Origin: Actinoplanes lobatus
GTDB lineage: Bacteria > Actinomycetota > Actinomycetes > Mycobacteriales > Micromonosporaceae
Direction of reading: 5' to 3'
Length of the DNA: 64,000 nt
Assembly (NCBI RefSeq): GCF_014205215.1
Contig: NZ_JACHNC010000001.1
Coordinates: 3,291,001 to 3,355,000 of the forward strand
Positions 1 to 64,000 of this stretch are shown here, piece by piece. The stretch's first letter is position 1. Every line of letters begins with the position of its first letter. The notes beneath the pieces were generated by a model. It did not search any database and was not told where the DNA came from. It saw only the letters and a list, made by a program, of their open reading frames with translations. The translations under genes were made by a program, and so were the position numbers.

Positions 1-186
1 GCCGAGCCAGCCCGGGGGAGTCGCGGTGACCTCCCTGGTCACCCGCTCGGCGTTGTAGAACTCGGTGAGCATCCGCTCGATGAACTCCGGCGACAGCAGG
101 TCCGGATAGGTGGTCCGGTAGCCCCGCGTACAGATGTCGCGGATCGCCGCCACGTCGGAGCCGGTCGCCGCCCGAACCTCAGCCAT
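1..186 (-). CDS. GNAT-family N-acetyltransferase, 3' part beyond the window edge
   Basis: From an ATG at 186 the minus strand stays open to the edge (62 codons). The N-terminus reads MAEVRAATGSDVAAIRDIC, then RTTYPDLLSPEFIERMLTEFY, which is the usual beta1-alpha1 opening of a GCN5-type acetyltransferase that transfers acetyl from acetyl-CoA to an amine. The acetyl-CoA loop lies outside the window, so the family call rests on the N-terminus and on its neighbour. Its start overlaps the stop of the upstream acetyltransferase gene (179-724) by 8 bp, which suggests translational coupling in a two-gene operon. The substrate cannot be predicted. Confidence 0.7.
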   Translation of the reverse strand, partial: MAEVRAATGSDVAAIRDICTRGYRTTYPDLLSPEFIERMLTEFYNAERVTREVTATPPGWLG

Positions 187-724
187 GGACGGAGGATAGG
201 TCCCGCTGCCGGATGTGGTCGTCGTGCCACTCGGAGCCGACCAGGAACCGTTTCACCCCGACCACCTCGAAGCCGTGCTTGGCGTAGAACCGGGCGGCCC
301 GCTCGTTCTGCTGGTTGACGCCGAGCCAGCAGGTCGCCGCGCCGGTCTTCGCCGCGGCCTCCAGGGTGCCGGTCATCAGCTCGGCCGCCGCGCCGCCGCC
401 GTGCCGCTCCGGCGCCAGGTAGAACTTGCTCAGCTCGATGCTGGTCGGCGCGTCCACCACGGCCGCCACGTCCGGGTCGCCGATCGGGCCCTGGACCAGC
501 ATCGAATAGCCCACCGGGTGATCGTCGACGGACACCAGCAGCAGGGTCCGCCCCGGGTCGGCGAGATAGCGGGCGAAGCTCTCCACCGACAGATGGGCGG
601 CGACGAACGCGTCGATGTCGGCCTGCGCCGTGCCGGGCGGACAGGCCAGGCCGAACGTGCGGGCGGCCAGGTCGTGCAGCGACTGCTCGTCACCCTTGGT
701 GGCGAAGCGTGTGGTGATCGTCAT
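179..724 (-). CDS. GNAT-family N-acetyltransferase
   Basis: A complete 181-aa GCN5-related acetyltransferase, expected to be cytoplasmic. The middle shows the family core: IELSKFYLAPERHGGGAAAE corresponds to beta4 plus the acetyl-CoA pyrophosphate loop (R-x-x-G-x-A/G type), followed by WLGVNQQNERAARFYAKHGF, the beta5-alpha4 signature in which the Tyr is usually the general acid. The ATG at 722-724 is the only good start. It lies back to back with the GH20 gene and is followed, with an 8-bp overlap, by a second acetyltransferase. The substrate is unknown; small-molecule amines or ribosomal N-termini are both possible for this superfamily. Confidence 0.88.
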   Translation of the reverse strand: MTITTRFATKGDEQSLHDLAARTFGLACPPGTAQADIDAFVAAHLSVESFARYLADPGRTLLLVSVDDHPVGYSMLVQGPIGDPDVAAVVDAPTSIELSKFYLAPERHGGGAAAELMTGTLEAAAKTGAATCWLGVNQQNERAARFYAKHGFEVVGVKRFLVGSEWHDDHIRQRDLSSVHG

Positions 725-749
725 GGAGAAACTGTTTACAATCTTCAGA

Positions 750-2153
750 GTGAGCGAGCGGACGGTGCAACTCGGCGATGTTATCCCTCGGCCGGCGTCG
801 GTGCGGCCGGTCGCGGACGCGACGTTTCCGATCGTTTCCGGTACGGCCGTCAGCGCGCCGCCGGAGCTGGAGCGAGTCGCCGCGCACCTGGGCCTGCCCC
901 GGGCCGCCGACGGCGCGATCCGCCTGACCCTGGACCGGGAACTGCCCGCCGAGGGCTACCGGCTGGAGATCACCGCGGACGGCGTGACCCTCGCCGGCGG
1001 CGCCCCGGCGGGCGTCTTCTGGGGCGTCCAGACGCTGCGCCAGCTCGGCCCGGTGCTGCCCGGCGGTGTCATCGAGGACCGTCCCCGGTACCCCTACCGG
1101 GGCGCCATGCTCGACCTGGCCCGGCACTTCTTCACCCCGGACGAGGTGAAGGCGCACATCGACCTGCTGGTCCAGTTCAAGATCAATCACCTGCACCTGC
1201 ACCTCACCGACGACCAGGGCTGGCGGCTGGAGATCCCCGGTTGGCCCCGGCTCACCGAGGTCGGCGGCGGTCCGGGCACCGGTGTGGACGGGGCCGGGCC
1301 GGGCTTCCTGACCTGCGCCGAGTACGCCGACCTGGTGGCCTGGGCCGCCGACCGGTTCGTCACCGTGGTGCCGGAGATCGACATGCCCGGCCACGTGAAC
1401 GCGGTGCAGGTCGCCTACCCCGAACTCACCGCCGACGGGCAGCCGGTCGCGCCGCGCACCGACGCCGAGGTGGGCTACAGCTCGCTGGTGGCCGGCAAGG
1501 AGGAGACGTACGCCTTCGTCGAGGCCGTCCTGAAGACGGTCGCCGACCTGACCCCCGGCCCCTACCTGCACATCGGCGGCGACGAGTGCATGGCCACGCC
1601 GCCGGGTGACTACCGCGCCTTCCTGGAGCGGGTGCTGCCGATCCCGGCCGCCCACGGCAAGAGCGTCATCGGCTGGCACGAGATCGCCGCCGTCGACCTG
1701 CCGGAGAACGCGATCGTGCAGTTCTGGCGGATCGAGGAGTCCGACGAGGCGGTGGCCCGGGCCGCGGCGTCCGGCCGGCGCGTCATCGTCTCCCCGGCCG
1801 ACCGCACCTACCTCGACATGAAGTACGACGCCGGCAGCCCGCTCGGGCTGGACTGGGCCGGGCATCTGACGGTCGAGCGGGCGTACGACTGGGACCCGGC
1901 GGAGCGGCTGCCCGGCGTCGGCGAGGAGGCGATCCTCGGCGTCGAGGCGCCGCTCTGGTCGGAGACCCTGCGCAGCGTCGACGACGTGCGCTACCTGACC
2001 TTCCCCCGGCTGCCCGCGGTGGCCGAGGTGGCGTGGTCACCGCGCGGCGGCCGGGACTGGGCGTCGTTCCGGGAGCGGCTGGCCGCCTTCGGGCCGCGCT
2101 GGACCGCCGCCGGGATCAACTTCCATCGAGCACCCGAGATCGACTGGCACTGA
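750..2153 (+). CDS. Beta-N-acetylhexosaminidase, glycoside hydrolase family 20
   Basis: A 467-aa GH20 enzyme that removes terminal beta-linked GlcNAc/GalNAc by substrate-assisted catalysis. The sequence shows the N-terminal GH20b domain (about 1-120), then the TIM barrel: YRGAMLDLARHFF, HLHLHLTDDQGWRLEI, PEIDMPGHVNA, and the catalytic Asp-Glu pair in HIGGDE (D278, E279 with this start). No signal peptide is visible, so it probably acts on imported chito-oligosaccharides. The start is uncertain: an ATG at 723 would overlap the ATG of the divergent gene and leave no promoter, so I chose the GTG at 750; a GTG at 765 is also possible. The 3' end overlaps the convergent P450 gene by 38 bp. Confidence 0.9.
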   Translation: MSERTVQLGDVIPRPASVRPVADATFPIVSGTAVSAPPELERVAAHLGLPRAADGAIRLTLDRELPAEGYRLEITADGVTLAGGAPAGVFWGVQTLRQLGPVLPGGVIEDRPRYPYRGAMLDLARHFFTPDEVKAHIDLLVQFKINHLHLHLTDDQGWRLEIPGWPRLTEVGGGPGTGVDGAGPGFLTCAEYADLVAWAADRFVTVVPEIDMPGHVNAVQVAYPELTADGQPVAPRTDAEVGYSSLVAGKEETYAFVEAVLKTVADLTPGPYLHIGGDECMATPPGDYRAFLERVLPIPAAHGKSVIGWHEIAAVDLPENAIVQFWRIEESDEAVARAAASGRRVIVSPADRTYLDMKYDAGSPLGLDWAGHLTVERAYDWDPAERLPGVGEEAILGVEAPLWSETLRSVDDVRYLTFPRLPAVAEVAWSPRGGRDWASFRERLAAFGPRWTAAGINFHRAPEIDWH

Positions 2154-3378
2154 CCGGGCGGATCGCCGCGTACTCCGGGACGACCATCTGGATCCGGTCC
2201 CGGGGCAACGCCGGGATCCGGGACAGGTCGATCGCGGTGTCCTGTGGCGGCAGATAGTGGTCCAGCGCCGCGAGCCGCCGGACCAGGGTGCCGAGCACCG
2301 CGACGGTGATCCGCTCGCCCGGGCAGCGGTGCCCGGTCCGGGGATCCCCGCCGCCCTGCGGGATGAAATCGAAGTCGCCGGTCTCCCGGCCCAGGAACCG
2401 CGCCGGCGAGAACGCGTACGGCTCCGGCCACAGCTCCGGGTCGTGGTTCTGCCCGTAGACGTCGAGCAGCACCAGCGTCCCGGTCGGGATCGGCTCGCCC
2501 TGGAAGAAGGCGTCCCGGACGGCTCGGCCGCCGAGGAACGGGGCGAACGGGTAGAACCGCCGCACCTCGTGCACGAACGCCTCGGTGTACTCGTCGTTGC
2601 CGGAGCGGATCCGGGACTGATGACGCGGCCACATGTCCATGGCGTGCGCCGCGAACGCCAGGTACCAGGCCACCGCGATCGCCGGGCGGATGATGTTCAG
2701 CAGCTCGACGGCGGCCACCCGGGGATCCAGGCGGGCGCCGTCCTCGGTGTGGTGAGCCACGGCGGACAGGACGGTGTCCGAGCGCGGCTTCGCCCGTACC
2801 GTTGAAATGATCTTGGAAAACCGCCTCTCCTCCCGGCGGCGTGCCGCGAGCGCCCGCGCGGTGCGCGGCCCGACCGTCGCGAACCCGTCGACCATCGCGA
2901 CGCAATGCCTGGCCAGGGCGTTCACCTCACGCTCCTTCAGGGGTACGCCCACCCAGCGCGACACCGCGGAGGCGAGGACCCGGGCCGACTCGTCGAAGAG
3001 CCGCACCGGTGGACCGCCCCGCCACCGCTCGGCGGCCGCGTCGAATGCCTCCCCGGCCAGCTCGGCCAGCCGGTCGACGCCGTCGTCCATCAGCAGCGAC
3101 GTGAACAGCGCCTTCCGGCGCCGGTGCGCCCTCCCCTCCAGGGTCTGCACCCCGCCTGCGCCGAAGAGGGTCCGCACCGCGAGATCCGGCAGCGCCGAGT
3201 GCCGCTCCAGGTTGCCGGTGCCGTAGAAGAACTGCGCCGCGGACGGGCCGCAGATGCCGACGGCCGGCCGGCCCAGCACCCGGGTCCGCACCGCGCCACC
3301 ACCCGCCCGGCGGCGCAGATCCGGCAGCCACGCGTACCCCTTCAGGGCGACGGCCAGTGTCTGATCGAGGTCAGCCAT
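2116..3378 (-). CDS. Cytochrome P450, CYP152-like fatty acid peroxygenase
   Basis: A 420-aa P450. The haem loop FDFIPQGGG...GHRCPGE (Cys352) and the ExxR helix (HEVRR, E271/R274) are present. The I-helix lacks the usual acid-Thr pair and instead reads NIIRPAIAV, with Arg231-Pro232. That Arg-Pro pair and the FIPQGGG loop are hallmarks of the CYP152 group (Bacillus P450-BSbeta, SPalpha, OleT), which use H2O2 and the substrate carboxylate instead of redox partners. I therefore infer H2O2-driven alpha/beta-hydroxylation, or decarboxylation, of fatty acids. No ferredoxin or reductase gene lies nearby, which fits. The ATG at 3378 gives the normal family length; longer in-frame extensions upstream look spurious. 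Confidence 0.9.
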   Translation of the reverse strand: MADLDQTLAVALKGYAWLPDLRRRAGGGAVRTRVLGRPAVGICGPSAAQFFYGTGNLERHSALPDLAVRTLFGAGGVQTLEGRAHRRRKALFTSLLMDDGVDRLAELAGEAFDAAAERWRGGPPVRLFDESARVLASAVSRWVGVPLKEREVNALARHCVAMVDGFATVGPRTARALAARRREERRFSKIISTVRAKPRSDTVLSAVAHHTEDGARLDPRVAAVELLNIIRPAIAVAWYLAFAAHAMDMWPRHQSRIRSGNDEYTEAFVHEVRRFYPFAPFLGGRAVRDAFFQGEPIPTGTLVLLDVYGQNHDPELWPEPYAFSPARFLGRETGDFDFIPQGGGDPRTGHRCPGERITVAVLGTLVRRLAALDHYLPPQDTAIDLSRIPALPRDRIQMVVPEYAAIRPVSASRSRVLDGS

Positions 3379-3469
3379 ACCGCTCCGTATAACCAGCAGT
3401 CCGGACACGAAACGGTTACGTACGGTTTTGGCCCTACGCTGGGTGGCCGATCTGTGGGAGGAGTGCGGC

Positions 3470-5470
3470 TTGAGTAGGAATGCACCACCGGTGGCGGCGC
3501 GATCGGCCATCGCGCTGGCCGGGTTCCCGGTCGTCGCCGGGCTCCAGCTCGCCGCCGTTCTGCTGCTCCTCTGGACGATCCTGTCGGTGCTGCCCGGCGC
3601 CGTCGCGCTGCGGGCCGGGGTGCCGCTGAGCATCGCCACCGTCGGCGCCCTCGGGTACGAGACCTGGCGGGCCCTGCACACCCGCCGGCGTACCCCGGCC
3701 GGGGTGGCGGTCACCCGCGGGCAGGCCCCGAAACTGTGGGAGCTGATCGACGGCGCCGCCGCGGCCGCCGGGGTCCGCCCGCCGGACGGGGTCACCGTGG
3801 TCGCCGACGCCACCGCGGCCCTCGGCGAGCGCACCCGGGTGCTCGGCCTGATCGGCGGGCGCCGCGACCTCTACCTGGGCCTGCCGCTGCTCCAGGCGCT
3901 CCCGCCGGCCCGGCTCCGGGCGGTGGTCGCGCACGAGCTGGCACACGGCTCGCCGAAACTCGGCCGGTGGGCGCCGCTCGCCTACCGCGGCCGGGTCGCG
4001 GTCGGCCGGACCGCGCCCCGGATCTCCCGGCGCAATCCGGCCGGGGCGGTGCTCCGCGCGTACGCGGGGTTCTACCGCCGGATGGACGCCCCGTTCAGCC
4101 GCGCCCAGGAACTGGCCGCCGACCGGATCGCGGCCGACCACGCCGGGGTGGCGGACGCCGTGGCCGCACTGCGGGACATGCCCGCGCTGGCCGGGATGCA
4201 GCGCCTGTTCCACGCCGAATACGTGGGGCCGGGCTGGCAGGCCGGTTACGTGCCGGATGACGTGTTCGGCGGGCTGTTGCGGGTGCTGGCCGCCCGGCCG
4301 GTGGAGATGAGCATGCTGCGGGCCACCGAGCCGGAGCCGAGCGGGCCGTGGGACACCCATCCGCCGCTGGCCGAGCGGGTGGCGGCCCTGACCCCGCGGC
4401 CCTCCCCAGCCTCTTCCGATACCGCGTCCGCGCCCTCTTCCGATACCGCTTCCGATGCCGCGCCCGCTTCCGCGTCTGAGGAGCCGTCCGCCTCGGAGGA
4501 CGTGTCCGGGGAGCCGCCCTCCTCGGAGGCCGCGGACGAGGAGAAACCCGCGGAACCGGACGAGGAGCTCGTCCCCGATCTGCCCGCGCTCGGGCGGGCG
4601 CTCCAGGCGGTGGCCTTCCCACCGCGCGGGCGCACCGTGGTCAGCTGGGACGAATGCCTCAGCTTCGCCCGTACCACCGAGATGGAGCGGGAAGCGGAAG
4701 CCGCCCTCGCGGCGATCTCGCGCGCCTCGGACGCGGCCGTTCCGGACGCCGCGCATCTGCTCACCCTGGTCGCCGACGGCCGGCTGCGTGCCGCGGCCGG
4801 CGCGGTCTTCCCGGACACGTCACCGGAGGAGATCACCGCGCGGATCGTCGACCTGCTCGGGCTCATGCTGGCCCTGGCCGCACTGCGCGGCGGCGTTGCC
4901 CGCTGGCGGCACAGCTGGACCGGCGCGGCCGAGGTGGTCGCCGTCGACGGCGCCAACCTGAACCTCGCCGAACTCGCCGCCGCGGCCGCCGACCCGGAGA
5001 CCACCGAGGCGGTCCGGACCTATCTGACCGAGAACGGCTTCGACCTGGCGGCGCGGGCCGACCAGCGCGCCTCGGCCCGCGCCCGGGTACTCGGCGGGCT
5101 GGTCAACCTGTCCGCGGACGGCACGCGTACCGATCTGCTGATCACCGACCTGGGCCTGCTGCTGGTGCCGGGGCTGCCGCGGGGCCGGGGCGTCGAGGCG
5201 AAACGCCGGCTGACCCGGATCGCGGCCGACGGTGTCCCGGCCGGTGCCGAGCCGCCCGTCGAGCCCGATTCCGATCAGGAGGCACGCCGTTTCGTGCCGT
5301 TCGCCGACGTGGCTGGGGTGACCGTCCTACCCGGACGGCGAAAGGGGTGGGTCCTCGGCCTGCGGGACGGCGGCAACCTGTCCCTGCGCCCCGCCCTCGA
5401 CGCCGATGAGCTGCCCGGAGGCTGGGCGGCCTGGGACGAGGCCGTCATCTTCCTGGCCGGAACCCGCTGA
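3470..5470 (+). CDS. Membrane-bound M48-family zinc metalloprotease with disordered linker
   Basis: A 666-aa protein starting at a TTG preceded by GGGAGGAG (3455-3462) with 7-nt spacing. Two hydrophobic segments occupy about residues 14-40 and 50-65. The zinc motif HELAH is at 155-159 and the third ligand is probably the Glu of AQELAADRIAADHAG, as in M48 (HtpX/Ste24) peptidases. After the protease domain comes a Ser/Ala/Pro/Glu linker (about 315-365) containing a short imperfect repeat (SSDTAS). A C-terminal region of about 300 aa shows no family I recognise. It stands alone between the P450 and a small secreted protein. A role in membrane protein turnover is inferred from the family only. 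Confidence 0.85.
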   Translation: MSRNAPPVAARSAIALAGFPVVAGLQLAAVLLLLWTILSVLPGAVALRAGVPLSIATVGALGYETWRALHTRRRTPAGVAVTRGQAPKLWELIDGAAAAAGVRPPDGVTVVADATAALGERTRVLGLIGGRRDLYLGLPLLQALPPARLRAVVAHELAHGSPKLGRWAPLAYRGRVAVGRTAPRISRRNPAGAVLRAYAGFYRRMDAPFSRAQELAADRIAADHAGVADAVAALRDMPALAGMQRLFHAEYVGPGWQAGYVPDDVFGGLLRVLAARPVEMSMLRATEPEPSGPWDTHPPLAERVAALTPRPSPASSDTASAPSSDTASDAAPASASEEPSASEDVSGEPPSSEAADEEKPAEPDEELVPDLPALGRALQAVAFPPRGRTVVSWDECLSFARTTEMEREAEAALAAISRASDAAVPDAAHLLTLVADGRLRAAAGAVFPDTSPEEITARIVDLLGLMLALAALRGGVARWRHSWTGAAEVVAVDGANLNLAELAAAAADPETTEAVRTYLTENGFDLAARADQRASARARVLGGLVNLSADGTRTDLLITDLGLLLVPGLPRGRGVEAKRRLTRIAADGVPAGAEPPVEPDSDQEARRFVPFADVAGVTVLPGRRKGWVLGLRDGGNLSLRPALDADELPGGWAAWDEAVIFLAGTR

Positions 5471-5620
5471 CCCGAGTCGCCTGTCCGACGAATCCGCAAC
5501 CGTTACGTCACTTTGGGTCACAATAACTCCAGCGATTGTTTGCTTCGCCGCCGTCCGAATTGGGTAGCAGGTGCCGGAGTGAGGCGCGACGATCGTCTCG
5601 GACGCGGGGGAGGGGCCGTC

Positions 5621-6076
5621 ATGGAACGAGGTCCGTTGGCACTCTTCGGGGCGATCGTGTCGGTCGGACTGGGTCCCGCCCTGTGGCTCGGCGCGCAGCT
5701 CGGTGCGGTGAACCTGGCGCCCAGCCAGCGGCCCGCCCCGGTGAACGAGCAGTTCCCCGGGGTCGACATGGACTTCGGCGGCGCCGGCGCGGGTGATCCG
5801 GCCGCCGATCCGGTGTCCACCTACCCGTTCACGCCGTACGCCCCGCCCACGTCCACGGCGCCCGTGAAGCGGAAGCAGGCCGCCCCGGCGAGCCCCACGA
5901 CGCTCGAACCGGTGCAGCCGTCCCCGCCGCGGGCCTCCCCGTCGTCCTCGCCGTCGTCGCCGGCCTCACCCGCCTCACCGGCCGGGCCGTCGCCCAGCAC
6001 CGCGCCGGTGTCGTCGCCGTCGCCGTCGCCCGAGTGCTCCGAGTCGGAGACCGGCGCCGATCCGTCGGCACGATGA
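5621..6076 (+). CDS. Small membrane-anchored or secreted Pro/Ser-rich protein, function unknown
   Basis: A 151-aa protein with a clear N-terminal hydrophobic segment (LALFGAIVSVGLGPALWLGA) that acts as signal peptide or anchor. The remainder is low-complexity Pro/Ser/Ala sequence, as in extracellular wall-spanning linkers, and carries no enzymatic motif. The ATG at 5621 is preceded by GGGGGAGGGG. The stop codon lies inside the left arm of a strong terminator hairpin (6071-6106). I do not recognise a family. Confidence 0.7.
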   Translation: MERGPLALFGAIVSVGLGPALWLGAQLGAVNLAPSQRPAPVNEQFPGVDMDFGGAGAGDPAADPVSTYPFTPYAPPTSTAPVKRKQAAPASPTTLEPVQPSPPRASPSSSPSSPASPASPAGPSPSTAPVSSPSPSPECSESETGADPSAR

Positions 6077-6106
6077 GGGGGAGCCGTTCGCGGCTCCCCC
6101 TCATCG
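6071..6106. terminator. Bidirectional terminator with UUCG-type loop
   Basis: A perfect 16-bp stem (6071-6086 with 6091-6106) closes a TTCG tetraloop, between the convergent genes ending at 6076 and 6117. There is no long T-tract, as is usual in high-GC actinobacteria. Confidence 0.9.
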
Positions 6107-6116
6107 TGTGCGGCGG

Positions 6117-6827
6117 TCAGAGGCCCAGCAGCCGGTCCAGGATGTCCCGGTAGCTACGCAGCTCGACACGCAGCGCCTCGGTCTCGCCGGTGCCGGTGGA
6201 CAGCGAGCCGCGGTGGTCGCGCAGTGCCTTGGCCAGCTTGTCGACCGCCTCGTCCACCAGTCCGGCCGCCTCGCCGGTGGCCGCCTTCGGGTCGTCGACG
6301 AAACGCAGCTGGATGTCGCGCCACCGCTCGCGCAGCGACTCGACGTCGCCGCCCGGGAAGAGTGCCACCGGGCCGGTGAGCAACGTTTCCGTGGCCGGTC
6401 GCGGCTCGTCCACGGTGGAGTCGGTCTCCCGGGTCAGGTGCGGGTCGTCGAAGGTGCCCCGGTCCTCGAACGCCTGGTCCACCGCGGCGTCGTCCTTCCG
6501 CACGTCGTCCTGGTGAGCGTCGGCCTTCGCCTCGGCGGCGCCGGCCTCGGCGTCGGCCTTGGCGGCGCCGTCCGCAAAGGCGGCGGTGCGCTCCGGGTCG
6601 TCGTCGACGGCGGAGGTGCCCACCGCGACGGGCTGCTGGTCCGGTTCGGGGTCCGGATGCCACGGGGATCCGGCCCGCTGCTGCGGGACCGGCCGCGAGG
6701 CGGCCCCGTTGGCGCCGTCGTGTTCCCTGACGGCCTGGTCGGTCTGGTGGTCCTGGCCGGTCTTGTCGGTCTTGTCGGTCTGGTCGGTCTCGTCGGTCTC
6801 GTTGGCCTCGTTCGAGAAGAAGCGCAT
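6117..6827 (-). CDS. Acidic coiled protein with Thr-Asp repeats; paralogue of the next gene's C-terminal domain
   Basis: A 236-aa, very acidic protein of unknown function. It opens with MRFFSNEANETDETDQTDK, encoded by a run of 9-bp tandem repeats (about 6740-6812), then a disordered Asp/Glu/Ala region. The C-terminal third (about 150-236) contains RWRDIQLRFVDDPKAA and a closing YRDILDRLLGL. The same pattern (EEVQIRFVDSPKEA ... YRALFADLLG) occurs in the neighbouring gene 6840-7460, so the two share a homologous alpha-helical domain. It lies 12 bp downstream of that gene on the same strand, in one operon. It has no signal peptide or membrane segment. Confidence 0.75.
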   Translation of the reverse strand: MRFFSNEANETDETDQTDKTDKTGQDHQTDQAVREHDGANGAASRPVPQQRAGSPWHPDPEPDQQPVAVGTSAVDDDPERTAAFADGAAKADAEAGAAEAKADAHQDDVRKDDAAVDQAFEDRGTFDDPHLTRETDSTVDEPRPATETLLTGPVALFPGGDVESLRERWRDIQLRFVDDPKAATGEAAGLVDEAVDKLAKALRDHRGSLSTGTGETEALRVELRSYRDILDRLLGL

Positions 6828-6839
6828 CGTCGGAGCTCC

Positions 6840-7460
6840 TCAGCGGCTGGTGGCGTCGGTTTCGGGGGCGGTTCCGGTGCGGGGCGCGGCCTCGGCGGCC
6901 GGCCGGGACGCCGGGGTGGTGTGCGCGACCGGTTCCTCGCCGAGCAGATCGGCGAAGAGGGCGCGGTAGTGGACGAGCGCCTGGCGCAGATCCTCGGTCG
7001 CGGCCCGGCCGTCCCGGCTGCGGACGCTGATCTCGTGGGCGGAGCGGTAGTGCTCCAGGGTGGCGGCGTGCTTCACGGACAGGTCGGCGAGCCGCTCGTC
7101 GTAGTCGCCGGTCGGGTAGCCGCGCTCGGCTATCAGGCGGGTGACCAGCTCGTCGGCGGTTGCCACCGCCTCCTTCGGGCTGTCCACGAAACGGATCTGG
7201 ACCTCTTCCCAGGCCGCGGAGTACCGGGTCCGGGACTCGGCGGAGAGCGGCTCGATCTCCAGCTTCGCGTGCCGCCTGGTGCGCTCGAGCAGCTCCTTCT
7301 CGGCCTCGGAGCGGCTGCCGGTGTCGGCGACGACACGGTCGTACTCCGGGCCGAAGGTCTGCCGCAAGCGGCGGCGGCGCGCGGCCTGGACACCGGCCAC
7401 GACCGCGGCCAGCACCAGGAGGACGACGACTATCAGGACGATGGTGGCGGTGGTGGACAT
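6840..7460 (-). CDS. Membrane-anchored helical protein, conserved in actinobacteria, function unknown
   Basis: A 206-aa protein starting at the ATG at 7460, behind a good ribosome site (GGAGGGACCTG). A single N-terminal transmembrane helix (TATIVLIVVVLLVLAAVVAGV) is followed by a basic stretch and a soluble, charged helical domain: RRRRLRQTFGPEYDRVV, later AAWEEVQIRFVDSPKEA and LRQALVHYRALFADLLGE. The positive-inside rule puts the helical domain in the cytoplasm. The same RFVDxPKxA module recurs in the downstream gene (6117-6827), which suggests duplication and perhaps a complex between the two products. No catalytic motif is visible. Confidence 0.8.
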   Translation of the reverse strand: MSTTATIVLIVVVLLVLAAVVAGVQAARRRRLRQTFGPEYDRVVADTGSRSEAEKELLERTRRHAKLEIEPLSAESRTRYSAAWEEVQIRFVDSPKEAVATADELVTRLIAERGYPTGDYDERLADLSVKHAATLEHYRSAHEISVRSRDGRAATEDLRQALVHYRALFADLLGEEPVAHTTPASRPAAEAAPRTGTAPETDATSR

Positions 7461-7787
7461 CAGGTCCCTCCTTCTTCCACCGCCTGTATTCCCACCCGAT
7501 ACCAGGCGCCAATCCCCACCGCGCCGAATAGGGGATGTCCGAGCCCGCACCGGGCCGCCACTGTCATAAGACCGACGATCTAGCGAAAAAGATCGTGAGG
7601 CGTTCTGCCTGGACAAACAGGAGGAAGACGGCCGCTGGAGCGGTTTCTGGAACTAGCTGAGACGGACGTCATTACGTATTCTTCCGCAAGCGTGCCCACG
7701 GGTGTGCCGGTCGTTCCCCCTCCGACCGGCCGGTACCACGGGGCGGCGCGCTGGTCGTTGCCTGCCGAACCCCTCGGGCGGAGCCTG
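7461..7787. other. Divergent promoter region between the helical-protein operon and the conservon
   Basis: A 327-bp gap that is locally AT-richer (about 7565-7690). A TATTCT hexamer at 7677-7682 is a plausible -10 box for the conservon. The frame of the following kinase stays open up to a GTG at 7692, so the last 96 bp could encode an N-terminal extension. I see no RNA gene. Confidence 0.4.
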
Positions 7788-10601
7788 ATGAGAAGCCGTA
7801 ACTGGTCGATCCGTTCGAAGATCATCGCGATGGTCGCGGTGCCGCTGTCCGCGGTGCTGGCCCTCTGGATCTTCGCGACCTCGGTGACCGCGGGACCCGC
7901 CAACCATCTGCTCGACGCCCGCGAGTCGGTTCTCACGCTCGGCGACCCGGGGATGCGGCTGATCGGCCAGTTGCAGCGCGAACGCCACTACTCCGCCATC
8001 TACCAGGCCACCACCCGTCCGTCGAGGACCGAACTGGCCCAGGAGCGGGTGATGACCGACCGGCTGGTCGGCGAGGTGCGGACCGCCGCCCGGAAGGCGG
8101 ACGCCAGCGAGGACGTCACCACCCGCGTCGACGCCCTGCTCGTCGAGCTGGACAAGCTCGGCCAGATCCGCCGGGAGGTCGACGACCGGAAGACCAGCTA
8201 CTTCTACACCGCGCAGGACTTCGACCGGATCATCGAGGCCGCGTTCGAGGTCTCCCGGTCGGCGGCCGTCTTCTTCCACGATCGTGTCGACCGCGAGGTC
8301 CGTGGCCTGATCAGCGCCTTCCGCGGCCTGGAGTACATGAGCCGGATCGACGCCCTGCTGGCCGGCGCCAACGCCGAGGGGCGGATCGACGCCAAGACCC
8401 GGGAAACCCTGATCCTGTACGTCGGGACCTCCCGCTACCTGATCAACGCCGGTGTCGCGGACATGCCCGAGCGGGCCAAGGGCGACTACTCCCGGCTGAT
8501 CACCCACCCCAGCTTCGTCAAGATCGACGAGCTGACCAACGCGCTGCTCGCCGAGCGTTACGCCGGCGGTCCGCCCCCGGTGAACGGCGTGACCTGGCAG
8601 GCCGAGTACGACTTCGTGTCCCAGGAGATGCGCGACTTCACCATGCGGGTGGTCGACGACGTGGCCGAGGACGCCACGCCGTACGCCATCGACATCATCG
8701 GCAAACTGGCGGTCGGCGCCCTGCTCGGCCTGGTCGCGCTGGGCGCGTCGATCTACGTCTCGGTCCGTCTCGGCCGCTCGATCGTGGGCCGCCTGATCCG
8801 GCTCCGCCGGGACGCGCTGGAACTGGCCTCGGAACGCCTGCCCTCGGTGGTCCGGCGGCTGCAGCGCGGCGAGATCGTCGACGTCGGGGTGGAGACACCC
8901 CCGCTGGAGTACGGGCTCGACGAGATCGGCCAGCTGGGCCACGCGTTCAACGACGTTCAGCGTACGGCCGTGCAGTCCGCGGTCGAGGAGGCGAACGTCC
9001 GGCGCGGCATCAACGAGGTGTTCCTCAACATCGCCCGGCGTTCGCAGACGCTGCTGCACCGTCAGCTCTCGCTGCTCGACCGGATGGAGCGCCGGGAGAC
9101 CGATCCGCAGGAGCTGGAGGACCTCTACCGGGTCGACCACCTGGCCACCCGGATGCGGCGGCACGCCGAGGACCTGGTCATCCTGGCCGGCGCGGCGCCC
9201 GGCCGGGGCTGGCGCAACCCGGTCCCGGTGGTCGACGTGGTCCGTGGCGCGATCAGTGAGGTGGAGGACTACAAGCGGGTCGACATCCGCTCGATCCCGA
9301 CGGCCGCTCTGTTCGGCCGCGCGGTCGGGGACGTGATCCACCTGCTCGCCGAGTTGATCGAGAACGCCGCCTCCTACTCGCCGCCGCACACCCGGGTCCA
9401 GGTCATCGGCCAGTTGCTGCCGAACGGGTACGCCGTCGAGATCGAGGACCGCGGCCTGGGCATGTCGCCCGAGGCGCTGGAACAGACCAACCGCCGCCTC
9501 GCCGAGCCACCGGACTTCGACCCGGCGGACAGCGCCCGGCTCGGCCTGTTCGTGGTGGCCCAGCTCGCGAACCGGCACGGTATCCGGGTGTCGCTGCGCG
9601 CGTCGGCGTACGGCGGGGTGACCGCCGTGGCGCTGATCCCCGGCGACCTGGTGACCGGCGGACCGGGCGGTGGGCGCCCGTCCAACGGCTCCACCCCCGG
9701 CCCGCTGGTCGGCACCGGCACCGAGGACCCGTCCCGGTCGCTCGCGGCACTCCAGTGGCAGGACAGCGGCGAGCTGAAGCAGATCACCACCTCCGGTCGC
9801 CGGGCCGCCGTCGGGGACGAGAAGCCGGCGCGCGACGGCGTCACCGTGAACGGGCACCACCGGGCGGCCGCCGAGCTCACCGGGCCGGCAGCGAGCACGG
9901 TCGCGGCGGAGTTGAGCGCCGAGGGCCTGGTGCAGCGCAGGCGCACCCGGAAGCAGACCACCCCACCGCCGGCCGCCCCGCCCACCGACGTCGCGGACCA
10001 GACGATCGACCTGTCGGTACTGGACGAGCTGGCCGCCGGACTGCCGGCCGCGCCCCGGGCGGTGCCCCGCAACTCGGGGCCGCCGGCTCTCGACGCGCCG
10101 CCCGCCTCGGACGTCCCTGATCTCGGAGTGTCCGATCTCGAGGCGCCGGCTTTCGAGGCGCCGGATCCCGACGCTCCGTCGACTGAGGACGTCGAGGCGA
10201 CCGTACCCCTGCCGGACCTGTCCGGCGGCGCGACCGGCGACGACGGGCTGCCCCGCCGGGTCCGTCAGGCGAGCCTGGCACCGCAGTTGCGCCAGGCGCC
10301 GCCGGCTGAGGAGCCGCCGGCCACCGCACCGGCTCGCAGCGCCGAGCAGGCTCGTACGCTGATGAGCGCACTACAGCTCGGTACCACCCGCGGCCGCGTC
10401 GACGCGGCCCGCGCCGAATCGGCCGCCGGACACGCCGAGGCTCCCAGCGATGTGACGCCCGACGATGCGGCTACCGTCAGTCTCCCGGCCCTCCCGACGG
10501 CCGGGGAGAACGAGAACGCACCATCCGGGCCGGAGGTCGGCGTGAGCGGCGACCACGCCGAAGGTCCCGGGGAGAACCTCTTGCTGGAGAAGGACGCATA
10601 A
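7788..10601 (+). CDS. cvnA: Conservon sensor histidine kinase with nitrate-sensing-like extracellular domain (CvnA)
   Basis: A 937-aa membrane kinase. A first transmembrane helix (about 10-32) and a second (about 306-325) flank a helical extracellular domain of the NIT (nitrate/nitrite-sensing) type. A HAMP-like segment, a dimerisation region (about 420-480) and an HATPase domain follow, with N-box ELIENAASYSPPHT (near 521) and G-box EDRGLGM (near 554). The last 300 residues are disordered and Pro/Ala/Asp-rich. The gene order kinase, roadblock, DUF742, GTPase defines an actinobacterial conservon, proposed to work as a membrane-associated G-protein-like switch. I chose the ATG at 7788 (GGGCGGAG upstream); a GTG at 7692 is the alternative. 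The next gene starts on the base after the stop. Confidence 0.93.
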   Translation: MRSRNWSIRSKIIAMVAVPLSAVLALWIFATSVTAGPANHLLDARESVLTLGDPGMRLIGQLQRERHYSAIYQATTRPSRTELAQERVMTDRLVGEVRTAARKADASEDVTTRVDALLVELDKLGQIRREVDDRKTSYFYTAQDFDRIIEAAFEVSRSAAVFFHDRVDREVRGLISAFRGLEYMSRIDALLAGANAEGRIDAKTRETLILYVGTSRYLINAGVADMPERAKGDYSRLITHPSFVKIDELTNALLAERYAGGPPPVNGVTWQAEYDFVSQEMRDFTMRVVDDVAEDATPYAIDIIGKLAVGALLGLVALGASIYVSVRLGRSIVGRLIRLRRDALELASERLPSVVRRLQRGEIVDVGVETPPLEYGLDEIGQLGHAFNDVQRTAVQSAVEEANVRRGINEVFLNIARRSQTLLHRQLSLLDRMERRETDPQELEDLYRVDHLATRMRRHAEDLVILAGAAPGRGWRNPVPVVDVVRGAISEVEDYKRVDIRSIPTAALFGRAVGDVIHLLAELIENAASYSPPHTRVQVIGQLLPNGYAVEIEDRGLGMSPEALEQTNRRLAEPPDFDPADSARLGLFVVAQLANRHGIRVSLRASAYGGVTAVALIPGDLVTGGPGGGRPSNGSTPGPLVGTGTEDPSRSLAALQWQDSGELKQITTSGRRAAVGDEKPARDGVTVNGHHRAAAELTGPAASTVAAELSAEGLVQRRRTRKQTTPPPAAPPTDVADQTIDLSVLDELAAGLPAAPRAVPRNSGPPALDAPPASDVPDLGVSDLEAPAFEAPDPDAPSTEDVEATVPLPDLSGGATGDDGLPRRVRQASLAPQLRQAPPAEEPPATAPARSAEQARTLMSALQLGTTRGRVDAARAESAAGHAEAPSDVTPDDAATVSLPALPTAGENENAPSGPEVGVSGDHAEGPGENLLLEKDA

Positions 10602-11021
10602 GTGGCACAGACGAAGCAGAGCGCGAATCTCACCTGGCTCCTCGACGACCTGGTCGAGCGGGTGCCAACCGCGCAGCAGGCGGTGGTGCTCTCGGCCGAC
10701 GGGCTGATGATGGGAGCCTCCGCGGCGATGAGCCGGGAGGACGCGGAGCACCTGTCGGCCATGGCGGCCGGCTTCCAGAGCCTGGCCAAGGGGGCGAGCC
10801 GGCATTTCCGGGCCGGTCAGGTCCGGCAGACGGTGGTGGAGATGGAGGAGGCCTTCCTCTTCGTCACGGCCGCGGGGCAGGGCGCCTGCCTGGCCGTGCT
10901 GGCCTCCGCCGACGCCGACCTGGGCCTGATCGCCTACGAGATGGCCATGCTGGTCACCCGGGTGGGCCAGACCATGGCCGCCCCTGAGCGGTCGGTGCTG
11001 ACGCCGTCCGACGTCCTCTGA
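10602..11021 (+). CDS. cvnB: Conservon roadblock/LC7-domain protein (CvnB)
   Basis: A 139-aa roadblock/LC7 protein of the MglB type. Typical features are LTWLLDDLVERVPTAQQAVV, DGLMMGASAAMSR and an EEAFLFVTAAGQGACLAVL strand-turn-strand. By analogy with MglB-MglA, it should act on the small GTPase encoded two genes downstream, perhaps as a GTPase-activating partner linking it to the kinase. The GTG start follows the kinase stop with no spacing, indicating tight co-translation. Confidence 0.93.
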   Translation: MAQTKQSANLTWLLDDLVERVPTAQQAVVLSADGLMMGASAAMSREDAEHLSAMAAGFQSLAKGASRHFRAGQVRQTVVEMEEAFLFVTAAGQGACLAVLASADADLGLIAYEMAMLVTRVGQTMAAPERSVLTPSDVL

Positions 11022-11031
11022 GCAGCCGCGT

Positions 11032-11397
11032 GTGACTCACGACTGGCTGGACAACGACGCGGGCCCGGTGGTGCGTCCCTATGCGATGACCCAGGGACGC
11101 GTCGCTCCGGTTGACTGTGACTTCGACCTGGTGGCGTTCGTCGTGGCGACCGTGCCCGACATGCCGCCCGGTCAGCACCTGCAGCCGGAGCACCATGCCA
11201 TCGTGGCCGCGGCCTGGGAGCCGATCTCCGTGGTCGAGCTGGCCTCTCAACTGGATCTGGCACTCGGTGTGATCCGGGTGTTACTCGGTGATCTACGCTC
11301 AGCGGGTCTCATCTCGCTGTACGAACCCCCGGCTGCGTCGCAGCCGCACGACGTCGACGTACTCAAGGCGGTTGTCAATGGACTCCGTGCGCTCTGA
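11032..11397 (+). CDS. cvnC: Conservon DUF742 winged-helix-like protein (CvnC)
   Basis: A 121-aa DUF742 protein, the third conservon component. VVRPYAMTQGRVAP opens the domain, and a winged-helix-like fold follows (ISVVELASQLDLALGVIRVLL, DLRSAGLISLYEP). Its biochemical role is not established; it may bridge kinase and GTPase. It starts at GTG 11032, 10 bp after cvnB, and its end overlaps cvnD by 20 bp. Codon 84 (11281-11283) is a TTA leucine codon, rare in genomes of this GC content and often linked to tRNA-Leu(UUA) (bldA) control. Confidence 0.92.
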   Translation: MTHDWLDNDAGPVVRPYAMTQGRVAPVDCDFDLVAFVVATVPDMPPGQHLQPEHHAIVAAAWEPISVVELASQLDLALGVIRVLLGDLRSAGLISLYEPPAASQPHDVDVLKAVVNGLRAL

Positions 11398-11974
11398 CCG
11401 TAACGGTTCTTCGCGCATCCCCGTCGCTCTCAAGATCCTCATCGCCGGTGGGTTCGGCGCGGGCAAGACCACCATGGTCGGGTCGGTCAGTGAGATCCGC
11501 CCGTTGCAGACCGAGGAGGTCCTCACCGGGGTGGAGGGGGCCGACGACATCTCCGGTGTGGAGGGTAAGACCACCACCACGGTCACCATGGACTTCGGTC
11601 GGATCACCATCACCGAGGACCTCCAGCTCTACCTGTTCGGCACGCCCGGCCAGGACCGGTTCTGGTTCCTGTGGGACGAGCTGTCCCAGGGTGCGCTCGG
11701 CGCGGTGGTGCTGGCCGACACCCGGCGGCTGGCCGACTGCTTCCCGTCGATCGACTACTTCGAGCAGCGGGGCACCCCGTTCGTGGTGGCGGTGAACTGC
11801 TTCGACGAGCAGCACCGGTTCGCCCCGGAGGCGGTGGCCCGGGCCCTCGACCTGGACCCGGGTGTCCCGGTGGTCCTCTTCGACGCCCGCGACCAGGTGG
11901 CCGCCCGCAACGTGCTGATCGAGCTGGTGGAGTACGTGGCCCGCCGTCAGCTGACGGCCACGGCCCGCCGTTAG
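11378..11974 (+). CDS. cvnD: Conservon ATP/GTP-binding protein, Ras-like GTPase (CvnD)
   Basis: A 198-aa MglA-like small GTPase. The P-loop is GGFGAGKTTMVG, the switch-II-like motif is LFGTPGQDRFWFLWDEL, and the guanine-specificity region reads VAVNCFDE. In MglA-type proteins GTP hydrolysis switches partner binding, and here the CvnB roadblock protein is the obvious partner. I chose the ATG at 11378, inside the end of cvnC, because the longer frame upstream is only cvnC sequence in another frame. The stop overlaps the stop of the convergent regulator gene by 4 bp. Confidence 0.94.
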   Translation: MDSVRSDRNGSSRIPVALKILIAGGFGAGKTTMVGSVSEIRPLQTEEVLTGVEGADDISGVEGKTTTTVTMDFGRITITEDLQLYLFGTPGQDRFWFLWDELSQGALGAVVLADTRRLADCFPSIDYFEQRGTPFVVAVNCFDEQHRFAPEAVARALDLDPGVPVVLFDARDQVAARNVLIELVEYVARRQLTATARR

Positions 11975-13605
11975 CGGATCGCGGAGGGCGGGGCGACCTG
12001 CCCGGGCGGGACGCAGATCAGCCACGGCTGGATCCGGCGCAGTGTCCGGTCGGTCAGCAGGCCTCGCCGGGCCAGGTCCTCCGGGCTCTGGTAGGGCCCG
12101 TGCTCGTACCGGTCGAGGGCGATCCGGTGCGCCTCGATCGGGCTGACGCCGCGCAACCGGGCGATCTCCTGCGGTGGCACGTGGTTCAGGTCGACCAGTC
12201 CACCGTCGTCGAAGGAACGCAGCAGATCGGGCCGCCCGATCCCGGCCTGCCGGGCGCCGTCCGGGTGGATCGCCGCGAACTGCCGGGCCAGTTGCCGCCG
12301 GGTGCGGGCGCCCCGGTTGTCGCCGGGATGGCAGGCGAGGATCGCGCCGTGCACCGCGGCGACCGGGATGATCAGGAACATCAGCGTGAACCCGACGTCC
12401 TCGGCCGCGCTGGTGGTCTCGCTCTCCAGGTCGCTCGGGTCGATCGCCAGGAAGAAGATCGCCGTGAGGTACGCGGTCACGTAGAACACCGCCGTGAGCA
12501 CGTCCCGCAGGGTGCGCCGCTGGAACGCCGCGTAGACGAAGTAGGCCCAGCTGGCCATCGAGCACGTGACCACCGGCAGGACCCCGGCCACCACGGCCTC
12601 GACCACCGGGATGCCGGTCCGGCGCGGGGACATCAGGTGTCCCGGCATCACGGCCGGCGGCGGCCACGCGGGGGCCGGCGGCTGGTGCGGGATCGCGGGC
12701 GCGTACGGCGCCGGTGACCACGGCTGCACCGACACCGGATCGGCGGCCGGCGGCGGCGGGGGTGGTGGTGGCGCCGGGGACGACGGCGGTGGCGTCGGCT
12801 CGGCGCGGTCGGCCCACGGGTCGACCGGTTCGGCGTAGAACGGCTCGTTGCGCAGGATCCGCCGGTGCGTCTCCTGGAGCCGCTCGCCGGGTTCGGCGCC
12901 CAGCTCGTCCAGAAAGTACTCCCGGGCGTCCCGGAACGCGGCCAGCGCCTCGGCCTGCCGCCCGCTGCGGTACAGCGCGATCATCAGCTGTGCCCGCAGG
13001 CCCTCGCGCAGCGGGAACTCCTGCACCAGACGGGACAGTTCGGAGACCAGGCCGGCGAACCCGCCCCGGGACAGTTCGATCTCGGCCCACAGCTCCCAGG
13101 CGCTGGCCCGCTCCTCGCTCAGCCGGAGCCGGGCCGCCTCGAAGACACCCCCGGTGAGGCCGCTGAGCGCCTCGCCACGCCACAGGTCGAGCGCGATCCG
13201 GGCCCGGCGGGCGGCCTCCTCGAGGTCGCCGCCACGCCGCTCCGCGTCGGCCCGGGCCAGTCCGGTCCGGAAGTCCTCGGTGTCCAGGGCGCCGGCGTGC
13301 AACACGTACCCACCGTCGGTCAGTGCGATCAGCTCGCCGGGGGTACGCGGTGAGCGGTCCGGATCGAGCACCCGGCGCAGGCCGGCCACGTACTTCTGCA
13401 CCACGTTGGTGCCGTTCTCCGGGGGGACGTCACCCCAGACCGCGTCCACGATGCGGTGGACCGGCACCGGCCTGCCTGGGCTGAGCAGCAGGACGGCCAG
13501 GACCGCGCGCTGCTTCGCCGGCCCCAGATCGAGCGGCGCGCCGTCCCGGATCGCGCGAACGGCACCCAGGATCTCGAACCGCAGCGGGTCGGTCGCCGGG
13601 TGCAT
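11971..13605 (-). CDS. SARP/BTAD-type transcriptional regulator with membrane segments and C-terminal helix-hairpin-helix
   Basis: A 544-aa protein of unusual architecture. Residues 5-100 form an OmpR-like DNA-binding domain (RFEILGAVRAIRDG, VVQKYVAGLRRVLD) and 105-253 a bacterial transcriptional activation domain, as in AfsR/SARP activators. A proline tract (270-320) follows, then three hydrophobic segments (about 333-360, 368-387, 405-425). The C-terminal 75 residues read VDLNHVPPQEIARLRGV ... SPEDLARRGLL, a ComEA/PsbU-like helix-hairpin-helix repeat. Odd membrane topology would place the two ends on opposite sides, unless one segment is re-entrant. It faces the conservon tail to tail. Start: ATG 13605; a GTG two codons upstream is equally possible. 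Confidence 0.85.
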   Translation of the reverse strand: MHPATDPLRFEILGAVRAIRDGAPLDLGPAKQRAVLAVLLLSPGRPVPVHRIVDAVWGDVPPENGTNVVQKYVAGLRRVLDPDRSPRTPGELIALTDGGYVLHAGALDTEDFRTGLARADAERRGGDLEEAARRARIALDLWRGEALSGLTGGVFEAARLRLSEERASAWELWAEIELSRGGFAGLVSELSRLVQEFPLREGLRAQLMIALYRSGRQAEALAAFRDAREYFLDELGAEPGERLQETHRRILRNEPFYAEPVDPWADRAEPTPPPSSPAPPPPPPPPAADPVSVQPWSPAPYAPAIPHQPPAPAWPPPAVMPGHLMSPRRTGIPVVEAVVAGVLPVVTCSMASWAYFVYAAFQRRTLRDVLTAVFYVTAYLTAIFFLAIDPSDLESETTSAAEDVGFTLMFLIIPVAAVHGAILACHPGDNRGARTRRQLARQFAAIHPDGARQAGIGRPDLLRSFDDGGLVDLNHVPPQEIARLRGVSPIEAHRIALDRYEHGPYQSPEDLARRGLLTDRTLRRIQPWLICVPPGQVAPPSAIR

Positions 13606-13752
13606 CGTCACCCCAGCACCCCCCTGTTGAGCAGCAGTTTTCCCCCATGGCAGCAAAACCGCAGCCGGCAGCAGCATAGCCGCAGCACATCGGCAGCCGT
13701 CTTCCGGAGGCTTCGTCCCATCAACCCCGCACGTTCGGAGAAAGACGAAGCG

Positions 13753-14532
13753 ATGAACGTTCTCACCAGGACAGCGAGCACCCTGTTGATCGTCGGCGTG
13801 ACGCTGACCGGCTGCGGCGTGGGCGAGGCCGTCGAGGAGACGGTCGCGCAGGTCTCCGCGGCCACCACTCTGGCCGAGGGTGTGCCGACCACCGAGTCCC
13901 CGGTGTTCCGCTACACCATCAAGGGCGGCCAGCAGCCGCTCTCCGGTGTGGTCGACGGCCCGCACAAGGCCCTCACCACCGAGGCCCAGGAGAAGATCCC
14001 GGACAGCGACATCACCCTGAGCATGAAGTTCCTGATCGTCGGCGACGAAGCCTGGACCAAGATCGCCTTCAAGAACGCGGGAGCGGACTCCGGTCTGCCG
14101 AAGCTGCCGAAGAAGTGGATGAAGCTGGACCAGAAGAAGCTCGCCGCGGACTCCGGCGAGGACTTCACCTACCAGGGTGAGTCCGACCCCGGCTACGTCA
14201 GCGACCTGCTGCGGGCCGCCGCGGACCTCAAGGAGACCGGCAAGGGCGTCTACGCCGGCACCACCGACCTGACCGGGTCCACCGAGGCCGAGATCGTCGA
14301 CGCCGACACCCTGGCCGCGCTGGGCGAGCAGGCCAAGACCGTGCCGCTGGAGCTGACCTTGGACGCCGAGGGCCGGATCACCAGGGCGCTCGTCAAGATC
14401 CCGGCGGCCGGCAAGGCCAAGGCCGCCACCTATGAGGTCGTCTACGACCAGTACGGCACCGTCGCCCCGGTGACCGCCCCGACCGACGGGGTGGCCGCTC
14501 CGGCCGACGTCTACGAGATGCTGAAGGGCTGA
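13753..14532 (+). CDS. Secreted lipoprotein, LppX/LprG-like beta fold suspected
   Basis: A 259-aa lipoprotein. The signal peptide ends in the lipobox LTGC (Cys21). The mature part alternates beta strands typical of LppX/LprAFG-type or related solute-binding lipoproteins: SPVFRYTIKGG, DITLSMKFLIVGDEAWTKI, LPKKWMKLDQ, a helix SDLLRAAADLKETGKG, then TLDAEGRITRALVKIP. Those families carry lipids or sense the envelope; that role is inferred only, and I see no binding residues. The ATG follows CGGAG with suitable spacing. It is divergent from the SARP-type gene, so the 147-bp gap likely holds both promoters. Confidence 0.75.
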   Translation: MNVLTRTASTLLIVGVTLTGCGVGEAVEETVAQVSAATTLAEGVPTTESPVFRYTIKGGQQPLSGVVDGPHKALTTEAQEKIPDSDITLSMKFLIVGDEAWTKIAFKNAGADSGLPKLPKKWMKLDQKKLAADSGEDFTYQGESDPGYVSDLLRAAADLKETGKGVYAGTTDLTGSTEAEIVDADTLAALGEQAKTVPLELTLDAEGRITRALVKIPAAGKAKAATYEVVYDQYGTVAPVTAPTDGVAAPADVYEMLKG

Positions 14533-14636
14533 CCCGCGGAACACCGCCGTCGGCAGCGCGGGCGACAACGGGGGTCCGCGCCGCCGCCGGCGGTGTGCTG
14601 CCGTGCGAAGACCCGGTTCTGTGGTGGGATCGGGGC

Positions 14637-15695
14637 ATGGGTTCCAGCGATGAATACGTCTTCGTCGGGTGCTACACCGGTGACAAGGGAGGTGAGGGTG
14701 ACGGCATCACGCTGCTGCGGCGTGACCCGGCGACCGGGGATCTGATCCGGCTCGGGCTGGCCGCGCGCACCCCGTCACCCTCCTTTCTGGCACAGCACCC
14801 CACACTCCCGGTCCTGTACGCCGTGAACGAGCTGGACCAGGGCAGCGTCTCGGCCTTCACGGTGGCCCCGGACTGCTCGCTGATCCCGCTGGCGGTCCGC
14901 CCGACCGGCGGCTCGGACCCTTGCCACCTGGCCGTCACGGCGGACGGCAGGCACCTCGTGGTGGCGAACTACTCGAGCGGCTCGGTGTCCGTACACCCTC
15001 TCGACGCCGAAGGCGCCCCCGGAGAGCGCAGCGATCTGCTCACGCTGACCGGCGGCGGGCCGGACGCGGAGCGTCAGGCCGGACCGCACGCCCACCAGGT
15101 GGTTCCGGAGAGCAACGGCCCCGGCGTGCTGATCTCCGACCTGGGCTCGGACCGGGTGTGGCGTTCCCGGCTGGACCCCAACTCGGGCCGGCTGAGCCTT
15201 CCGGAGCCCGCCGTGGAGGCGAAGCCGGGCACCGGCCCGCGGCACATGCTCCACTCGGCCGACGGCGCCCTGCTGGTGGTCGGCGAGCTGACCGGGAACC
15301 TTGCCTGGTACCGCCCGGCGGGTGGCCCCACGCTCGAATCGTGGGGCGAGACGCCGTCGAGTACGTCGTCCGGCGCGGTCTACCCGTCGGAGATCACGAT
15401 GGGCCGGGACGGCAGGTTCGTCTATGTGGCGAACCGGGGGCCGGACACCGTCTCGGTCTTCTCCTGGGACGGCGAGCAGGCCACGCTGGTCGCCGAGGTG
15501 CCCACCGGAGGGGTGTGGCCGAGGCACATGGTCCTGCTTGGAGATCACCTCTATGTAACCAATCAGCGTTCACACAGTGTGACCGTTTTCCGCATCGACC
15601 CGGACACCGGAATTCCCGGAATCCAAGGTGAACCGACCGGCGAACCGACGCCAACCTGCCTGCATCGCTGGAATCCGGTAGTGATCAGGTCATAG
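14637..15695 (+). CDS. Lactonase-family beta-propeller, 6-phosphogluconolactonase-like
   Basis: A 352-aa seven-bladed propeller of the Pgl/YbhE type (cycloisomerase 2 family). Blade signatures recur: YVFVGCYTG, PSFLAQHPTLPVLYAVNE, PCHLAVTADGRHLVVANYSSG, GPRHMLHSADGALLVVGEL, SEITMGRDGRFVYVANRG, WPRHMVLLGDHLYVTNQ. The family includes 6-phosphogluconolactonase of the pentose phosphate pathway and muconate cycloisomerase-like enzymes. The first is plausible but cannot be proven from this sequence. It has no signal peptide. It appears to be a single transcription unit; the start ATG has only a weak ribosome site. Confidence 0.85.
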   Translation: MGSSDEYVFVGCYTGDKGGEGDGITLLRRDPATGDLIRLGLAARTPSPSFLAQHPTLPVLYAVNELDQGSVSAFTVAPDCSLIPLAVRPTGGSDPCHLAVTADGRHLVVANYSSGSVSVHPLDAEGAPGERSDLLTLTGGGPDAERQAGPHAHQVVPESNGPGVLISDLGSDRVWRSRLDPNSGRLSLPEPAVEAKPGTGPRHMLHSADGALLVVGELTGNLAWYRPAGGPTLESWGETPSSTSSGAVYPSEITMGRDGRFVYVANRGPDTVSVFSWDGEQATLVAEVPTGGVWPRHMVLLGDHLYVTNQRSHSVTVFRIDPDTGIPGIQGEPTGEPTPTCLHRWNPVVIRS

Positions 15696-15865
15696 GTTAG
15701 ATCAGGCATTGCGGCGTGTCGGTGATTCCGTGGGACAAACCCGGCACGCCGCAGGTCAATCTCGATACCGATCGGAACGGCGCCAACACGCTCCGTGTTT
15801 TCTAGATCAGGAAGCGCCAATCCGAGTAATTTTCGTCCGAACGTATATGGCATTCAGCTTCGGAC

Positions 15866-17650
15866 ATGCGCACTATGGAGCGCGTGTCTGGCCGCCATCG
15901 TAGAAACTTCAACTCCAAGGGAGCGGGCGTCGTCGGAGGTGCGATGGCGATAGTCGTCGTAATTGCGGGGACGTGGATCGGTTACCAGCAGGTAGCCGAC
16001 TCCGAGTGCTCCGGAGCAGTGAACCTCACCGTCACCGCTTCTCCTGAGATCGCCCCTGCCGTCGACCAGGTCGCCAAGCAGTGGAGCGCCGCGGGCGCCG
16101 AGGTTGACGGGACCTGTATTCAGGTGACCGTCGCCGAGGAGGTCTCGTCGACCATTGCCGGCGCCGTATCCCGCGACCACCAGGTAACCCTCGTGGGTCT
16201 GGACACCGCACCAGATGCGATCCAGGTGCCCGACGTGTGGATCCCGGACTCGTCGGCATGGCTTATGCGCCTGCAGCAGGAGGCCGCCGGCTTCCTGCCG
16301 AGCAAGGTCACCTCGGTCGCGCAGAGCCCACTCGTGCTCGCCGCGCCCGAGCCGATCGCCACGCAGATGGGCTGGCCGGACAAGAAGATCGGCTGGGCCG
16401 AGCTGGTCGGCAACTTCAGCGCCGCCGAGCCGCTCTCGGTGGGCATCATGGACCCCACTGTGGACGCCTCCGGTCTGACCAGCCTGGTGGCCATGAACCA
16501 GGCGACCGGCACCGCGTCGACCGCCGCCCTCCAGGCCAAGACTCGCGCGCTGACCGCCGTGTCGCAGAACAAGTTCAAGCTGCGTGAGGAGCTGTTGGCG
16601 AAGTTCCCGAAGTCGGCGGCCGACCTCACCAACCCCGACTCGGTGGCCATCGCGCCGCTCTCCGAGGAGGACGTGGTCGCCTACAACGCGCAGCGGCCGG
16701 CCGTGCAGCTCAGCGCCATCTACCTGGAGCCGTCCCCGGCGCCGCTGGACTACCCGTACACGATCATGCCGCAGGTGGTGGACCAGCAGAAGTCGGCGGC
16801 CGCCGACGGCCTGCTCAAGCAGCTCGCCGAGAGCGGCGCCAAGGACGCGCTGGCCGCGGTCGGTCTGCGGGCTCCGGACGGCACCTACGGCGCGGCCTTC
16901 AACGCCCCGATGGGCGCACCGCAGGCCTCGCCGGCGGTCACCGCCTCGGCCACCAAGTCCGCGGACGGCGGCGCTGCCGCGGGTGGCGTCACCGGTGCCG
17001 AGCTGAGCCAGGTGGTGGGTAGCTGGATCGCCCTCACCAAGCCCGGCCAGGCCCTCACCGTCTTCGACGTCTCCGGCTCGATGGGCGACCCGGTGCCGAC
17101 CGCCGGTGGCAAGTCCCGTGCCCAGGTCACCCAGGCCGCGGCGAGCGTTGGTCTGTCGCTGTTCAGCAACAAGTGGTCGGTCGGTGTGTGGCGCTTCTCC
17201 ACCCGGCTGAAGGGCAAGCAGCCGTGGGAGCAGCTGGTCCCGATCAAGTCGCTGGCCACCTCCCGTGAGGAGGTGCAGAACTCGATCGGCCGACTGGACC
17301 CGACGAACGGCGGCACCGGTCTCTACGACACGATCCTGGACGCCTACAACCATGTGAAGGCGAACTACGCCCAGAACAAGGCGAACTCGGTCATCCTCTT
17401 CACCGACGGTGAGAACCAGAACGCCGACGGCATGACCCGGCCGCAGCTCCTGGCCGCTCTCAAGAAGGCCCAGGACCCGAAGACGCCGATCCGGCTGGTG
17501 CTCATCGCCGTCGGCCCGGACGTCAACCTGGACGAGCTCAAGGAGATCAGCAACGTGGTGAAGGGCAGCGGCGTGTTCCCGGCCGAGGACCCCACCAAGA
17601 TCACCGGCATCTTCGCCCAGGCGATCGGCAGCCGGACCGGCGTCAGCTGA
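15866..17650 (+). CDS. Extracytoplasmic solute-binding-like protein fused to a von Willebrand factor A domain
   Basis: A 594-aa protein with one N-terminal transmembrane anchor (VVGGAMAIVVVIAGTWIGYQQ, about 25-45). Residues 50-340 resemble a type 2 periplasmic binding domain (VNLTVTASPEIAPAVDQVA, DVWIPDSSAWL). Residues 390-590 form a VWA domain with MIDAS motif DVSGSMG (Asp401) and a TDGENQN loop. The pairing suggests a cell-surface, metal-dependent adhesion or scaffold protein rather than a transporter, since no ABC permease is nearby. The upstream 170 bp are AT-richer than average and probably carry the promoter. Start ATG 15866; ATG 15875 or GTG 15884 are possible. Confidence 0.85.
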   Translation: MRTMERVSGRHRRNFNSKGAGVVGGAMAIVVVIAGTWIGYQQVADSECSGAVNLTVTASPEIAPAVDQVAKQWSAAGAEVDGTCIQVTVAEEVSSTIAGAVSRDHQVTLVGLDTAPDAIQVPDVWIPDSSAWLMRLQQEAAGFLPSKVTSVAQSPLVLAAPEPIATQMGWPDKKIGWAELVGNFSAAEPLSVGIMDPTVDASGLTSLVAMNQATGTASTAALQAKTRALTAVSQNKFKLREELLAKFPKSAADLTNPDSVAIAPLSEEDVVAYNAQRPAVQLSAIYLEPSPAPLDYPYTIMPQVVDQQKSAAADGLLKQLAESGAKDALAAVGLRAPDGTYGAAFNAPMGAPQASPAVTASATKSADGGAAAGGVTGAELSQVVGSWIALTKPGQALTVFDVSGSMGDPVPTAGGKSRAQVTQAAASVGLSLFSNKWSVGVWRFSTRLKGKQPWEQLVPIKSLATSREEVQNSIGRLDPTNGGTGLYDTILDAYNHVKANYAQNKANSVILFTDGENQNADGMTRPQLLAALKKAQDPKTPIRLVLIAVGPDVNLDELKEISNVVKGSGVFPAEDPTKITGIFAQAIGSRTGVS

Positions 17651-17665
17651 TCCGACGCGAACGCC

Positions 17666-17701
17666 GAAACGGCCGTCGTCCCTCGGGGCGGCGGCCGTTT
17701 C
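17666..17701. terminator. Bidirectional terminator hairpin
   Basis: GAAACGGCCG (17666-17675) pairs with CGGCCGTTTC (17692-17701), and the stem continues inward through several more pairs including wobbles. It separates the convergent VWA gene and the ROK regulator. Confidence 0.85.
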
Positions 17702-17736
17702 CGTTCCGGGGCCGCCGCTGTGCGGTGGGCGCGGCT

Positions 17737-18918
17737 CTACGCGTACCGCTGGGAAGAGCGACGGAGCCAGGCCGCGGGATCCTCCCGGACCGCCCGGATG
17801 ATCGCGTCCGCCGCGCCGCGCATGGCCGCGTCCGCGCCGAGCGCCGCCGGGCGCAGCGCGACCGCCGCGAGACCCGAGGTGAGGACCCGCTGCCGCAGCT
17901 CGGCCTCGATGCCCTCCCGCAGCCCTTCGAAAATCGGGGCGTACGCCCCACCGAGCACGATCACCGGTACGTCGAGCAGGTTGACCACCGCGGACAGGGC
18001 GATCCCGAGCGCCGCCGCGGCGAGTGGCTCCCCGGATTCCAGGGCCTCCTGGCCGGCGTACTGCTCCAGGCAGCCCCGTGAGCCGCAGCGGCACGGCCGC
18101 CCGTCGGGGTAGACGGTGACGTGCCCGATCTCGCCGCTCCAGCCGCGCACGCCCCGGTAGAGCTCGCCGTCGAGGACCAGCCCGGCGCCGATGCCGATCT
18201 CGCCCGAGACGTACAGGAACGAGGCCTTCTCGACCTGCCGGGGCCGGCCGGCGCCGGTGTCGCCGGAGGGGCCGGTGGCGCCGGTCACCCGCAGTTCGCC
18301 GAGGGCGGCCAGGTTGGCCTCGTTGTCCACGGTGACGGGCAGGTCGGCCAGTTCCGGTACGCGGTGCAGCTCGGCGACCGCGTCGATGTCCTGCCAGCCG
18401 AGGTTGGGTGCCACCCGGACCAGCCCGCCGCCGGCCACCAGGCCTGGCACGGCCAGCGCCGCCCCGGCGACGGTCAGCCCGTCCGCCTCGGCGGCGAGCC
18501 GGGCCCGGGCGGCCAGTGCGCCGAGCGCTGCCAGGGCCTGTGCCGGGTCGGCGGGGCGCTGGTCGGCGTGCTCGACGAAGCGCTGCCGCACCGCGCCGGT
18601 CAGGTCCACCACGCAGGCGGCCAGGTAGTCGACGTTGATCTCGAGCCCGAGCCCGGCGGGGCCGGTGGAGGTGAGGGTGAGCCCGACCGCGGGACGGCCC
18701 GCGCCGGTGCGGGGCGGTGGGTCCACCTCGACCAGCAGGCCGCCCGCCACCAGGTCGTCGACGAGGGCGGAAACGGTCGCGCGGGTGAGCCCGGTGGCCG
18801 TGGACACCGCCGCGCGAGATGGCTGATTTGTGCTGTTCGCGACTGTTTGCAGCACCAGTGCGAGATTATGGGCCCGCACGCTTGCCTGGCGAACCGGTGC
18901 CGTGGAAGGGCTCAACAC
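17737..18918 (-). CDS. xylR: ROK-family transcriptional repressor of xylose genes (XylR)
   Basis: A 393-aa ROK repressor. An N-terminal winged helix (TNQPSRAAVSTATGLTRATV, about 30-75) precedes the sugar-kinase-like ROK domain. The ROK zinc site is complete: GEIGHVTVYPDGRPCRCGSR followed by GCLEQYAG. The gene is divergent from xylA, and ROK repressors of this arrangement control xylose catabolism in Gram-positive bacteria, releasing DNA when xylose is bound. Start GTG 18918; a TTG at the next codon or the GTG ahead of RQASVRAHN could also serve. The 65-bp divergent gap contains an AT-rich imperfect palindrome, the probable operator. Confidence 0.9.
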   Translation of the reverse strand: MLSPSTAPVRQASVRAHNLALVLQTVANSTNQPSRAAVSTATGLTRATVSALVDDLVAGGLLVEVDPPPRTGAGRPAVGLTLTSTGPAGLGLEINVDYLAACVVDLTGAVRQRFVEHADQRPADPAQALAALGALAARARLAAEADGLTVAGAALAVPGLVAGGGLVRVAPNLGWQDIDAVAELHRVPELADLPVTVDNEANLAALGELRVTGATGPSGDTGAGRPRQVEKASFLYVSGEIGIGAGLVLDGELYRGVRGWSGEIGHVTVYPDGRPCRCGSRGCLEQYAGQEALESGEPLAAAALGIALSAVVNLLDVPVIVLGGAYAPIFEGLREGIEAELRQRVLTSGLAAVALRPAALGADAAMRGAADAIIRAVREDPAAWLRRSSQRYA

Positions 18919-18922
18919 GCCC

Positions 18923-18951
18923 TTGACAGTGCCATACCCCGGCCAAATAAT
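18923..18951 (+). promoter_or_regulatory. xylA promoter (-35 TTGACA, -10 AATAAT)
   Basis: TTGACA at 18923-18928, 17 bp, then AATAAT at 18946-18951: one mismatch to the housekeeping consensus and the best promoter in the window. The start GTG of xylA lies 33 bp downstream, behind GGGGAGGTAA. Confidence 0.8.
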
Positions 18952-18969
18952 TCAACCACTAAACAATTT
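18945..18969. promoter_or_regulatory. Probable XylR operator, AT-rich imperfect palindrome
   Basis: A 25-bp element, AAAT at one end and ATTT at the other, with 19 A/T bases, matched symmetrically at about 14 of 25 positions. It overlaps the -10 box of xylA, the right place for repression by the divergent ROK protein. Confidence 0.6.
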
Positions 18970-18983
18970 CGGGGAGGTAACCC

Positions 18984-20168
18984 GTGTCCGTACAGGCCAC
19001 ACGCGAAGACAAGTTCTCCTTCGGTCTCTGGACCGTCGGCTGGCAGGCCCGCGACCCGTTCGGCGACGCGACCCGGCCCGCGCTCGACCCGGTCGAGGCG
19101 GTCCACAAGCTCGCCGAGATCGGCGCCTACGGCATCACGTTCCACGACGACGACCTGGTGCCGTTCGGCGCCGACGCGCAGACCCGGGACGGCATCGTCG
19201 CGGGCTTCAAGAAGGCGCTCGACGAGACCGGCCTGATCGTCCCCATGATCACCACGAACCTGTTCACCCACCCGGTGTTCAAGGACGGCGGTTTCACCAG
19301 CAACGACCGCAACGTCCGGCGGTACGCGGTCCGCAAGGTGCTGCGGCAGATGGACCTCGGCGCGGAACTGGGCGCCAGGACCCTGGTGCTGTGGGGCGGC
19401 CGCGAGGGTGCGGAGTACGACTCGGCCAAGGACGTGAAGGCCGCGCTCGACCGCTACCGGGAGGCCCTCAACCTGCTGGCGCAGTACTCGGAGGACCGTG
19501 GCTACGGCTTCCGCTTCGCCATCGAGCCGAAGCCGAACGAGCCCCGTGGCGACATCCTGCTCCCGACCGCCGGCCACGCCATCGCGTTCACGCAGGAGCT
19601 GGAGCGCCCCGAGCTGTTCGGCATCAACCCGGAGGTCGGCCACGAGCAGATGGCCGGGCTGAACTTCACCCAGGGCATCGCCCAGGCGCTGTGGCACAAG
19701 AAGCTGTTCCACATCGACCTGAACGGGCAGCACGGCCCCAAGTACGACCAGGACCTGGTCTTCGGCCACGGTGACCTGCTCAGCGCGTTCTCCCTGGTCG
19801 ACCTGCTGGAGAACGGCCCGGACGGCGGCCCGGCCTACGAGGGCCCGCGCCACTTCGACTACAAGCCCTCGCGCACCGAGGACTTCGACGGCGTCTGGGA
19901 GTCGGCCAAGGCCAACATCCGGATGTACCTGCTGCTCAAGGAGCGGGCCAAGGCGTTCCGCGCGGACCCCGAGGTGCAGGCCGCGCTGGCCGCGTCCAAG
20001 GTGGCCGAGCTGAGCACGCCGACCCTGAACCCGGGCGAGGGCTACGCCGACCTGCTGGCCGACCGCAGCGCGTTCGAGGACTTCGACGCCGACGCCGCCG
20101 GCGCCCAGGGCTACGGCTTCGTCAAGCTGAACCAGCTCGCCATCGAGCACCTCATCGGGGCCCGCTAA
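18984..20168 (+). CDS. xylA: Xylose (glucose) isomerase
   Basis: A 394-aa class I xylose isomerase that converts D-xylose to D-xylulose (and D-glucose to D-fructose), a metal-dependent TIM-barrel tetramer. Catalytic and metal residues fall exactly at the positions described for the Actinoplanes missouriensis enzyme: H54 in FHDDDL, E181 and K183 in [11 protein letters not shown]217, H220, D245, D255, D257, D292, and the interface lysine K253. From memory the sequence differs from that enzyme at only a modest number of positions, which supports the genus assignment. GTG start, ribosome site GGGGAGG. It is followed 2 bp later by xylB, in one operon under the promoter at 18923. Confidence 0.98.
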
Positions 20169-20170
20169 CC

Positions 20171-21562
20171 ATGGCGCTCGTGGCCGGGATCGACAGCTCC
20201 ACCCAGTCCTGCAAGGTGGTGATCCGCGACGCCGAGACCGGTGAGCTGGTCCGGCAGGGCCGGGCGGGGCACCCGGACGGCACCGAGGTGCACCCGGACG
20301 CCTGGTGGGCCGCGCTCCAGCAGGCGATCGAGGAGGCCGGCGGCCTGGACGACGTGGCCGCCGCCTCGGTCGCCGGGCAGCAGCACGGCATGGTCGTGCT
20401 GGACTCCGACGGCGAGGTGGTCCGGCCGGCGCTGCTGTGGAACGACACCCGCAGCGCCGGCGCGGCCGCCGACCTGATCGACGAGCTCGGCGGCGGCGAC
20501 AAGTGGGCGGACGCGGTCGGCATCGTGCCGGTCGCCAGCTTCACCCTCACCAAGCTGCGCTGGCTGGCCCGCAACGAGCCGGAGAACGCGGCGCGGGTGT
20601 CCACGGTCTGCCTGCCACACGACTGGCTGACCTGGAAACTCGGTGGAAAGGCGGGTCTCCGCACCGACCGCAGTGACGCCAGCGGCACCCTCTACTGGTC
20701 GGCCAGGACCAACGAGTACCGGCACGACCTGCTGGAACTCGGTTTCGGTCGATCATTGGAACTTCCGGAGGTGCTCGGCCCGACCGGGATCGCCGGTCAC
20801 CTGCCCAACGGCGCTCCGCTGGGCCCGGGCGCCGGGGACAACGCGGCGGCCGCACTCGGCACCGGCGCGCTGCCCGGTGACGTGATCGTCTCGATCGGCA
20901 CGTCCGGCACGGTCTTCGCCTCGTCCGAGGTGGCGCCGAACGACCCGACCGGAACGGTGGCCGGGTTCGCCGACACCACCGGCCGGTTCCTGCCGATCGT
21001 GGTCACCCTCAACGCGGCCCGGGTCCTGGACGCCGCGGCCAAGCTGCTCGGGGTGGACCACGACGAGCTGTCCCGGCTCGCGCTGTCCGCTCCGGCGGGC
21101 GCGGACGGACTGGTCCTGGTGCCGTACCTGGAGGGCGAGCGGACCCCGAACCGGCCGGACGCCACCGGCGCGATCCACGGGCTCACCCTCCGGACGTCGA
21201 CCCCGGCGCACCTGGCCCGGGCCGCCGTCGAGGGCATGCTCTGCGCGCTCGCCGACGGTCTGGACGCGCTGGTCGCGACCGGCGCCGTGGCCGACCGGAT
21301 CGTCCTGGTCGGCGGCGGGGCGCGCAGCGAGGCGGTCCGCCGCATCGCGCCCGCGCTCTTCGGCCGGCCGGTCGTCGTGCCGCCGCCCGGTGAGTACGTC
21401 GCCGACGGTGCGGCCCGCCAGGCCGCGTGGGTCGCCCTGGGCGGGGACGTTCCGCCCGCGTGGTCGGCGGCAACCCCGGCGGTGTACGAGGACGACAGTG
21501 TCCCGTTGATCCGGGAGCAGTACGCGGCGGCCCAGCAGGCGGTCCTCGACCGCAGGCGCTGA
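20171..21562 (+). CDS. xylB: Xylulokinase
   Basis: A 463-aa FGGY-family kinase that phosphorylates D-xylulose to xylulose 5-phosphate for the pentose phosphate pathway. Motifs seen: [14 protein letters not shown] (phosphate-1 loop), [35 protein letters not shown], and the C-terminal [15 protein letters not shown] nucleotide-binding segment. The catalytic Asp is probably that of [11 protein letters not shown]. It sits 2 bp after xylA, so the two are co-translated. Position and length (normally 460-500 aa) both support xylulokinase over other FGGY kinases. Confidence 0.95.
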
Positions 21563-21573
21563 CCCGCGAACGA

Positions 21574-21621
21574 CCGGCTCCCACGGTTCTCCGGCCCATC
21601 CGGAGCGACCGGGGGAGCCGG
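21574..21621 (+). terminator. Nested hairpin after xylB
   Basis: CCGGCTCCC (21574-21582) pairs with GGGAGCCGG (21613-21621), and inside it CTCCGG (21589-21594) pairs with CCGGAG (21600-21605). It lies 12 bp after the xylB stop; a probable terminator without a T-tract. Confidence 0.6.
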
Positions 21622-21764
21622 GCCCGTTTCGGCGCGCGTCTCCCGTACCCCGGAAAAGATCCCGATTTTTTGTTGTCGCCCTGCGGACGCGGCATCTACG
21701 TGCACAGGAACACCGGCCGACCTCCCCGATCGGCCGTCATCCCCGCACGTTAGGAAGGACCGCA

Positions 21765-23225
21765 GTGGCAGAGAGAAAGTCCGGTAAACGGGCACTTTTC
21801 GGCGTCGCGGCCGCACTGGTCGTGCCCACCGGGTTCATCGGCTGGTCGATGATGCCGTCGAGCGCGGCGGCCGCTCCGGCCGCCGGCAACACCTACCAGC
21901 TGGTCGTGAAGAAGAGCGGCATGTGCGTCGATGTGCCGTCCGCGTCGAAGGACAACGGTGCGCTGCTCCAGCAGTGGGGTTGCACCGCCGGCGCCGCCTG
22001 GCAGCAGTTCAAGCTGGTCGCCGCGGGCAGCAACTTTCTGATCCAGAACGTCGACAGCGGTAGGTGCGTCGACGTGCCGGCGGCCTCGACCACCTCGGGT
22101 CAGCGGTTGCAGCAGTGGGGTTGCGCCTCGTCGCAGACCAACCAGCAGTGGAAGCTGGTGGCGTCCGGCACCGACACCTACCAGATCGTCAACGTGGGCA
22201 ACGGGCTGTGCGTCTCCGACCAGGGCGCGTCGACCGCCTCGGGTGCGTCGATCATCCAGGAGACCTGCACCGCGAACTCGAACAAGCAGTTCGCGTTCAA
22301 CCTGGTCTCCGGGGGAACCACCGGCCGCACCTGGGCGTCCACCCCGGACGGTTTCGCCTCCACCGGCGGCGGCACCACCGGCGGCGCGGCCGGGACCACG
22401 GTCACCGTCACGACGCTCGCCGACCTGACCAGGTACGTCACCGCGACCGAGCCGTACGTGATCAAGGTGGCCGGCGCCATCACGATCACCCCGAAGGGCA
22501 CCGAGCTCAAGGTGCAGTCGAACAAGACGATCGTGGGCGCGGGCGCCACCGGCGAGATCGTCGGCGGCGGCTTCTTCCTCGGCTCCGGGGTCAGGAACGT
22601 CATCATCCGGAACCTCACCATCCGGGACACCCAGATGACCGAGGACGACCCGGACGACAAGACCTACGACTACGACGGCATCCAGATGGACACCGCGGAC
22701 CACATCTGGATCGACCACAACAAGATCACCCGGATGAACGACGGCATGATCGACAGCCGTAAGGACACCACCTACCTGACCGTGTCCTGGAACATCCTGG
22801 ACACCGGCAACAAGGCGTTCGGCATCGGCTGGACCGACAACGTGACGTCGCGGATGACGATCCACCACAACTGGATCAGGAACACCGTGCAGCGGAACCC
22901 GAGCACCGACAACGTCGCGTACGCGCACCTCTACAACAACTACATGCAGAACATCACCTCGTACGGCAACCTGTCCCGGGGTGCCACGAAGATGGTTCTG
23001 GAGAACAGCTACTTCGACAACGTCGTGAACCCGTACTACAACGACACGTCGGCCGCCCAGCTCAAGCAGTCGGGCAGCATCGTCAAGAACTCCTCGGGCA
23101 AGCAGCAGACCAACGGCTCCGCCTTCGACCCGAAGAGCTTCTACCCGTACACCCTCGACGCCGCGGCGGACGTTCCCGCGCTGCTGGCGAAGTACGCCGG
23201 GCCGCAGGCCGACATCGGCGGCTGA
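21765..23225 (+). CDS. Secreted pectate lyase (PL1) with N-terminal ricin-type lectin domain
   Basis: A 486-aa secreted enzyme. A signal peptide (about 1-37, ending SSAAAAPA) is followed by a ricin-B/CBM13 trefoil (about 40-185) with three repeats marked by CVDVPSAS, CVDVPAAS and CVSDQGAS plus QQW motifs. After a Gly/Thr linker comes a parallel beta-helix of the PL1 type (about 205-470): DGIQMDTADHIWIDHNKITRM and MIDSRKDTTYLTVSWN fit the calcium and catalytic face, and AYAHLYNNYMQN a later coil. It should cleave polygalacturonan by beta-elimination outside the cell. GTG start behind AGGAAGGA. A plant-polymer role fits the adjacent xylose operon. Confidence 0.95.
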   Translation: MAERKSGKRALFGVAAALVVPTGFIGWSMMPSSAAAAPAAGNTYQLVVKKSGMCVDVPSASKDNGALLQQWGCTAGAAWQQFKLVAAGSNFLIQNVDSGRCVDVPAASTTSGQRLQQWGCASSQTNQQWKLVASGTDTYQIVNVGNGLCVSDQGASTASGASIIQETCTANSNKQFAFNLVSGGTTGRTWASTPDGFASTGGGTTGGAAGTTVTVTTLADLTRYVTATEPYVIKVAGAITITPKGTELKVQSNKTIVGAGATGEIVGGGFFLGSGVRNVIIRNLTIRDTQMTEDDPDDKTYDYDGIQMDTADHIWIDHNKITRMNDGMIDSRKDTTYLTVSWNILDTGNKAFGIGWTDNVTSRMTIHHNWIRNTVQRNPSTDNVAYAHLYNNYMQNITSYGNLSRGATKMVLENSYFDNVVNPYYNDTSAAQLKQSGSIVKNSSGKQQTNGSAFDPKSFYPYTLDAAADVPALLAKYAGPQADIGG

Positions 23226-23244
23226 GCCTCACCGGGGGGTGAGT

Positions 23245-23279
23245 GAGGGGCGGCGTTGCCCGGTGCGGCGCCGCCCCTC
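23245..23279 (+). terminator. Terminator after the pectate lyase gene
   Basis: GAGGGGCGGCG (23245-23255) pairs with CGCCGCCCCTC (23269-23279), extended inward by three weaker pairs. It begins 20 bp after the stop codon. Confidence 0.8.
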
Positions 23280-23299
23280 GTGTTCGGCGGATCTCCGGC

Positions 23300-23305
23300 T
23301 AGCCT
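23300..23305 (+). promoter_or_regulatory. -10 box for leaderless transcript of the MFS gene
   Basis: TAGCCT ends 7 nt before the GTG at 23313, the typical spacing of actinobacterial leaderless genes. It decides the chosen start. Confidence 0.55.
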
Positions 23306-23312
23306 CTACCAG

Positions 23313-24776
23313 GTGACGAGCAGGGGCGGAAGCGTGCACCGGGCGTACAGCGTCGTGGTGTTCGTGATCCTGGCCGCGCTGGACAACGTGGCGATCGGCC
23401 TGGTTCCCCCGCTCTACGGCAGCATCGGCGCCGATCTCGGGGTCAGCGAGGGCCACATCGCGCTCGCCACCACGACCATGTTCCTGATCAGTGCGGTCGC
23501 GGCGATCGGTTTCGCGTACGTCGGGGACCGCACCGACCGCAAACCGGTGCTGATCGTGGGCACCGTCATCTGGGTGGCCGGCACCGCATGGTCCGGGCTG
23601 GCCGGCGACTACGGGCAGTTCCTGGCCTCCCAGGCGGTCGCCGCGTTCGGGCTCGGCGGTGTCGCCTCGGTGAGCTTCTCGGTGGTCAGCGACCTGATCT
23701 CGCCGCGCCGCCGGGGCCTCGTGATGAGCTTCTGGGGTCTGTCGCAGGGCGTCGGCACCCTGGCCGGCACCCTGGTCGGCGGGATCCTCGGGCACGACGA
23801 CTGGCGGCGGCCGTTCCTGTTCGCGTCGGCGGCCGGGGTGGTCGCCCTGCTGGCCTACCTGTTCACCTACAGCGTGCCGCGCGGCGACAGCCAGCCCGAG
23901 CTGGCCGGGGTCGACTACGAGGAGCGGATCCACCACGAGGACCTGCCGGTCATCCTGAAACGGCGCACCAACGTCTGGCTGATCCTCCAGGGCGGGACGG
24001 CGCAGATCGCGTTCGGCTCGATGGTGTGGCTGCCGGTGCTGTTCCGTGCCCGGGCCGAGGACCAGGGCTACACCACCGGCACGGCGGTGCTGATCGGCAG
24101 CGTCTTCGCGACCGTCTTCCAGCTCGGGGCGGCGCTGTCGATTCTCGGCGGGCTGGCCGGCGACCGGCTGCAACGGCGTACGCCCCGGGGCCGGGCACTC
24201 GTCGCGTCGATCGGGGTGCTCGCCGCCGTACCCCTCTATGTGGTGTTGTTCTTCGTGCCCATGAAGATCACCGTTCCGGACGGCGCGGGCACCGGCGCGG
24301 TGATCAGCGGGGTGTTCACCAACGTCCTGACCGAGCCGACCGTCGGGATCTGCCTCGCGGTGGCCGTCGTGGCGGTGATGCTGACCTCGGCGAACTCGCC
24401 GAACTGGTTCGCCATGATCGCCGATGTGAACCCGCCGCAGCACCGCGGCACCGTCTACAGCCTCGGCAACCTGGTCAACGGAGTCGGCCGGGCGGGCGGC
24501 AACGTGCTGGTGGCGGTCGCCTTCGCGAGCCTCGCCGGGGCATTCCCGCCACCGCTCAACTACGCGGTCGGGCTGGCCGCCTTCCAGTTCTTCTTCATCC
24601 CGACCGGGATCATGTACTGGCTGGCCAGCAGGACGGTGGCGAAGGACATGGCCGAGACGCACACCGCCCTGCTGGCGGTCGCCTCAGAGCATCGCCCAGA
24701 CCGTCACGTCGGTGGGGACGAGCCCGCCGGCGTCCAGCGGCTCGCTGCTCAGCAGGATCCGGGCCCCACCGGGTAG
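23313..24776 (+). CDS. Major facilitator superfamily transporter
   Basis: A 487-aa polytopic membrane protein with about 12 hydrophobic segments. MFS signatures are GDRTDRKPVLIVG in the loop after helix 2, QAVAAFGLGGVASVSFSVVSDL in helix 4, and GLAGDRLQRRTPRGR between helices 8 and 9. It resembles the Spinster/hexuronate-type MFS branch, but the substrate cannot be told. Start GTG 23313 is leaderless; a GTG at 23334 with an AGGGGCGGA ribosome site is the alternative. The last 31 codons overlap the convergent glucosidase gene by 93 bp, so the hydrophilic tail (after about residue 455) may be an extension lacking selective constraint. Confidence 0.88.
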   Translation: MTSRGGSVHRAYSVVVFVILAALDNVAIGLVPPLYGSIGADLGVSEGHIALATTTMFLISAVAAIGFAYVGDRTDRKPVLIVGTVIWVAGTAWSGLAGDYGQFLASQAVAAFGLGGVASVSFSVVSDLISPRRRGLVMSFWGLSQGVGTLAGTLVGGILGHDDWRRPFLFASAAGVVALLAYLFTYSVPRGDSQPELAGVDYEERIHHEDLPVILKRRTNVWLILQGGTAQIAFGSMVWLPVLFRARAEDQGYTTGTAVLIGSVFATVFQLGAALSILGGLAGDRLQRRTPRGRALVASIGVLAAVPLYVVLFFVPMKITVPDGAGTGAVISGVFTNVLTEPTVGICLAVAVVAVMLTSANSPNWFAMIADVNPPQHRGTVYSLGNLVNGVGRAGGNVLVAVAFASLAGAFPPPLNYAVGLAAFQFFFIPTGIMYWLASRTVAKDMAETHTALLAVASEHRPDRHVGGDEPAGVQRLAAQQDPGPTG

Positions 24777-26291
24777 CGCCACCGGCTCGTCGCCGAAATT
24801 GGTGACCACCACGATGTCGCCGTTGCGGAACGCCAGCGCCCCCGGATCCGTCGCCAGCCAGACCAGCTCGCCGGAACCCAGCTCGTGGGCGCGCCGGGTG
24901 CTCAGCGTCGAGCGGTACAGCTCGTACGTCGAGCCGGGCACACCCACCTGCCGGTCCAGCGCGTACTCCGCCCAGAGGGCCGGCTGCGGCAGCCAGCTCG
25001 CGTCGGTCGGGCCGAACCCGAAGGACGGTGCGTCGGCCTCCCACGGGATCGGCACCCGGCACCCGTCCCGGCCGCGCTCGGCGTGCCCGGACCGCTCCCA
25101 CGCCGGATCCTGCCGCACCTCGTCGGGCAGCCCGGTGTGCTCCGGCAGGCCCAGCTCCTCACCCTGGTAGAGGTAGGCCGAACCGGGCAGCGCCAGCATC
25201 AGCAGGATGGCCGCGCGGGCCCGGCGCAGGCCCAGCCCGGCGTCCGGCTGCGGGTCGCCGATCCCGATGCCGGGCCGGCGGCCCTCACCGGGCGGGAAAC
25301 CGAGCCGGGACGCGTGCCGCACCACGTCGTGGTTGGAGAGCACCCAGGTGGTGGTCGCGCCGACCTCGTCGTTGGCGGCCAGTGACGAGTCGATGATCTC
25401 CCGCAGGTCGGCGGCGGCCCAGGGCGCCTCCAGGTAGGGGAAGTTGAACGCCTGGTGCATCTCGTCCGGGCGCACGTACCGGGCCAGCCGCTCCTCCGGC
25501 TGCACCCAGGCCTCGGCCACCAGGATCCGGCCACCCGGGTACTCGTCCAGGACCGAGCGCCACTGCCGGTAGATCTCGTGCACGCCCTCCTGATCCCACA
25601 TCGGCGGCGGCGGGCCGGCCGGCTCCAGGCCGCCGAGGACCACCGACGGCGCGGTCCAGTCGCTCAGGTCCGCGTCCTTGATCAGGCCGTGCGCCACGTC
25701 CACCCGGAACCCGTCCACGCCGCGGTCCAGCCAGAACCGCAGGATGTCCAGGAACTCGGCGCGGACCTCCGGATGATCCCAGTTCAGGTCGGGCTGGGCG
25801 GCGTCGAACAGGTGCAGATACCACTGGCCGTCCGGCAGCCGCTCCCAGGCCGGGCCGCCGAACACGCTCTGCCACGAGTTGGGCGGCTCCGCGCCGTCCC
25901 GGAAGATGTACCGCTGCCGCTCCGGGCTGCCCGGGCCGGCGGCCAGGGCGGCCCGGAACCAGGCGTGCTCGCTGGACGTGTGGTTCGGCACCAGGTCGAC
26001 GATGACCCGCAGGCCGAGCTCGTGGGCCGTGTCGATCAGCTTGTCGGCGTCACCGAGCGAACCGAAGCGGGGGTCGACGCCGCGGTAGTCGGCCACGTCG
26101 TACCCGGCGTCGTGCTGCGGACTGGGGTAGAAGGGCGACAGCCAGATCGCGTCGACGCCCAGCCGCCGCAGCCCGGGCAGGCGCGCGGTGATGCCGGGCA
26201 GGTCGCCCATGCCGTCACCGTCCGAATCGGCGAACGACCGGGGATAGATCTGGTAGATGACCGCATCGCGCCACCAGGCTTCAGTAGGCAT
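24684..26291 (-). CDS. Alpha-glucosidase / oligo-1,6-glucosidase, glycoside hydrolase family 13
   Basis: A 535-aa GH13 enzyme without signal peptide. Conserved regions in order: region I DLVPNHTS, region II GFRVDVAHGL with the nucleophile Asp, region III ILVAEAWV with the acid Glu, region IV VLSNHDVVRH with the stabilising Asp. The opening WWRDAVIYQIYPRSFADSDGDGMGDL and GDPQPD...LPGSAYLYQGEELGL are typical of the GH13 oligo-glucosidase subfamilies, which act in the cytoplasm on short maltodextrins, isomaltose or trehalose. ATG at 26291. It is a single gene, tail to tail with the MFS transporter, which may import its substrate (inference from position only). Confidence 0.93.
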   Translation of the reverse strand: MPTEAWWRDAVIYQIYPRSFADSDGDGMGDLPGITARLPGLRRLGVDAIWLSPFYPSPQHDAGYDVADYRGVDPRFGSLGDADKLIDTAHELGLRVIVDLVPNHTSSEHAWFRAALAAGPGSPERQRYIFRDGAEPPNSWQSVFGGPAWERLPDGQWYLHLFDAAQPDLNWDHPEVRAEFLDILRFWLDRGVDGFRVDVAHGLIKDADLSDWTAPSVVLGGLEPAGPPPPMWDQEGVHEIYRQWRSVLDEYPGGRILVAEAWVQPEERLARYVRPDEMHQAFNFPYLEAPWAAADLREIIDSSLAANDEVGATTTWVLSNHDVVRHASRLGFPPGEGRRPGIGIGDPQPDAGLGLRRARAAILLMLALPGSAYLYQGEELGLPEHTGLPDEVRQDPAWERSGHAERGRDGCRVPIPWEADAPSFGFGPTDASWLPQPALWAEYALDRQVGVPGSTYELYRSTLSTRRAHELGSGELVWLATDPGALAFRNGDIVVVTNFGDEPVALPGGARILLSSEPLDAGGLVPTDVTVWAML

Positions 26292-26318
26292 GGCCCCACC
26301 ATAGGTCGGGCCTCGTGC

Positions 26319-27038
26319 TCACTCGTCCAGGATCGCGGCGAAGCGCTCCTCGGCGAGGTCGAGCTGGTCCAGGATGTGCTCCTTGGCCTGGGTGGAGAGC
26401 GGCGTGTCCGGGCGCCCGACCAGCTCACGCAGCTTGGGTACGAGAGGCCGGTACTTCGTCGCCGACCGGTACGCCTTGTCCATCGTGGTGTGGATGACGC
26501 CGACCCCGTTGTCGGTGAAGTCGGAGATCTTGATGATCCGGGCCCACGGGTCGCGCTCCAGGTTCTCCGCCACGTGGGTGCGGTACTGCTCGTGCTTGTC
26601 GCGCGCCGGGTCGTACTCCGGGTTGGTGACCGACCGGACCAGCTCGGCGACCCGCGGGTTGAAGCGGCGCGCCAGCTCGGCCAGGGCGGCCTCGGTGTGC
26701 TCGGCGCAGGGCGCGTCCGGGTCGATCCCGCCCAGCTCGGCCGGGTGATCCTCGACGGCGTCGTGCAGCAGCGCGGCGACCAGCACGTCGGTGTCCCGCA
26801 CCCCGTAGTAGCGGATGATCCGGATCGCCACCCGCAGCAGATGGTTCAGGTACGGCTCGCGCACCCGGCGGTCGGCGGCGTGCAGGTCGGAGGCCAGGTC
26901 CAGCGCCTCGGTGAGGATCTTGCGGTCCTCGGCCGGGAAGGCCTCCAGTTCCAGAGCGAGACGGTCCCGCAGACCGGCTTCGCCGTACACCTCCGTGATG
27001 GCGTGCAGTGGCATCGAGAGCAGCATCCTTGGCGCCAT
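26319..27038 (-). CDS. HD-domain phosphohydrolase, RelA/SpoT hydrolase-like
   Basis: A 239-aa single-domain HD protein. The metal motif LLHDAVED and the preceding RRVREPYLNHLLRVAIRI helix resemble the N-terminal ppGpp hydrolase domain of RelA/SpoT enzymes, and KISDFTDN resembles its later KLAD(R)xHN motif. No synthetase, TGS or ACT domain follows, so this would be a small stand-alone alarmone hydrolase or a related nucleotide phosphohydrolase (inference). The ATG at 27038 has TATACC 8 nt upstream, consistent with a leaderless mRNA; a later ATG at 27014 is possible. It is followed by the GH13 gene after 27 bp and preceded by the MHYT gene. Confidence 0.75.
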   Translation of the reverse strand: MAPRMLLSMPLHAITEVYGEAGLRDRLALELEAFPAEDRKILTEALDLASDLHAADRRVREPYLNHLLRVAIRIIRYYGVRDTDVLVAALLHDAVEDHPAELGGIDPDAPCAEHTEAALAELARRFNPRVAELVRSVTNPEYDPARDKHEQYRTHVAENLERDPWARIIKISDFTDNGVGVIHTTMDKAYRSATKYRPLVPKLRELVGRPDTPLSTQAKEHILDQLDLAEERFAAILDE

Positions 27039-27080
27039 GCCGTTCAGGTATACCGGATCGGAGGCGGCGACGGGTTTCGA

Positions 27081-28037
27081 TCAGCTACCGGATGTGGCGG
27101 GTGGCACCGCCGGCGACGGCGCCGCAGCGGGACGGGGTGACGGCCGAGGCCCGGGAGAGGGACGGGCGGTGCCGGCGTTCCGGTTGCCGACCACGGCCCG
27201 CGCCGCCGGGGTGAGTCGCATGGCGCCCATCGACGACTGCTTCAGCGACCACGGCTGCGGGGACTCGGCGTGCACACCGCGTTTCGGGGTGCCGGCCCCG
27301 TCGGTGAACTCCTCCTCGGTCATCGCCTGCAGCGCGCTCAGTGCCACGGCGACGATGGTGGCCGTGGTGATCAGAATGATCGGCACCAGCATGGTGAGCG
27401 GCCGGATCCCGCCGGACGCCGGTGCGCCCGGGTGCAGCTCGATCGACATGGCCGCCATGCCGGTGTAGTGCATGCCGCAGACCGCGACGGCCATCACGGC
27501 GGCCGCGCCGGTGACCTTGAGCGCGCCCCGGACCGAGACGGCGAACCACAGCGCCACCGTGCTGGCCGCGATCGCGATCAGGGCCGAGGCGACCATCAGC
27601 GGCAGCGAGTAGTGGATGGTGGCGGGAAGCCGGATGCCCTCCATGCCGGTGTAGTGCATGGCGATCACGCCGGTGCCGGTGAGCAGGCCGGCCGCCACGG
27701 TCTTCGGGACGCTGCGCCGGCCGTGGCCGACGACCAGCAGCCCGATGCCGACCGTCAGCACCGCGAAGGCCAGGCTCAGCAGGGTCATCGCGAGGTCGTA
27801 GCGGACCGGGCTCGCCGGCACCTCGAAGCCCAGCATCGCGGAGAAGTGCATGAGCCAGATCCCGCCGCCGCCGATCGCGAACGCCGCGATCACCAGCCAT
27901 CGGTTGCGCCGGCCGCGGTTGCGCGCGTCCCGGGCCCGGCCGGTGCAGAGCAGCCCGAGGAAGGAACCGAGGAACGCGAGCATGTAGGCGGCTATCGGAT
28001 TGAACACGCCGTAGGCGAAGTGATGGACGTCGGCCAC
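27081..28037 (-). CDS. MHYT-domain integral membrane sensor, stand-alone
   Basis: A 318-aa protein with seven predicted transmembrane helices. It contains three copies of the MHYT motif: LMHFSAML, AMHYTGMEG and GMHYTGMAA. MHYT domains are proposed to bind copper and sense O2, CO or NO at the membrane. There is no GGDEF, EAL or kinase output domain; only a cytoplasmic Pro/Ala tail (about 245-318) follows. I took the GTG at 28037 because VADVHHFAYGVFNP matches the usual start of such proteins; a longer frame back to 28172 looks spurious. The HD-domain gene follows 42 bp downstream and may share transcription. Confidence 0.82.
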   Translation of the reverse strand: MADVHHFAYGVFNPIAAYMLAFLGSFLGLLCTGRARDARNRGRRNRWLVIAAFAIGGGGIWLMHFSAMLGFEVPASPVRYDLAMTLLSLAFAVLTVGIGLLVVGHGRRSVPKTVAAGLLTGTGVIAMHYTGMEGIRLPATIHYSLPLMVASALIAIAASTVALWFAVSVRGALKVTGAAAVMAVAVCGMHYTGMAAMSIELHPGAPASGGIRPLTMLVPIILITTATIVAVALSALQAMTEEEFTDGAGTPKRGVHAESPQPWSLKQSSMGAMRLTPAARAVVGNRNAGTARPSPGPRPSPRPAAAPSPAVPPATSGS

Positions 28038-28191
28038 GCCCGGGATTGAGTCAGAAATCAGCGGCAGTACATCGCACCCGCTGTGCGGTCGGTCCCTAAA
28101 GAGAACCGGGGCCACCGGGGCGGTGTCCGAACCGGACCCAGCCGCGGCGACCCCGGTCCGGGTCGACGACATGGCGGATGACGAGGAGGGA

Positions 28192-28335
28192 TCAGGTGAA
28201 GATGCTGACGCCGCCGGGACCCACCAGGAGACCGACGATGATCAGCACAACGCCCCACAGGATCTGCCGCCGGAACAGCGCGAGGATGCCGGCGACCACG
28301 AGGATTACGGCGAGAATCCAAAGCAGTAGGTCCAT
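28192..28335 (-). CDS. GPGG-motif small membrane protein
   Basis: A 47-aa peptide starting at the ATG at 28335. It is almost entirely two hydrophobic helices (LLLWILAVILVVAGILALF, then ILWGVVLIIVGLLV) joined by RRQ and ends in GPGGVSIFT. The closing GPGG signature marks a recognised family of tiny actinobacterial membrane proteins of unknown function. The conserved motif and the strict third-position GC make it convincing despite its size. It lies between the MHYT gene and the phosphoesterase operon on the same strand. Confidence 0.8.
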   Translation of the reverse strand: MDLLLWILAVILVVAGILALFRRQILWGVVLIIVGLLVGPGGVSIFT

Positions 28336-28377
28336 GTCTCATCGATTACCCGGACCGCCGAAACCGGAAACCTGACA

Positions 28378-29121
28378 TCAGGCGGGTACGAGCGGCGCGT
28401 CCACCGACTCGGACAGCAACTGATACACGTTGTACGCCTGCTTGATGACCGGGTGGGCGACGTTGCGGACCGGAACACCACCGGGCGTACGGCCGCGCTC
28501 CGAGCCGTGGTGGGCGTGCCCGTGCAGGGCCAGGGCGGTCGGCGCCGAGTCGACGGCGTGGCCGAGCTGGTAGCAGCCCAGGAACGCGTAGATCTCCAGC
28601 GGCTCGCCGACCAGGGTGTCCGGCACCGGCGAGTAGTGGGTGAGCGCCACCAGCGCGTCGCATCGGACCGAGCGCAGCGCCTCGCCGAGCCGGGCCGAGA
28701 TCTCCTCGGTGGTGCCGACGAACTGCTTCATCTCCCGTTCGCCGAAGTTGCTGGCGCAGGCGCCGGCGAAACCACCGCCGAACCCTTTCGCGCCGGCGAT
28801 GCCCAGCCGGTGCCCGCGGATCTCCAGCACCGTGGTTGAGCACTCCAGGACGGTGATCCCGGAGTCGGTCAGCACCTCGGTGACCTGCTGCTCCTGGTCA
28901 CTCTGGTGGTCGTGGTTGCCGAGCACCACCACGACCGGTACGGCCAGCCCGCCGAACTCCGTGGCGAAGCACTTCGCCTCGTCGACCGTCCCGTGCCGGG
29001 TCAGGTCACCGGCGACGAGCAGCGCATCGGCCCGGTCGGGCAACTGCTCGAGGGCGGGACGGTAGCGGCCCACCACGTCCTTGTCCACGTGGACGTCGCC
29101 CACGGCGGCGATCCTGATCAT
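28378..29121 (-). CDS. Calcineurin-like metallophosphoesterase
   Basis: A 247-aa binuclear metallophosphoesterase with all five motifs: GDVHVD, GDLTRHG, GNHDH, a later ALTHYSP and HGHAHHG. The family covers phosphodiesterases, nucleotidases and protein phosphatases; the substrate is unknown. There is no signal peptide. It is the last of three tightly linked genes: its ATG overlaps the stop of the BON gene by 4 bp (ATGA), so translation is coupled. Confidence 0.9.
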   Translation of the reverse strand: MIRIAAVGDVHVDKDVVGRYRPALEQLPDRADALLVAGDLTRHGTVDEAKCFATEFGGLAVPVVVVLGNHDHQSDQEQQVTEVLTDSGITVLECSTTVLEIRGHRLGIAGAKGFGGGFAGACASNFGEREMKQFVGTTEEISARLGEALRSVRCDALVALTHYSPVPDTLVGEPLEIYAFLGCYQLGHAVDSAPTALALHGHAHHGSERGRTPGGVPVRNVAHPVIKQAYNVYQLLSESVDAPLVPA

Positions 29122-29366
29122 GAAATCTCCTCCACCTCGCTGGGCGCCTGGGCCCGGGTGATGCCGATGTCGCAGGTGATCGCCACGCCGGGGAAGTGTG
29201 CGGTGATCTGCCGGCAGATCTCGTCCCGCCGGTGGGTGCTCTCCACCTCCCCGCTGAGCACCACCACGTTCTCCCGGTGGTGCACGGTGATGCCCTGCTC
29301 GGCGACCTGTTCGTGTTCGATCAGCAGGCGATGGATCTCGGCCTCGAGATCGATCTGGTTCGTCAT
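29118..29366 (-). CDS. BON-domain protein
   Basis: An 82-aa protein with a single BON (OsmY/nodulation) domain: LEAEIHRLLIEHEQVAEQGI, then VHHRENVVVLSGEVESTHRRDEI, ending in the GVAITCDIGI strand. BON domains bind phospholipid or peptidoglycan when secreted, but this one has no signal peptide and is probably cytoplasmic. ATG 29366 is preferred over a TTG at 29378 because GGGGG lies 5 nt upstream. It begins 1 bp after the nucleotidyltransferase stop and overlaps the next gene by 4 bp. Confidence 0.85.
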   Translation of the reverse strand: MTNQIDLEAEIHRLLIEHEQVAEQGITVHHRENVVVLSGEVESTHRRDEICRQITAHFPGVAITCDIGITRAQAPSEVEEIS

Positions 29367-29367
29367 G

Positions 29368-29952
29368 TCATCCCCCAACCTTGAGTTCCGTCTCGCCGGG
29401 GAACGACACGACGTCCAGACGGTCGAGCAGCACCAGGAACGCCTCGGCGTACGGCGACTTGATGGTCTCCCGGCGGACCCGGCCCCAGTCGATCTGTTCC
29501 CGCAGCGAGCGGGCGACCGGCAGCCCGGTCGCGAAGTCGCAGTAGTGCTGGCTGTAGCTGAGCAGCTTGTGCACCATGAGCCGGGTCGCCGAGAGCACCG
29601 GCATGTAGATCGCCTCGACCGAGATCTGATCGGTGTCGTGCAGTGTCTCGTCGTCCACCGGCGACTCCACCGGACGGTAGATGAGATCCACCATCCGGCC
29701 CTCGTCGTATACCTTGACCAGCCAGTCCTCTGGCGGCTGCTCGGTACGGCAGCCGACCGCGGCCAGTTCCTGGAGAGCCCGGTCCTTGTCCTGCTCGCGT
29801 ATCAGGAAGTCGACGTCGTGGTCACTGGAGTAGCCGCCTCTGGCGTACACCGCGAAGCTCCCGCCCAGGGCGAAGGGTATGTCCGCGCTCTTGAGCGTCG
29901 ATGCGACGCGCTTGAGGGTGGTGGCCAAACCCTGGTCCACACGGTGTGGCAT
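29368..29952 (-). CDS. Nucleotidyltransferase-fold protein (AbiEii/MNT-like)
   Basis: A 194-aa protein of the DNA polymerase beta nucleotidyltransferase superfamily. GGSFAVYARGGYSSDHDVDF gives the GGS motif and the Asp-x-Asp metal pair, and MVDLIYRPV may supply the third carboxylate strand. Members range from antibiotic adenylyltransferases to toxin-antitoxin enzymes; no HEPN or antitoxin partner gene is adjacent, so a toxin-antitoxin role is unsupported. The ATG at 29952 has a near-perfect ribosome site (AGGAGGTC). It is the first gene of the operon with the BON protein and the phosphoesterase. Confidence 0.8.
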   Translation of the reverse strand: MPHRVDQGLATTLKRVASTLKSADIPFALGGSFAVYARGGYSSDHDVDFLIREQDKDRALQELAAVGCRTEQPPEDWLVKVYDEGRMVDLIYRPVESPVDDETLHDTDQISVEAIYMPVLSATRLMVHKLLSYSQHYCDFATGLPVARSLREQIDWGRVRRETIKSPYAEAFLVLLDRLDVVSFPGETELKVGG

Positions 29953-30091
29953 GGCGACCTCCTGTCCGTTCCCGGTGGATGACCGACTACCCGGAGTCGC
30001 GACACCTTGAACCCCTGCGATTATTCTGGGGGACCGGCTCGTCCCCGCGGCGTGGAACAGAAGGTGCGGTATCCGGCTACCGTCGGTTGGT

Positions 30092-30748
30092 ATGGCTCTC
30101 CCCGCGCAGTCCAGGCCGGCGGCGCTTCCCGCCCGCGGCGCCCGACGGTCGCCGCGCACCATCGCGCTCGTCGGCATCGACGGCTCCGGCAAGACCACCC
30201 AGGCCCGTGAACTGGCCGCCAGCCTGATCGCGGACGGTTTCCCAGCGGCCTACCGGCAGAACGCCGGTGGCCGGCACTGGTTCGGCCGGATCGCGGTGCT
30301 TCTCGGCCGGGCGGACGCCGAGGACCTGTTCGGCCGCCGGGGCACGCTCGCCGTCGAGTCGGCGCTGCGCTGGCTGGCCATCGCCCGGACCCTGCTGCGC
30401 CGGGCCGTGCGCCGGGAGATCGCGGTGATGGACCGGTACGCGGTCTGCCAGTACGCCAGTCTCCGGGCCCACGGCGCCCGCCCGGCCGCCGAACGGTTCG
30501 CCCGGCCGGCCTACCGGCTCTTCCCGCAGCCGGATGTCACGTTCTTCCTCGCCGTCGACCCGGAGATCGCCCAGGAGCGGATCGAGCGGCGCGGCTACGA
30601 CCACGAGTCGATCGAGTACCTGCGGGGCGCGACGGACGCCTACCGGTCGCTGCCGGAGTACCCGGGCTTCGTCGTGATCGACGCCAACGGCACGCCCGAC
30701 CAGGTCCTCAAGGCCCTCCGTGCCGAGCTCGGCCTGGATCAGGCCTGA
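30092..30748 (+). CDS. Thymidylate-kinase-like P-loop kinase
   Basis: A 218-aa protein with the P-loop GIDGSGKTTQA and the dTMP-kinase DRY-type motif VMDRYAVCQYA; the LID-like arm follows at RRGYDHESIEYLRG. The usual Tmk reaction is dTMP + ATP to dTDP. The unusual N-terminal 22 residues and the divergent middle suggest a paralogue rather than the housekeeping Tmk. TACCGT lies 8 nt before the ATG, which suggests a leaderless mRNA. Divergent from the nucleotidyltransferase operon; its end overlaps the convergent SDR gene by 10 bp. Confidence 0.8.
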   Translation: MALPAQSRPAALPARGARRSPRTIALVGIDGSGKTTQARELAASLIADGFPAAYRQNAGGRHWFGRIAVLLGRADAEDLFGRRGTLAVESALRWLAIARTLLRRAVRREIAVMDRYAVCQYASLRAHGARPAAERFARPAYRLFPQPDVTFFLAVDPEIAQERIERRGYDHESIEYLRGATDAYRSLPEYPGFVVIDANGTPDQVLKALRAELGLDQA

Positions 30749-31428
30749 CCGTAGACCGGGATCTGGGCGCCACTGGTCGGCGCCGACGCGTCCGAGGCCA
30801 GGAAGAGGATCACCGCGGCGATCTCCGCCGGGCTCACCCAGCGGCCGTGGTCGGCGTCCGGCTGGGCCGCCCGGTTCGCCGGCGTGTCGATGATGCTGGG
30901 CAGCACGGTGTTGCAGCGCACGTCGTGCTTGCGGTACTCCACGGCGACCGCCCCGGCGAAGCCCAGCACTGCGGCCTTGGCGGTCACATAACCGGCCGCG
31001 CCCGGGAACGGTGACACCCCGGCCCGTGACGACACGCACACCACCGAGCCGCCGCCGGCCGCGACCAGGTGCGGCAGGGCCGCCGCCGTGGTCAGGTAGG
31101 TGGGCCGCAGGTTGACCGCCAGCATCGCCTCGAACTCGGCGACCGGGGTGTCGGCGATCAGGCCACTGCCCGCGTACCCGCCGACCAGGTTGACCACGGC
31201 CCGCAGCGGCGCGTCCGGCTCCTCGGCGGCCACCGCGGCCACGGTACGGACGTCCGCCTCGACTGTGAGGTCGGCGTCCACGGCGATCGTGCCCTCCGGC
31301 AGCCGGCCGGTCGTCCCGGGGCGGACCGGCGCCACCACGCGCCAGCCGTCGGCCAGGAACGCCGTGATGGTGGCGGACCCCAGCCCACCTGTGCCGCCGG
31401 TCACCAGAGCCGTACGCGTCGCAGTCAT
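30739..31428 (-). CDS. Short-chain dehydrogenase/reductase
   Basis: A 229-aa classical SDR, an NAD(P)-dependent oxidoreductase. The cofactor motif is VTGGTGGLGSA (TGxxxGxG), the NNAG-equivalent is NLVGGYAG, the catalytic Ser is in VVCVSSRAG, and the YxxxK motif is present as GYVTAKAAV. The C-terminus IPVYGQA is typical of the family. Substrate unknown. ATG at 31428; a single gene. Confidence 0.9.
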   Translation of the reverse strand: MTATRTALVTGGTGGLGSATITAFLADGWRVVAPVRPGTTGRLPEGTIAVDADLTVEADVRTVAAVAAEEPDAPLRAVVNLVGGYAGSGLIADTPVAEFEAMLAVNLRPTYLTTAAALPHLVAAGGGSVVCVSSRAGVSPFPGAAGYVTAKAAVLGFAGAVAVEYRKHDVRCNTVLPSIIDTPANRAAQPDADHGRWVSPAEIAAVILFLASDASAPTSGAQIPVYGQA

Positions 31429-31959
31429 GGGGAGCAGCTTGTCACACCGTAGGGCGTGTGCTTTTCCTCACTCGTCCGGTGATCTTGCCCCCGACCTGGG
31501 GATGTTCCGGGCGGCTGAAGCGTCACCCGTGTGGGCGAGTGATGTGTGGCGTGTCGTGGCGCATCGTGACCGGTGGTCCCGGTTGGGCCCTCGAGATCCC
31601 GAATCTTTCGCGGGCGTTTGTTTCAGGCCCGTCTTTACCCGGCCGACAGTGCATATGAACCCCGCGGGCGCCAAACCCGTACTCGGGGGTGACGAGCATC
31701 GCGGTCCCCAGGGTGATGCCCGTCGCTGTGACGAGAAGAGGCCGATGGTGTTATGAGTAACGCGCGAAGGGTATCGGAACGTCTGCACAGCAGTCGCGAA
31801 GACGTCGCACTCAGGTACCGCGCACTGGGCTCTCAGCTATTACCCAGGCATTCGTGACACTTTCGACCCGCCAGCCGGAATCAGTCCGGCCAGCTTTTTG
31901 TTGTGTAGATGTGTCAGCAACCGCAATGCACGAGCTGCGGACGTTACGGGAGAGGGCTG
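31429..31959 (+). other. Long leader/intergenic region upstream of the sigma factor gene
   Basis: 531 bp without a convincing gene, noticeably less GC-rich than its surroundings. It contains a possible stress-type -10 box GGGTAT (31769-31774), a 34-codon open frame (31753-31857, MSNARRVSERLHS...) and, 60 bp before the sigma start, a GCCGG/CCGGC hairpin followed by CTTTTTG. This arrangement would suit attenuation or a small RNA. The sORF itself is not convincing. Confidence 0.35.
31874..31900 (+). terminator. Terminator-like hairpin with T-run in the sigma factor leader
   Basis: GCCGG (31874-31878) pairs with CCGGC (31886-31890) around a 7-nt loop, and CTTTTTG follows at 31894-31900. A T-tract this long is unusual in the window. 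It lies inside the leader of the next gene rather than after a gene. Confidence 0.5.
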
Positions 31960-32961
31960 ATGGACGCAGGTAATGCCCGTAACAGGGTTAGTGACGGCAA
32001 TGAGGGGACCGTGGGCAACGTGGAGAAGAGCACCGTGATGCGTACCGATCAGGTCGCCGAAGAGCGCGACCTCGTCGGAGTCTACCTGCACGAGATCTCC
32101 AGGACGCCGTTGTTGGACGCCGAGCGGGAGGTCGAGCTCTCCAAGGCGATTGAGGCGGGCCTTTACGCCGAGCACCTGATCGAAACGGGCGAGGATCGTC
32201 GCGGCGTCAGCCGGGAGGAGCTGGAGCGCCTCGTGACCGAGGGCCAGCGCGCGAAAGACCTGTTCATCCGGGCCAACCTGCGGCTGGTCGTCTCCATCGC
32301 CCGCCGCTACGTACGGTCCGGCATGCCGATGCTCGACCTGATCCAGGAGGGCAACACCGGCCTCGTCCGCGCCGTCGAGAAGTTCGACTACGTGCGCGGC
32401 TACAAGTTCTCGACGTACGCCACGTGGTGGGTGCGCCAGGCGATCAGCCGGGCCATCGCCCAGCAGGAGCGGACCGTCCGGCTCCCCGTGCACCTGGTCG
32501 AGGACGTCAACCGGATGCGCAACGTCACCCGCCAGCTCGTCCGTGAACTGGGCGGCGACCCGGAGCCCGAGCAGGTCGCGGCCGCCCTGGGCGTGACCGT
32601 GGAGCGCGTCAACGAGCTCACCCGCTGGGCGCAGGACACCGTCTCCCTGGACACGCCGGTCGGCGACGACGGCGACACCAACCTCGGCGACCTGGTGGCC
32701 GACAGCGACGCCCCGAGCCCCGAGGAGATCGTCCTCAACGCGCTCGAGCGGCAGCGCATCGAGGGCCTGCTGAACCACCTGGACGACCGGTCGGCCGGCA
32801 TCATGCGGGCGCGGTACGGCCTGGAGGACGGCCGGGAGCACTCCCTGACCGAGGTGGCGTCCCGCTTCTCGCTGAGCCGGGAGCGGATCCGCCAGCTGGA
32901 GATCCAGGCGCTCGGCCGGCTGCGCGAGCTGGCCCGGGCCGAGGGCCTGCAGGCCGCCTGA
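31960..32961 (+). CDS. RNA polymerase sigma factor, sigma-70 group 2 (HrdB/SigB-like)
   Basis: A 333-aa sigma factor with regions 1.2 to 4.2. [19 protein letters not shown] is region 1.2, then [14 protein letters not shown] and [15 protein letters not shown] cover regions 2.1-2.4. Region 3 begins [14 protein letters not shown], and 4.2 holds the helix-turn-helix [20 protein letters not shown]. The short N-terminus without a long acidic region 1.1 argues for a group 2 (stress or stationary phase) factor rather than the principal one. ATG 31960 follows GGGAGAGGG. Its 530-bp upstream region suggests complex control. Closed by the terminator at 32983-33016. Confidence 0.93.
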
Positions 32962-32982
32962 GCTCCGGCTCACCTGAACGAT

Positions 32983-33016
32983 GAAGGCCGGTGCCCCGGG
33001 TGGGGCACCGGCCTTC
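32983..33016. terminator. Bidirectional terminator
   Basis: A 15-bp stem (32983-32997 with 33002-33016) with GGGT loop, between the convergent sigma and NlpC/P60 genes. Confidence 0.92.
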
Positions 33017-33031
33017 GCCGTCGGTACGGAG

Positions 33032-33994
33032 TTACTTGATCCGGCCGTAGCCGTTCGGGGTCATGATGTCGATCGTGCGGTACAGCACGTCCCGGCCGGC
33101 GGACGGGGCGTCGATGATCTTCCCGTCGCCCACGTAGATCGCCACGTGGCCGTTGCTCCGGTAGAACACCAGATCACCGGGTTCCAGGTCGGATCGGCTG
33201 ATCCGGGCGGTGGCGCTGTACTGCGCGGCGGCGTTGTGCGGCAGGGACTTGCCCGCCGCCGCCCAGGCCGCCATGGTCAGGCCCGAGCAGTCGTACGAGC
33301 CCGGGCCGGAGTCGCCGTAGCCGTACGGCTTGCCGATCTGGTTGAACGCGAACGTGACCGCCTTGCCGGCCGAGCCCGGGATGTCCGGGATCTCGCCGGT
33401 GTAGGAGCCGGTGTCCTCCGTGGCGCTGCCGAAGGCGGCCTCGCGCATGTCGAACAGGTCCTGGAGGTCGTCCTCGATCTTGTCCTTGCGCGCCGACAGT
33501 TCCTTGACCTGTGCGGTCTGCTTGGTCTGGGTCTGGGCGAGGGCGGTCTTGCGGTCGGCGAAGGTCTGGGTCGTCTCGGTGAAGGCGTCGATGTCCTGCT
33601 GGTTCGACCGGGTGATCTGCTCGAGGAACGTCATCCGCTCCAGCAGACTCCCTTGATCCCCGCTCACCATGACGTTCACCGGGCCGACACGGCCCTGCAT
33701 GTACGTGGTGGCGGCGATGGTCTGGACCTTCTCGGTGGCCTCGGCGAGAGCCGTCTGGGCCGGCTTGAGCGAGGCCTCCAGCTTCACCGTGTCGGCCTTC
33801 GTCTTCTTCAGGTCGAGGCGCATCTTGTTGTATGACTCGGTGACGTCCTCGAGCTTCTCCGACGCTGCGTCGATCTTCTTCTTCAGCTCGCTGGCGGACG
33901 GGGCGGCGTGTGCGGCCGTCCCTCCGGACGTGGTGATCGCGAACGCCGTCAACGCGACCACGAGCGCCCGGAGCCGGGTACGGGGGTGTGGCAC
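33032..33994 (-). CDS. Secreted NlpC/P60 peptidoglycan endopeptidase with coiled-coil domain
   Basis: A 320-aa RipA-like D,L-endopeptidase. A signal peptide (about 1-31, cleavage after AAHA) precedes a long coiled coil (about 33-195: SELKKKIDAASEKLEDV ... ARKDKIEDDLQDLF). A NlpC/P60 domain (about 215-320) follows, with catalytic Cys in YDCSGLT and His in NGHVAIYVG. It should cut the gamma-D-Glu-meso-DAP bond during division, and the coiled coil probably restrains activity. GTG start at 33994. A long 5' leader (see 33995-34332) precedes it, as is common for cell-wall hydrolase genes in this phylum. Confidence 0.95.
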   Translation of the reverse strand: MPHPRTRLRALVVALTAFAITTSGGTAAHAAPSASELKKKIDAASEKLEDVTESYNKMRLDLKKTKADTVKLEASLKPAQTALAEATEKVQTIAATTYMQGRVGPVNVMVSGDQGSLLERMTFLEQITRSNQQDIDAFTETTQTFADRKTALAQTQTKQTAQVKELSARKDKIEDDLQDLFDMREAAFGSATEDTGSYTGEIPDIPGSAGKAVTFAFNQIGKPYGYGDSGPGSYDCSGLTMAAWAAAGKSLPHNAAAQYSATARISRSDLEPGDLVFYRSNGHVAIYVGDGKIIDAPSAGRDVLYRTIDIMTPNGYGRIK

Positions 33995-34332
33995 TGGTCA
34001 GGGGCCTTTCTTCCGCTTGGCCGCCCACCGGGTCGGCGGGAGAGCAGGGCTGGAAGAGAGGCCCTGTCCGCGTTTGCTCCCGGCCCGGTTCACGGCGGCC
34101 GCCGCCCGTGGGGTGGGGCGCCGGATCGCCGCGCGTCATTCGGCGGCGTTGGCCGGCGCCACCCGAGGGGTTGTGGCTGCGGACCGGACCAACCGCATTA
34201 ACCTATCGGCGGAAGAAAAGAAATCAAGGCCTGACCGAGTGATTTTTACCAATAGCCGGGATCGCGTCATTAATCCCGATAACGGGCTGTTATTTGCTCG
34301 CCGCTGAGCGTTATTACGACGCGATAAACGGA
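33995..34332 (-). other. Long 5' leader of the endopeptidase gene with its probable promoter
   Basis: 338 bp without a gene. On the minus strand TTGATT (34227-34222), 16 bp, TAGGTT (34205-34200) looks like a promoter, giving a 5' untranslated region of about 195 nt rich in inverted repeats. The distal part (34205-34330) is the most AT-rich stretch in the window. I could not find the conserved core of the c-di-AMP (ydaO) riboswitch. Confidence 0.45.
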
Positions 34333-34653
34333 CTATTCGCTCAGGGCCGGTTCGGCGGCCGGGACCCAGTGCCGGGTCACCTGACGTTCGGCCCAGAACG
34401 AGAAGAACGGGATGGTGCCGGCCAGCATGACGAGGACCATCCGGCCGAACGGCCACTTGGCGCGGCGGGCCAGGTCGAAACTGCAGACCAGGTAGACCAT
34501 GTAGAGGAAGCCGTGGAACGGGCCCACCGTCTCGACCACGATCGGGTTGCCGGACGGGCCGTACTTGAGCGGCATGCCGACCACGACGAGGACGATCAGG
34601 ACCACGCCGACGATCCAGGCGATGATCCGGTAACGGGTGAGGGCTCCCTGCAC
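34333..34653 (-). CDS. DUF3817 integral membrane protein
   Basis: A 106-aa protein with three hydrophobic segments (YRIIAWIVGVVLIVLVVVGM, VVETVGPFHGFLYMVYLVC, MVLVMLAGTIPFFSFWAE). The pattern GPFHGFLYMVYL and PFFSFWAER is characteristic of the DUF3817 family, found widely in actinobacteria and in YdzA-like proteins. Function unknown. It is followed on the same strand by the NlpC/P60 leader, and preceded 24 bp upstream by another small membrane protein gene. Confidence 0.85.
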   Translation of the reverse strand: MQGALTRYRIIAWIVGVVLIVLVVVGMPLKYGPSGNPIVVETVGPFHGFLYMVYLVCSFDLARRAKWPFGRMVLVMLAGTIPFFSFWAERQVTRHWVPAAEPALSE

Positions 34654-34677
34654 GGCGGGTGACTCCTTGATCGGTAT

Positions 34678-35100
34678 CTACTGGGGGATGCGGCCGGGGT
34701 AATCGGCGGGGCGGGCGCCCGGGTTCGCGGTGAGCCAGGCCAGATAGTCGTTGTACGCGTCGAGCTCCGGATCCGCCTCGGCGGGCGCCGCCGGACGGGA
34801 GCCCACCCGGACCGGGCGGCCCAGGGTGACCGCGGAACCCGGAGCGGGCGACGGGGCCGGCTCCTCCGGGGCGGTCAGCGGCTCACCGGCCGCCTTGCGA
34901 CGGGCCACCTGGATCTCACGGACCCAGATGAAGACGACGAAGCCCCCGAAGACCGGCCACTGGAACATGTAGCCCCAGCTGATCGCGTTGCCGTCGGCGG
35001 CGCGACTGAACTGCCACCAGCCGAGAGCCAGGCAGCCCGCGGTCAGCACGATCGCGAGCAGATGCCGGGCCATCCACGCCGGAGTCCACAGCCCTTTCAT
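34678..35100 (-). CDS. Small two-helix membrane protein, actinobacterial, function unknown
   Basis: A 140-aa protein. It starts [19 protein letters not shown] and has two membrane helices ([19 protein letters not shown] and [19 protein letters not shown]). The WxxRH...LGWWQ pattern recalls the first helix of SURF1-like cytochrome oxidase assembly proteins, but the SURF1 domain is missing; instead a disordered cytoplasmic tail follows, closing with [16 protein letters not shown]. Homologues often sit beside DUF3817 genes, as here (24 bp spacing), so the two probably form an operon. Confidence 0.75.
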
Positions 35101-35184
35101 GACCCGAGCGTACCGGCGGGTTTGGCGGGCGCACGCATGGGCAACCCGTGCTCACTGGCGGATTGACGCGAACGGAGACGGACG

Positions 35185-35436
35185 ATGATGGAAGCGCGGT
35201 TGGAGCAGGGGGCGATGGTGAATTTCGACATCGGCATCGACCCCGCGGGCCTGGCCGACGACGACCTCTTCCGGGAGCTGGCGAGCCTCTACCGAACCCG
35301 GTTGCAGACGCTGCGGCACGGGCCGGACGCGGCACTCGAGAACCACTTCAAGCGCACTGCCGAGCTGGAGACCGAGTACATGGCGCGCAAACCGGGCCGC
35401 GAGGTCGACCCGGACCGGCTCACCCAGGACTTCTGA
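35185..35436 (+). CDS. DUF6158-type small conserved protein
   Basis: An 83-aa soluble protein. The core IDPAGLADDDLFRELASLYR followed by TRLQTLRHGPDAALENHFKR and ELETEYMARKPGREVDPDR matches a small helical family that is common in actinobacteria and annotated as DUF6158. No function is known. ATG at 35185 (or the adjacent ATG 35188) behind GGAGACGGA. Divergent from the two-helix membrane protein gene. Confidence 0.8.
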   Translation: MMEARLEQGAMVNFDIGIDPAGLADDDLFRELASLYRTRLQTLRHGPDAALENHFKRTAELETEYMARKPGREVDPDRLTQDF

Positions 35437-35460
35437 CGGTCCGTGGGTGGCTGGGCCGGG

Positions 35461-35661
35461 TCACACGTTGATGGCACGCAGCGCCTCGGCGGCCTCGTCC
35501 TGGGCGTACTCGCCCTCGGGCAGGGCGTCGACGCGCGTCAGGGCGGCCGCCGGAAGGTTCGCGGCGATCGCCCGCCGTCGCAAGTCTCCGCTGGTCAGCC
35601 GCTCCTGGGCGTCGTAGGCCGCGTCCAGGAAGGTGTCCAGCTCTCGGATGTCGTCGGTCAC
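35461..35661 (-). CDS. DUF2795-like small protein
   Basis: A 66-aa protein starting at GTG 35661. LTSGDLRRRAIAANLPAAAL and VDALPEGEYAQDEAAEALR resemble the DUF2795 pattern, in which a helix pair is followed by a LP(D/E)xEY element. Function unknown; members are short and acidic. Longer upstream reading frame to 35718 is possible but unlikely. It converges with the DUF6158-type gene, separated by 24 bp. Confidence 0.6.
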   Translation of the reverse strand: MTDDIRELDTFLDAAYDAQERLTSGDLRRRAIAANLPAAALTRVDALPEGEYAQDEAAEALRAINV

Positions 35662-35944
35662 GGCGGGTGGACTACCCGGGCCGGGTGCGGCCAAACCCGC
35701 GGCTGTAATCCAGGTCACAGAAGCTCACGGAATCATGGGCCGGTGCCGACGGTTGTGAACGGATGCCGGTGTGCCCAGTGTCCCCGGGCCTCACCCAACG
35801 CCTGCACGGAATTCCGTTCGGCTGGAGCCGTGTTGAGCCACTCGCCGCGAGGCGACCTGCACACCGGCCTCCGCGTCCGCCCTCCCGGTCTCACCGGGAG
35901 GGCGTCGCGGTTTTCCGGGCCACTTGTGGGGTACCTGCCCGCAC
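35662..35944. other. Gene-poor gap with an orphan terminator
   Basis: 283 bp in which I see no convincing gene. A cysteine-rich plus-strand frame (near 35742-35830) exists but has no start or family support. The strong hairpin at 35878-35904 is the main signal. Confidence 0.4.
35878..35914 (+). terminator. Orphan terminator hairpin
   Basis: A 12-bp perfect stem (35878-35889 with 35893-35904), 3-nt loop, followed by TCGCGGTTTT. No annotated plus-strand gene ends just upstream, so it may terminate a small RNA or an unrecognised gene. Confidence 0.65.
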
Positions 35945-36148
35945 ATGACCGACGATCGCATCGGCCGGCGCGCCGCGAACCTGTTTCCGGAAGAGTCCGC
36001 GACCGGCAGCGCCGACCCGGAATCCCAGGCCGAAGCGGTGCTCGCCGAATCCGGCGAGCGTGAGTACGACCCCGGAGCGACCCCTGACCCGTTCCTCGAA
36101 AAACGTCATTCTGACGAGACGGTTTATTCCGGCAACACCCCCCATTAG
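35945..36148 (+). CDS. Small acidic conserved actinobacterial protein
   Basis: A 67-aa protein, MTDDRIGRRAANLFPEESA, then SQAEAVLAESGEREYDPGA and a closing RHSDETVYSGN. The 'AE(A/E)xLxESxER' segment with a C-terminal S-E/D-E-T motif recurs in many tiny actinobacterial proteins of unknown function. The ATG at 35945 may be leaderless. It is followed after 49 bp by the GAF-ANTAR gene on the same strand. Confidence 0.6.
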   Translation: MTDDRIGRRAANLFPEESATGSADPESQAEAVLAESGEREYDPGATPDPFLEKRHSDETVYSGNTPH

Positions 36149-36197
36149 GGGCACCTCGTGGCGCGCTTTTCCGGATAGACGTGGCAATATCCCTCGG

Positions 36198-37016
36198 GTG
36201 TCCGCACCGAAACGACGTGTCCCCGCCGCGCAGCGTGGCGCCCGGCTGACCCGGCGCACCCCCGCAGATGGCACGATCCAGCCGTCACGCCGTGGGAGCG
36301 CCCGGCGCTCGTCCCGGTACTCCGGAGCGCCATCCACCGGTCCGCACCCGGTGGAACTGGCCGGGCTGCTGCACGAGCTGACCGTCCGGCTGCTCGCCGC
36401 CGATTCGCTCACCCAGGCGCTCGACCGGCTCGCCGCGTTCGCGGCGGGGGCACTGCCAGGCGTGGTCCGCTGCTCGGTCGCCCTGATCGGTGAGGGTGGG
36501 CCGCTCACCGGGGCCGCCGCCGGCTCCGCGGGCGAGGCCTTCGACCAGCTTCAGTACGCGGGAAGCGCCGGCCCGGGACTCGAAGCGGCCCGGACGCGTA
36601 CGGTGGTGACCTCCGTGGATCTGCCGGCCGACGAGCGCTGGCCACAGCTGCACGCCGCGGCCCGGGCCGACGGGCTCGCCGCGGTCGCCGCGGTCCCGCT
36701 CGACGTGCGGCGCAGCGCGGTCGGGGCGCTCAGTGTCTACCCGGACCGGGCCGGTGAGGTGGACCCCGAAGTGCTGGTGACCGCGATGGCGCTGGCCGGG
36801 CAGGCGGAGGTGCTGCTCGGCGAGCTGCACCGGCGGGAGGCGCTCACCGAGGGCGCCGAGGTGGACCGCGCGGTCGGCGTGATCATCGCGCAGCGCGGCT
36901 GCGGCGTGCAGGAGGCCTACGCCGTCCTCCAGGAGAGTGCCCAGCGCCTCGGCCTGGACCGGAGCACGGTCGCCGGCCGCCTGGTCGCCGCAGCCGCACG
37001 GAATGCGGGAACCTAG
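36198..37016 (+). CDS. GAF and ANTAR domain RNA-binding antiterminator
   Basis: A 272-aa regulator. A basic, disordered N-terminus (about 1-50) leads to a GAF domain (about 55-205: ELTVRLLAADSLTQALDRLA, then DLPADERWP and AVPLDVRRSAVGALSVY). A C-terminal ANTAR domain (about 215-270) reads VDRAVGVIIAQRGCGVQEAY with the trailing helix STVAGRLVAA. ANTAR proteins bind paired RNA hairpins and prevent transcription termination in response to GAF-sensed signals. Start GTG 36198, with CAATAT 7 nt upstream, looks leaderless. The end overlaps the convergent mhuD by 4 bp. Confidence 0.88.
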   Translation: MSAPKRRVPAAQRGARLTRRTPADGTIQPSRRGSARRSSRYSGAPSTGPHPVELAGLLHELTVRLLAADSLTQALDRLAAFAAGALPGVVRCSVALIGEGGPLTGAAAGSAGEAFDQLQYAGSAGPGLEAARTRTVVTSVDLPADERWPQLHAAARADGLAAVAAVPLDVRRSAVGALSVYPDRAGEVDPEVLVTAMALAGQAEVLLGELHRREALTEGAEVDRAVGVIIAQRGCGVQEAYAVLQESAQRLGLDRSTVAGRLVAAAARNAGT

Positions 37017-37318
37017 GCCTTCTCCACCTGCTGGACCACCTCGAACTCGAGGAGGGAGGCGCCGGTCGCCACGGGCTTGGCGCGCTCGCCGGCGTGTGCG
37101 GCCTTGGCGTCGCCGTTCGCCCAGTTCTGGAAGGCCTCCTCGCTCTCCCAGCGGGTGTACACGAAGTAGCGGGTCTCGCCGGCGACCGGGCGCAGCAGCT
37201 CGAAGCCGAGGAAACCGGGCGAGTTCTCGACCGCGCCGTGCCGGGCGGCGAACCGCTTCTCCAGTTCGGGGCCGGCGCCCTCGGGGACCTCGATCGCGTT
37301 GATCTTCACAACAGCCAT
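37013..37318 (-). CDS. mhuD: Haem-degrading monooxygenase MhuD-like (IsdG/ABM fold)
   Basis: A 101-aa antibiotic-biosynthesis-monooxygenase fold protein. From memory it is close to Mycobacterium tuberculosis MhuD along its whole length: VVKINAIEVPEGAGPELEKR, AVENSPGFLGFELLRPV, WESEEAFQNWANG, and GASLLEFEVV. The key residues of that enzyme are present: the Asn of KINAIEV and the haem-ligand His of AAHAGERA. MhuD opens haem to mycobilin and frees iron without releasing CO. No haem-uptake genes flank it here. ATG at 37318. Confidence 0.92.
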   Translation of the reverse strand: MAVVKINAIEVPEGAGPELEKRFAARHGAVENSPGFLGFELLRPVAGETRYFVYTRWESEEAFQNWANGDAKAAHAGERAKPVATGASLLEFEVVQQVEKA

Positions 37319-37361
37319 GTGGTCACGCTACTGCGCCTGCCTGAGAAGGCGGCGGAGGCCG

Positions 37362-37393
37362 GGGGTACGGGCGGGTGCTCCCACCCGTACCCC
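37362..37393 (-). terminator. Terminator of the DHA2 exporter gene
   Basis: A 14-bp stem with one C-A mismatch (37362-37375 with 37380-37393) around TGCT, 11 bp after the exporter's stop and before mhuD. Confidence 0.8.
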
Positions 37394-37404
37394 GAAGGTT
37401 TGAT

Positions 37405-39039
37405 CTAAGCGGGACCGTCGCCGGTGGCCTGGAGCTCGTCCTCGGCGCGGGCCTGCTGCGCGGAGCGCTGCGACAGCGGCAGCTCCGGCAGGAAGAAGAC
37501 CACGATCAGGCCGATGATCATCACGAAGAACGCGATCAGGTAGACGACGTGCACGCTCTCGGCGAAGCCGACCTTGAACGGGTGGGCGATCACGTCGGAC
37601 AGCCGGCTCAGGAACGAGGTGTCGGCGAGGCCGGCGCCGCCCATGGCGGTCTTGAGCAGCTCGCCCTGGGACGGGTCGGAGGCCAGTGCCTGCTGGAACT
37701 CGGGTGTCGCCCGGGCCGAGGCGTAGGCGTCCTTGATGTTGCCGGGCAGCACGTTGAACAGCACCGACAGGAAGACCGCGGTGCCGAGCGTGCCACCCAT
37801 CGAGCGGAAGAAGGTGACCGCGCCGGTGGCGGTGCCGATCTCGCGGGGCGAGACGGCGTTCTGCACGGCGGTGATCATCGGCTGCATGTTGCTGCCCAGG
37901 CCGAGGCCCATCAGCACCATGACCAGCATGGTCCGCCAGAGCGGGGTGTCCGCGCCGATCAGCGAGAAGAGGAACAGCGCGACGACCATGAAGACGCTGC
38001 CGACGATCGGGAAGATGCGGTAGCGGCCGGTCCTCGAGATCAGCTGGCCGGAGATGATCGAGCCACCCATGATGCCGAAAACGAACGGGATCATCTGGAG
38101 ACCGGCCAGCGTGGCCGAGGAGCCCTTCACGATCTGGAGGTAGAGCGGAACGGTCATCAGACCGCCGAACATCGCCATGCCGAGGATGGTGCTGGCGGTG
38201 ACGCCGACCGCGACGGTGCGCTTGCCCAGCAGGGCGAGCGGCAGCAGGGCCTCGTCCTTGTAGGCCCGTTCGGCCAGCACGAAACCGATCAGGCCGATCA
38301 CACCGATCACGTAGCAGAGGATCGAGCGGCCGGAGGACCAGCCCCACTCCCGGCCCTGCTCGGCGACGGTCAGCAGCGGGACCAGGCAGAGGATCAGGGT
38401 GAGCGCGCCGGGCCAGTCGATCCGGTGGTCGACGCGGTGGTGCGGCAGGTGCAGCACCCGGGCGACGACCGCCATGGCGGCCAGGCCGATCGGCACGTTG
38501 ATGTAGAACACCCAGCGCCAGCCGTCGGTCCAGAGGATCTGGTCGGCGCCCGCGAAGAAGCCGCCCAGAATCGGGCCGAGGACGCTCGCGGTGCCGAAGA
38601 CGGCCAGGAAGAAGCCCTGGTACTTGGCACGCTCACGGGGCGGGACGATGTCACCGATGATCGCCAGAGCGAGCGACATCAGGCCACCGGCGCCGAGGCC
38701 CTGGATGGCCCGGAAGGCGGCCAGCTGCCACATGTTCTCGGACAGGCCGCACAGGAACGAGCCGAAGATGAAGATGCCGATGGCGAGCAGGAAGAAGGGC
38801 CGCCGGCCGTAGATGTCGGAGAGCTTGCCGTACAGCGGCGTGGAGATGGTCGAGGTGATCAGGAAGGCGGTGGTGGCCCAGGCCTGCAGGTCGAAGCCTT
38901 GCAGGTCGTCGGCGATGGTCCGGGTCGCCGTCGCCATGATCGTCTGATCGAGCGCGGCGAGGAACATGCCCATCATCAGCCCGCCGAGGATCGTCAGGAT
39001 CTGGCGGTGGGTGAACTCCACCGGTTTGGCGTGAGTCAC
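37405..39039 (-). CDS. DHA2-family (EmrB/QacA) multidrug MFS exporter
   Basis: A 544-aa transporter with about 14 transmembrane helices. Motif A is GKLSDIYGRRP, motif C GPILGGFFAG, and LDQTIMATATRTIADDL in helix 1 is the DHA2 D1 signature. These proteins expel cationic drugs or lipids using the proton gradient. It starts at GTG 39039, which overlaps the stop of the upstream MarR gene by 4 bp (GTGA), so repressor and pump are translated together, a standard self-regulated resistance operon. Confidence 0.93.
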   Translation of the reverse strand: MTHAKPVEFTHRQILTILGGLMMGMFLAALDQTIMATATRTIADDLQGFDLQAWATTAFLITSTISTPLYGKLSDIYGRRPFFLLAIGIFIFGSFLCGLSENMWQLAAFRAIQGLGAGGLMSLALAIIGDIVPPRERAKYQGFFLAVFGTASVLGPILGGFFAGADQILWTDGWRWVFYINVPIGLAAMAVVARVLHLPHHRVDHRIDWPGALTLILCLVPLLTVAEQGREWGWSSGRSILCYVIGVIGLIGFVLAERAYKDEALLPLALLGKRTVAVGVTASTILGMAMFGGLMTVPLYLQIVKGSSATLAGLQMIPFVFGIMGGSIISGQLISRTGRYRIFPIVGSVFMVVALFLFSLIGADTPLWRTMLVMVLMGLGLGSNMQPMITAVQNAVSPREIGTATGAVTFFRSMGGTLGTAVFLSVLFNVLPGNIKDAYASARATPEFQQALASDPSQGELLKTAMGGAGLADTSFLSRLSDVIAHPFKVGFAESVHVVYLIAFFVMIIGLIVVFFLPELPLSQRSAQQARAEDELQATGDGPA

Positions 39040-39509
39040 GCAGGCTCCCGTTGGGGTGTGGTCGGGTCGGTGCGCAGCAGCGCCTCGACCGCGTGGTTGA
39101 ACTCTTCGAACAGGTCGGTGAAGGCGGTGATCCGCTCGGCCGGCCAGTCGGCGAGGGCCCTCTCGAGCATCGCCGCACGGACTTCGCGCACCCGCTCGCA
39201 CGCCTGCACCCCGGCCTCGGTGACGGCCAGCCGCGAGGCACGGCCGTCCGCCGGATCCGCCTCCCGGCGGGCCAGGCCGGCCCTGACGAGCTGGGCGGCC
39301 TGACGGCTGACCGTCGAGGGATCGGCCTGCTTGAACTCCGCGAGATCGGTGACTCGCATCGGGCCCATCGCACGCAACGGCGGCAGCAGCATCAGCGCGG
39401 AGAACTCGGCGCCGAGATCCTCGGTCTTGAACATGCCCCGGAATCGCGCGCCCATCCGGACCAACCGCGCGATCTCGTCGCCGAGGCGGGTGGATTCCTG
39501 TTCATGCAC
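39036..39509 (-). CDS. MarR-family transcriptional regulator
   Basis: A 157-aa MarR protein. The winged helix covers about 40-110: LRAMGPMRVTDLAEFKQADP, then STVSRQAAQLVRAGLARR and the wing EADPADGRASRLAVTEAG. GTG 39509 is chosen because GGAGG lies 6 nt upstream. The adjacent palindromes at 39535-39555 are its likely operator, so it should repress itself and the DHA2 exporter until a phenolic or drug ligand binds. Confidence 0.92.
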   Translation of the reverse strand: MHEQESTRLGDEIARLVRMGARFRGMFKTEDLGAEFSALMLLPPLRAMGPMRVTDLAEFKQADPSTVSRQAAQLVRAGLARREADPADGRASRLAVTEAGVQACERVREVRAAMLERALADWPAERITAFTDLFEEFNHAVEALLRTDPTTPQREPA

Positions 39510-39534
39510 TCGCGGCCTCCAGAGGGAATATGTG

Positions 39535-39555
39535 TGTAGCCTACAACTTGTTGTA
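39535..39555. promoter_or_regulatory. Overlapping palindromes, probable MarR operator
   Basis: TGTAG-C-CTACA (39535-39545) and TACAAC-TT-GTTGTA (39542-39555) share the half-site TACAA. They lie 26 bp upstream of the MarR start, where binding would block transcription of the marR-exporter operon. Confidence 0.65.
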
Positions 39556-39559
39556 CGAC

Positions 39560-40159
39560 TCAACTACCTTTGAGTCGCCACACCCCGGTGACCAGGGACT
39601 CGGCGTCCTCGAGAGCGGCCGGAACCGGCACCACGTACTCGGTGACCAGGTCGAAGAGATGCCCGGGAAAGAAGCCGCGGCCCGGGTCGCCGACCAGCAC
39701 GGTCGCGCCCGCCCGGCGGGCCGCGCGCAGGGTGGCGACCATCTTCGGGGTGACCGTGGGGCTGTAGAAGACGTCCCCGGCGAGCACCACCTGCGGATCG
39801 TCGAGGTGGCCCACCAGGGACAGGCCGTTCGCCGACGCGTTGCGGTGGGCGGCCTCGACGGCGGCCGGGTCGATGTCCGTCACGGCCACCGCGGCGGCGC
39901 CGCGGTAGGCGGCGGCGATCGCGGCCACCCCGGAGCCGGTGGCCACGTCGAGCACGCGACGGCCGGCCACCTCGTCCGGATGGTCCAGCAGGAAACGGGC
40001 CAGCGCCTGCCCGCCGGCCCAGGCGAACGCCCAGAACGGGGGCGGCAGGTCGCTACGGAACTCGCCGCCGGTCAGATCGAACAGGCCGACCGGGCGGTTC
40101 ACCAGGAACAGGGAGATCTCCGGGGCCAGTGGCACCGGCGTCAGGGTGGTGGGCAGCAC
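39560..40159 (-). CDS. Class I SAM-dependent methyltransferase, ETFB/NNMT-like
   Basis: A 199-aa methyltransferase. The SAM motif I is VLDVATGSGVAAIAAAYRGA with the acidic loop end AVTDIDPAA, motif IV is VVLAGDVFYS, and PPFWAFAWAGGQALARFLLD precedes motif I. That W-x-F-x-W-x-(G)-Q-x-L segment is typical of the METTL20 (ETF-beta lysine) and related small protein methyltransferases. The target is unknown. GTG start 40159, 18 bp after the small SARP gene on the same strand; it ends 4 bp before the MarR operator. Confidence 0.85.
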   Translation of the reverse strand: MLPTTLTPVPLAPEISLFLVNRPVGLFDLTGGEFRSDLPPPFWAFAWAGGQALARFLLDHPDEVAGRRVLDVATGSGVAAIAAAYRGAAAVAVTDIDPAAVEAAHRNASANGLSLVGHLDDPQVVLAGDVFYSPTVTPKMVATLRAARRAGATVLVGDPGRGFFPGHLFDLVTEYVVPVPAALEDAESLVTGVWRLKGS

Positions 40160-40177
40160 CCCGTGATTGTGCTGGTC

Positions 40178-40663
40178 CTACCGGATCGGCTGCGGGGCGC
40201 TTGCCATGATCAGTTTGGCGCGGTACTCGGCACGGGCCTCGGCGGCCCAGGGCGCGTCCTCGTCCTCCAGCAGCGGACGCGACGCCAGCACTTCGGCGGC
40301 GGCCAGCGGGCGGGTGGCCCGGTCCGCGGAACGGCCGGACGCCACGGTGAGCAGCTGATCGAAGGTGGCGGCGTCGACGTGCACCCGATCGGGGTCCAGC
40401 CGGAACGTGCCCCGGCGGCCGGTGATCACCGACTCCCGGTCCCGGACGCCCGGCTCCAGACGGTCCCGCAGCACCGCCAGATCCGACTTGACCGTGGCCG
40501 GGGCGACACTTAGCGTGTCGGCCAGCTCCACAAGCGACCGGCCTCCGCGCAGCGCCAGGAGCGCGAGCAGATGACGGGGCCGGGCGCCGCCGAAGTCCTC
40601 CCCGGAGAGGACGATGCCGCGGGTCCGGACCTCGATCGGGCCGAAGAGCTGGATGTCGAACAT
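40178..40663 (-). CDS. Shortened SARP-like DNA-binding protein
   Basis: A 161-aa protein beginning MFDIQLFGPIEVRTRG, the usual opening of SARP/AfsR regulators. An OmpR-type winged helix covers about 1-95 (HLLALLALRGGRSLVELADT, then VAPATVKSDLAVLRDRL and ITGRRGTFRLD). The following DAATFDQLLTVAS starts a BTAD domain, but only about 55 residues remain where 150 are normal. It may be a naturally minimal regulator or a decayed one. ATG 40663. It is divergent from the NarL-type regulator and upstream of the methyltransferase. Confidence 0.75.
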   Translation of the reverse strand: MFDIQLFGPIEVRTRGIVLSGEDFGGARPRHLLALLALRGGRSLVELADTLSVAPATVKSDLAVLRDRLEPGVRDRESVITGRRGTFRLDPDRVHVDAATFDQLLTVASGRSADRATRPLAAAEVLASRPLLEDEDAPWAAEARAEYRAKLIMASAPQPIR

Positions 40664-40869
40664 GATCCAGAACTCTGCTTGTCCGGCGTCCGTGGCGGCA
40701 AGCCCCAAAGCGAGGGGGTGAGTCGGCCGAACGACGGGGCATCCGGTCCGCTCGGAGGCAACCGGTCGTCGGCCGTACCGGCGGGCAGCCTGTTGGTAGG
40801 TCGGGTGTTCCTTCGGGTAATCCTTAGACTGCGCGGAGCCCGACGGGGGCGGACTGAGGAAGGTGACGT

Positions 40870-41538
40870 ATGGACAGCGACGAGGCGATCACGGTGCTCG
40901 TTGTCGATGGCCACCAGACCTTCGCCGAGTTGCTCGGGCACGCTTTGGCTGGTCAGCCCGATCTGCGCTGGGTGGGGCACGCCAGGACGGGGGCCGAGGC
41001 GATAAGTCTCGCGGCAGAGTTGCGACCCGATGTGATCGTGCTCGATCCCGAGCTGTCCGATGCGGACGGCATCGCCATCGCCGAACTCATCCGGGTACGA
41101 CAGCCGGATTCACGTGTGGTAATCCTCACTGCCAGCGAGGAGCAGAGTCTGGTACGGCGGGCCACCACCGCCGGTGCGGCCGGATTCCTCTCCAAGAACG
41201 GTGCGCTCGGTGACGTTCTGAACGCCTTGCGTACCGCGCACCGGGGCAGCATGACCGTCTCCACCGACGTCCTGGCCCGGCTGCTGCGCAGCACCACGCC
41301 GGCCACCGCCTCGCGCGGCGGCGTCGCCAGCGGTGGGCTGACAGTCCGGGAGAACGAGGTGTTACAGCTGATGGCCGCCGGTTTGGACACCCGGACCGTG
41401 GCCCGCCGGCTGGGCATCAGCGTGCACACCTGCCGCGGATATCAGAAGGCCGTGCTCGCCAAACTGGGGGCGCACAGCCAGCTGGAGGCGGTCGCCATCG
41501 CCACCAGGCGCGGGCTAGTTCGACCTGACCCACGGTAA
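40870..41538 (+). CDS. NarL/LuxR-family response regulator with atypical acidic pocket
   Basis: A 222-aa regulator. The receiver domain (8-125) has the phosphoacceptor Asp59 (VIVLDPELSD) and the conserved Lys in GFLSKNG, but the acidic pair that binds Mg2+ reads VVDGH rather than the usual DD/DE, leaving one Asp (Asp13). A LuxR-type helix-turn-helix (155-215) follows: LTVRENEVLQLMAAGLDTRT and ARRLGISVHTCRGYQKAVL. No kinase gene is adjacent. Codon 165 is TTA (41362-41364), a rare leucine codon here. ATG preceded by GAGGAAGGTG. Confidence 0.9.
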   Translation: MDSDEAITVLVVDGHQTFAELLGHALAGQPDLRWVGHARTGAEAISLAAELRPDVIVLDPELSDADGIAIAELIRVRQPDSRVVILTASEEQSLVRRATTAGAAGFLSKNGALGDVLNALRTAHRGSMTVSTDVLARLLRSTTPATASRGGVASGGLTVRENEVLQLMAAGLDTRTVARRLGISVHTCRGYQKAVLAKLGAHSQLEAVAIATRRGLVRPDPR

Positions 41539-41623
41539 ACAGCCTTGTCACTCATCCGATAGGCGATTCCTTACGTACTTCCATCGGGGGACATACCGAG
41601 GTTGCGCTGCAGGGAGGAATCGC

Positions 41624-43081
41624 GTGGACCGTACCGCCGCCGTCGGCTCATCTCCCGACTCGGCTGGAGCCGGGGCGGGGGAGGAGCGTACGGCTTCGGG
41701 GCTGCCGTTGCGGCGGCCCAAGAAACCACCGCTCGAACCGGAAGGGGAGCCGGTCTCGTGGTTCGGCGGCGAGTCGGACACCGGCTCGCTCTCGTCGCCG
41801 GTCGCGGCACCGACGCCCGAAACGGCGGCGTCGGAACCGTCGCCGCGTTCGGTGTCGTCGCCGCCCGCGTTCGGGCCCGCGTCACCGGCCGGGCCGGGAC
41901 GGACGTCCTTCGGCTTCAGTGACGGGCCGATCGGTCGATCCCGGACGGGCCGTGCGCCCGGCGAGGACGACACCGGCGACGACCGGGAGCCGTCGCGAAA
42001 CCCGAAGCCGGCCGGCGGCTCGATGGGGGCGCTGGCGGCCGCCTCGGGTGCGCTGCCGGTGTCGGACTCGTCGTTGCCCTCCCGCCGGCGCAGGAGCCGT
42101 TCCGATGTGCCCTCCGAGGAACTGCCCGTCGTGCGTACGGGTCCGGCGCCCGCCTTCCCGGGGTCGCCTGTCGCGGAGCCGCCGACTTTCGCGGAACCGC
42201 CCACGTGGGGCCCGATCGGGAGCCCGGCCGGGGAGATGTTCTGGAGTGGAGCGCGGGACCAGCGGGCCAACGAGCCGGCCGTCTGGGGCGAGACCCCGGC
42301 GTCCTCCGCTCCGGCTCCGCCGGCTGTCCGGCCGCGGCCGCGGCAGTCCCGGCTGGTCACCGCCGGCATGACGCTGCTCGGCGTGGTGGCGCTGGCCGTC
42401 GTGACGTTCACCGGTGTCGTCTACTACACCGGCGACGACAACCAGATCAGCGACGTGCTGCAGCTCGGGGACGACCAGCGGGTGGTGACCGGGCCGCTGG
42501 AGTCGCGGACCATCGCCACGTTCGAGATGATGGCCGCCACCGACCGGGTGCGGTTGACCATCGCCGACCTGGGCACCGACATGTACCGGATCAGCGCGCC
42601 CGACAACGCCGGCATCCGGCCCAACGCCGAGTTCCGTGACGACCGGCTGCGGGTGGACGTGGCCCGGGACGAGACCGGCACCGGTGGCGAGGTGGAGGTC
42701 GTGCTGTCCGCGAAGGTGCGGTGGACCATCCGCTTCTCCGGTTACTCGGCCGAACGGATCGTCGACCTCAGCCAGGGACGGATCCGGGGTATCGAGATCG
42801 TCGGCGGCACCCGGCGGGCCGAGATGACCCTGGCCGACGCCTCCGGCACGGTGCCCATGAAGATCACCGGCGGGATCGAGGAGCTGATCCTGCGGGCGCC
42901 CAGCGGCAGCCCGGTCCGGATAAAGGTCGGCGGTGGCGCCGGGACGGTGACGGCCGGCTCCCGGACGCTGCGGGACGTGGCGCCCGGCTCCACGCTCACC
43001 CCGAAGGACTGGACCAGCGGCAACCGGTACGACGTCGATGCGGTCGCCCCGGTCACCCTGCTGACGGTCGAGACCGCCTGA
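41624..43081 (+). CDS. Single-pass membrane protein with adhesin-like (DUF4097-type) extracellular beta domain
   Basis: A 485-aa protein. Residues 1-240 are a disordered Pro/Ser/Gly-rich cytoplasmic region, with RPRPRQSRL just before a transmembrane helix (about 247-270: VTAGMTLLGVVALAVVTFTG). The extracellular part (280-485) is all beta: FEMMAATDRVRLTIADLGTD, WTIRFSGYSAERIVDLSQG, IRGIEIVGGTRRAEMTL, VPMKITGGIEELILR. This pattern resembles the auto-transporter-like right-handed helix of DUF4097 proteins. Function unknown. GTG start with AGGGAGGAA. Its stop lies in the left arm of a terminator. Confidence 0.78.
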   Translation: MDRTAAVGSSPDSAGAGAGEERTASGLPLRRPKKPPLEPEGEPVSWFGGESDTGSLSSPVAAPTPETAASEPSPRSVSSPPAFGPASPAGPGRTSFGFSDGPIGRSRTGRAPGEDDTGDDREPSRNPKPAGGSMGALAAASGALPVSDSSLPSRRRRSRSDVPSEELPVVRTGPAPAFPGSPVAEPPTFAEPPTWGPIGSPAGEMFWSGARDQRANEPAVWGETPASSAPAPPAVRPRPRQSRLVTAGMTLLGVVALAVVTFTGVVYYTGDDNQISDVLQLGDDQRVVTGPLESRTIATFEMMAATDRVRLTIADLGTDMYRISAPDNAGIRPNAEFRDDRLRVDVARDETGTGGEVEVVLSAKVRWTIRFSGYSAERIVDLSQGRIRGIEIVGGTRRAEMTLADASGTVPMKITGGIEELILRAPSGSPVRIKVGGGAGTVTAGSRTLRDVAPGSTLTPKDWTSGNRYDVDAVAPVTLLTVETA

Positions 43082-43103
43082 CCTTTACGGTCAGGCGGTC
43101 TCG
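43069..43103 (+). terminator. Terminator overlapping the preceding stop codon
   Basis: A 15-bp perfect stem (43069-43083 with 43089-43103) around TTTAC; the TGA at 43079-43081 lies within the left arm. Confidence 0.9.
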
Positions 43104-43143
43104 GACCGGCTTTCGTATTCAGGTGGTTCCGTGCCGCGAACTG

Positions 43144-44361
43144 TCAGTTCAGGACGCGCAGGCGGACGGTCTGCTCCATGGCGCGGAGCTGGTCGAGCAC
43201 CTCGTCGCTGTAGCCGCGGGCGATGTCGGTGATGAGGTAGCCGAACTCGCCGCGGGTGCTGAGCATCTGGCCCTCGACGTTGACACCGTGCTCGGCGAGG
43301 ATCCGGTTGACCTGCGCCAGCACGCCCGGCGTGTTCTTGTGCATGTGCACGATGCGGTGCATGCCGGGCAGCTCGGGCAGGATCACGCCGGGCAGGTTCA
43401 CACTCAGCGTGGTGTTGCCCTCGGTCACGAACTTGGCCAGCTTGTTCGCCACGAAGCCGCCGATGTCGGACTGGGCCTCCTCGGTCGAACCGCCGATGTG
43501 CGGGGTGAGGATCACGTTCGGCAGGCCGCGCAGCTCGGACAGGAACTCGTCGCCGCGGCCCTTCGGCTCGGTGGGGAAGACGTCGACCGCGGCGCCGGCC
43601 AGGTGGCCGCTCTGCAGCGCGTCCCGCAGGGCCAGGTGGTCGACCACGATGCCGCGGGACAGGTTGAGGAACAGGCTGCCCGGCCGCATCTTGGCGAACT
43701 GCTCGGCGCCGAAGAAGCCGGCGTTGCCGGGCCGGCCGTCCACGTGCATGGTGACGATGTCGCTGGACTCCAGCAGCTCGTCCATGCTGGCGCAGCGGTG
43801 CGCGTTGCTCAGCGCCAGCTTGTCGGCGGTGTCGTAGAACGAGACCGACATGCCGAGGTTCTCCGCGAGCACCGACAGCTGGGTGCCGATGTTGCCGTAG
43901 CCCACGATGCCGAGGCGGCGGCCGCGGATCTCGTGGGCGCCGTCGGCCGACTTGTCCCAGACGCCGGAGTGCATCAGCGTGTTCTTCTCGGTGAGCCGCC
44001 GGGTCAGCGCGATGATCTCGGCGATCGCCAGCTCCACCACGGAGCGGGTGTTCGAGAACGGCGCGTTGAAGACCGCGACGCCACCGGCCGTGGCGGCCGG
44101 CAGGTCGATCTGGTCGGTGCCGATGCAGAACGCGCCGATCGCGACCAGGCTGTCAGCCGCCTCCAGCACCTTCGCCGTCACCTGGCTCTTGGACCGGACG
44201 CCGAGCAACTGCACTCCGGAGATGCGGTCGATCAGCTCGACCTCGTCGAGCGCGTTGCGCAGGGACTCGACCTGGAATCCGTCCTCCTCGAGCCGGGAGA
44301 CGGCGTCGGGGTGGATGCTCTCGAGAAGCAGGACACGCACCTTGGGCTGGTCGATCATCAT
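43144..44361 (-). CDS. serA: D-3-phosphoglycerate dehydrogenase, short ACT type
   Basis: A 405-aa enzyme that oxidises 3-phosphoglycerate to phosphohydroxypyruvate, the first step of serine synthesis. NAD motif GIVGYGNIGTQL, substrate loop SNTRSVVELAIAEI, catalytic Arg in NLSRGIVV, and the catalytic His in LTPHIGGSTEEAQ. A C-terminal ACT domain (about 330-405: MHRIVHMHKNTPGVLAQVNR) is the serine allosteric site. There is no ASB domain, so it is the E. coli-like short form. ATG 44361 (or the adjacent 44358) follows GGAACGGAAG; earlier ATG 44373 lacks a ribosome site. Confidence 0.95.
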   Translation of the reverse strand: MMIDQPKVRVLLLESIHPDAVSRLEEDGFQVESLRNALDEVELIDRISGVQLLGVRSKSQVTAKVLEAADSLVAIGAFCIGTDQIDLPAATAGGVAVFNAPFSNTRSVVELAIAEIIALTRRLTEKNTLMHSGVWDKSADGAHEIRGRRLGIVGYGNIGTQLSVLAENLGMSVSFYDTADKLALSNAHRCASMDELLESSDIVTMHVDGRPGNAGFFGAEQFAKMRPGSLFLNLSRGIVVDHLALRDALQSGHLAGAAVDVFPTEPKGRGDEFLSELRGLPNVILTPHIGGSTEEAQSDIGGFVANKLAKFVTEGNTTLSVNLPGVILPELPGMHRIVHMHKNTPGVLAQVNRILAEHGVNVEGQMLSTRGEFGYLITDIARGYSDEVLDQLRAMEQTVRLRVLN

Positions 44362-44487
44362 CTTCCGTTCCATGTTTCGGTTGGCCGCCCGGGCCGCCAC
44401 GCCGAAGCCCAGTTCAGGGCGTCCAGCCTAGTCCTCCGGCATGCCGGGTCCGGTGCGGTGTGCTTGAGGTCCCATCTACCGGTCAAC

Positions 44488-44504
44488 CCCGTAACTGTTA
44501 CGGG
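44488..44504. promoter_or_regulatory. 17-bp perfect palindrome upstream of serA
   Basis: CCCGTAAC-T-GTTACGGG, eight-base arms and a single centre base, 127 bp upstream of the serA start and directly next to a TTGACC (44486-44481, minus strand). The single-base centre suits a protein-binding operator better than an RNA hairpin. Confidence 0.5.
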
Positions 44505-44590
44505 ATGGCCGCGGGTGTGGTTCAGTCCGGTTTCACGGCCGTGACGCTAACGGGTTGACCTTTCTTTTTCCTTGCGCGGGTTTTGTCGCT

Positions 44591-45520
44591 TCAGCCGCCG
44601 AGGGCGTCGCGCAACCAGGGCAGCAGGGCGTCGCCCTGGAAGCGCTGGAAGGCGCGGACCGTCGGCAGGCCCGGTGGTGGCGCGAGGCGGGAACGGTGCT
44701 GGAAGTAGGCGGCGGCGCCCGCGACCACGCCCACCACGGCGTCGTGGTCGACGCCGGCGAGCAGCGGGCCGGGATCGCCGGCGTGCACGATCACGTTGAT
44801 CGCCAGCAACACGGAGTCGAGCCAGGAGGGGCCCACACAACCCCACGGCCAGTCGATGAAGACCAGCCGGCCGTCGGCCCGGACCAGGATGTTGTCGGCC
44901 CGCAGATCGGTGTGCACCATGGTCTGCCCGCTGGACAGCGCGGCGATGCCGTGGGTGGCCGCCGCGCGCAGCGCTCCGAGCCGGCGTGCGGCCCAGGGGT
45001 CGAGGTCGTCCGGCGGCGCGGCGGCGATCAGGTCCCACGAGGCGAAGTCGGCGCCGAGGCGGCCGGCCGCCGTCGGCAGGCCGGGCACCGGCGCCGGGGT
45101 GAGCGCGGCGGCCAGGTCGCGCAGCGCGGCCGCGGCCGCGTCGATCTCCTCGGCCACCCACGGGACGCGCGGGTGGGCGCCCGCCACGTCCTCCAGCACC
45201 AGGACCACCCAGGCGCCGTCGTCGAAGCCGCCCAGCATCCGCGGCACCGGCGCGTGCTCCGGCAGGGCGGCGGTGATCCGCAGCTCACGCCGGGCGAGGT
45301 CGGCCGACTCCTGGTTGAGCGCCGGGGTGACGGCCTTGACGAATGCCCGGGCCCCGGACGCGGTGCGGACCCGGTCGGCGGTCCCGGGGGAGAAGCCGCC
45401 CGGCTGGGAGGCCGCCGCGACGACCGGGCCGCCACCGATGATCTCCTCCACCGCGTGCTGGACCGGGCCGGGCAGATCCGCCCAGCCGATCCGCGTGCCA
45501 CCCGCCGCCGCCGTCGTCAT
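44591..45520 (-). CDS. APH-family phosphotransferase
   Basis: A 309-aa protein with the aminoglycoside phosphotransferase/choline kinase fold. The catalytic loop is MVHTDLRADNILV (HxDxxxxN) and the metal-binding site LVFIDWPWGCVGPSWLD. An N-terminal kinase lobe with AFVKAVTP and ELRITAALPEHAPVPRML is present. The GPSWLD form is common in actinobacterial homologues that are not resistance enzymes, so the substrate (small alcohol, sugar or drug) is open. ATG 45520; the longer upstream frame has no homology. Confidence 0.85.
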   Translation of the reverse strand: MTTAAAGGTRIGWADLPGPVQHAVEEIIGGGPVVAAASQPGGFSPGTADRVRTASGARAFVKAVTPALNQESADLARRELRITAALPEHAPVPRMLGGFDDGAWVVLVLEDVAGAHPRVPWVAEEIDAAAAALRDLAAALTPAPVPGLPTAAGRLGADFASWDLIAAAPPDDLDPWAARRLGALRAAATHGIAALSSGQTMVHTDLRADNILVRADGRLVFIDWPWGCVGPSWLDSVLLAINVIVHAGDPGPLLAGVDHDAVVGVVAGAAAYFQHRSRLAPPPGLPTVRAFQRFQGDALLPWLRDALGG

Positions 45521-45638
45521 GCCGGGGATCGTGGCAGGCCGCGGACGGCCCGCGAAACAGATTTTCGCCAGCTGTGGACAAGTCCGGCGGCCTGTGGACG
45601 AGTGCGGAACTGTCGTACCCGTGGGTGAGGATGCGGGC

Positions 45639-45830
45639 ATGAGCGAGGCGTACGTGAGGCGAGACGGAACGGAACGGCGGGCGGCCCCGCGGGTGGCGCA
45701 GGACGCGCGGCGGGAGGCGGCCCGCCGCCGGGCACACGGCATGGTGGAACGCAACGCGGCCCGGCCGGCCCGGGCACGCGCCCGCGCCGCGGCGCAGCGG
45801 AGCCGGGTTATCGCCGACGATTCCGGGTAG
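45639..45830 (+). CDS. Small arginine-rich protein
   Basis: A 63-aa, strongly basic frame (MSEAYVRRDGTERRAAPRVA ... RARARAAAQRSRVIADDSG). Most codons end in G or C and GTGAGGA lies about 7 nt before the ATG, so translation is plausible, but Arg/Ala-rich frames arise by chance in this GC range. It has no recognised family. It sits between the divergent phosphotransferase gene and the DMT permease gene. Confidence 0.4.
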   Translation: MSEAYVRRDGTERRAAPRVAQDARREAARRRAHGMVERNAARPARARARAAAQRSRVIADDSG

Positions 45831-45928
45831 ATCCTGCCGGTTCAGGGCGATCCGATGCGGTCCGTGCTCGGTATCGTCGATGGTAAGGACCGGTTTTGGT
45901 TCGGCCGCGCGACAGCGAGGTGGGGGCG

Positions 45929-46792
45929 ATGGGATCGCTGGGGTGGGCCGTCGTGCTCTCCGTGCTGTCCGCGGCCGCCTACGCCGGCGCCGCGGTGGCG
46001 CAGGAGAGGCTGGCCGGGCGCGGGCATCGCGGCCGGTCCCGGTGGGCGGTCGCGCTGCTGCTCACCGGGGCCGGGGTGGCGCTGCACGTGCTGGCGCTGA
46101 ATTTCGGCACGGTCGCCGTGGTGCAGGCCCTCGGCACGCTCACCCTGCTGTTCGCGCTGCCCATCCAGGTGATCCGCTATCACACCCGGCTCAGCCGGGC
46201 GGCCTGGCTGGAGGCGGCCATGACGGTGGCCGGGCTGGCGCTGATCCTGTCGCTGTCGGTGGAGTCGGAGGCCCCGGCGCTGCTGACCGAGCCGGCGGTG
46301 GAGGTGGTCGGGGCGATCACCGCCGGGGTGGTGTTCGCCTGCTCGCTGGCCGGGTGGCGGTCCGGTCCGCGGATGCGGGCGGTGCTGCTGGCGGCGGCCG
46401 CCGGGGCGGCCTTCGGGATCGCCTCGGTGCTGTCCAAGGCGGTGCTGGCGGCCTTCACCACGGGCGGGCCCGCGGCGGTGTCCGTGACCGCCGCGACCCT
46501 GGTCGGCGCGTTCTCGGTCACCGGCTACGTGATCGGCCAGCTGTCCTACCGCGGGGCCGGGCTGGCCGCGCCATTGGCCACGGTGAGCGTGACGAACCCG
46601 CTGGTCGCGGCGTTCGCCGGCGCGGTCCTGTTCGAGGAGAGGGCACGGTTCGGAGTGTCCGGGCTGGTCGCCGTGGGCGCCGCGGCGCTGATCATGGGGT
46701 GGGGCGTGGTGGGCCTGGCGCGACGGTCCGCCGCCTCGTCCGGGACCGGGGTCCCGGAACCGGTCAGGGGGCCCGGGGGAGAAGGACGGTGA
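45929..46792 (+). CDS. DMT-superfamily (EamA/NIPA-like) membrane protein
   Basis: A 287-aa protein with nine to ten hydrophobic helices in two repeats (VVLSVLSAAAYAGAAVAQE at the start; AAGAAFGIASVLSKAVLAA opens the second half; APLATVSVTNPLVAAFAGAV near the end). The pattern fits drug/metabolite transporters, and QALGTLTLLFALPI resembles the NIPA branch. Substrate unknown. ATG 45929 with GAGGTGGGGG upstream. Its 3' end overlaps the convergent histidine kinase gene by 29 bp. Confidence 0.82.
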   Translation: MGSLGWAVVLSVLSAAAYAGAAVAQERLAGRGHRGRSRWAVALLLTGAGVALHVLALNFGTVAVVQALGTLTLLFALPIQVIRYHTRLSRAAWLEAAMTVAGLALILSLSVESEAPALLTEPAVEVVGAITAGVVFACSLAGWRSGPRMRAVLLAAAAGAAFGIASVLSKAVLAAFTTGGPAAVSVTAATLVGAFSVTGYVIGQLSYRGAGLAAPLATVSVTNPLVAAFAGAVLFEERARFGVSGLVAVGAAALIMGWGVVGLARRSAASSGTGVPEPVRGPGGEGR

Positions 46793-47897
46793 CGATCAGC
46801 CCGCCCTCGTCGCGGGCGTCGGCGTGGACCCGGCCGTGGTGGGCCTCGACGACCGACTGGACGATCGACAGGCCCAGCCCGGCGCCGGGCCCGGCCAGGC
46901 GTTCCCGGTTGTAGCGGTGGAACGGCTGGAAGAGGCCGGGCACCTCGTAGCGGGGGACCACCGGGCCGGAGTTGGCGACCCGCAGCTCCACCCAGCCGTC
47001 CGGGCGGGTGCGGGTGGACACCTGCACCCAGCCGTTCTCCGGCACGTTGTGCCGGACGCCGTTCTCCACCAGGTTCTGCACCAGGCGCTCCAGCAGCACC
47101 GGGTCGCCGAGCACGGCCGCCTCGCCCGGTTCGGCGACCACCTTGACGGTGTCCGCGACGGCCACGTGGTCGACGATGTCGGCGAGGTCCACGTAGGAGC
47201 GCTCGGTCACCTCGCGCTCGGAGCGGGCCAGCAACAGCAGGCCGTCGATCAGCCGGCCGTGCCGGTCGTTGATGGCGAGCAGCGTGGTGCCGAGCTGCCG
47301 CACCTCGGGTGAGGCGGTCTCCGGTTCCAGCGCCACCTCGAGCAGCGTCCGGTTCAGGGTGAGCGGGGTGCGCAGCTCGTGCGAGGCGTTCGCGATGAAC
47401 CGCCGCTGCCCGTCGAGCGACCGGTCCAGCCGGGACAGCATCAGGTCGAAGGTGTCGGCCAGCTGCTTCAGCTCGTCGTTCGGCCCGTCCAGGGCGATCC
47501 GCTCGTGCAGGCCACGGTCGGCGGCGGGGGACTCGGCGATGCGCCGGGCCGTCTCGGTGATGGTGTGCAGCGGGTGCAGCATCCGGCCGGCGATCAGCCA
47601 GCCCAGCGCGATCGTCGCGGCGCTCACCACCACCAGGGCGATCGCCCCCTGGGTCAGCAGCGTGTAGAGGGTGCCGGCCTGGAACCCCTCGACGGTCTGC
47701 CGGGTGACCGCGTCGCCGGGCCCGGCGCCCACCGCCCCCGGCTCGACCTTGACCGACTCCCCGGCGAAGTTGCCCTCGAACACCATGGGCGCCCGCCGGT
47801 CGATCAGGATGTAGATGGCCGCCAGCAGCACCATCCCGGCGGCCACGAACAGGCCGCCGTAGACGAGGGTGAGACGGCCACGCACGGTGAGTCTCAT
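46764..47897 (-). CDS. Sensor histidine kinase (HisKA type)
   Basis: A 377-aa transmembrane kinase: helix 1 (LTLVYGGLFVAAGMVLLAAI), a short extracellular loop, helix 2 (IALVVVSAATIALGWLIAG), then HAMP. The H-box is FIANASHELRTPLT, N-box LVQNLVENGVRHN, and the G-box GPGAGLGLSIV. ATG 47897 overlaps the stop of the response regulator gene by 4 bp (ATGA), so the pair is co-translated. Divergent to the lipoprotein/MacAB-like operon, which it probably controls with its partner. Confidence 0.93.
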   Translation of the reverse strand: MRLTVRGRLTLVYGGLFVAAGMVLLAAIYILIDRRAPMVFEGNFAGESVKVEPGAVGAGPGDAVTRQTVEGFQAGTLYTLLTQGAIALVVVSAATIALGWLIAGRMLHPLHTITETARRIAESPAADRGLHERIALDGPNDELKQLADTFDLMLSRLDRSLDGQRRFIANASHELRTPLTLNRTLLEVALEPETASPEVRQLGTTLLAINDRHGRLIDGLLLLARSEREVTERSYVDLADIVDHVAVADTVKVVAEPGEAAVLGDPVLLERLVQNLVENGVRHNVPENGWVQVSTRTRPDGWVELRVANSGPVVPRYEVPGLFQPFHRYNRERLAGPGAGLGLSIVQSVVEAHHGRVHADARDEGGLIVTVLLPRAP

Positions 47898-48550
47898 CGG
47901 ATCCTGTACCCCACTCCCGGCTCGGTCAGCACCACCGGGGGGTCGCCCAGTTTGCGGCGCAACTTGAGGATCGTCATTCGTACGGCGTGGGTGAACGGGT
48001 CGGCGTTCTCGTCCCACGCCTTCTCCAGCAGCATCTCGGCCGACACCGCGGTGCCGTCGGCGCGCAGCAGCTCGGCCAGCACGGCGAACTCCTTGCGGGA
48101 CAGCGGCACGTACCGGCCGTCGCGGTGCACCTCCCGCCGGTACGGGTCGAGGCTGATCCCGGCCCGGCGCAGCACCGGCGGAGCGGCCGGCCGGGCCCGC
48201 CGTCCCAGCGCCGCGACCCGCGCCGACAGCTCCCGGAAGGCGAACGGCTTCGGCAGGTAGTCGTCGGCGCCGAGGGCCAGCCCGGACACCCGGTCGTCGA
48301 TCCCGGCCGCGGCGGTCAGCATCAGCACCCGGATGTCGGCCTTGCGCTCGGCGAGCACCTCGCACACCTTGTCGCCGTGCACCACCGGCACGTCCCGGTC
48401 GAGGATCACCACGTCGTAGTCGTTGACGTCGATGCGTTCCAGGGCGGACCCGCCGTCGTAGACGACGTCGACCGCGTGCGCCTCCCGCCGCAGGCCCTGC
48501 GCCACCGCGTCGGCGAGCAGGGGCTCGTCTTCCACCACCAGGATCCGCAT
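47894..48550 (-). CDS. OmpR-family response regulator
   Basis: A 218-aa regulator. Receiver with acidic pair VVEDEP, phosphoacceptor Asp in VVILDRDVP, and Lys in DYLPKPFAF; then a winged helix (SLDPYRREVHRDGRYVPLSR, VRMTILKLRRKL, VGYRIR). It is read from the ATG at 48550 with GGAGG upstream. Expected to be phosphorylated by the kinase encoded next. The 123-bp divergent gap to the lipoprotein gene is the natural place for its binding sites. Confidence 0.95.
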   Translation of the reverse strand: MRILVVEDEPLLADAVAQGLRREAHAVDVVYDGGSALERIDVNDYDVVILDRDVPVVHGDKVCEVLAERKADIRVLMLTAAAGIDDRVSGLALGADDYLPKPFAFRELSARVAALGRRARPAAPPVLRRAGISLDPYRREVHRDGRYVPLSRKEFAVLAELLRADGTAVSAEMLLEKAWDENADPFTHAVRMTILKLRRKLGDPPVVLTEPGVGYRIR

Positions 48551-48673
48551 GCCTCCATCTTGAACCGGGTCGCTGTCAACTCGGCGTCATCGTTTTCCGT
48601 GACGGCCGGGATACGCGCCCACCGCTTGACTTCGGTGCGTGGCGGCCGACCGGCCGCCGGCTGAGGAGACGAG

Positions 48674-49237
48674 ATGAGAACCAGGACGGTGCTCGCGCTC
48701 GGCGTCCTGCTCGCGGCGATGACGGCGGGATGCGCGACGGGCCAGGACGAGAATCCGGCGGTGGCCACCGCCGCCAGCGGCGATCCGGGCCCGGTGAGCA
48801 GCGCGGCGGCCGACAACGGCCCCGACCCGGACGCATCGCTCAAGTACGCCAAGTGCATGCGCGAACAGGGGCTCGAGTGGTTCCCGGACCCGAAGGCGGA
48901 CGGCCGGATGGAGGTCGCGGTCCCGCAGACCGTCAACCTCGACGACATGCAGGCAGCGGAGAAGGTCTGCAAGAAGTTTCTGCCCAACGGCGGCGAGCCC
49001 CCGCCGCGTTCCGCCGAGGACATCGAGCAGGAGCGCAAGTTCGCCCAGTGCATGCGCGACAACGGGGTGAGCAACTACCCGGACCCGAACGAGAACGGCG
49101 AGATCGCCATCGACAGCTCGAAGCTCGGGACCGGCCCCGGTGACCCCACCTTCGACGCCGCCGAGAAGGCGTGCGCCAAGTACCACGACGGCGAGGGAAT
49201 CCGCAGCGAGCACCACGAGGGGGGAGGAACGACGTGA
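48674..49237 (+). CDS. Lipoprotein with duplicated KxAxCMR(E/D) motif, first of a pair
   Basis: A 187-aa lipoprotein (lipobox MTAGC, Cys20). The mature part holds two copies of a module: KYAKCMREQGLEWFPDPKADG and, 60 residues on, KFAQCMRDNGVSNYPDPNENG. The single Cys in each copy could form an intramolecular disulfide with the later KVC or KAC cysteines. Such CMR-x-x-G...FPDP lipoproteins occur near MacAB-like exporters in actinomycetes; the function is not known to me. ATG with GAGGAGA. Its stop overlaps the next gene's GTG by 4 bp. Confidence 0.82.
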   Translation: MRTRTVLALGVLLAAMTAGCATGQDENPAVATAASGDPGPVSSAAADNGPDPDASLKYAKCMREQGLEWFPDPKADGRMEVAVPQTVNLDDMQAAEKVCKKFLPNGGEPPPRSAEDIEQERKFAQCMRDNGVSNYPDPNENGEIAIDSSKLGTGPGDPTFDAAEKACAKYHDGEGIRSEHHEGGGTT

Positions 49238-49818
49238 GATCGCTGATGACCGTCGTGATCGGTGGCCTGCTCGTGCTCTCCGCCGGCTGCACCGCCCGCG
49301 ACCCGGACGATCCCACCGTGGCGAGCGCGGTGAACGGGTCCGCGGCGCCGTCCGCGGCGCCGTCGGCGAGTTTCGATCCGGACGCCCCGCTGAAGTACGC
49401 CAAGTGCATGCGGGAGCAGGGGATGGCCTGGTTCCCGGATCCGCCGGCGCCGGGCCAGGCGCAGAGCCTGAACATTCCGCAAGGTCTTCCCGATGGCGCC
49501 TTCGAAGCCGCTGAGGAGGCGTGCCGCCAGTGGGCGCCGAACTCCTCCGAGAAGGGTGCGGGGCCGACCGCCGAGGACATCGAGAAGCTGCGGGCCGTCT
49601 CCCAGTGCATGCGCGAGAACGGGGTGCCGGAGTTCCCGGACCCGAAAGCCGACGGCAGCATGATGCTCGACGAGGACACATTGAAGAAATTGAGCTCGAA
49701 ACCTGGCGAGGCGATCTTCGACGCGGCGGAGAAGAAATGCGAGGAACTCGGGCCGAAGGGCGGCCCGAAACAGCGCGTCGACGGCAACGGAGGCGTCTCC
49801 GGAGGGGGTACGGCATGA
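49234..49818 (+). CDS. Lipoprotein with duplicated KxAxCMR(E/D) motif, second of a pair
   Basis: A 194-aa lipoprotein (lipobox LSAGC, Cys19), clearly paralogous to the preceding gene: KYAKCMREQGMAWFPDPPAPG and AVSQCMRENGVPEFPDPKADG, with matching Cys residues in EEACRQW and EKKCEEL. Starts at GTG 49234 inside the stop of its twin, and its own stop overlaps the ATG of the adaptor gene by 4 bp. Coupled translation of both lipoproteins with the exporter suggests they form part of its envelope complex (inference). Confidence 0.85.
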   Translation: MRSLMTVVIGGLLVLSAGCTARDPDDPTVASAVNGSAAPSAAPSASFDPDAPLKYAKCMREQGMAWFPDPPAPGQAQSLNIPQGLPDGAFEAAEEACRQWAPNSSEKGAGPTAEDIEKLRAVSQCMRENGVPEFPDPKADGSMMLDEDTLKKLSSKPGEAIFDAAEKKCEELGPKGGPKQRVDGNGGVSGGGTA

Positions 49819-50873
49819 GCCGGAAGTGGACGACGACCGCGGTGGCGGTGGTCCTGGTGTCGGGCGGCGCGGCCGCCTTCCTGCTGGCCGGCGGCCTGCC
49901 GGAGACCGAGGGCAACGGTGCGCGGGCGAGCAGCGCCGCCACCACGGCGACCGCGGACATCACCCGGCAGACACTGATCGACAAGGAGCGCCACGACGGC
50001 TCCCTCGGGTACGGCGACACCGTGGGCCTCGCCACCCGGCTGTCCGGCACCGTGACCTGGCTGCCCACCGAAGGCGCCACCATCAAGCGGGGCAAGCCGC
50101 TCTACCGGCTCGACAACGACAAGGTGGTCCTGCTGTACGGAACCCTGCCGGCGTACCGCGCGCTCTCCCCGGGACTCGACGGCCCCGACGTGAAGCAGTT
50201 CGAGAGAAACCTGTGGGCGCTCGGCTACCGCGGTTTCACCGTCGACGACGACTACACCTCGTCGACGGCGTCCGCGGTCGAGGACTGGCAGGAGGACCTC
50301 GGCCTGGAGGAGACCGGCACCGTCGACCTGGGCCGCATCGTCTACGCCACCGGCGCGATCCGGGTCGCCGACCGGTCCGTCGAGATCGGCGCGACCGCCC
50401 AGCCCGGCACCGAACTGCTCACCACCACCGGAACCGGGCGGGTCGCCACGGTCGAACTCGAGATGAGCGACCAGCGGCTGGCCAAGAAGGGCACCAAGGT
50501 CGACGTGTCCCTGCCGGACGGCAAGACGGTCACCGGCCACATCATCGACGTGGGGACCACCATCGAAACGGCCGAGAACCCCGCCGAGGAGGACCGGACC
50601 ACGATCAATGTGACGATCGGGTTCGACCAGGCTCCACAAGGCCTGGAAGAAGCTTCGGTGGGCGTACAATTTGTCGCCTCCCAGCGGGAGAACGTCCTCA
50701 CCGTGCCGGTCAACGCCCTGCTCGCGCTCGCCGAAGGCGGATATGGGCTGCAGATCGTCGACGGCACCGGAAGCCGCGTCGTGGCGGTCGAGACCGGCCT
50801 GTTCGCCGACGGCCGCGTCGAGATCACCGGCGACGGCCTCACCGAGGGCATGAAGGTGGGTGTCCCGGCATGA
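49815..50873 (+). CDS. MacA/HlyD-like adaptor with peptidoglycan-binding domain
   Basis: A 352-aa protein with an N-terminal membrane anchor (TTTAVAVVLVSGGAAAFLLAG). The middle contains a barrel-sandwich-like half (GLATRLSGTVTWLPTEGATI) interrupted by a peptidoglycan-binding type 1 domain (DGPDVKQFERNLWALGYRG ... VEDWQEDLGLEETG). Then come a beta-barrel VELEMSDQRLAKKGTKVDVS and a C-terminal membrane-proximal domain ending MKVGVPA. This is the Gram-positive form of the MacA/RND adaptor. It should bridge the permease 51608-52792 to the wall. The ATG overlaps the lipoprotein stop. Confidence 0.87.
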   Translation: MSRKWTTTAVAVVLVSGGAAAFLLAGGLPETEGNGARASSAATTATADITRQTLIDKERHDGSLGYGDTVGLATRLSGTVTWLPTEGATIKRGKPLYRLDNDKVVLLYGTLPAYRALSPGLDGPDVKQFERNLWALGYRGFTVDDDYTSSTASAVEDWQEDLGLEETGTVDLGRIVYATGAIRVADRSVEIGATAQPGTELLTTTGTGRVATVELEMSDQRLAKKGTKVDVSLPDGKTVTGHIIDVGTTIETAENPAEEDRTTINVTIGFDQAPQGLEEASVGVQFVASQRENVLTVPVNALLALAEGGYGLQIVDGTGSRVVAVETGLFADGRVEITGDGLTEGMKVGVPA

Positions 50874-50946
50874 GCGAGCTTGCGAGCGAATCATTGGGCT
50901 CAGTTTTGAACTCATGGCGGCGCCGGAGCGCAGCGGAGGTGACGAC
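50874..50946 (+). repeat. Spacer resembling a dispersed actinobacterial repeat
   Basis: 73 bp between otherwise overlapping operon genes. It has the inverted GAGC/GCTTGCGAGC start, CGAATCATTGGGC, and CGCCGGAGCGCAGCGGAGGTGACGA at the end. This GAGCGAGCTTGCGAGCGAA ... GGAGCGCAGCGGAGG pattern recurs, from memory, in Micromonosporaceae intergenic regions. The final GGAGG serves as the ribosome site of the ATPase gene. Confidence 0.5.
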
Positions 50947-51606
50947 ATGAGCCCGGTCATCGAACTGGCCGAGGTCACCAAGAGCTACCCGGGCGGGGTC
51001 CACGCGCTGCGCTCCGTCGACCTCAGTGTCGACCAGGGTGAACTGATCGCCATCGTCGGCCCGTCCGGCTCCGGCAAATCCACCATGCTCAACGTCATCG
51101 GCACCCTCGACCGGCCCACCACCGGCACCGTGCGCATCGACGGACACGACGTGGCGCGGCTCTCCGACCGGCAGCTCTCCGCCCTGCGGGCGAGCCGGAT
51201 CGGATTCGTCTTCCAGTCCTTCCACCTGGCCCCCGGCCGTGACGCGGTCGCCAACGTCGCCGACGGGCTCCTCTACGCCGGGCTGCCGAAGAGGGAACGG
51301 GAACGGCGTGCGGAAGCCGCCCTCGTCCGGGTCGGTCTCGGCGACCGGCTCGGACACCGCCCCCATCAGCTGTCCGGCGGCGAACGGCAGCGGGTCGCCG
51401 TCGCCCGCGCCGTCGCCGGCGACCCCGCGGTGCTCCTGGCCGACGAGCCCACCGGAAACCTCGACACCGTCTCCGGTCACGGCGTCATGGACCTGCTGCG
51501 GGAACTCAACGCGGCCGGCACCACCGTCCTGGTCATCACCCACGACCACGACATCGCCGGAACCCTGCCCCGGCAGGTGCCGATGCGTGACGGGCGGGTG
51601 GTCTGA
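50947..51606 (+). CDS. MacB-type ABC transporter ATP-binding protein
   Basis: A 219-aa ATPase: Walker A VGPSGSGKSTM, Q-loop FVFQSFHLAPG, signature LSGGERQRVAVARA, Walker B VLLADEPTGNLD, and the H-loop THDHD. These motifs and the LAPTE-type permease partner are those of the MacB/LolD family, which powers mechanical transmission rather than ordinary transport. ATG 50947 behind GGAGGTGACG; only 1 bp separates its stop from the permease. Confidence 0.95.
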   Translation: MSPVIELAEVTKSYPGGVHALRSVDLSVDQGELIAIVGPSGSGKSTMLNVIGTLDRPTTGTVRIDGHDVARLSDRQLSALRASRIGFVFQSFHLAPGRDAVANVADGLLYAGLPKRERERRAEAALVRVGLGDRLGHRPHQLSGGERQRVAVARAVAGDPAVLLADEPTGNLDTVSGHGVMDLLRELNAAGTTVLVITHDHDIAGTLPRQVPMRDGRVV

Positions 51607-51607
51607 G

Positions 51608-52792
51608 ATGGCTCTGCTCCGCCCGGCCCGGCTACGCCCCTCCGACCTGCTGCGTCTCGGCGGCTACGGCCTCCGTTCCCGGCCGCTGCGGGCGGTGCTG
51701 TCCGCGCTCGGCATCGCCATCGGCATCGCCGCGATGGTCGCCGTCGTCGGCATCTCCTCCTCCAGCCAGGCCGACCTGGACCGCAAACTCGCCGCCCTCG
51801 GCACCAACATGCTGCGTGTCTCGCCCGGCCACACGATGATGGGCGACGACGCCACCCTGCCCGACGACGCCCTTTCCATGATCAAAAGGGTGGGGCCGGT
51901 CATCGCGGCCACCGCCACCGGCAGCGTCACCGACACCTCCGTCTACCGCAGCGACCAGATCCCCGAACAGGAGTCCGGCGGCCTGTCCGTCCTCGCGGCG
52001 CAGCTCGACCTGCTCGAGACGGTCGGCGCCACGGTGGCCGACGGGACCTGGCTCAACGCGGCCACCGCCAAGTACCCGGCCGTCGTGCTCGGTTCCGGCG
52101 CGGCACGCCGCCTCGGCGACGTTCCGACCGTCTACATCGACGGCCGCTGGTACAGCGTGATCGGTGTCCTCGACAGCGTCCCGCTCGCACCCGAACTCGA
52201 CACCGCCGTCCTCATCGGCTGGGACGCCGCCAGGTCGTACCTCGGCTTCGACGGGCATTTCACCACCGTCTACACGCGGGCCGTGGAATCCCAGATCGAA
52301 GCCGTCAAGGCCGTCCTCGGGCGGACCGCCAACCCGGAGAGCCCCGACGAGGTCGACGTCTCCCGCCCCTCCGACGCGCTCGTCGCCAAACGGACCGCCA
52401 ACGCCAGCTTCACCGCACTGCTGCTCGGTCTCGGCGGTGTCGCCCTGCTCGTCGGCGGCATCGGCGTCGCCAACACCATGGTCATCTCAGTGCTGGAACG
52501 CCGCTCCGAGATCGGGCTGCGCCGCTCCCTCGGCGCCACCCGCGGCCAGATCCGCACCCAGTTCGTCTCCGAGGCCCTGCTGCTGTCCCTGCTCGGCGGC
52601 GCCGGCGGTGTCCTCGGCGGATTCGCGGTCACCGCCGTCTACGCAGGCACCCAGGACTGGCCGACCGTAGTGCCACCGTGGGCGATCGCCGGCGGGCTCG
52701 GCGCCACGCTCGCCATCGGCGCCGTCGCCGGCCTCTACCCGGCGATCCGGGCGGCCCGCCTGGCGCCCACCGAAGCGCTCGCCGCAGCCTGA
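51608..52792 (+). CDS. MacB-like FtsX-domain permease
   Basis: A 394-aa permease with four transmembrane helices: one at the N-terminus (ALGIAIGIAAMVAVVGISS), a large extracellular MacB periplasmic-core domain (about 60-260) and three at the C-terminus. ERRSEIGLRRSLGATRGQI is the FtsX coupling signature and RAARLAPTEALAAA the conserved end. With the ATPase, adaptor and two lipoproteins it forms a putative tripartite-like exporter across the Gram-positive envelope, probably for a peptide or antibiotic. Confidence 0.93.
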   Translation: MALLRPARLRPSDLLRLGGYGLRSRPLRAVLSALGIAIGIAAMVAVVGISSSSQADLDRKLAALGTNMLRVSPGHTMMGDDATLPDDALSMIKRVGPVIAATATGSVTDTSVYRSDQIPEQESGGLSVLAAQLDLLETVGATVADGTWLNAATAKYPAVVLGSGAARRLGDVPTVYIDGRWYSVIGVLDSVPLAPELDTAVLIGWDAARSYLGFDGHFTTVYTRAVESQIEAVKAVLGRTANPESPDEVDVSRPSDALVAKRTANASFTALLLGLGGVALLVGGIGVANTMVISVLERRSEIGLRRSLGATRGQIRTQFVSEALLLSLLGGAGGVLGGFAVTAVYAGTQDWPTVVPPWAIAGGLGATLAIGAVAGLYPAIRAARLAPTEALAAA

Positions 52793-52794
52793 CC

Positions 52795-52829
52795 GATCAG
52801 ACCGGCGGAACCTCACCGCCGGTTTGATC
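52795..52829 (+). terminator. Terminator of the MacAB-like operon
   Basis: GATCAGACCGGCGG (52795-52808) pairs with CCGCCGGTTTGATC (52816-52829) with one G-T wobble and a 7-nt loop, 2 bp after the permease stop. Confidence 0.88.
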
Positions 52830-52895
52830 CAACCTGGGAGCGTTCCCGTATCGATGATCGAAGCGATCGATCGCGATGGGGAAAGCAGCAGATCA

Positions 52896-53867
52896 ATGCC
52901 ACGTAAAGCCTTCATCACCGCCGGGCTCGCCGTTGCGATGGCCGGTGCCGGAATCGGCATCGCGACGGCCGCCGAAGCCGCGGTGCCCACCGTCAACTGC
53001 CCGCAGGTCACCGTCAACGTCACCGTCCCGGCCCAGGCCCAGGCGGAGGTCGACAACAACCTCCGGCTGCTCGACCAGCAGATCAACGAGGCGAACAACC
53101 GGATCGCCTCCACCGCCGGCCAGGGCGGGGCCAACTTCATCCAGAACGCGATCCTCGGCCCGCTGAAGGACAAGCGGTTCGCCGCCATCAACCGGATCGA
53201 GACCGCGATCTCCCGCAACGCGGCCCGGCCGAACCTCAACGCCGAAGGCCTCGCGACCTGCACCCTCAACCAGAACGGCGGCGCACCCGCCGTCACCACG
53301 CCGCCCGCCGCCCAGCCCGGCAACAACCTCGGCATCCTCACCGACACGTGCGAGACCAGCCGCCTCGAGGCGCACACCGGCTTCCAGCTCGGCAACCGCT
53401 GCGTCTCCACCGAATTCGGTGAGGTCGGCACCGCCGCCAACAACCCCACCCTCCTGATCACCAGGGCCCCGCAGCAGGTACGCCGCAACCAGTCCTTCAC
53501 CCTCCAGATCAGCACCCGCAACCTGATCCGCGACCGGTTCCTCGCGGCCGGGCAGGGCGGCTACTACGTGGAGAGCAGCGTCCTGCAGGGCGGCCTCGTC
53601 CGTGGGCACTTCCACACCGCCTGCCGCATCCTCGACAGCACCAGCCAGGCACCCGCGCCCGAGCCGGTCCCGGGGTTCTTCGTCGCCACCGAGGACAGCC
53701 GCGGCGGCGCCACCCCCGACACCATCGCCATCCAGGTGCCCGGGCTCGCGCAAGCCGGCACCTTCCAGTGCTCGGCCTGGGCGGGCGACGGATCACACCG
53801 CATCCCGATGATGGAACGCGCCAACCAGACGCCCGCGCTCGACTCCGTACGAATCAGGGTCCGTTAG
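52896..53867 (+). CDS. Secreted protein of unknown function
   Basis: A 323-aa protein with a signal peptide (MPRKAFITAGLAVAMAGAGI, cleavage near ATAAEAA). The mature part begins with a helical segment (QAQAEVDNNLRLLDQQINEA), then a Pro/Ala linker, and a C-terminal half that looks beta-rich (QSFTLQISTRNLIRDRFL, YYVESSVLQGGLVRGHFHTA, IQVPGLAQAGTFQCSAWAGD). Four cysteines may form disulfides. I recognise no family. ATG 52896 gives a normal signal peptide; ATG 52854 is an alternative. Confidence 0.75.
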   Translation: MPRKAFITAGLAVAMAGAGIGIATAAEAAVPTVNCPQVTVNVTVPAQAQAEVDNNLRLLDQQINEANNRIASTAGQGGANFIQNAILGPLKDKRFAAINRIETAISRNAARPNLNAEGLATCTLNQNGGAPAVTTPPAAQPGNNLGILTDTCETSRLEAHTGFQLGNRCVSTEFGEVGTAANNPTLLITRAPQQVRRNQSFTLQISTRNLIRDRFLAAGQGGYYVESSVLQGGLVRGHFHTACRILDSTSQAPAPEPVPGFFVATEDSRGGATPDTIAIQVPGLAQAGTFQCSAWAGDGSHRIPMMERANQTPALDSVRIRVR

Positions 53868-53980
53868 GTTTTGCGATTTTGATCTTCTCGCGGCCCGCTC
53901 GGTCCGGCTGGATCGAGCGGGCCAGCGAGACCGATCTGTCTTCACCTGGTTGACGGCGAAGACAGATCAGCAGGTCAAAG

Positions 53981-54053
53981 CGCGCCCGGCAGGATTCGAA
54001 CCTGCGACCGACGGATTAGAAGTCCGTTGCTCTATCCGCTGAGCTACGAGCGC
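53981..54053 (-). tRNA. tRNA-Arg, anticodon UCU
   Basis: A complete 73-nt cloverleaf on the minus strand: acceptor GCGCTCG pairs with CGGGCGC (one T-G), anticodon loop CTTCTAA with TCT (54020-54018), and T-arm GCAGG-TTCGAAT-CCTGC. CCA is not encoded. It reads the rare AGA codon. Confidence 0.97.
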
Positions 54054-54066
54054 TGGCCAGCACATA

Positions 54067-55155
54067 CTAGGCGGTCGTGCCGGACTTGTCGTCCGCCTCG
54101 TCCGCGGCGATCTCCTCCACCGCCGCCTCGGCCGCCTCCAGAACGGTGGCTATGCCCGCTTGATCCTCCGGCGCGGGCGGAACATCCACCTCAGGAGTCC
54201 CCGGAGCCGGCAGAAACGCGTCCACCCAGCGTCCCAACTCGCGGAACACCTCGGCCCGCACATCCTTGCCGGACAAGGTCAAATCGTGCATGCCGCCGTC
54301 GAACCGGGCGATCGTCACCCGCGGGCCCAGACCCGGAGCCCACCGCGCGATGTGCTCCACATCCAGCACCGCATCGGTCACCCGCACGTCGTCGTGCCAC
54401 TCCCGGCCCCGGAACGTCCGCGTGGAACACGCCACCAGCACCGGCGCGTCGATCGCCAGGCCCGAGCGCAGCTTGCGCTGCCCCCGCCGGATCGCCTCCA
54501 GCCAGCCCATCCGCACCGGGAAACCCAGAATCGGCTTCCACGCCAGGTCGTAGGTCCACTCGCCGTGATGGTCCGCGTGCAGGCTCTTGCCGTACAGGCC
54601 CAGCGACGCCGCCGGCATCGTCCGGTACGGCTGACGGCCGGTCACCGCCAGCACCATCGACATCAACGGCCGCCGCATCAGCCACGGCAGGTTGAAATCG
54701 AAGAACGGGCTGTTCAGGAAGAGACCGTCGATCGTGCCCCGCTCACGCCGGCAATGTGCCCACAACGACGTGATCAGGCCACCCGTCGAATGCGCGCTCA
54801 CCAGCAGCTGGTCGTGACCGTCCTGCTCCCGGATGATCCGGGCCGCCTCGTCCAGTTCCGGGAAGTAGTCGGTCATGCTCCGGGCGAAGTTCGGCGTCTG
54901 GTGCGGCAACAGGCTGCGCCCGTACTTCCGCAGGTCAAGCGCGTAGAAGTCCCAGCCCCGCTCGACGAAGAAGTCCGCCAGATGCGTCTGGAAGAAATAA
55001 TCCACGAACCCGTGGACGTGCAGCACCGCCCGCCGTGTCGGCGTCTCCGCCCGGCGGCGCACCAGCGTCGCCACCACCGGGCCCTCGTCGTCACTGCCCA
55101 GCTCGATGGTGTGCCGTTCGTACGGCCATCCGAGGACGTCGGTCTCCACGAGCAC
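54067..55155 (-). CDS. Alpha/beta hydrolase, serine-type lipase/peptidase-like
   Basis: A 362-aa hydrolase of the monoacylglycerol-lipase (hydrolase_4) type. HVHGFVDYFF is the oxyanion strand, the nucleophile is in VSAHSTGG (Gly-x-Ser-x-Gly variant with Ala), the acid is likely in later TDAVLDVEH, and the His in FDGGMHDLTLS. An acidic C-terminal tail (about 320-362) is unusual. The substrate is a small ester or lysolipid by family. GTG start 55155; follows tRNA-Arg with an 13-bp gap at its 3' end. Confidence 0.85.
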   Translation of the reverse strand: MLVETDVLGWPYERHTIELGSDDEGPVVATLVRRRAETPTRRAVLHVHGFVDYFFQTHLADFFVERGWDFYALDLRKYGRSLLPHQTPNFARSMTDYFPELDEAARIIREQDGHDQLLVSAHSTGGLITSLWAHCRRERGTIDGLFLNSPFFDFNLPWLMRRPLMSMVLAVTGRQPYRTMPAASLGLYGKSLHADHHGEWTYDLAWKPILGFPVRMGWLEAIRRGQRKLRSGLAIDAPVLVACSTRTFRGREWHDDVRVTDAVLDVEHIARWAPGLGPRVTIARFDGGMHDLTLSGKDVRAEVFRELGRWVDAFLPAPGTPEVDVPPAPEDQAGIATVLEAAEAAVEEIAADEADDKSGTTA

Positions 55156-55320
55156 AGGTTACCCATGAGTACCGCCCGGTGCGCTATACCAAAATCGCGC
55201 CCGTGCCGCCCGTCGTCCACAATCCGCCGCCGTCCACAGCCGTCGGCCCGCCGACCCCGCCACATCCGCCAAGCTCGGCGACGACCGAAACACCCCACAC
55301 CCCACCAGGGAGACGGCACC

Positions 55321-55947
55321 GTGTTCGAGACCAACATCGTCATCGTCGGCAACGTGCTCACCGCACCCGAGTGGAGACGCGTCGGCGACAGCAACAGGCT
55401 CGTCACCAACTTCCGGCTCGCCTCCACCGCCCGCCGCTACGACCGCGAGACCGGCCGCTGGGCCGACGGCAACAGCCTCCGCGTCCGGGTCACCGCCTGG
55501 CGCCGGCTCGCCGAAGGGGCCGCCGCCTCCATCACCGTCGGTGACCCCGTCATCGTCTACGGCCGCATCTACACCCGCGACTGGGTCGACGACGCCAACA
55601 ACAACCGCGTCTCGTACGAGGTCGAGGCCTTCGCCATCGGCCACGACCTGGCCCGTGGCCGTTCCCAGTTCTTCCGCAACAAGCCCGCCCCCGCCGACAG
55701 CACCGTCGAGGGCCCGGACACCGACGCCCTCATCGGTGGGGAACCCTCCGCCGTCCTCCCCGACGACGAGATCCCGGTGACCTTCGGCGACGGCCTGCCC
55801 GAGCGCGACCCCGACGACGAAGGACCCACCTTCCAGGAGGTCGTCGCCGGCATCGCCGACCAGACCGCCGAACCCGGCGAGGATCCCGGCACACCGGAGA
55901 CCCGCCCGGTCCGCCGCGTGAAACGGCGCGAACCCGTCGCCGCCTGA
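55321..55947 (+). CDS. Single-stranded DNA-binding protein variant with internal acidic motif
   Basis: A 208-aa SSB. The OB fold covers about 1-115 (TNIVIVGNVLTAPEWRRVGD, LVTNFRLASTARRYDRETG, VRVTAWRRLAEGAAASITVG, VEAFAIGHDLARG). The normal C-terminal acidic tip (DDDIPF) is absent from the end. Instead LPDDEIPVTFGDG appears about 60 residues before the stop, and a further acidic and then basic tail follows (RRVKRREPVAA). The housekeeping SSB usually ends at the tip, so this looks like an extended paralogue. GTG start behind AGGGAGACGG. Confidence 0.9.
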   Translation: MFETNIVIVGNVLTAPEWRRVGDSNRLVTNFRLASTARRYDRETGRWADGNSLRVRVTAWRRLAEGAAASITVGDPVIVYGRIYTRDWVDDANNNRVSYEVEAFAIGHDLARGRSQFFRNKPAPADSTVEGPDTDALIGGEPSAVLPDDEIPVTFGDGLPERDPDDEGPTFQEVVAGIADQTAEPGEDPGTPETRPVRRVKRREPVAA

Positions 55948-55963
55948 GACCTTCCCCACCGCC

Positions 55964-56046
55964 GCCACCGGGCATCGATCACCCTGCCGATCGCCAGGTG
56001 CGCGGCGCCCGGTGGCCCGGCCGGAAGCATCCCCGGCCGGGCCACC
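55964..56046 (+). promoter_or_regulatory. Mutually exclusive hairpins downstream of the SSB gene
   Basis: GCCACCGGGC (55964-55973) can pair with GCCCGGTGGC (56007-56016). Alternatively GGTGGCCCGGCCGG (56011-56024) forms a 14-bp stem with CCGGCCGGGCCACC (56033-56046). The two share 56011-56016, so only one can form at a time. The second is a strong terminator for the SSB gene. Confidence 0.6.
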
Positions 56047-56175
56047 GCGAGGCCGGATCCGCCCGGCGCCCGCCGATTCCTTCTATCAGGATGGGCCGAT
56101 CGTGCCGAAGCAACCGGCCACCAGTCGGAGCGGCCCGGCTAGGCCCCGGGTACGGCAACCGGGCAGACTGAACCC

Positions 56176-56640
56176 GTGCTGCTGAAGGACATCCGCGCCA
56201 TCGTGACCGAGCAGATGGTGCTATCGCCGGAGGACCAGACGGCCGAGGACACCAACACCAACTGGTTCGGTGCGCCACCCCATGAACGCATGGGTCTGTC
56301 CGCGGACGAGGTCGTCACCGCGTTCGAGGAGACCGCGGCGGTACTACGCGACCAGGTGGCCGGCTCCGGTCACCGGGGCACCGCCACGTTCTACGTCTGG
56401 CACGACACCATCGCCGGGCAGCTCCGCTGTTCCGCCGGCACCCGCAAACCCAGCGACCTGCCGTTCAACGACGAATACCAGGTCACCGAAGACCTCCGGG
56501 GCATCGTCGTCGAGTTCCTCGAGGACCGGGCCCCCGGCTCCATCGCCTGGGGCGAACTCGAACCCGTGCCCTACCCCGACGAACTCGAACCACCCGCGCT
56601 CGCCGTGTGGGCGTTCGACCTCACCCCGTTCGGCCGCTGA
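56176..56640 (+). CDS. Conserved hypothetical protein upstream of cobD
   Basis: A 154-aa soluble protein. MLLKDIRAIVTEQMVLSPED, then RMGLSADEVVTAFEETAAVL, TATFYVWHDTIAGQLRCSAG and LPFNDEYQVTEDLRGIVVEF describe an alpha/beta fold with no known catalytic motif. It is 5 bp from cobD on the same strand and so co-transcribed with corrinoid genes, though a cobalamin role is only inferred from position. GTG start at 56176. Confidence 0.75.
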   Translation: MLLKDIRAIVTEQMVLSPEDQTAEDTNTNWFGAPPHERMGLSADEVVTAFEETAAVLRDQVAGSGHRGTATFYVWHDTIAGQLRCSAGTRKPSDLPFNDEYQVTEDLRGIVVEFLEDRAPGSIAWGELEPVPYPDELEPPALAVWAFDLTPFGR

Positions 56641-56645
56641 GAGTG

Positions 56646-57668
56646 ATGCCACGGTGGACCGCGGACGCGGCCGGCCTCATCGGCGGCTACCTGCTCGACG
56701 CGGCACTCGGTGACCCGCGCCGGCTGCACCCGGTAGCCGGCTACGGCACCGCCGCCGCGGCGCTGGAACGACGGCTCTACCGGCCCCACCGGCGCGCGGG
56801 GGCGGCGTACACCGCCATCGCCGTCGGTGTGCCCGTCCTCGCCGGGCTCGCCGCCGCACGGGCCACCCGCAACCGGCCGGTCGCCCGGGCCGCCGTCACC
56901 GCGGCCGCCACGTGGACGGTGCTCGGTGGGCGTACCCTCCGGCGCGAAGCGCGAATCATGGCCGGTCACCTGGAAGCCGGGGACCTGCCGGCGGCCCGGG
57001 GACGGCTCGGGCACCTGTGCGGCCGGGATCCGTCCGCACTCGACGAGCCGGAACTCGCCCGGGCCACCGTGGAGTCCGTCGCCGAGAACACGTCCGACGC
57101 GGTCGTCGCCCCACTCTTCTGGGGAGCGCTGCTCGGGCCGGCCGGACTGCTCGGATACCGGGCGGCGAACACGCTCGACGCCATGGTCGGGCACCGGTCC
57201 GAGCGGTACGCGCGATTCGGGACGCCGGCCGCCCGGCTGGACGATCTGCTGAACCTGGCGCCCTCGCGGGTCACCGGGGTCGTCACGGCGGCCGTCTCGC
57301 CGGTGGCGGGCGGGTCCGTCCGGGAGACGCTGCGGGTGTGGCGGCGGGATCGCGGGGATCATCCGTCGCCCAACGCGGGGCAGTGCGAATCCGCCATGGC
57401 GGGGGCGCTCGGGGTGCGGCTCGGCGGGCGGAACGTCTATTTCGGACGCAGTGAGGTGCGGCCGTTCCTGGGGGACGGGCCGCGGCCGTCGGCGGGGCAT
57501 CTGCGACGGGCCGCCCGGGTGTCGGGGGCGGTCGGGGTGGTGGCTCTGGGGATGGCGGCCGCCCTGGCGGCGGCACGAGGTTTGATCACGGCCGGTGGTG
57601 GCGGGGGCGGGGCGGGGCCCGAAGGGCCGCACCAACCCACGACGCCCGTCCGGGGGACCCGTCGATGA
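56646..57668 (+). CDS. cobD: Adenosylcobinamide-phosphate synthase (CobD/CbiB)
   Basis: A 340-aa integral membrane protein that attaches aminopropanol (or its phosphate) to adenosylcobyric acid. It begins [21 protein letters not shown], the CobD/CbiB signature, then [19 protein letters not shown] and [19 protein letters not shown], and [19 protein letters not shown]. Membrane helices are visible at both ends. ATG 56646 (a GTG sits one codon before). It overlaps cobQ by 4 bp (ATGA). Confidence 0.95.
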
Positions 57669-59191
57669 CCGGCGCGCTCCTGGTCACCGGCACCACCTCC
57701 GACGCCGGCAAGAGCATCCTCACCGCCGGTATCTGCCGCTGGCTGCACCGCAACGGCGTACGCGTCGCACCCTTCAAATCCCAGAACATGTCCAACAACT
57801 CGGCCGTCGTGGTCACCGCGGACGGCCGTGGCGGCGAGCTCGGCCGAGCCCAGGCCATGCAGGCCGCCGCCTGCGGCATAGACCCCGACCTGCGCTTCAA
57901 CCCGGTTCTGCTGAAGCCCGGGAGCGACCGTTCCAGCCAGGTCGTCCTCCTGGGCGAGGCGGTCGACACGGTCACCGCCGGCAACTACCGCACCCTGCGC
58001 CCGCGCCTGGCCGAGACGGCGTTCGCCGCGTTCGAGGAGCTGCGTTCCGCGTACGATGTCCTGATCTGTGAAGGGGCCGGAAGCCCCACCGAGATCAACC
58101 TTCGCGACGGCGACTTCGTCAACATGGGTCTGGCCCGCCGTTTCGGCCTGCCGACCGTGGTGGTCGGCGACATCGACCGCGGCGGCGTGTTCGCCGCCTT
58201 CTTCGGCACGCTGGCCCTGCTCGCCCCGGAGGATCAGGAGCTCGTCGCCGGCTTCGTGATCAACAAGTTCCGCGGGGACCTCGGCCTGCTGCGCCCCGGC
58301 CTCGACATGATCACCAAGGCGACCGGCCGGCCGGTGTACGGCGTCCTGCCGTTCCACCTGGACGTCTGGCTCGACGCGGAGGACTCCCTCGCCTACGGCC
58401 GGGTCCTGGGCCGTCCCGGACCGCCACGCGGAACCGAGTGGCTGCGCGTCGCCGTGGTCCGCCTGCCGCGCATCTCGAACGCCACCGACGTCGAGGCGCT
58501 CGCCGCCGAGCCCGGCGTACAGGTCAGGTTGACGATCGAGCCCGGCGAGATCGCCGACGCCGACCTGGTCGTGCTGCCCGGCTCCAAGGCCACCGTGAGC
58601 GATCTGGCCTGGCTGCGCGAGACCGGCCTGGCCGGCGCGATCCGCGCGCACGCCGCCGCGGGACGCCCGCTGCTCGGCATCTGCGGCGGCTACCAGATGC
58701 TCGCCGAGACCATCCACGACGAGGTGGAGAGCGGCGACGGCACGGTGCCCGGCCTGGGCCTGCTGCCGGTCGGCATCACCTTCGCGGCCCACAAGACGCT
58801 GGCCCGCCCGGCGGGGAACGGCCTGGGCGCGCCGGTGCGCGGCTACGAGATCCATCACGGGTACGTCTCCGCGGGCGTTCCCGACCCGCTGCTGCGGTAC
58901 GACGACGGCCGTCCCGAGGGCGCGGTGGCCGGCAACGTCTACGGCACGCACTGGCACGGCGCCTTCGAGTCGGACGAGTTCCGTCGCCGCTTCCTCACCG
59001 AGGTGGCACGGCAGGCCGGCCGGAGCGGGTTCACGGTCGCCCCGGACACCCGGTTCGCCGCCGTCCGCGAGCGCGCGCTGGACGTACTCGGTGATCTGGT
59101 CGAGGAGAACCTGGACACCGCCGCCCTCTGGCGGCTGATCGAGCAGGGCGCCCCGCCGGGGTTGCCGTTCCTTCCCCCGGGTGCTCCCTAG
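57665..59191 (+). CDS. cobQ: Cobyric acid synthase (CobQ)
   Basis: A 508-aa glutamine-dependent amidotransferase that amidates four carboxylates of adenosylcobyrinic acid a,c-diamide. The N-terminal ATPase shows [31 protein letters not shown] and [14 protein letters not shown]. The C-terminal glutaminase has Cys in [11 protein letters not shown] and His in GTHWHGAFE. Length is typical. It is translationally coupled to cobD; other cobalamin genes are not in the window. Confidence 0.97.
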
Positions 59192-59301
59192 GGATCGATC
59201 TCCGGGTCTTCTCCGGGTCGCGGGCAGGGACACGCGTTGCATCGCGGGCGTACGTTGGGCCCGGAAGCGCGGCCCTGCGCCGCGGCAGCGGCGAGGACGG
59301 G

Positions 59302-60390
59302 GTGACACAGATGACCACCGAGGATGACAGCCGGCCGGTGCGCCGCCGGGTGACCCTGACCGGGATCAGCTCACGCGCCTGGGAGCATCCGGCCGACAAG
59401 GGCGCGCTCTCCGCCCTGCGCGAGTTGCGCGGTTTCGACGACGTGGTGAAGACGTTCTTCGGCATGTGGAACGAGCGGGGTTTCCGGCTCATGTTCCTGG
59501 CCGGCGGCATTCGCGTGGACCACCGGCAGTACCCGCGGGTCTACCAGCGGTTCACCGAGGCGGCGGCGGCGCTGGACGTGCCCGACCTGCCGGAGCTGTA
59601 CGTGACGCAGGACCCGCGGATCAACGGTCAGGCGATCGGTCTGGACCGGCCGTTCATCGCGTTGACCACCGGCGCCGTGGAGAAGCTCGACGACGACGAG
59701 TTGCGGGCGCTGCTCGGGCACGAGCTGGGCCACGTGCGCAGCGGCCACGCCGTCTACAAGACCATCATGACGATCCTGACCAACTGGGCGGCGAACCTGA
59801 GCTGGCTGCCGGTCGGCGCGATCGCGTTGCGCGGGATCATCGCGGCGATGCTGGAGTGGTGGCGCAAGGCGGAGCTGTCCGCCGACCGGGCCGGCCTGCT
59901 CGCCGGTCAGGACCCGGCCGCCTCGCTGCGGCTGCTGATGAAGCTGGCCGGCGGTGGGGACCTGTCGCAGATCGACACGGCCGCGTTCCTCGAGCAGGCG
60001 GCGGAGTACGAGGGCGGCGGCGACCTGCGCGACAGCATCCACAAGATCGGCCTGACGGCGTGGAACAGTCACCCCGTACCCGTCGCCCGGGCCGCTGAGC
60101 TGCGGAAGTGGATCGACTCGGGGGAGTACGGGCGGATTCTCGGCGGCGACTACCCGCACCGGGACGGCGACGGGGATGCCTCGGTGTCCGAGGACGTGAA
60201 GGCCGCCGCCAAGGCGTACCGGGAGGACTTCACCACCTCGCAGGACCCGTTGGTGACCCTGGTGCGGCGGTTCGGCGGCGGGGCCGCCGATCTGGCCGGG
60301 TCGGCCGCCGGGAAGGCGTACAACTGGGCCAACGACGCGGCCCGGCGAGGCCGCGGCGACAACGGCGGTGAGGGTACGCCGGACGCATGA
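59302..60390 (+). CDS. M48-family zinc metallopeptidase
   Basis: A 362-aa M48 peptidase. The zinc motif is HELGH at 140-144, third ligand the Glu of KAELSADRAGLL, and a hydrophobic segment (ILTNWAANLSWLPVGAIAL, about 158-180) anchors it. The N-terminus GISSRAWEHPADKGALSALR is typical of actinobacterial M48 proteins. C-terminal tail is disordered. It is unrelated in layout to the larger M48 gene at 3470. GTG 59302; an ATG three codons later is also possible. Confidence 0.88.
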   Translation: MTQMTTEDDSRPVRRRVTLTGISSRAWEHPADKGALSALRELRGFDDVVKTFFGMWNERGFRLMFLAGGIRVDHRQYPRVYQRFTEAAAALDVPDLPELYVTQDPRINGQAIGLDRPFIALTTGAVEKLDDDELRALLGHELGHVRSGHAVYKTIMTILTNWAANLSWLPVGAIALRGIIAAMLEWWRKAELSADRAGLLAGQDPAASLRLLMKLAGGGDLSQIDTAAFLEQAAEYEGGGDLRDSIHKIGLTAWNSHPVPVARAAELRKWIDSGEYGRILGGDYPHRDGDGDASVSEDVKAAAKAYREDFTTSQDPLVTLVRRFGGGAADLAGSAAGKAYNWANDAARRGRGDNGGEGTPDA

Positions 60391-60439
60391 TCCGCATGCC
60401 GCCGATCCGGGCGGGCCGGAGGTTGTCACACTTCCGGCC

Positions 60440-60445
60440 TACGAT
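60440..60445 (+). promoter_or_regulatory. -10 box for leaderless transcript of the M20 gene
   Basis: TACGAT ends exactly 7 nt before the ATG at 60453, which decides that start over the upstream in-frame ATG 60387. Confidence 0.65.
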
Positions 60446-60452
60446 CGGCGGC

Positions 60453-61805
60453 ATGAGCCTGAGTGAATCCGATCTGCGCGCCGCGATCCGGCGCGAGATG
60501 CCCGGTGTCCGCGCCGACCTGGAACGGCTGGTGCGGATCCCGGGTGTCGCTTTCGAGGGTTTCGACCACTCGCACGTCGAGCGGTCCGCGGTGGCGGTCG
60601 CCGAGCTGCTGCGCGGGTGCGGGCTCGACACCGAGATCGTCCGGCACGGCGGGCAGCCCGCCGTGATCGGGCGTAAGGCGGCGCCGGCCGGCGCGCCCAC
60701 CGTGCTGCTCTACGCGCACCACGACGTGCAGCCCGCCGGTGACCCCGCGCTGTGGACCAGCGATCCGTTCGAGCCGGTCGAGCGGGACGGGCGGCTCTAC
60801 GGCCGCGGCGCCGCCGACGACAAGGCCGGGGTGATGGCGCATGTCGCCGCGCTGCGCGCGTTCGGCGATCAGCTGCCGGTCGGCGTGGTCGTCTTCGTCG
60901 AGGGGGAGGAGGAGTACGGCTCGGACTCCCTCGACACGATCATCCACGAGCACCTGGAGGAGCTGCGGTCCGATGTCATCGTGATCGCCGACTCCGGCAA
61001 CTGGGACATCGGCCGGCCGGCCCTGACCACCTCGCTGCGCGGCCTGGTCAACCTGTTCGCCGAGGTCCGGGTGCTGAAGAGCGCGGTGCACAGTGGCATG
61101 TTCGGCGGCCCCGTGCCGGACGCGCTCATCACCCTGGCCCGGCTGCTGGCGACGCTGCACGACGACGACGGCGAGGTGGCGGTGCCCGGCCTGGTGGGCC
61201 GCGAGGGCGCGAGCGTCGACTATCCGGCCGACCGGTTCCGGCACGAGGCCGGCATCCTGGACGGCGTCGACCTGATCGGCCGGGGCACCATCACCGACCG
61301 CATCTGGACCAAGCCGTCCATCTCCGTGCTCGGCGTCGACGCCCCGCGCACCCTGGAGGCGGCCAACGCGTTGCAGCCGACCGCCAAAGCCAAGATCAGC
61401 GTCCGGCTGGCGCCGGGCGAGGACCCCAAGTCGGCGTACGACGCGGTCCGCGCCCACCTGGAGAAGAACGTGCCGTGGGGCGCCCAGCTCGAGGTCACCC
61501 TGGAGAGCGACGGCCAGCCGTGCGTGATCGACGCGACCGGCCCGGTGTACGACGCGGCCCGCGCCGCCTTCCGCTCCGCGTGGGACGGCACCGAGCCGGT
61601 GGACATGGGCGTCGGCGGGTCGATCCCGTTCATCGCCACCTTCCAGGAGCTGTTCCCGGCCGCCGCGATCCTGGTGACCGGCGTCGAGGATCCGTATGCG
61701 GGCGCACACGGACCGGACGAGAGCCTGCACCTCGGTGAGTTCGAGCGCGTCTGTGTGGCCGAGGCGCTGCTGCTCAAGAACGTCGCGGAGACCATGACGA
61801 GGTAG
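60453..61805 (+). CDS. M20-family metallopeptidase (dipeptidase)
   Basis: A 450-aa zinc dipeptidase. Metal ligands and catalytic residues: His90 and Asp91 of LYAHHDVQP, Asp122/123 of GRGAADDKAG, and Glu152/153 of VEGEEEYGS, with the later GTHGPDE-like GAHGPDESLHLGE. The lid domain lies between about 195 and 340 (SLRGLVNLFAEVRVLKSAVH). It is cytoplasmic and should cleave small peptides, by similarity to the carnosinase/CNDP branch. Its transcript appears leaderless from the -10 box at 60440. The monooxygenase gene follows after 13 bp. Confidence 0.92.
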   Translation: MSLSESDLRAAIRREMPGVRADLERLVRIPGVAFEGFDHSHVERSAVAVAELLRGCGLDTEIVRHGGQPAVIGRKAAPAGAPTVLLYAHHDVQPAGDPALWTSDPFEPVERDGRLYGRGAADDKAGVMAHVAALRAFGDQLPVGVVVFVEGEEEYGSDSLDTIIHEHLEELRSDVIVIADSGNWDIGRPALTTSLRGLVNLFAEVRVLKSAVHSGMFGGPVPDALITLARLLATLHDDDGEVAVPGLVGREGASVDYPADRFRHEAGILDGVDLIGRGTITDRIWTKPSISVLGVDAPRTLEAANALQPTAKAKISVRLAPGEDPKSAYDAVRAHLEKNVPWGAQLEVTLESDGQPCVIDATGPVYDAARAAFRSAWDGTEPVDMGVGGSIPFIATFQELFPAAAILVTGVEDPYAGAHGPDESLHLGEFERVCVAEALLLKNVAETMTR

Positions 61806-61818
61806 ATCGGGGTGGCTG

Positions 61819-63294
61819 ATGGCCGAGCTGTCGTGCGAGGTCCTGGTGGTGGGCGCCGGCCCCACCGGGCTGATGCTCGCCAACTGGCTGACCAGACTCG
61901 GGGTTCAGGTGATCGTCGCGGACGGCAAGGACGGTCCGACGATCGAGTCCCGGGCGCTGATCGTGCAGGCGCGCAGTCTGGAGATCTACGACCAGCTCGG
62001 CATCGGCGACCAGGTGCTGGAGGCCGCGCACCGGGCCGAGGCGCTCGCCCCCGGCTTCGGTGCGCGCGGCTTCGGGCGGATCCCGCTCGGGCCACTGGGC
62101 GGGGCGGTCACGCCGTACCCGTACATCGAGGTTCTGGAGCAGAGCCGTAACGAGGAGATCCTCTACGAGAATCTGCAGAAGCTCGGCGGCCAGGTGTTGT
62201 GGGAGTCGCCGGTCACCGCGGTCGTGCAGACCGAGGACGGGGTCGAGGCGAAGGTCGGCAACCACACGGTGTGGGCCCGGTTCTGTGTCGGCTGCGACGG
62301 CGCCAACTCGATGGTCCGCAAGGCGCGGCGGATCGACTTCGAGGGCGTCACCAATCCGCACCGCTTCTTCGTCCTGGACGCGACCGGCGCCGGCGGGCTC
62401 CAGCCGGACGCGATAAACGTCCGCCCGTACCGGGACGATTTCCTGCTCGCCTTCCCGATGCGCGGCGACGGCAACTGGCGGCTGATCGGCCTGGTCCGGG
62501 ACGTGGACGGCGACGGCGCCCTGGACGAGGAGGACGCCCGCGCCCGGATGCTGCGGACGTACGGGGTCACCTACGACCGGTCCCGCTGGTTCGCCACGTA
62601 CCGGGTCCACCACCGGATCGCCGCGGCGTTCCGGGACGGCCCGTTCCTGCTGGCCGGGGACGCCGCCCATGTGCACTCGCCGGTCGGCGGCCAGGGCATG
62701 AACACCGGCCTCCAGGACGCCCACAACCTCGCCTTCAAACTCGCCGACGTGCTGCGCGGCACCCGGAAGGACGGCTGGCTGGACCGCTACGAGGCCGAGC
62801 GCCGCCCGGTCGCCCGGAAACTCGTCGCCACCACCGACCGGGTCTTCGGGTTCCTCACCTCCGGCCGGTGGCCGCTGCGCGTGCTGCGGCGGGTCGCGGT
62901 GCCGCTGCTCGCGCCGGTCGGGGTGCGGGCGCTGCCCGGCTCCTCCGGCGGGTCACGGCTTTTTCAGTACGTGTCGCAGATCCGGATCCACTACCGCCTC
63001 GACCCGGCCGGGACACCCGGGCGGCGGCGGGATCCGGTGGTCGGGCGGCGACTGCCCTGGGCCGACGGCAACCATGCGGCACTGCGGGCCGCCTGCTGGC
63101 AGATTCACGCGTACGGCGGGGTCACCGCGGCCGACGCGCCCGACCTCGGCGTGCCGGTGCACGTCTTCCCGGCGGCGCCGGCCACCGTGCTGCGTCCCGG
63201 CCTGTTCTACCTGGTCCGGCCGGACGGTTTCGTCGCCGCGCGGGCCGAACCGGCCGAGGCCGACACCCTGTTCCGGCACGCCATGGCCAGGTGA
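61819..63294 (+). CDS. FAD-dependent aromatic monooxygenase (PHBH family)
   Basis: A 491-aa flavoprotein hydroxylase. FAD motif VLVVGAGPTGLMLANWL, the DG motif CVGCDGANSMVRK, and the second FAD motif LLAGDAAHVHSPVGGQGMN. These define the class A group (PheA/RdmE/MhpA-like) that hydroxylates phenols or polyketides with NAD(P)H and O2. The C-terminal thioredoxin-like domain (about 390-491, with VHVFPAAPATVLRPGLFYLV) resembles that of the phenol hydroxylase branch. Substrate unknown. ATG 61819 with GGGGTGGC; same strand as the peptidase. Confidence 0.92.
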   Translation: MAELSCEVLVVGAGPTGLMLANWLTRLGVQVIVADGKDGPTIESRALIVQARSLEIYDQLGIGDQVLEAAHRAEALAPGFGARGFGRIPLGPLGGAVTPYPYIEVLEQSRNEEILYENLQKLGGQVLWESPVTAVVQTEDGVEAKVGNHTVWARFCVGCDGANSMVRKARRIDFEGVTNPHRFFVLDATGAGGLQPDAINVRPYRDDFLLAFPMRGDGNWRLIGLVRDVDGDGALDEEDARARMLRTYGVTYDRSRWFATYRVHHRIAAAFRDGPFLLAGDAAHVHSPVGGQGMNTGLQDAHNLAFKLADVLRGTRKDGWLDRYEAERRPVARKLVATTDRVFGFLTSGRWPLRVLRRVAVPLLAPVGVRALPGSSGGSRLFQYVSQIRIHYRLDPAGTPGRRRDPVVGRRLPWADGNHAALRAACWQIHAYGGVTAADAPDLGVPVHVFPAAPATVLRPGLFYLVRPDGFVAARAEPAEADTLFRHAMAR

Positions 63295-63347
63295 GACATG
63301 GTTGTCCACAGGTTGGATCCACGGGTGGCGCCGACGATCGATCCTGT

Positions 63348-63353
63348 TAGGAT
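63348..63353 (+). promoter_or_regulatory. -10 box of the SOS-type gene
   Basis: TAGGAT ends 6 nt before the ATG at 63360, as for a leaderless transcript. Confidence 0.55.
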
Positions 63354-63369
63354 TCGAACATGCGTTCGA
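63354..63369. promoter_or_regulatory. Perfect actinobacterial LexA (SOS) box
   Basis: TCGAAC-ATGC-GTTCGA is identical to the consensus TCGAACNNNNGTTCGA known for mycobacterial LexA. The ATG of the next gene (63360-63362) lies in its central spacer, immediately after a -10 box. Confidence 0.85.
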
Positions 63370-63704
63370 CGACATCGAACACCCCGGCCGCAAGGCTAGG
63401 TCCGACCGCGCAGAGCATGTCGGCTGCCCTTGCCGGCCGCGCGGCCCGGGTGACCCCCGGTTCCGCGCGTGACCCACTCGACCGTCTCCGCACGCGTGAG
63501 CGGATCGAGTCGATCGCCCGGCTTCGTGCCGCGGCTCGCGCCCTCGGAGACGTCGACGTCTCCGGGTGGGACGACGACACCCTCACCGATCACCTCGATG
63601 ACCTCTCCCGGGTGCTCTGCACGCTCGATGCCGAGCTGGCCCGCGTCGCGGACGCGGTCCGGGCCCGTGGCTTCCGCATCGCGGAGGAGCCCAAGGCCGC
63701 ATGA
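63360..63704 (+). CDS. LexA-regulated small protein, function unknown
   Basis: A 114-aa soluble protein. About 40 residues of Ser/Ala/Pro-rich, basic sequence precede an alpha-helical domain (RLRTRERIESIARLRAAARA, then DDDTLTDHLDDLSRVLCTLD and ELARVADAVRARG) with coiled-coil potential. I know no family. A perfect LexA box covers its start codon, so DNA damage should induce it. An ATP-dependent ligase gene follows 52 bp later. The start is fixed by the -10 box and the SOS box; the mRNA is probably leaderless. Confidence 0.7.
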   Translation: MRSTTSNTPAARLGPTAQSMSAALAGRAARVTPGSARDPLDRLRTRERIESIARLRAAARALGDVDVSGWDDDTLTDHLDDLSRVLCTLDAELARVADAVRARGFRIAEEPKAA

Positions 63705-63756
63705 CCGTGCGCGTGCGGGGACACGAAAGACGTAACCGGCTGTCAGGATGGAGATC

Positions 63757-64000
63757 GTGCGGTTTCTCGACATAGCAGCCACCTCGGCCGCCGTCGCCGC
63801 GACCTCGGGCCGCAAGGCCAAGATCGAGCTGCTGGCCGGGGCGTTGCGGCGTCTCGACCCCGGTGAGATCGTCGCCGGGGCGGCGTTCCTGGCCGGCGAG
63901 CTGCGGCAGCGGCAGACCGGCGTGGGCTGGGCGTCCCTGCGTGAGCGGCCACCCGCCGCCGTCGCGGCCACGCTCACCGTGGCCGCGGTCGACGCCGCGA
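63757..64000 (+). CDS. ATP-dependent DNA ligase, LigB-like, 5' part
   Basis: 81 codons are in the window. RFLDIAATSAAVAATSGRKAK, then IELLAGALRRLDPGEIVAGA and GELRQRQTGVGWASLRE match, from memory, the N-terminal DNA-binding domain of the actinobacterial ATP-dependent ligase LigB. The catalytic KxDG motif lies beyond the window. GTG 63757 follows GGATGGAG; an ATG three codons earlier is possible. It follows the SOS-type gene on the same strand, so damage-induced readthrough is plausible. Confidence 0.8.
   Translation, partial: MRFLDIAATSAAVAATSGRKAKIELLAGALRRLDPGEIVAGAAFLAGELRQRQTGVGWASLRERPPAAVAATLTVAAVDAA

Follow-up and report, generated by a model that had tools for sequence, protein, structure and literature searches.

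Among the closest described systems are the actinobacterial LexA regulons of Streptomyces venezuelae (PMC9380542) and Mycobacterium tuberculosis (PMC4181829), which, in the portions of these papers available to us, share with the locus described below the same class of operator and its placement at promoters. In the available part of the S. venezuelae table, positioned boxes begin at -199 to -14 relative to the start codon, with the exception of infC at +91 (PMC9380542). The M. tuberculosis regulon, as far as the accessible text goes, includes several 13E12 genes (PMC5005354; PMC4181829), and LexA of that organism is translated from a start located at its transcription start (PMC2897130, in extract). 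Leaderless transcription is also documented closer to the organism examined here, since the available text on Actinoplanes sp. SE50/110 assigns 1179 transcription starts to leaderless transcripts and gives the -10 motif as TAnnnT (PMC7682106). A literature search for the combination of Micromonospora, LexA, and DNA damage found no paper titled on it.

Here, a window of 64,000 nucleotides from Actinoplanes lobatus (the whole stretch of DNA that was analysed) is examined with respect to a 114-aa gene that is, with high probability, a LexA-repressed, leaderless SOS gene; LexA binding, the leaderless start, and induction are what we infer from the sequence. The features concerned are the following.

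63348-63353, forward strand: -10 element TAGGAT (TANNNT), read from the sequence and adjoining the LexA box.
63354-63369, no strand assigned: putative LexA operator (SOS box), TCGAAC-ATGC-GTTCGA (TCGAACATGCGTTCGA), with 0 mismatches, overlapping the start codon and codons 2-4.
63360-63362, forward strand: ATG start codon and predicted transcription start (+1), six bases after the -10 element.
63360-63704, forward strand: coding sequence of 114 aa, with a variable tail at residues ~1-37 followed by a predicted two-helix hairpin (38-63, 72-102).
63748-64000, forward strand: LigB-type ATP-dependent DNA ligase of 512 aa, following the small gene and cut by the end of the window.

The initial annotation had described a perfect actinobacterial SOS box at 63354-63369 that begins directly after TAGGAT and carries the ATG of the 114-aa gene in its spacer, and all of this was borne out at the same positions, with no mismatch to TCGAACN4GTTCGA. 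A window-wide pattern scan returned this site as the sole perfect one, and 48 sites, versus 27.5 expected, when up to 3 mismatches were accepted. The box has its first base at -6 and holds the ATG, whereas of the S. venezuelae boxes in the available table it is the one at -14 that would reach the start codon (PMC9380542). Relative to the leaderless genes of strain SE50/110, as far as they are described in the accessible text (PMC7682106), the TAnnnT -10 element and the predicted +1 start are alike, but here the operator also overlaps the first codons. Judging from the spacing between promoter and ATG, the mRNA of the 114-aa gene would be leaderless. It should be noted that the -10 element is overlapped by a perfect 5-bp inverted repeat at 63341-63353 (ATCCT-GTT-AGGAT), and that TCCTGTTAGGA is retained by most home-genus loci but not by those of other genera; in the home-genus loci, C is found at -17 in 97% and G at -10 in 98%.

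A total of 354 Micromonosporaceae genomes were searched, of which 263 matched a first alignment of the protein and 275 a later one (E 0.01; 12 marginal), and the reading covered 110 of these 275. An initial set of 97 loci was composed of 1 from a genome-wide pattern search, 6 from named Actinoplanes contigs, the 30 best matches, 36 from all other home-genus genomes that matched, and 24 from other genera, hand-picked among the matches listed; two records of the window and some pairs from the same genome are among them, leaving 90 loci distinct at the DNA level. In all 97 loci (90 distinct) the start ATG lies in frame inside the spacer of a LexA-like palindrome, with 0 mismatches in 69 of these palindromes, 1 in 24, 2 in 3, and 3 in 1. 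Among the 90 distinct loci the box takes the forms TCGAACATGCGTTCGA (45), TCGAACATGAGTTCGA (17), TCGAACATGAGTACGA (11), and TCGAACATGCGTACGA (7), with six rarer forms accounting for 10 together. The leaderless geometry that had been proposed for the window recurs throughout: the gap between the end of TANNNT and the box is 0 bases in 50 of the 90 distinct loci, 1 in 39, and 2 in 1, placing a -10 element 6-8 bases ahead of the start codon in every one, and the same motif occurs three times in total at offsets 3-49.

Counter-examples were sought among genomes that carry the protein but lack the pattern TCGAACATGMGTWCGA, which is present somewhere in 238 of the 354 Micromonosporaceae genomes. All 20 genomes picked and read in this way have a related palindrome on the ATG, with TANNNT at offset 0 or 1; 18 of them carry TCGTAC-ATGA-GTACGA, in which both halves are altered together, and the other 2 carry TCGAAC-ATGT-GTACGA and TCGAAC-ATGC-GTACTA. 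Homologues thus keep the box at the same place (97/97 and 20/20), and the total of start codons within a palindrome is 117/117. Judged from the 97/97 loci that retain it, conservation of the palindrome around the ATG exceeds chance. The loci are, however, related, and the counts are not independent trials; the conservation of the non-coding left half and the paired changes of the half-sites form the stronger argument for a constraint by DNA binding on the first codons. A RecA-NDp promoter (TTGTCRGTG-N8-TANNNT) beside the LexA site was considered as a general feature and rejected, since it was found, with up to 2 mismatches allowed, in 4 of the 90 distinct loci, none of them in the home genus (backwards control 0). 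The four loci with the RecA-NDp-like motif at the same promoter (L081, L090, L091, and L092) suggest a putative dual damage control in some genera.

The protein is 68-134 aa long in the loci read, L076 apart, and its last ~60 residues are conserved. The initial annotation had called the product helical, in agreement with an AlphaFold2 model built on 22 sequences, which predicts a low-confidence tail followed by helices at residues 38-63 and 72-102 (pLDDT 86-96 by blocks over residues 41-100; pTM 0.45). Sequence searches of Pfam, NCBIfam, and PDB returned chance-level matches only, and a Foldseek search of the model against PDB returned no match. In a class sample the family was detected in 3 of 256 genomes, each of them Micromonosporaceae. 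Many genomes of one genus (g23) show two matches to the hairpin profile per genome. In L076 (genome G037) the frame continues beyond the usual stop to 379 aa and the profile match ends at position 90; the extension is read here as a frameshift or an assembly fault.

The sequence pattern of the small protein resembles a stretch that precedes the Pfam DUF222 model and extends into it, and the two were compared by profile alignment. The DUF222 side comprised 28 N-termini, namely 27 loci of one set and 1 from this genome; three of the set's 30 loci were left out, L187 because it probably duplicates L186, along with L202 and L203. With 21 core sequences from which the window protein was excluded, hhalign gave a probability of 91.5% and a score of 34.1 over 56 columns at 13% identity, nearly end to end. 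Reversed profiles scored 16.9 and 16.9, the best of 100 column shuffles 14.0, and 49 windows taken from the ligase, M20, and M48 alignments reached 16.0 at most; an FAD protein alignment of 7 sequences was left out of this last control. An alignment headed by the window protein gave 77.3% and a score of 30.0 (reversed 18.5), and a combined alignment of 35 rows gave 86.4% and 32.6 (reversed 18.1), such that the match is weaker for the window's own group than for the 21-sequence core. The hairpin is probably a relative of the one at the N-terminus of 13E12/DUF222 proteins, though the similarity is not proof of descent. In DUF222 HNH proteins the PF02720 core and an HNH motif follow this region, whereas the small protein consists of the hairpin and a variable tail alone. 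Searches of 22 members with a cut-off of E 10, at which filters nevertheless remove most matches above 0.1, gave no match to PF02720, and the small protein, which stops after the hairpin, has no HNH family match.

A second point of likeness to 13E12/DUF222, besides the N-terminal helical hairpin detected by profile, is a LexA box over the start in some genes. Forty DUF222 genes were inspected, these being the best-scoring listed of 78 matches, from four genomes of one other family of the order (presumably mycobacterial). A LexA box with up to 2 mismatches holds an in-frame start in 26 of the 40 and is lacking from this position in 14, which gives no unbiased rate because the genes are the best-scoring ones, include many paralogues, and come from four genomes. 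The ATG occupies box position 7 in 5 of these genes (MRS, MSS, and MLS starts), all 5 with TANNNT 0-1 bases ahead. In 18 genes the start lies at box position 9 (MFE, MFD, MYD, and similar), with no TANNNT wholly ahead of the box within 5 bases, and in 3 genes at position 5, the last of these being doubtful. By eye, tgtcggtg or a similar string is often seen slightly before the LexA box of these DUF222 genes (L204-L243). On this evidence, the design in which an operator lies over a start codon is shared with 13E12 genes and thus a known one; our literature search found no description of such an overlap for 13E12 LexA boxes, which may well be contained in Davis 2002 or Smollett 2012. What would be new is the stand-alone hairpin family, the overlap kept in every one of the loci read, and the sequence evidence of operator-written codons.

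The 13% identity and the short amphipathic helices, along with the lack of a Pfam or NCBIfam match to DUF222 and of a fold match in PDB, would also fit an independent small coiled-coil family whose sequence pattern and promoter are convergent with those of 13E12/DUF222. This explanation is unlikely, although it is the one that survives best: the scores of 34.1 and 30.0 compare with controls of at most 18.5 (reversed), 14.0 (shuffled), and 16.0 (unrelated windows), the alignment is nearly end to end, and some DUF222 genes likewise start inside a LexA box.

The ligase start lies 44 bases past the end of the small gene in the window, and the neighbourhood noted there at the outset turned out to be a conserved one, as a same-strand LigB-type ligase is found 3' of the small gene in 95 of the 97 loci; in the DNA fetched around the small gene in L042 and L077, no ligase was found. 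The distance between the two genes ranges from 13 to 2757 bases (median 130; a negative value for L076 is an artefact of its frame), and because of this range an operon or a functional link to LigB would be only weakly indicated. As a conserved neighbour, the ligase is without a box of its own: none with up to 2 mismatches was found within 150 bases upstream of it in the 95 loci that have the small gene. Genomes that lack the small gene were examined as well. Of 22 chosen (G109 being a marginal profile match), 16 had a ligase match, and the 17 loci of these 16 were scanned; G327 and G180 (three loci) were excluded because of partial ligase matches, the G180 contig seeming to end inside the ligase, and 14 genomes with a full-length ligase, one of them from the home genus (G025), were counted. 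In these 14, the 1.5 kb upstream of the ligase yielded no small gene and no box with up to 2 mismatches, and because of this distribution the box is assigned to the small gene rather than to the ligase. At 63744-63759, CAGGAT stands 7 bases ahead of a GTG at 63757, compared with the ATG start at 63748, and many ligases of relatives align only from residue 4 (tblastn). The ligase may itself be leaderless, with its true start at GTG 63757.

These data bear on the possibility that the SOS target is the downstream ligase and that the small open reading frame is mainly a regulated leader. The position of LigB 3' of the gene in nearly all loci, and the short distance between the two in the window, speak for such an arrangement. 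It is nonetheless improbable, given that the core of the small protein is conserved, that the ligase may lie as far as 2757 bases away, that it has no box in the 14 genomes that lack the small gene, and that it has a CAGGAT-7-GTG arrangement of its own.

The reading of the small gene as the LexA target depends on the palindrome being a LexA operator, and similar sites were looked for elsewhere in the genome and the class. Perfect TCGAACN4GTTCGA occurs 4 times in the 10.4-Mb genome versus 0 times for the pattern read backwards, and 60 versus 15 times when one mismatch is allowed. A LexA gene is present (an open reading frame in L107), and ahead of the part coding for its DNA-binding domain lie three sites that each have 2 mismatches; recA of this genome has two upstream sites, with 2 and 3 mismatches respectively. 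The locus in the window presents an operator in the promoter, a genome-encoded LexA with upstream sites of its own, and a site that is kept in orthologues. Another perfect box (L102:4122-4137) lies ~63 bases upstream of a gene that resembles dcd (dCTP deaminase). By eye, a further perfect LexA-like box is found in the middle of a longer inverted repeat (L103:4506-4542) just after a gene that is presumably mscL from its appearance; it is perhaps a terminator rather than an operator. Additionally, a one-mismatch box on the minus strand (L130:1998-2013) reads, by eye, TCGAACCC-ATG-TCCGA behind CTAGAT and is possibly another leaderless gene with a box over its start. In the class sample, TCGAACATGNGTTCGA is present in 117 of 296 genomes, and TANNNT is found within 2 bases at 1 of 30 other TCGAACATGNGTTCGA sites (one site from each of 30 genomes). 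Because of this 1/30, the promoter geometry is judged to be peculiar to the 114-aa gene family and some DUF222 genes and is not a property of the motif.

It is conceivable that a dimeric regulator different from LexA binds the palindrome and that the gene lies outside SOS control. In 22 of 89 distinct genes the right half reads GTACGA (codon 3 ACG), one base off the consensus, which would be in keeping with this idea. The idea is nevertheless more improbable than that of a ligase target. The sequence in the window equals the LexA consensus as published in the available part of PMC4181829, similar sites stand by lexA and recA of the same genome, and boxes with the TCGTAC/GTAC half-site (dnaE2-1 and dnaE2-2) are marked as experimentally validated in the accessible S. 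venezuelae LexA data (PMC9380542).

If the palindrome is a LexA operator, codons 2-4 would follow the needs of LexA because the right half of the operator is those codons. That the operator constrains the first amino acids had been proposed from the window alone, and the homologues support the proposal. Codon 2 is CGT in 56 and AGT in 33 of the 89 distinct genes, such that its third base is T in 89/89 versus 732/7352 later codons (10%); one further variant, from the 20-genome set, has TGT. Residue 2 therefore varies among Arg, Ser, and Cys via one free base of the spacer, and the operator bases GT are constant. Information content for the 65 home-genus sequences is 1.92 bits per base in the box, 0.37 in the region from -45 to -20, and 0.56 in the codons after the box; the corresponding values for other genera (24 sequences) are 1.84, 0.38, and 1.39, and the contrast between box and protein is weak outside the home genus because the codons after the box are also conserved there. 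Nonetheless, the T-ending codon 2 in 89/89 and the joint change of the half-sites indicate that DNA binding, rather than the protein, best explains the first codons. The converse, that the protein or leaderless translation is what keeps these codons conserved, with the palindrome as a by-product, could draw on the common start M-[RS]-[ST]-N, on preferences that leaderless AUG contexts may have, and on the conserved downstream codons outside the home genus, but it is scarcely credible given a left half that lies outside the gene and is equally conserved, a codon 2 that switches among Arg, Ser, and Cys with its last two bases fixed as GT, half-sites that change together, and codons after the box that are far less conserved than the box in the home genus. 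Four public protein entries (P0030, P0033, P0058 with 82 aa, and P0075 with 65 aa) have annotated starts downstream of the LexA-box ATG, and P0033 is identical to the L028 protein from residue 16 of the latter; the annotated starts of all four are probably too late. The closest named proteins to that of the window are from Actinoplanes, and those annotated in A. missouriensis (AMIS_10790) and Actinoplanes sp. SE50 (ACWT_1178) begin with MRS, like the window protein.

Taken as a LexA operator, the site suggests the following course of regulation. A LexA dimer on the palindrome would cover approximately -6 to +10, against the -10 element, and would block RNA polymerase. Upon DNA damage, LexA would be cleaved and the promoter freed, transcription would begin at the A of the ATG or a neighbouring base, with ribosomes initiating on the 5' AUG of the resulting leaderless message. 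The right half of the operator would double as codons 2-4 (M-R/S/C-S/T-N/I/T/K), which would be set by LexA and not by the protein. The product may be a non-enzymatic, damage-induced protein-protein module, probably dimerising, that acts on a repair enzyme via its helices. Such an adaptor function is put forward tentatively, the partner being a guess; LigB is a candidate by neighbourhood alone, likewise as a guess. More speculative still is the proposal of a new class of SOS effector, in which a detached 13E12 hairpin switches or recruits a repair enzyme and in which the operator wrote the first amino acids. If true, much of the Micromonosporaceae would have kept the hairpin as an autonomous gene under LexA control, with a product acting on a DUF222 HNH protein or on LigB.

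Beyond this proposal, the locus would offer a clean case in which regulatory DNA dictates protein sequence. For annotation, it indicates that start codons can be pinned down by a LexA box, and that some public entries, at 65 or 82 aa, probably begin too late. The small protein would also offer a minimal version of the 13E12 hairpin, encoded by a conserved and unannotated candidate SOS gene of a family to which antibiotic producers belong.
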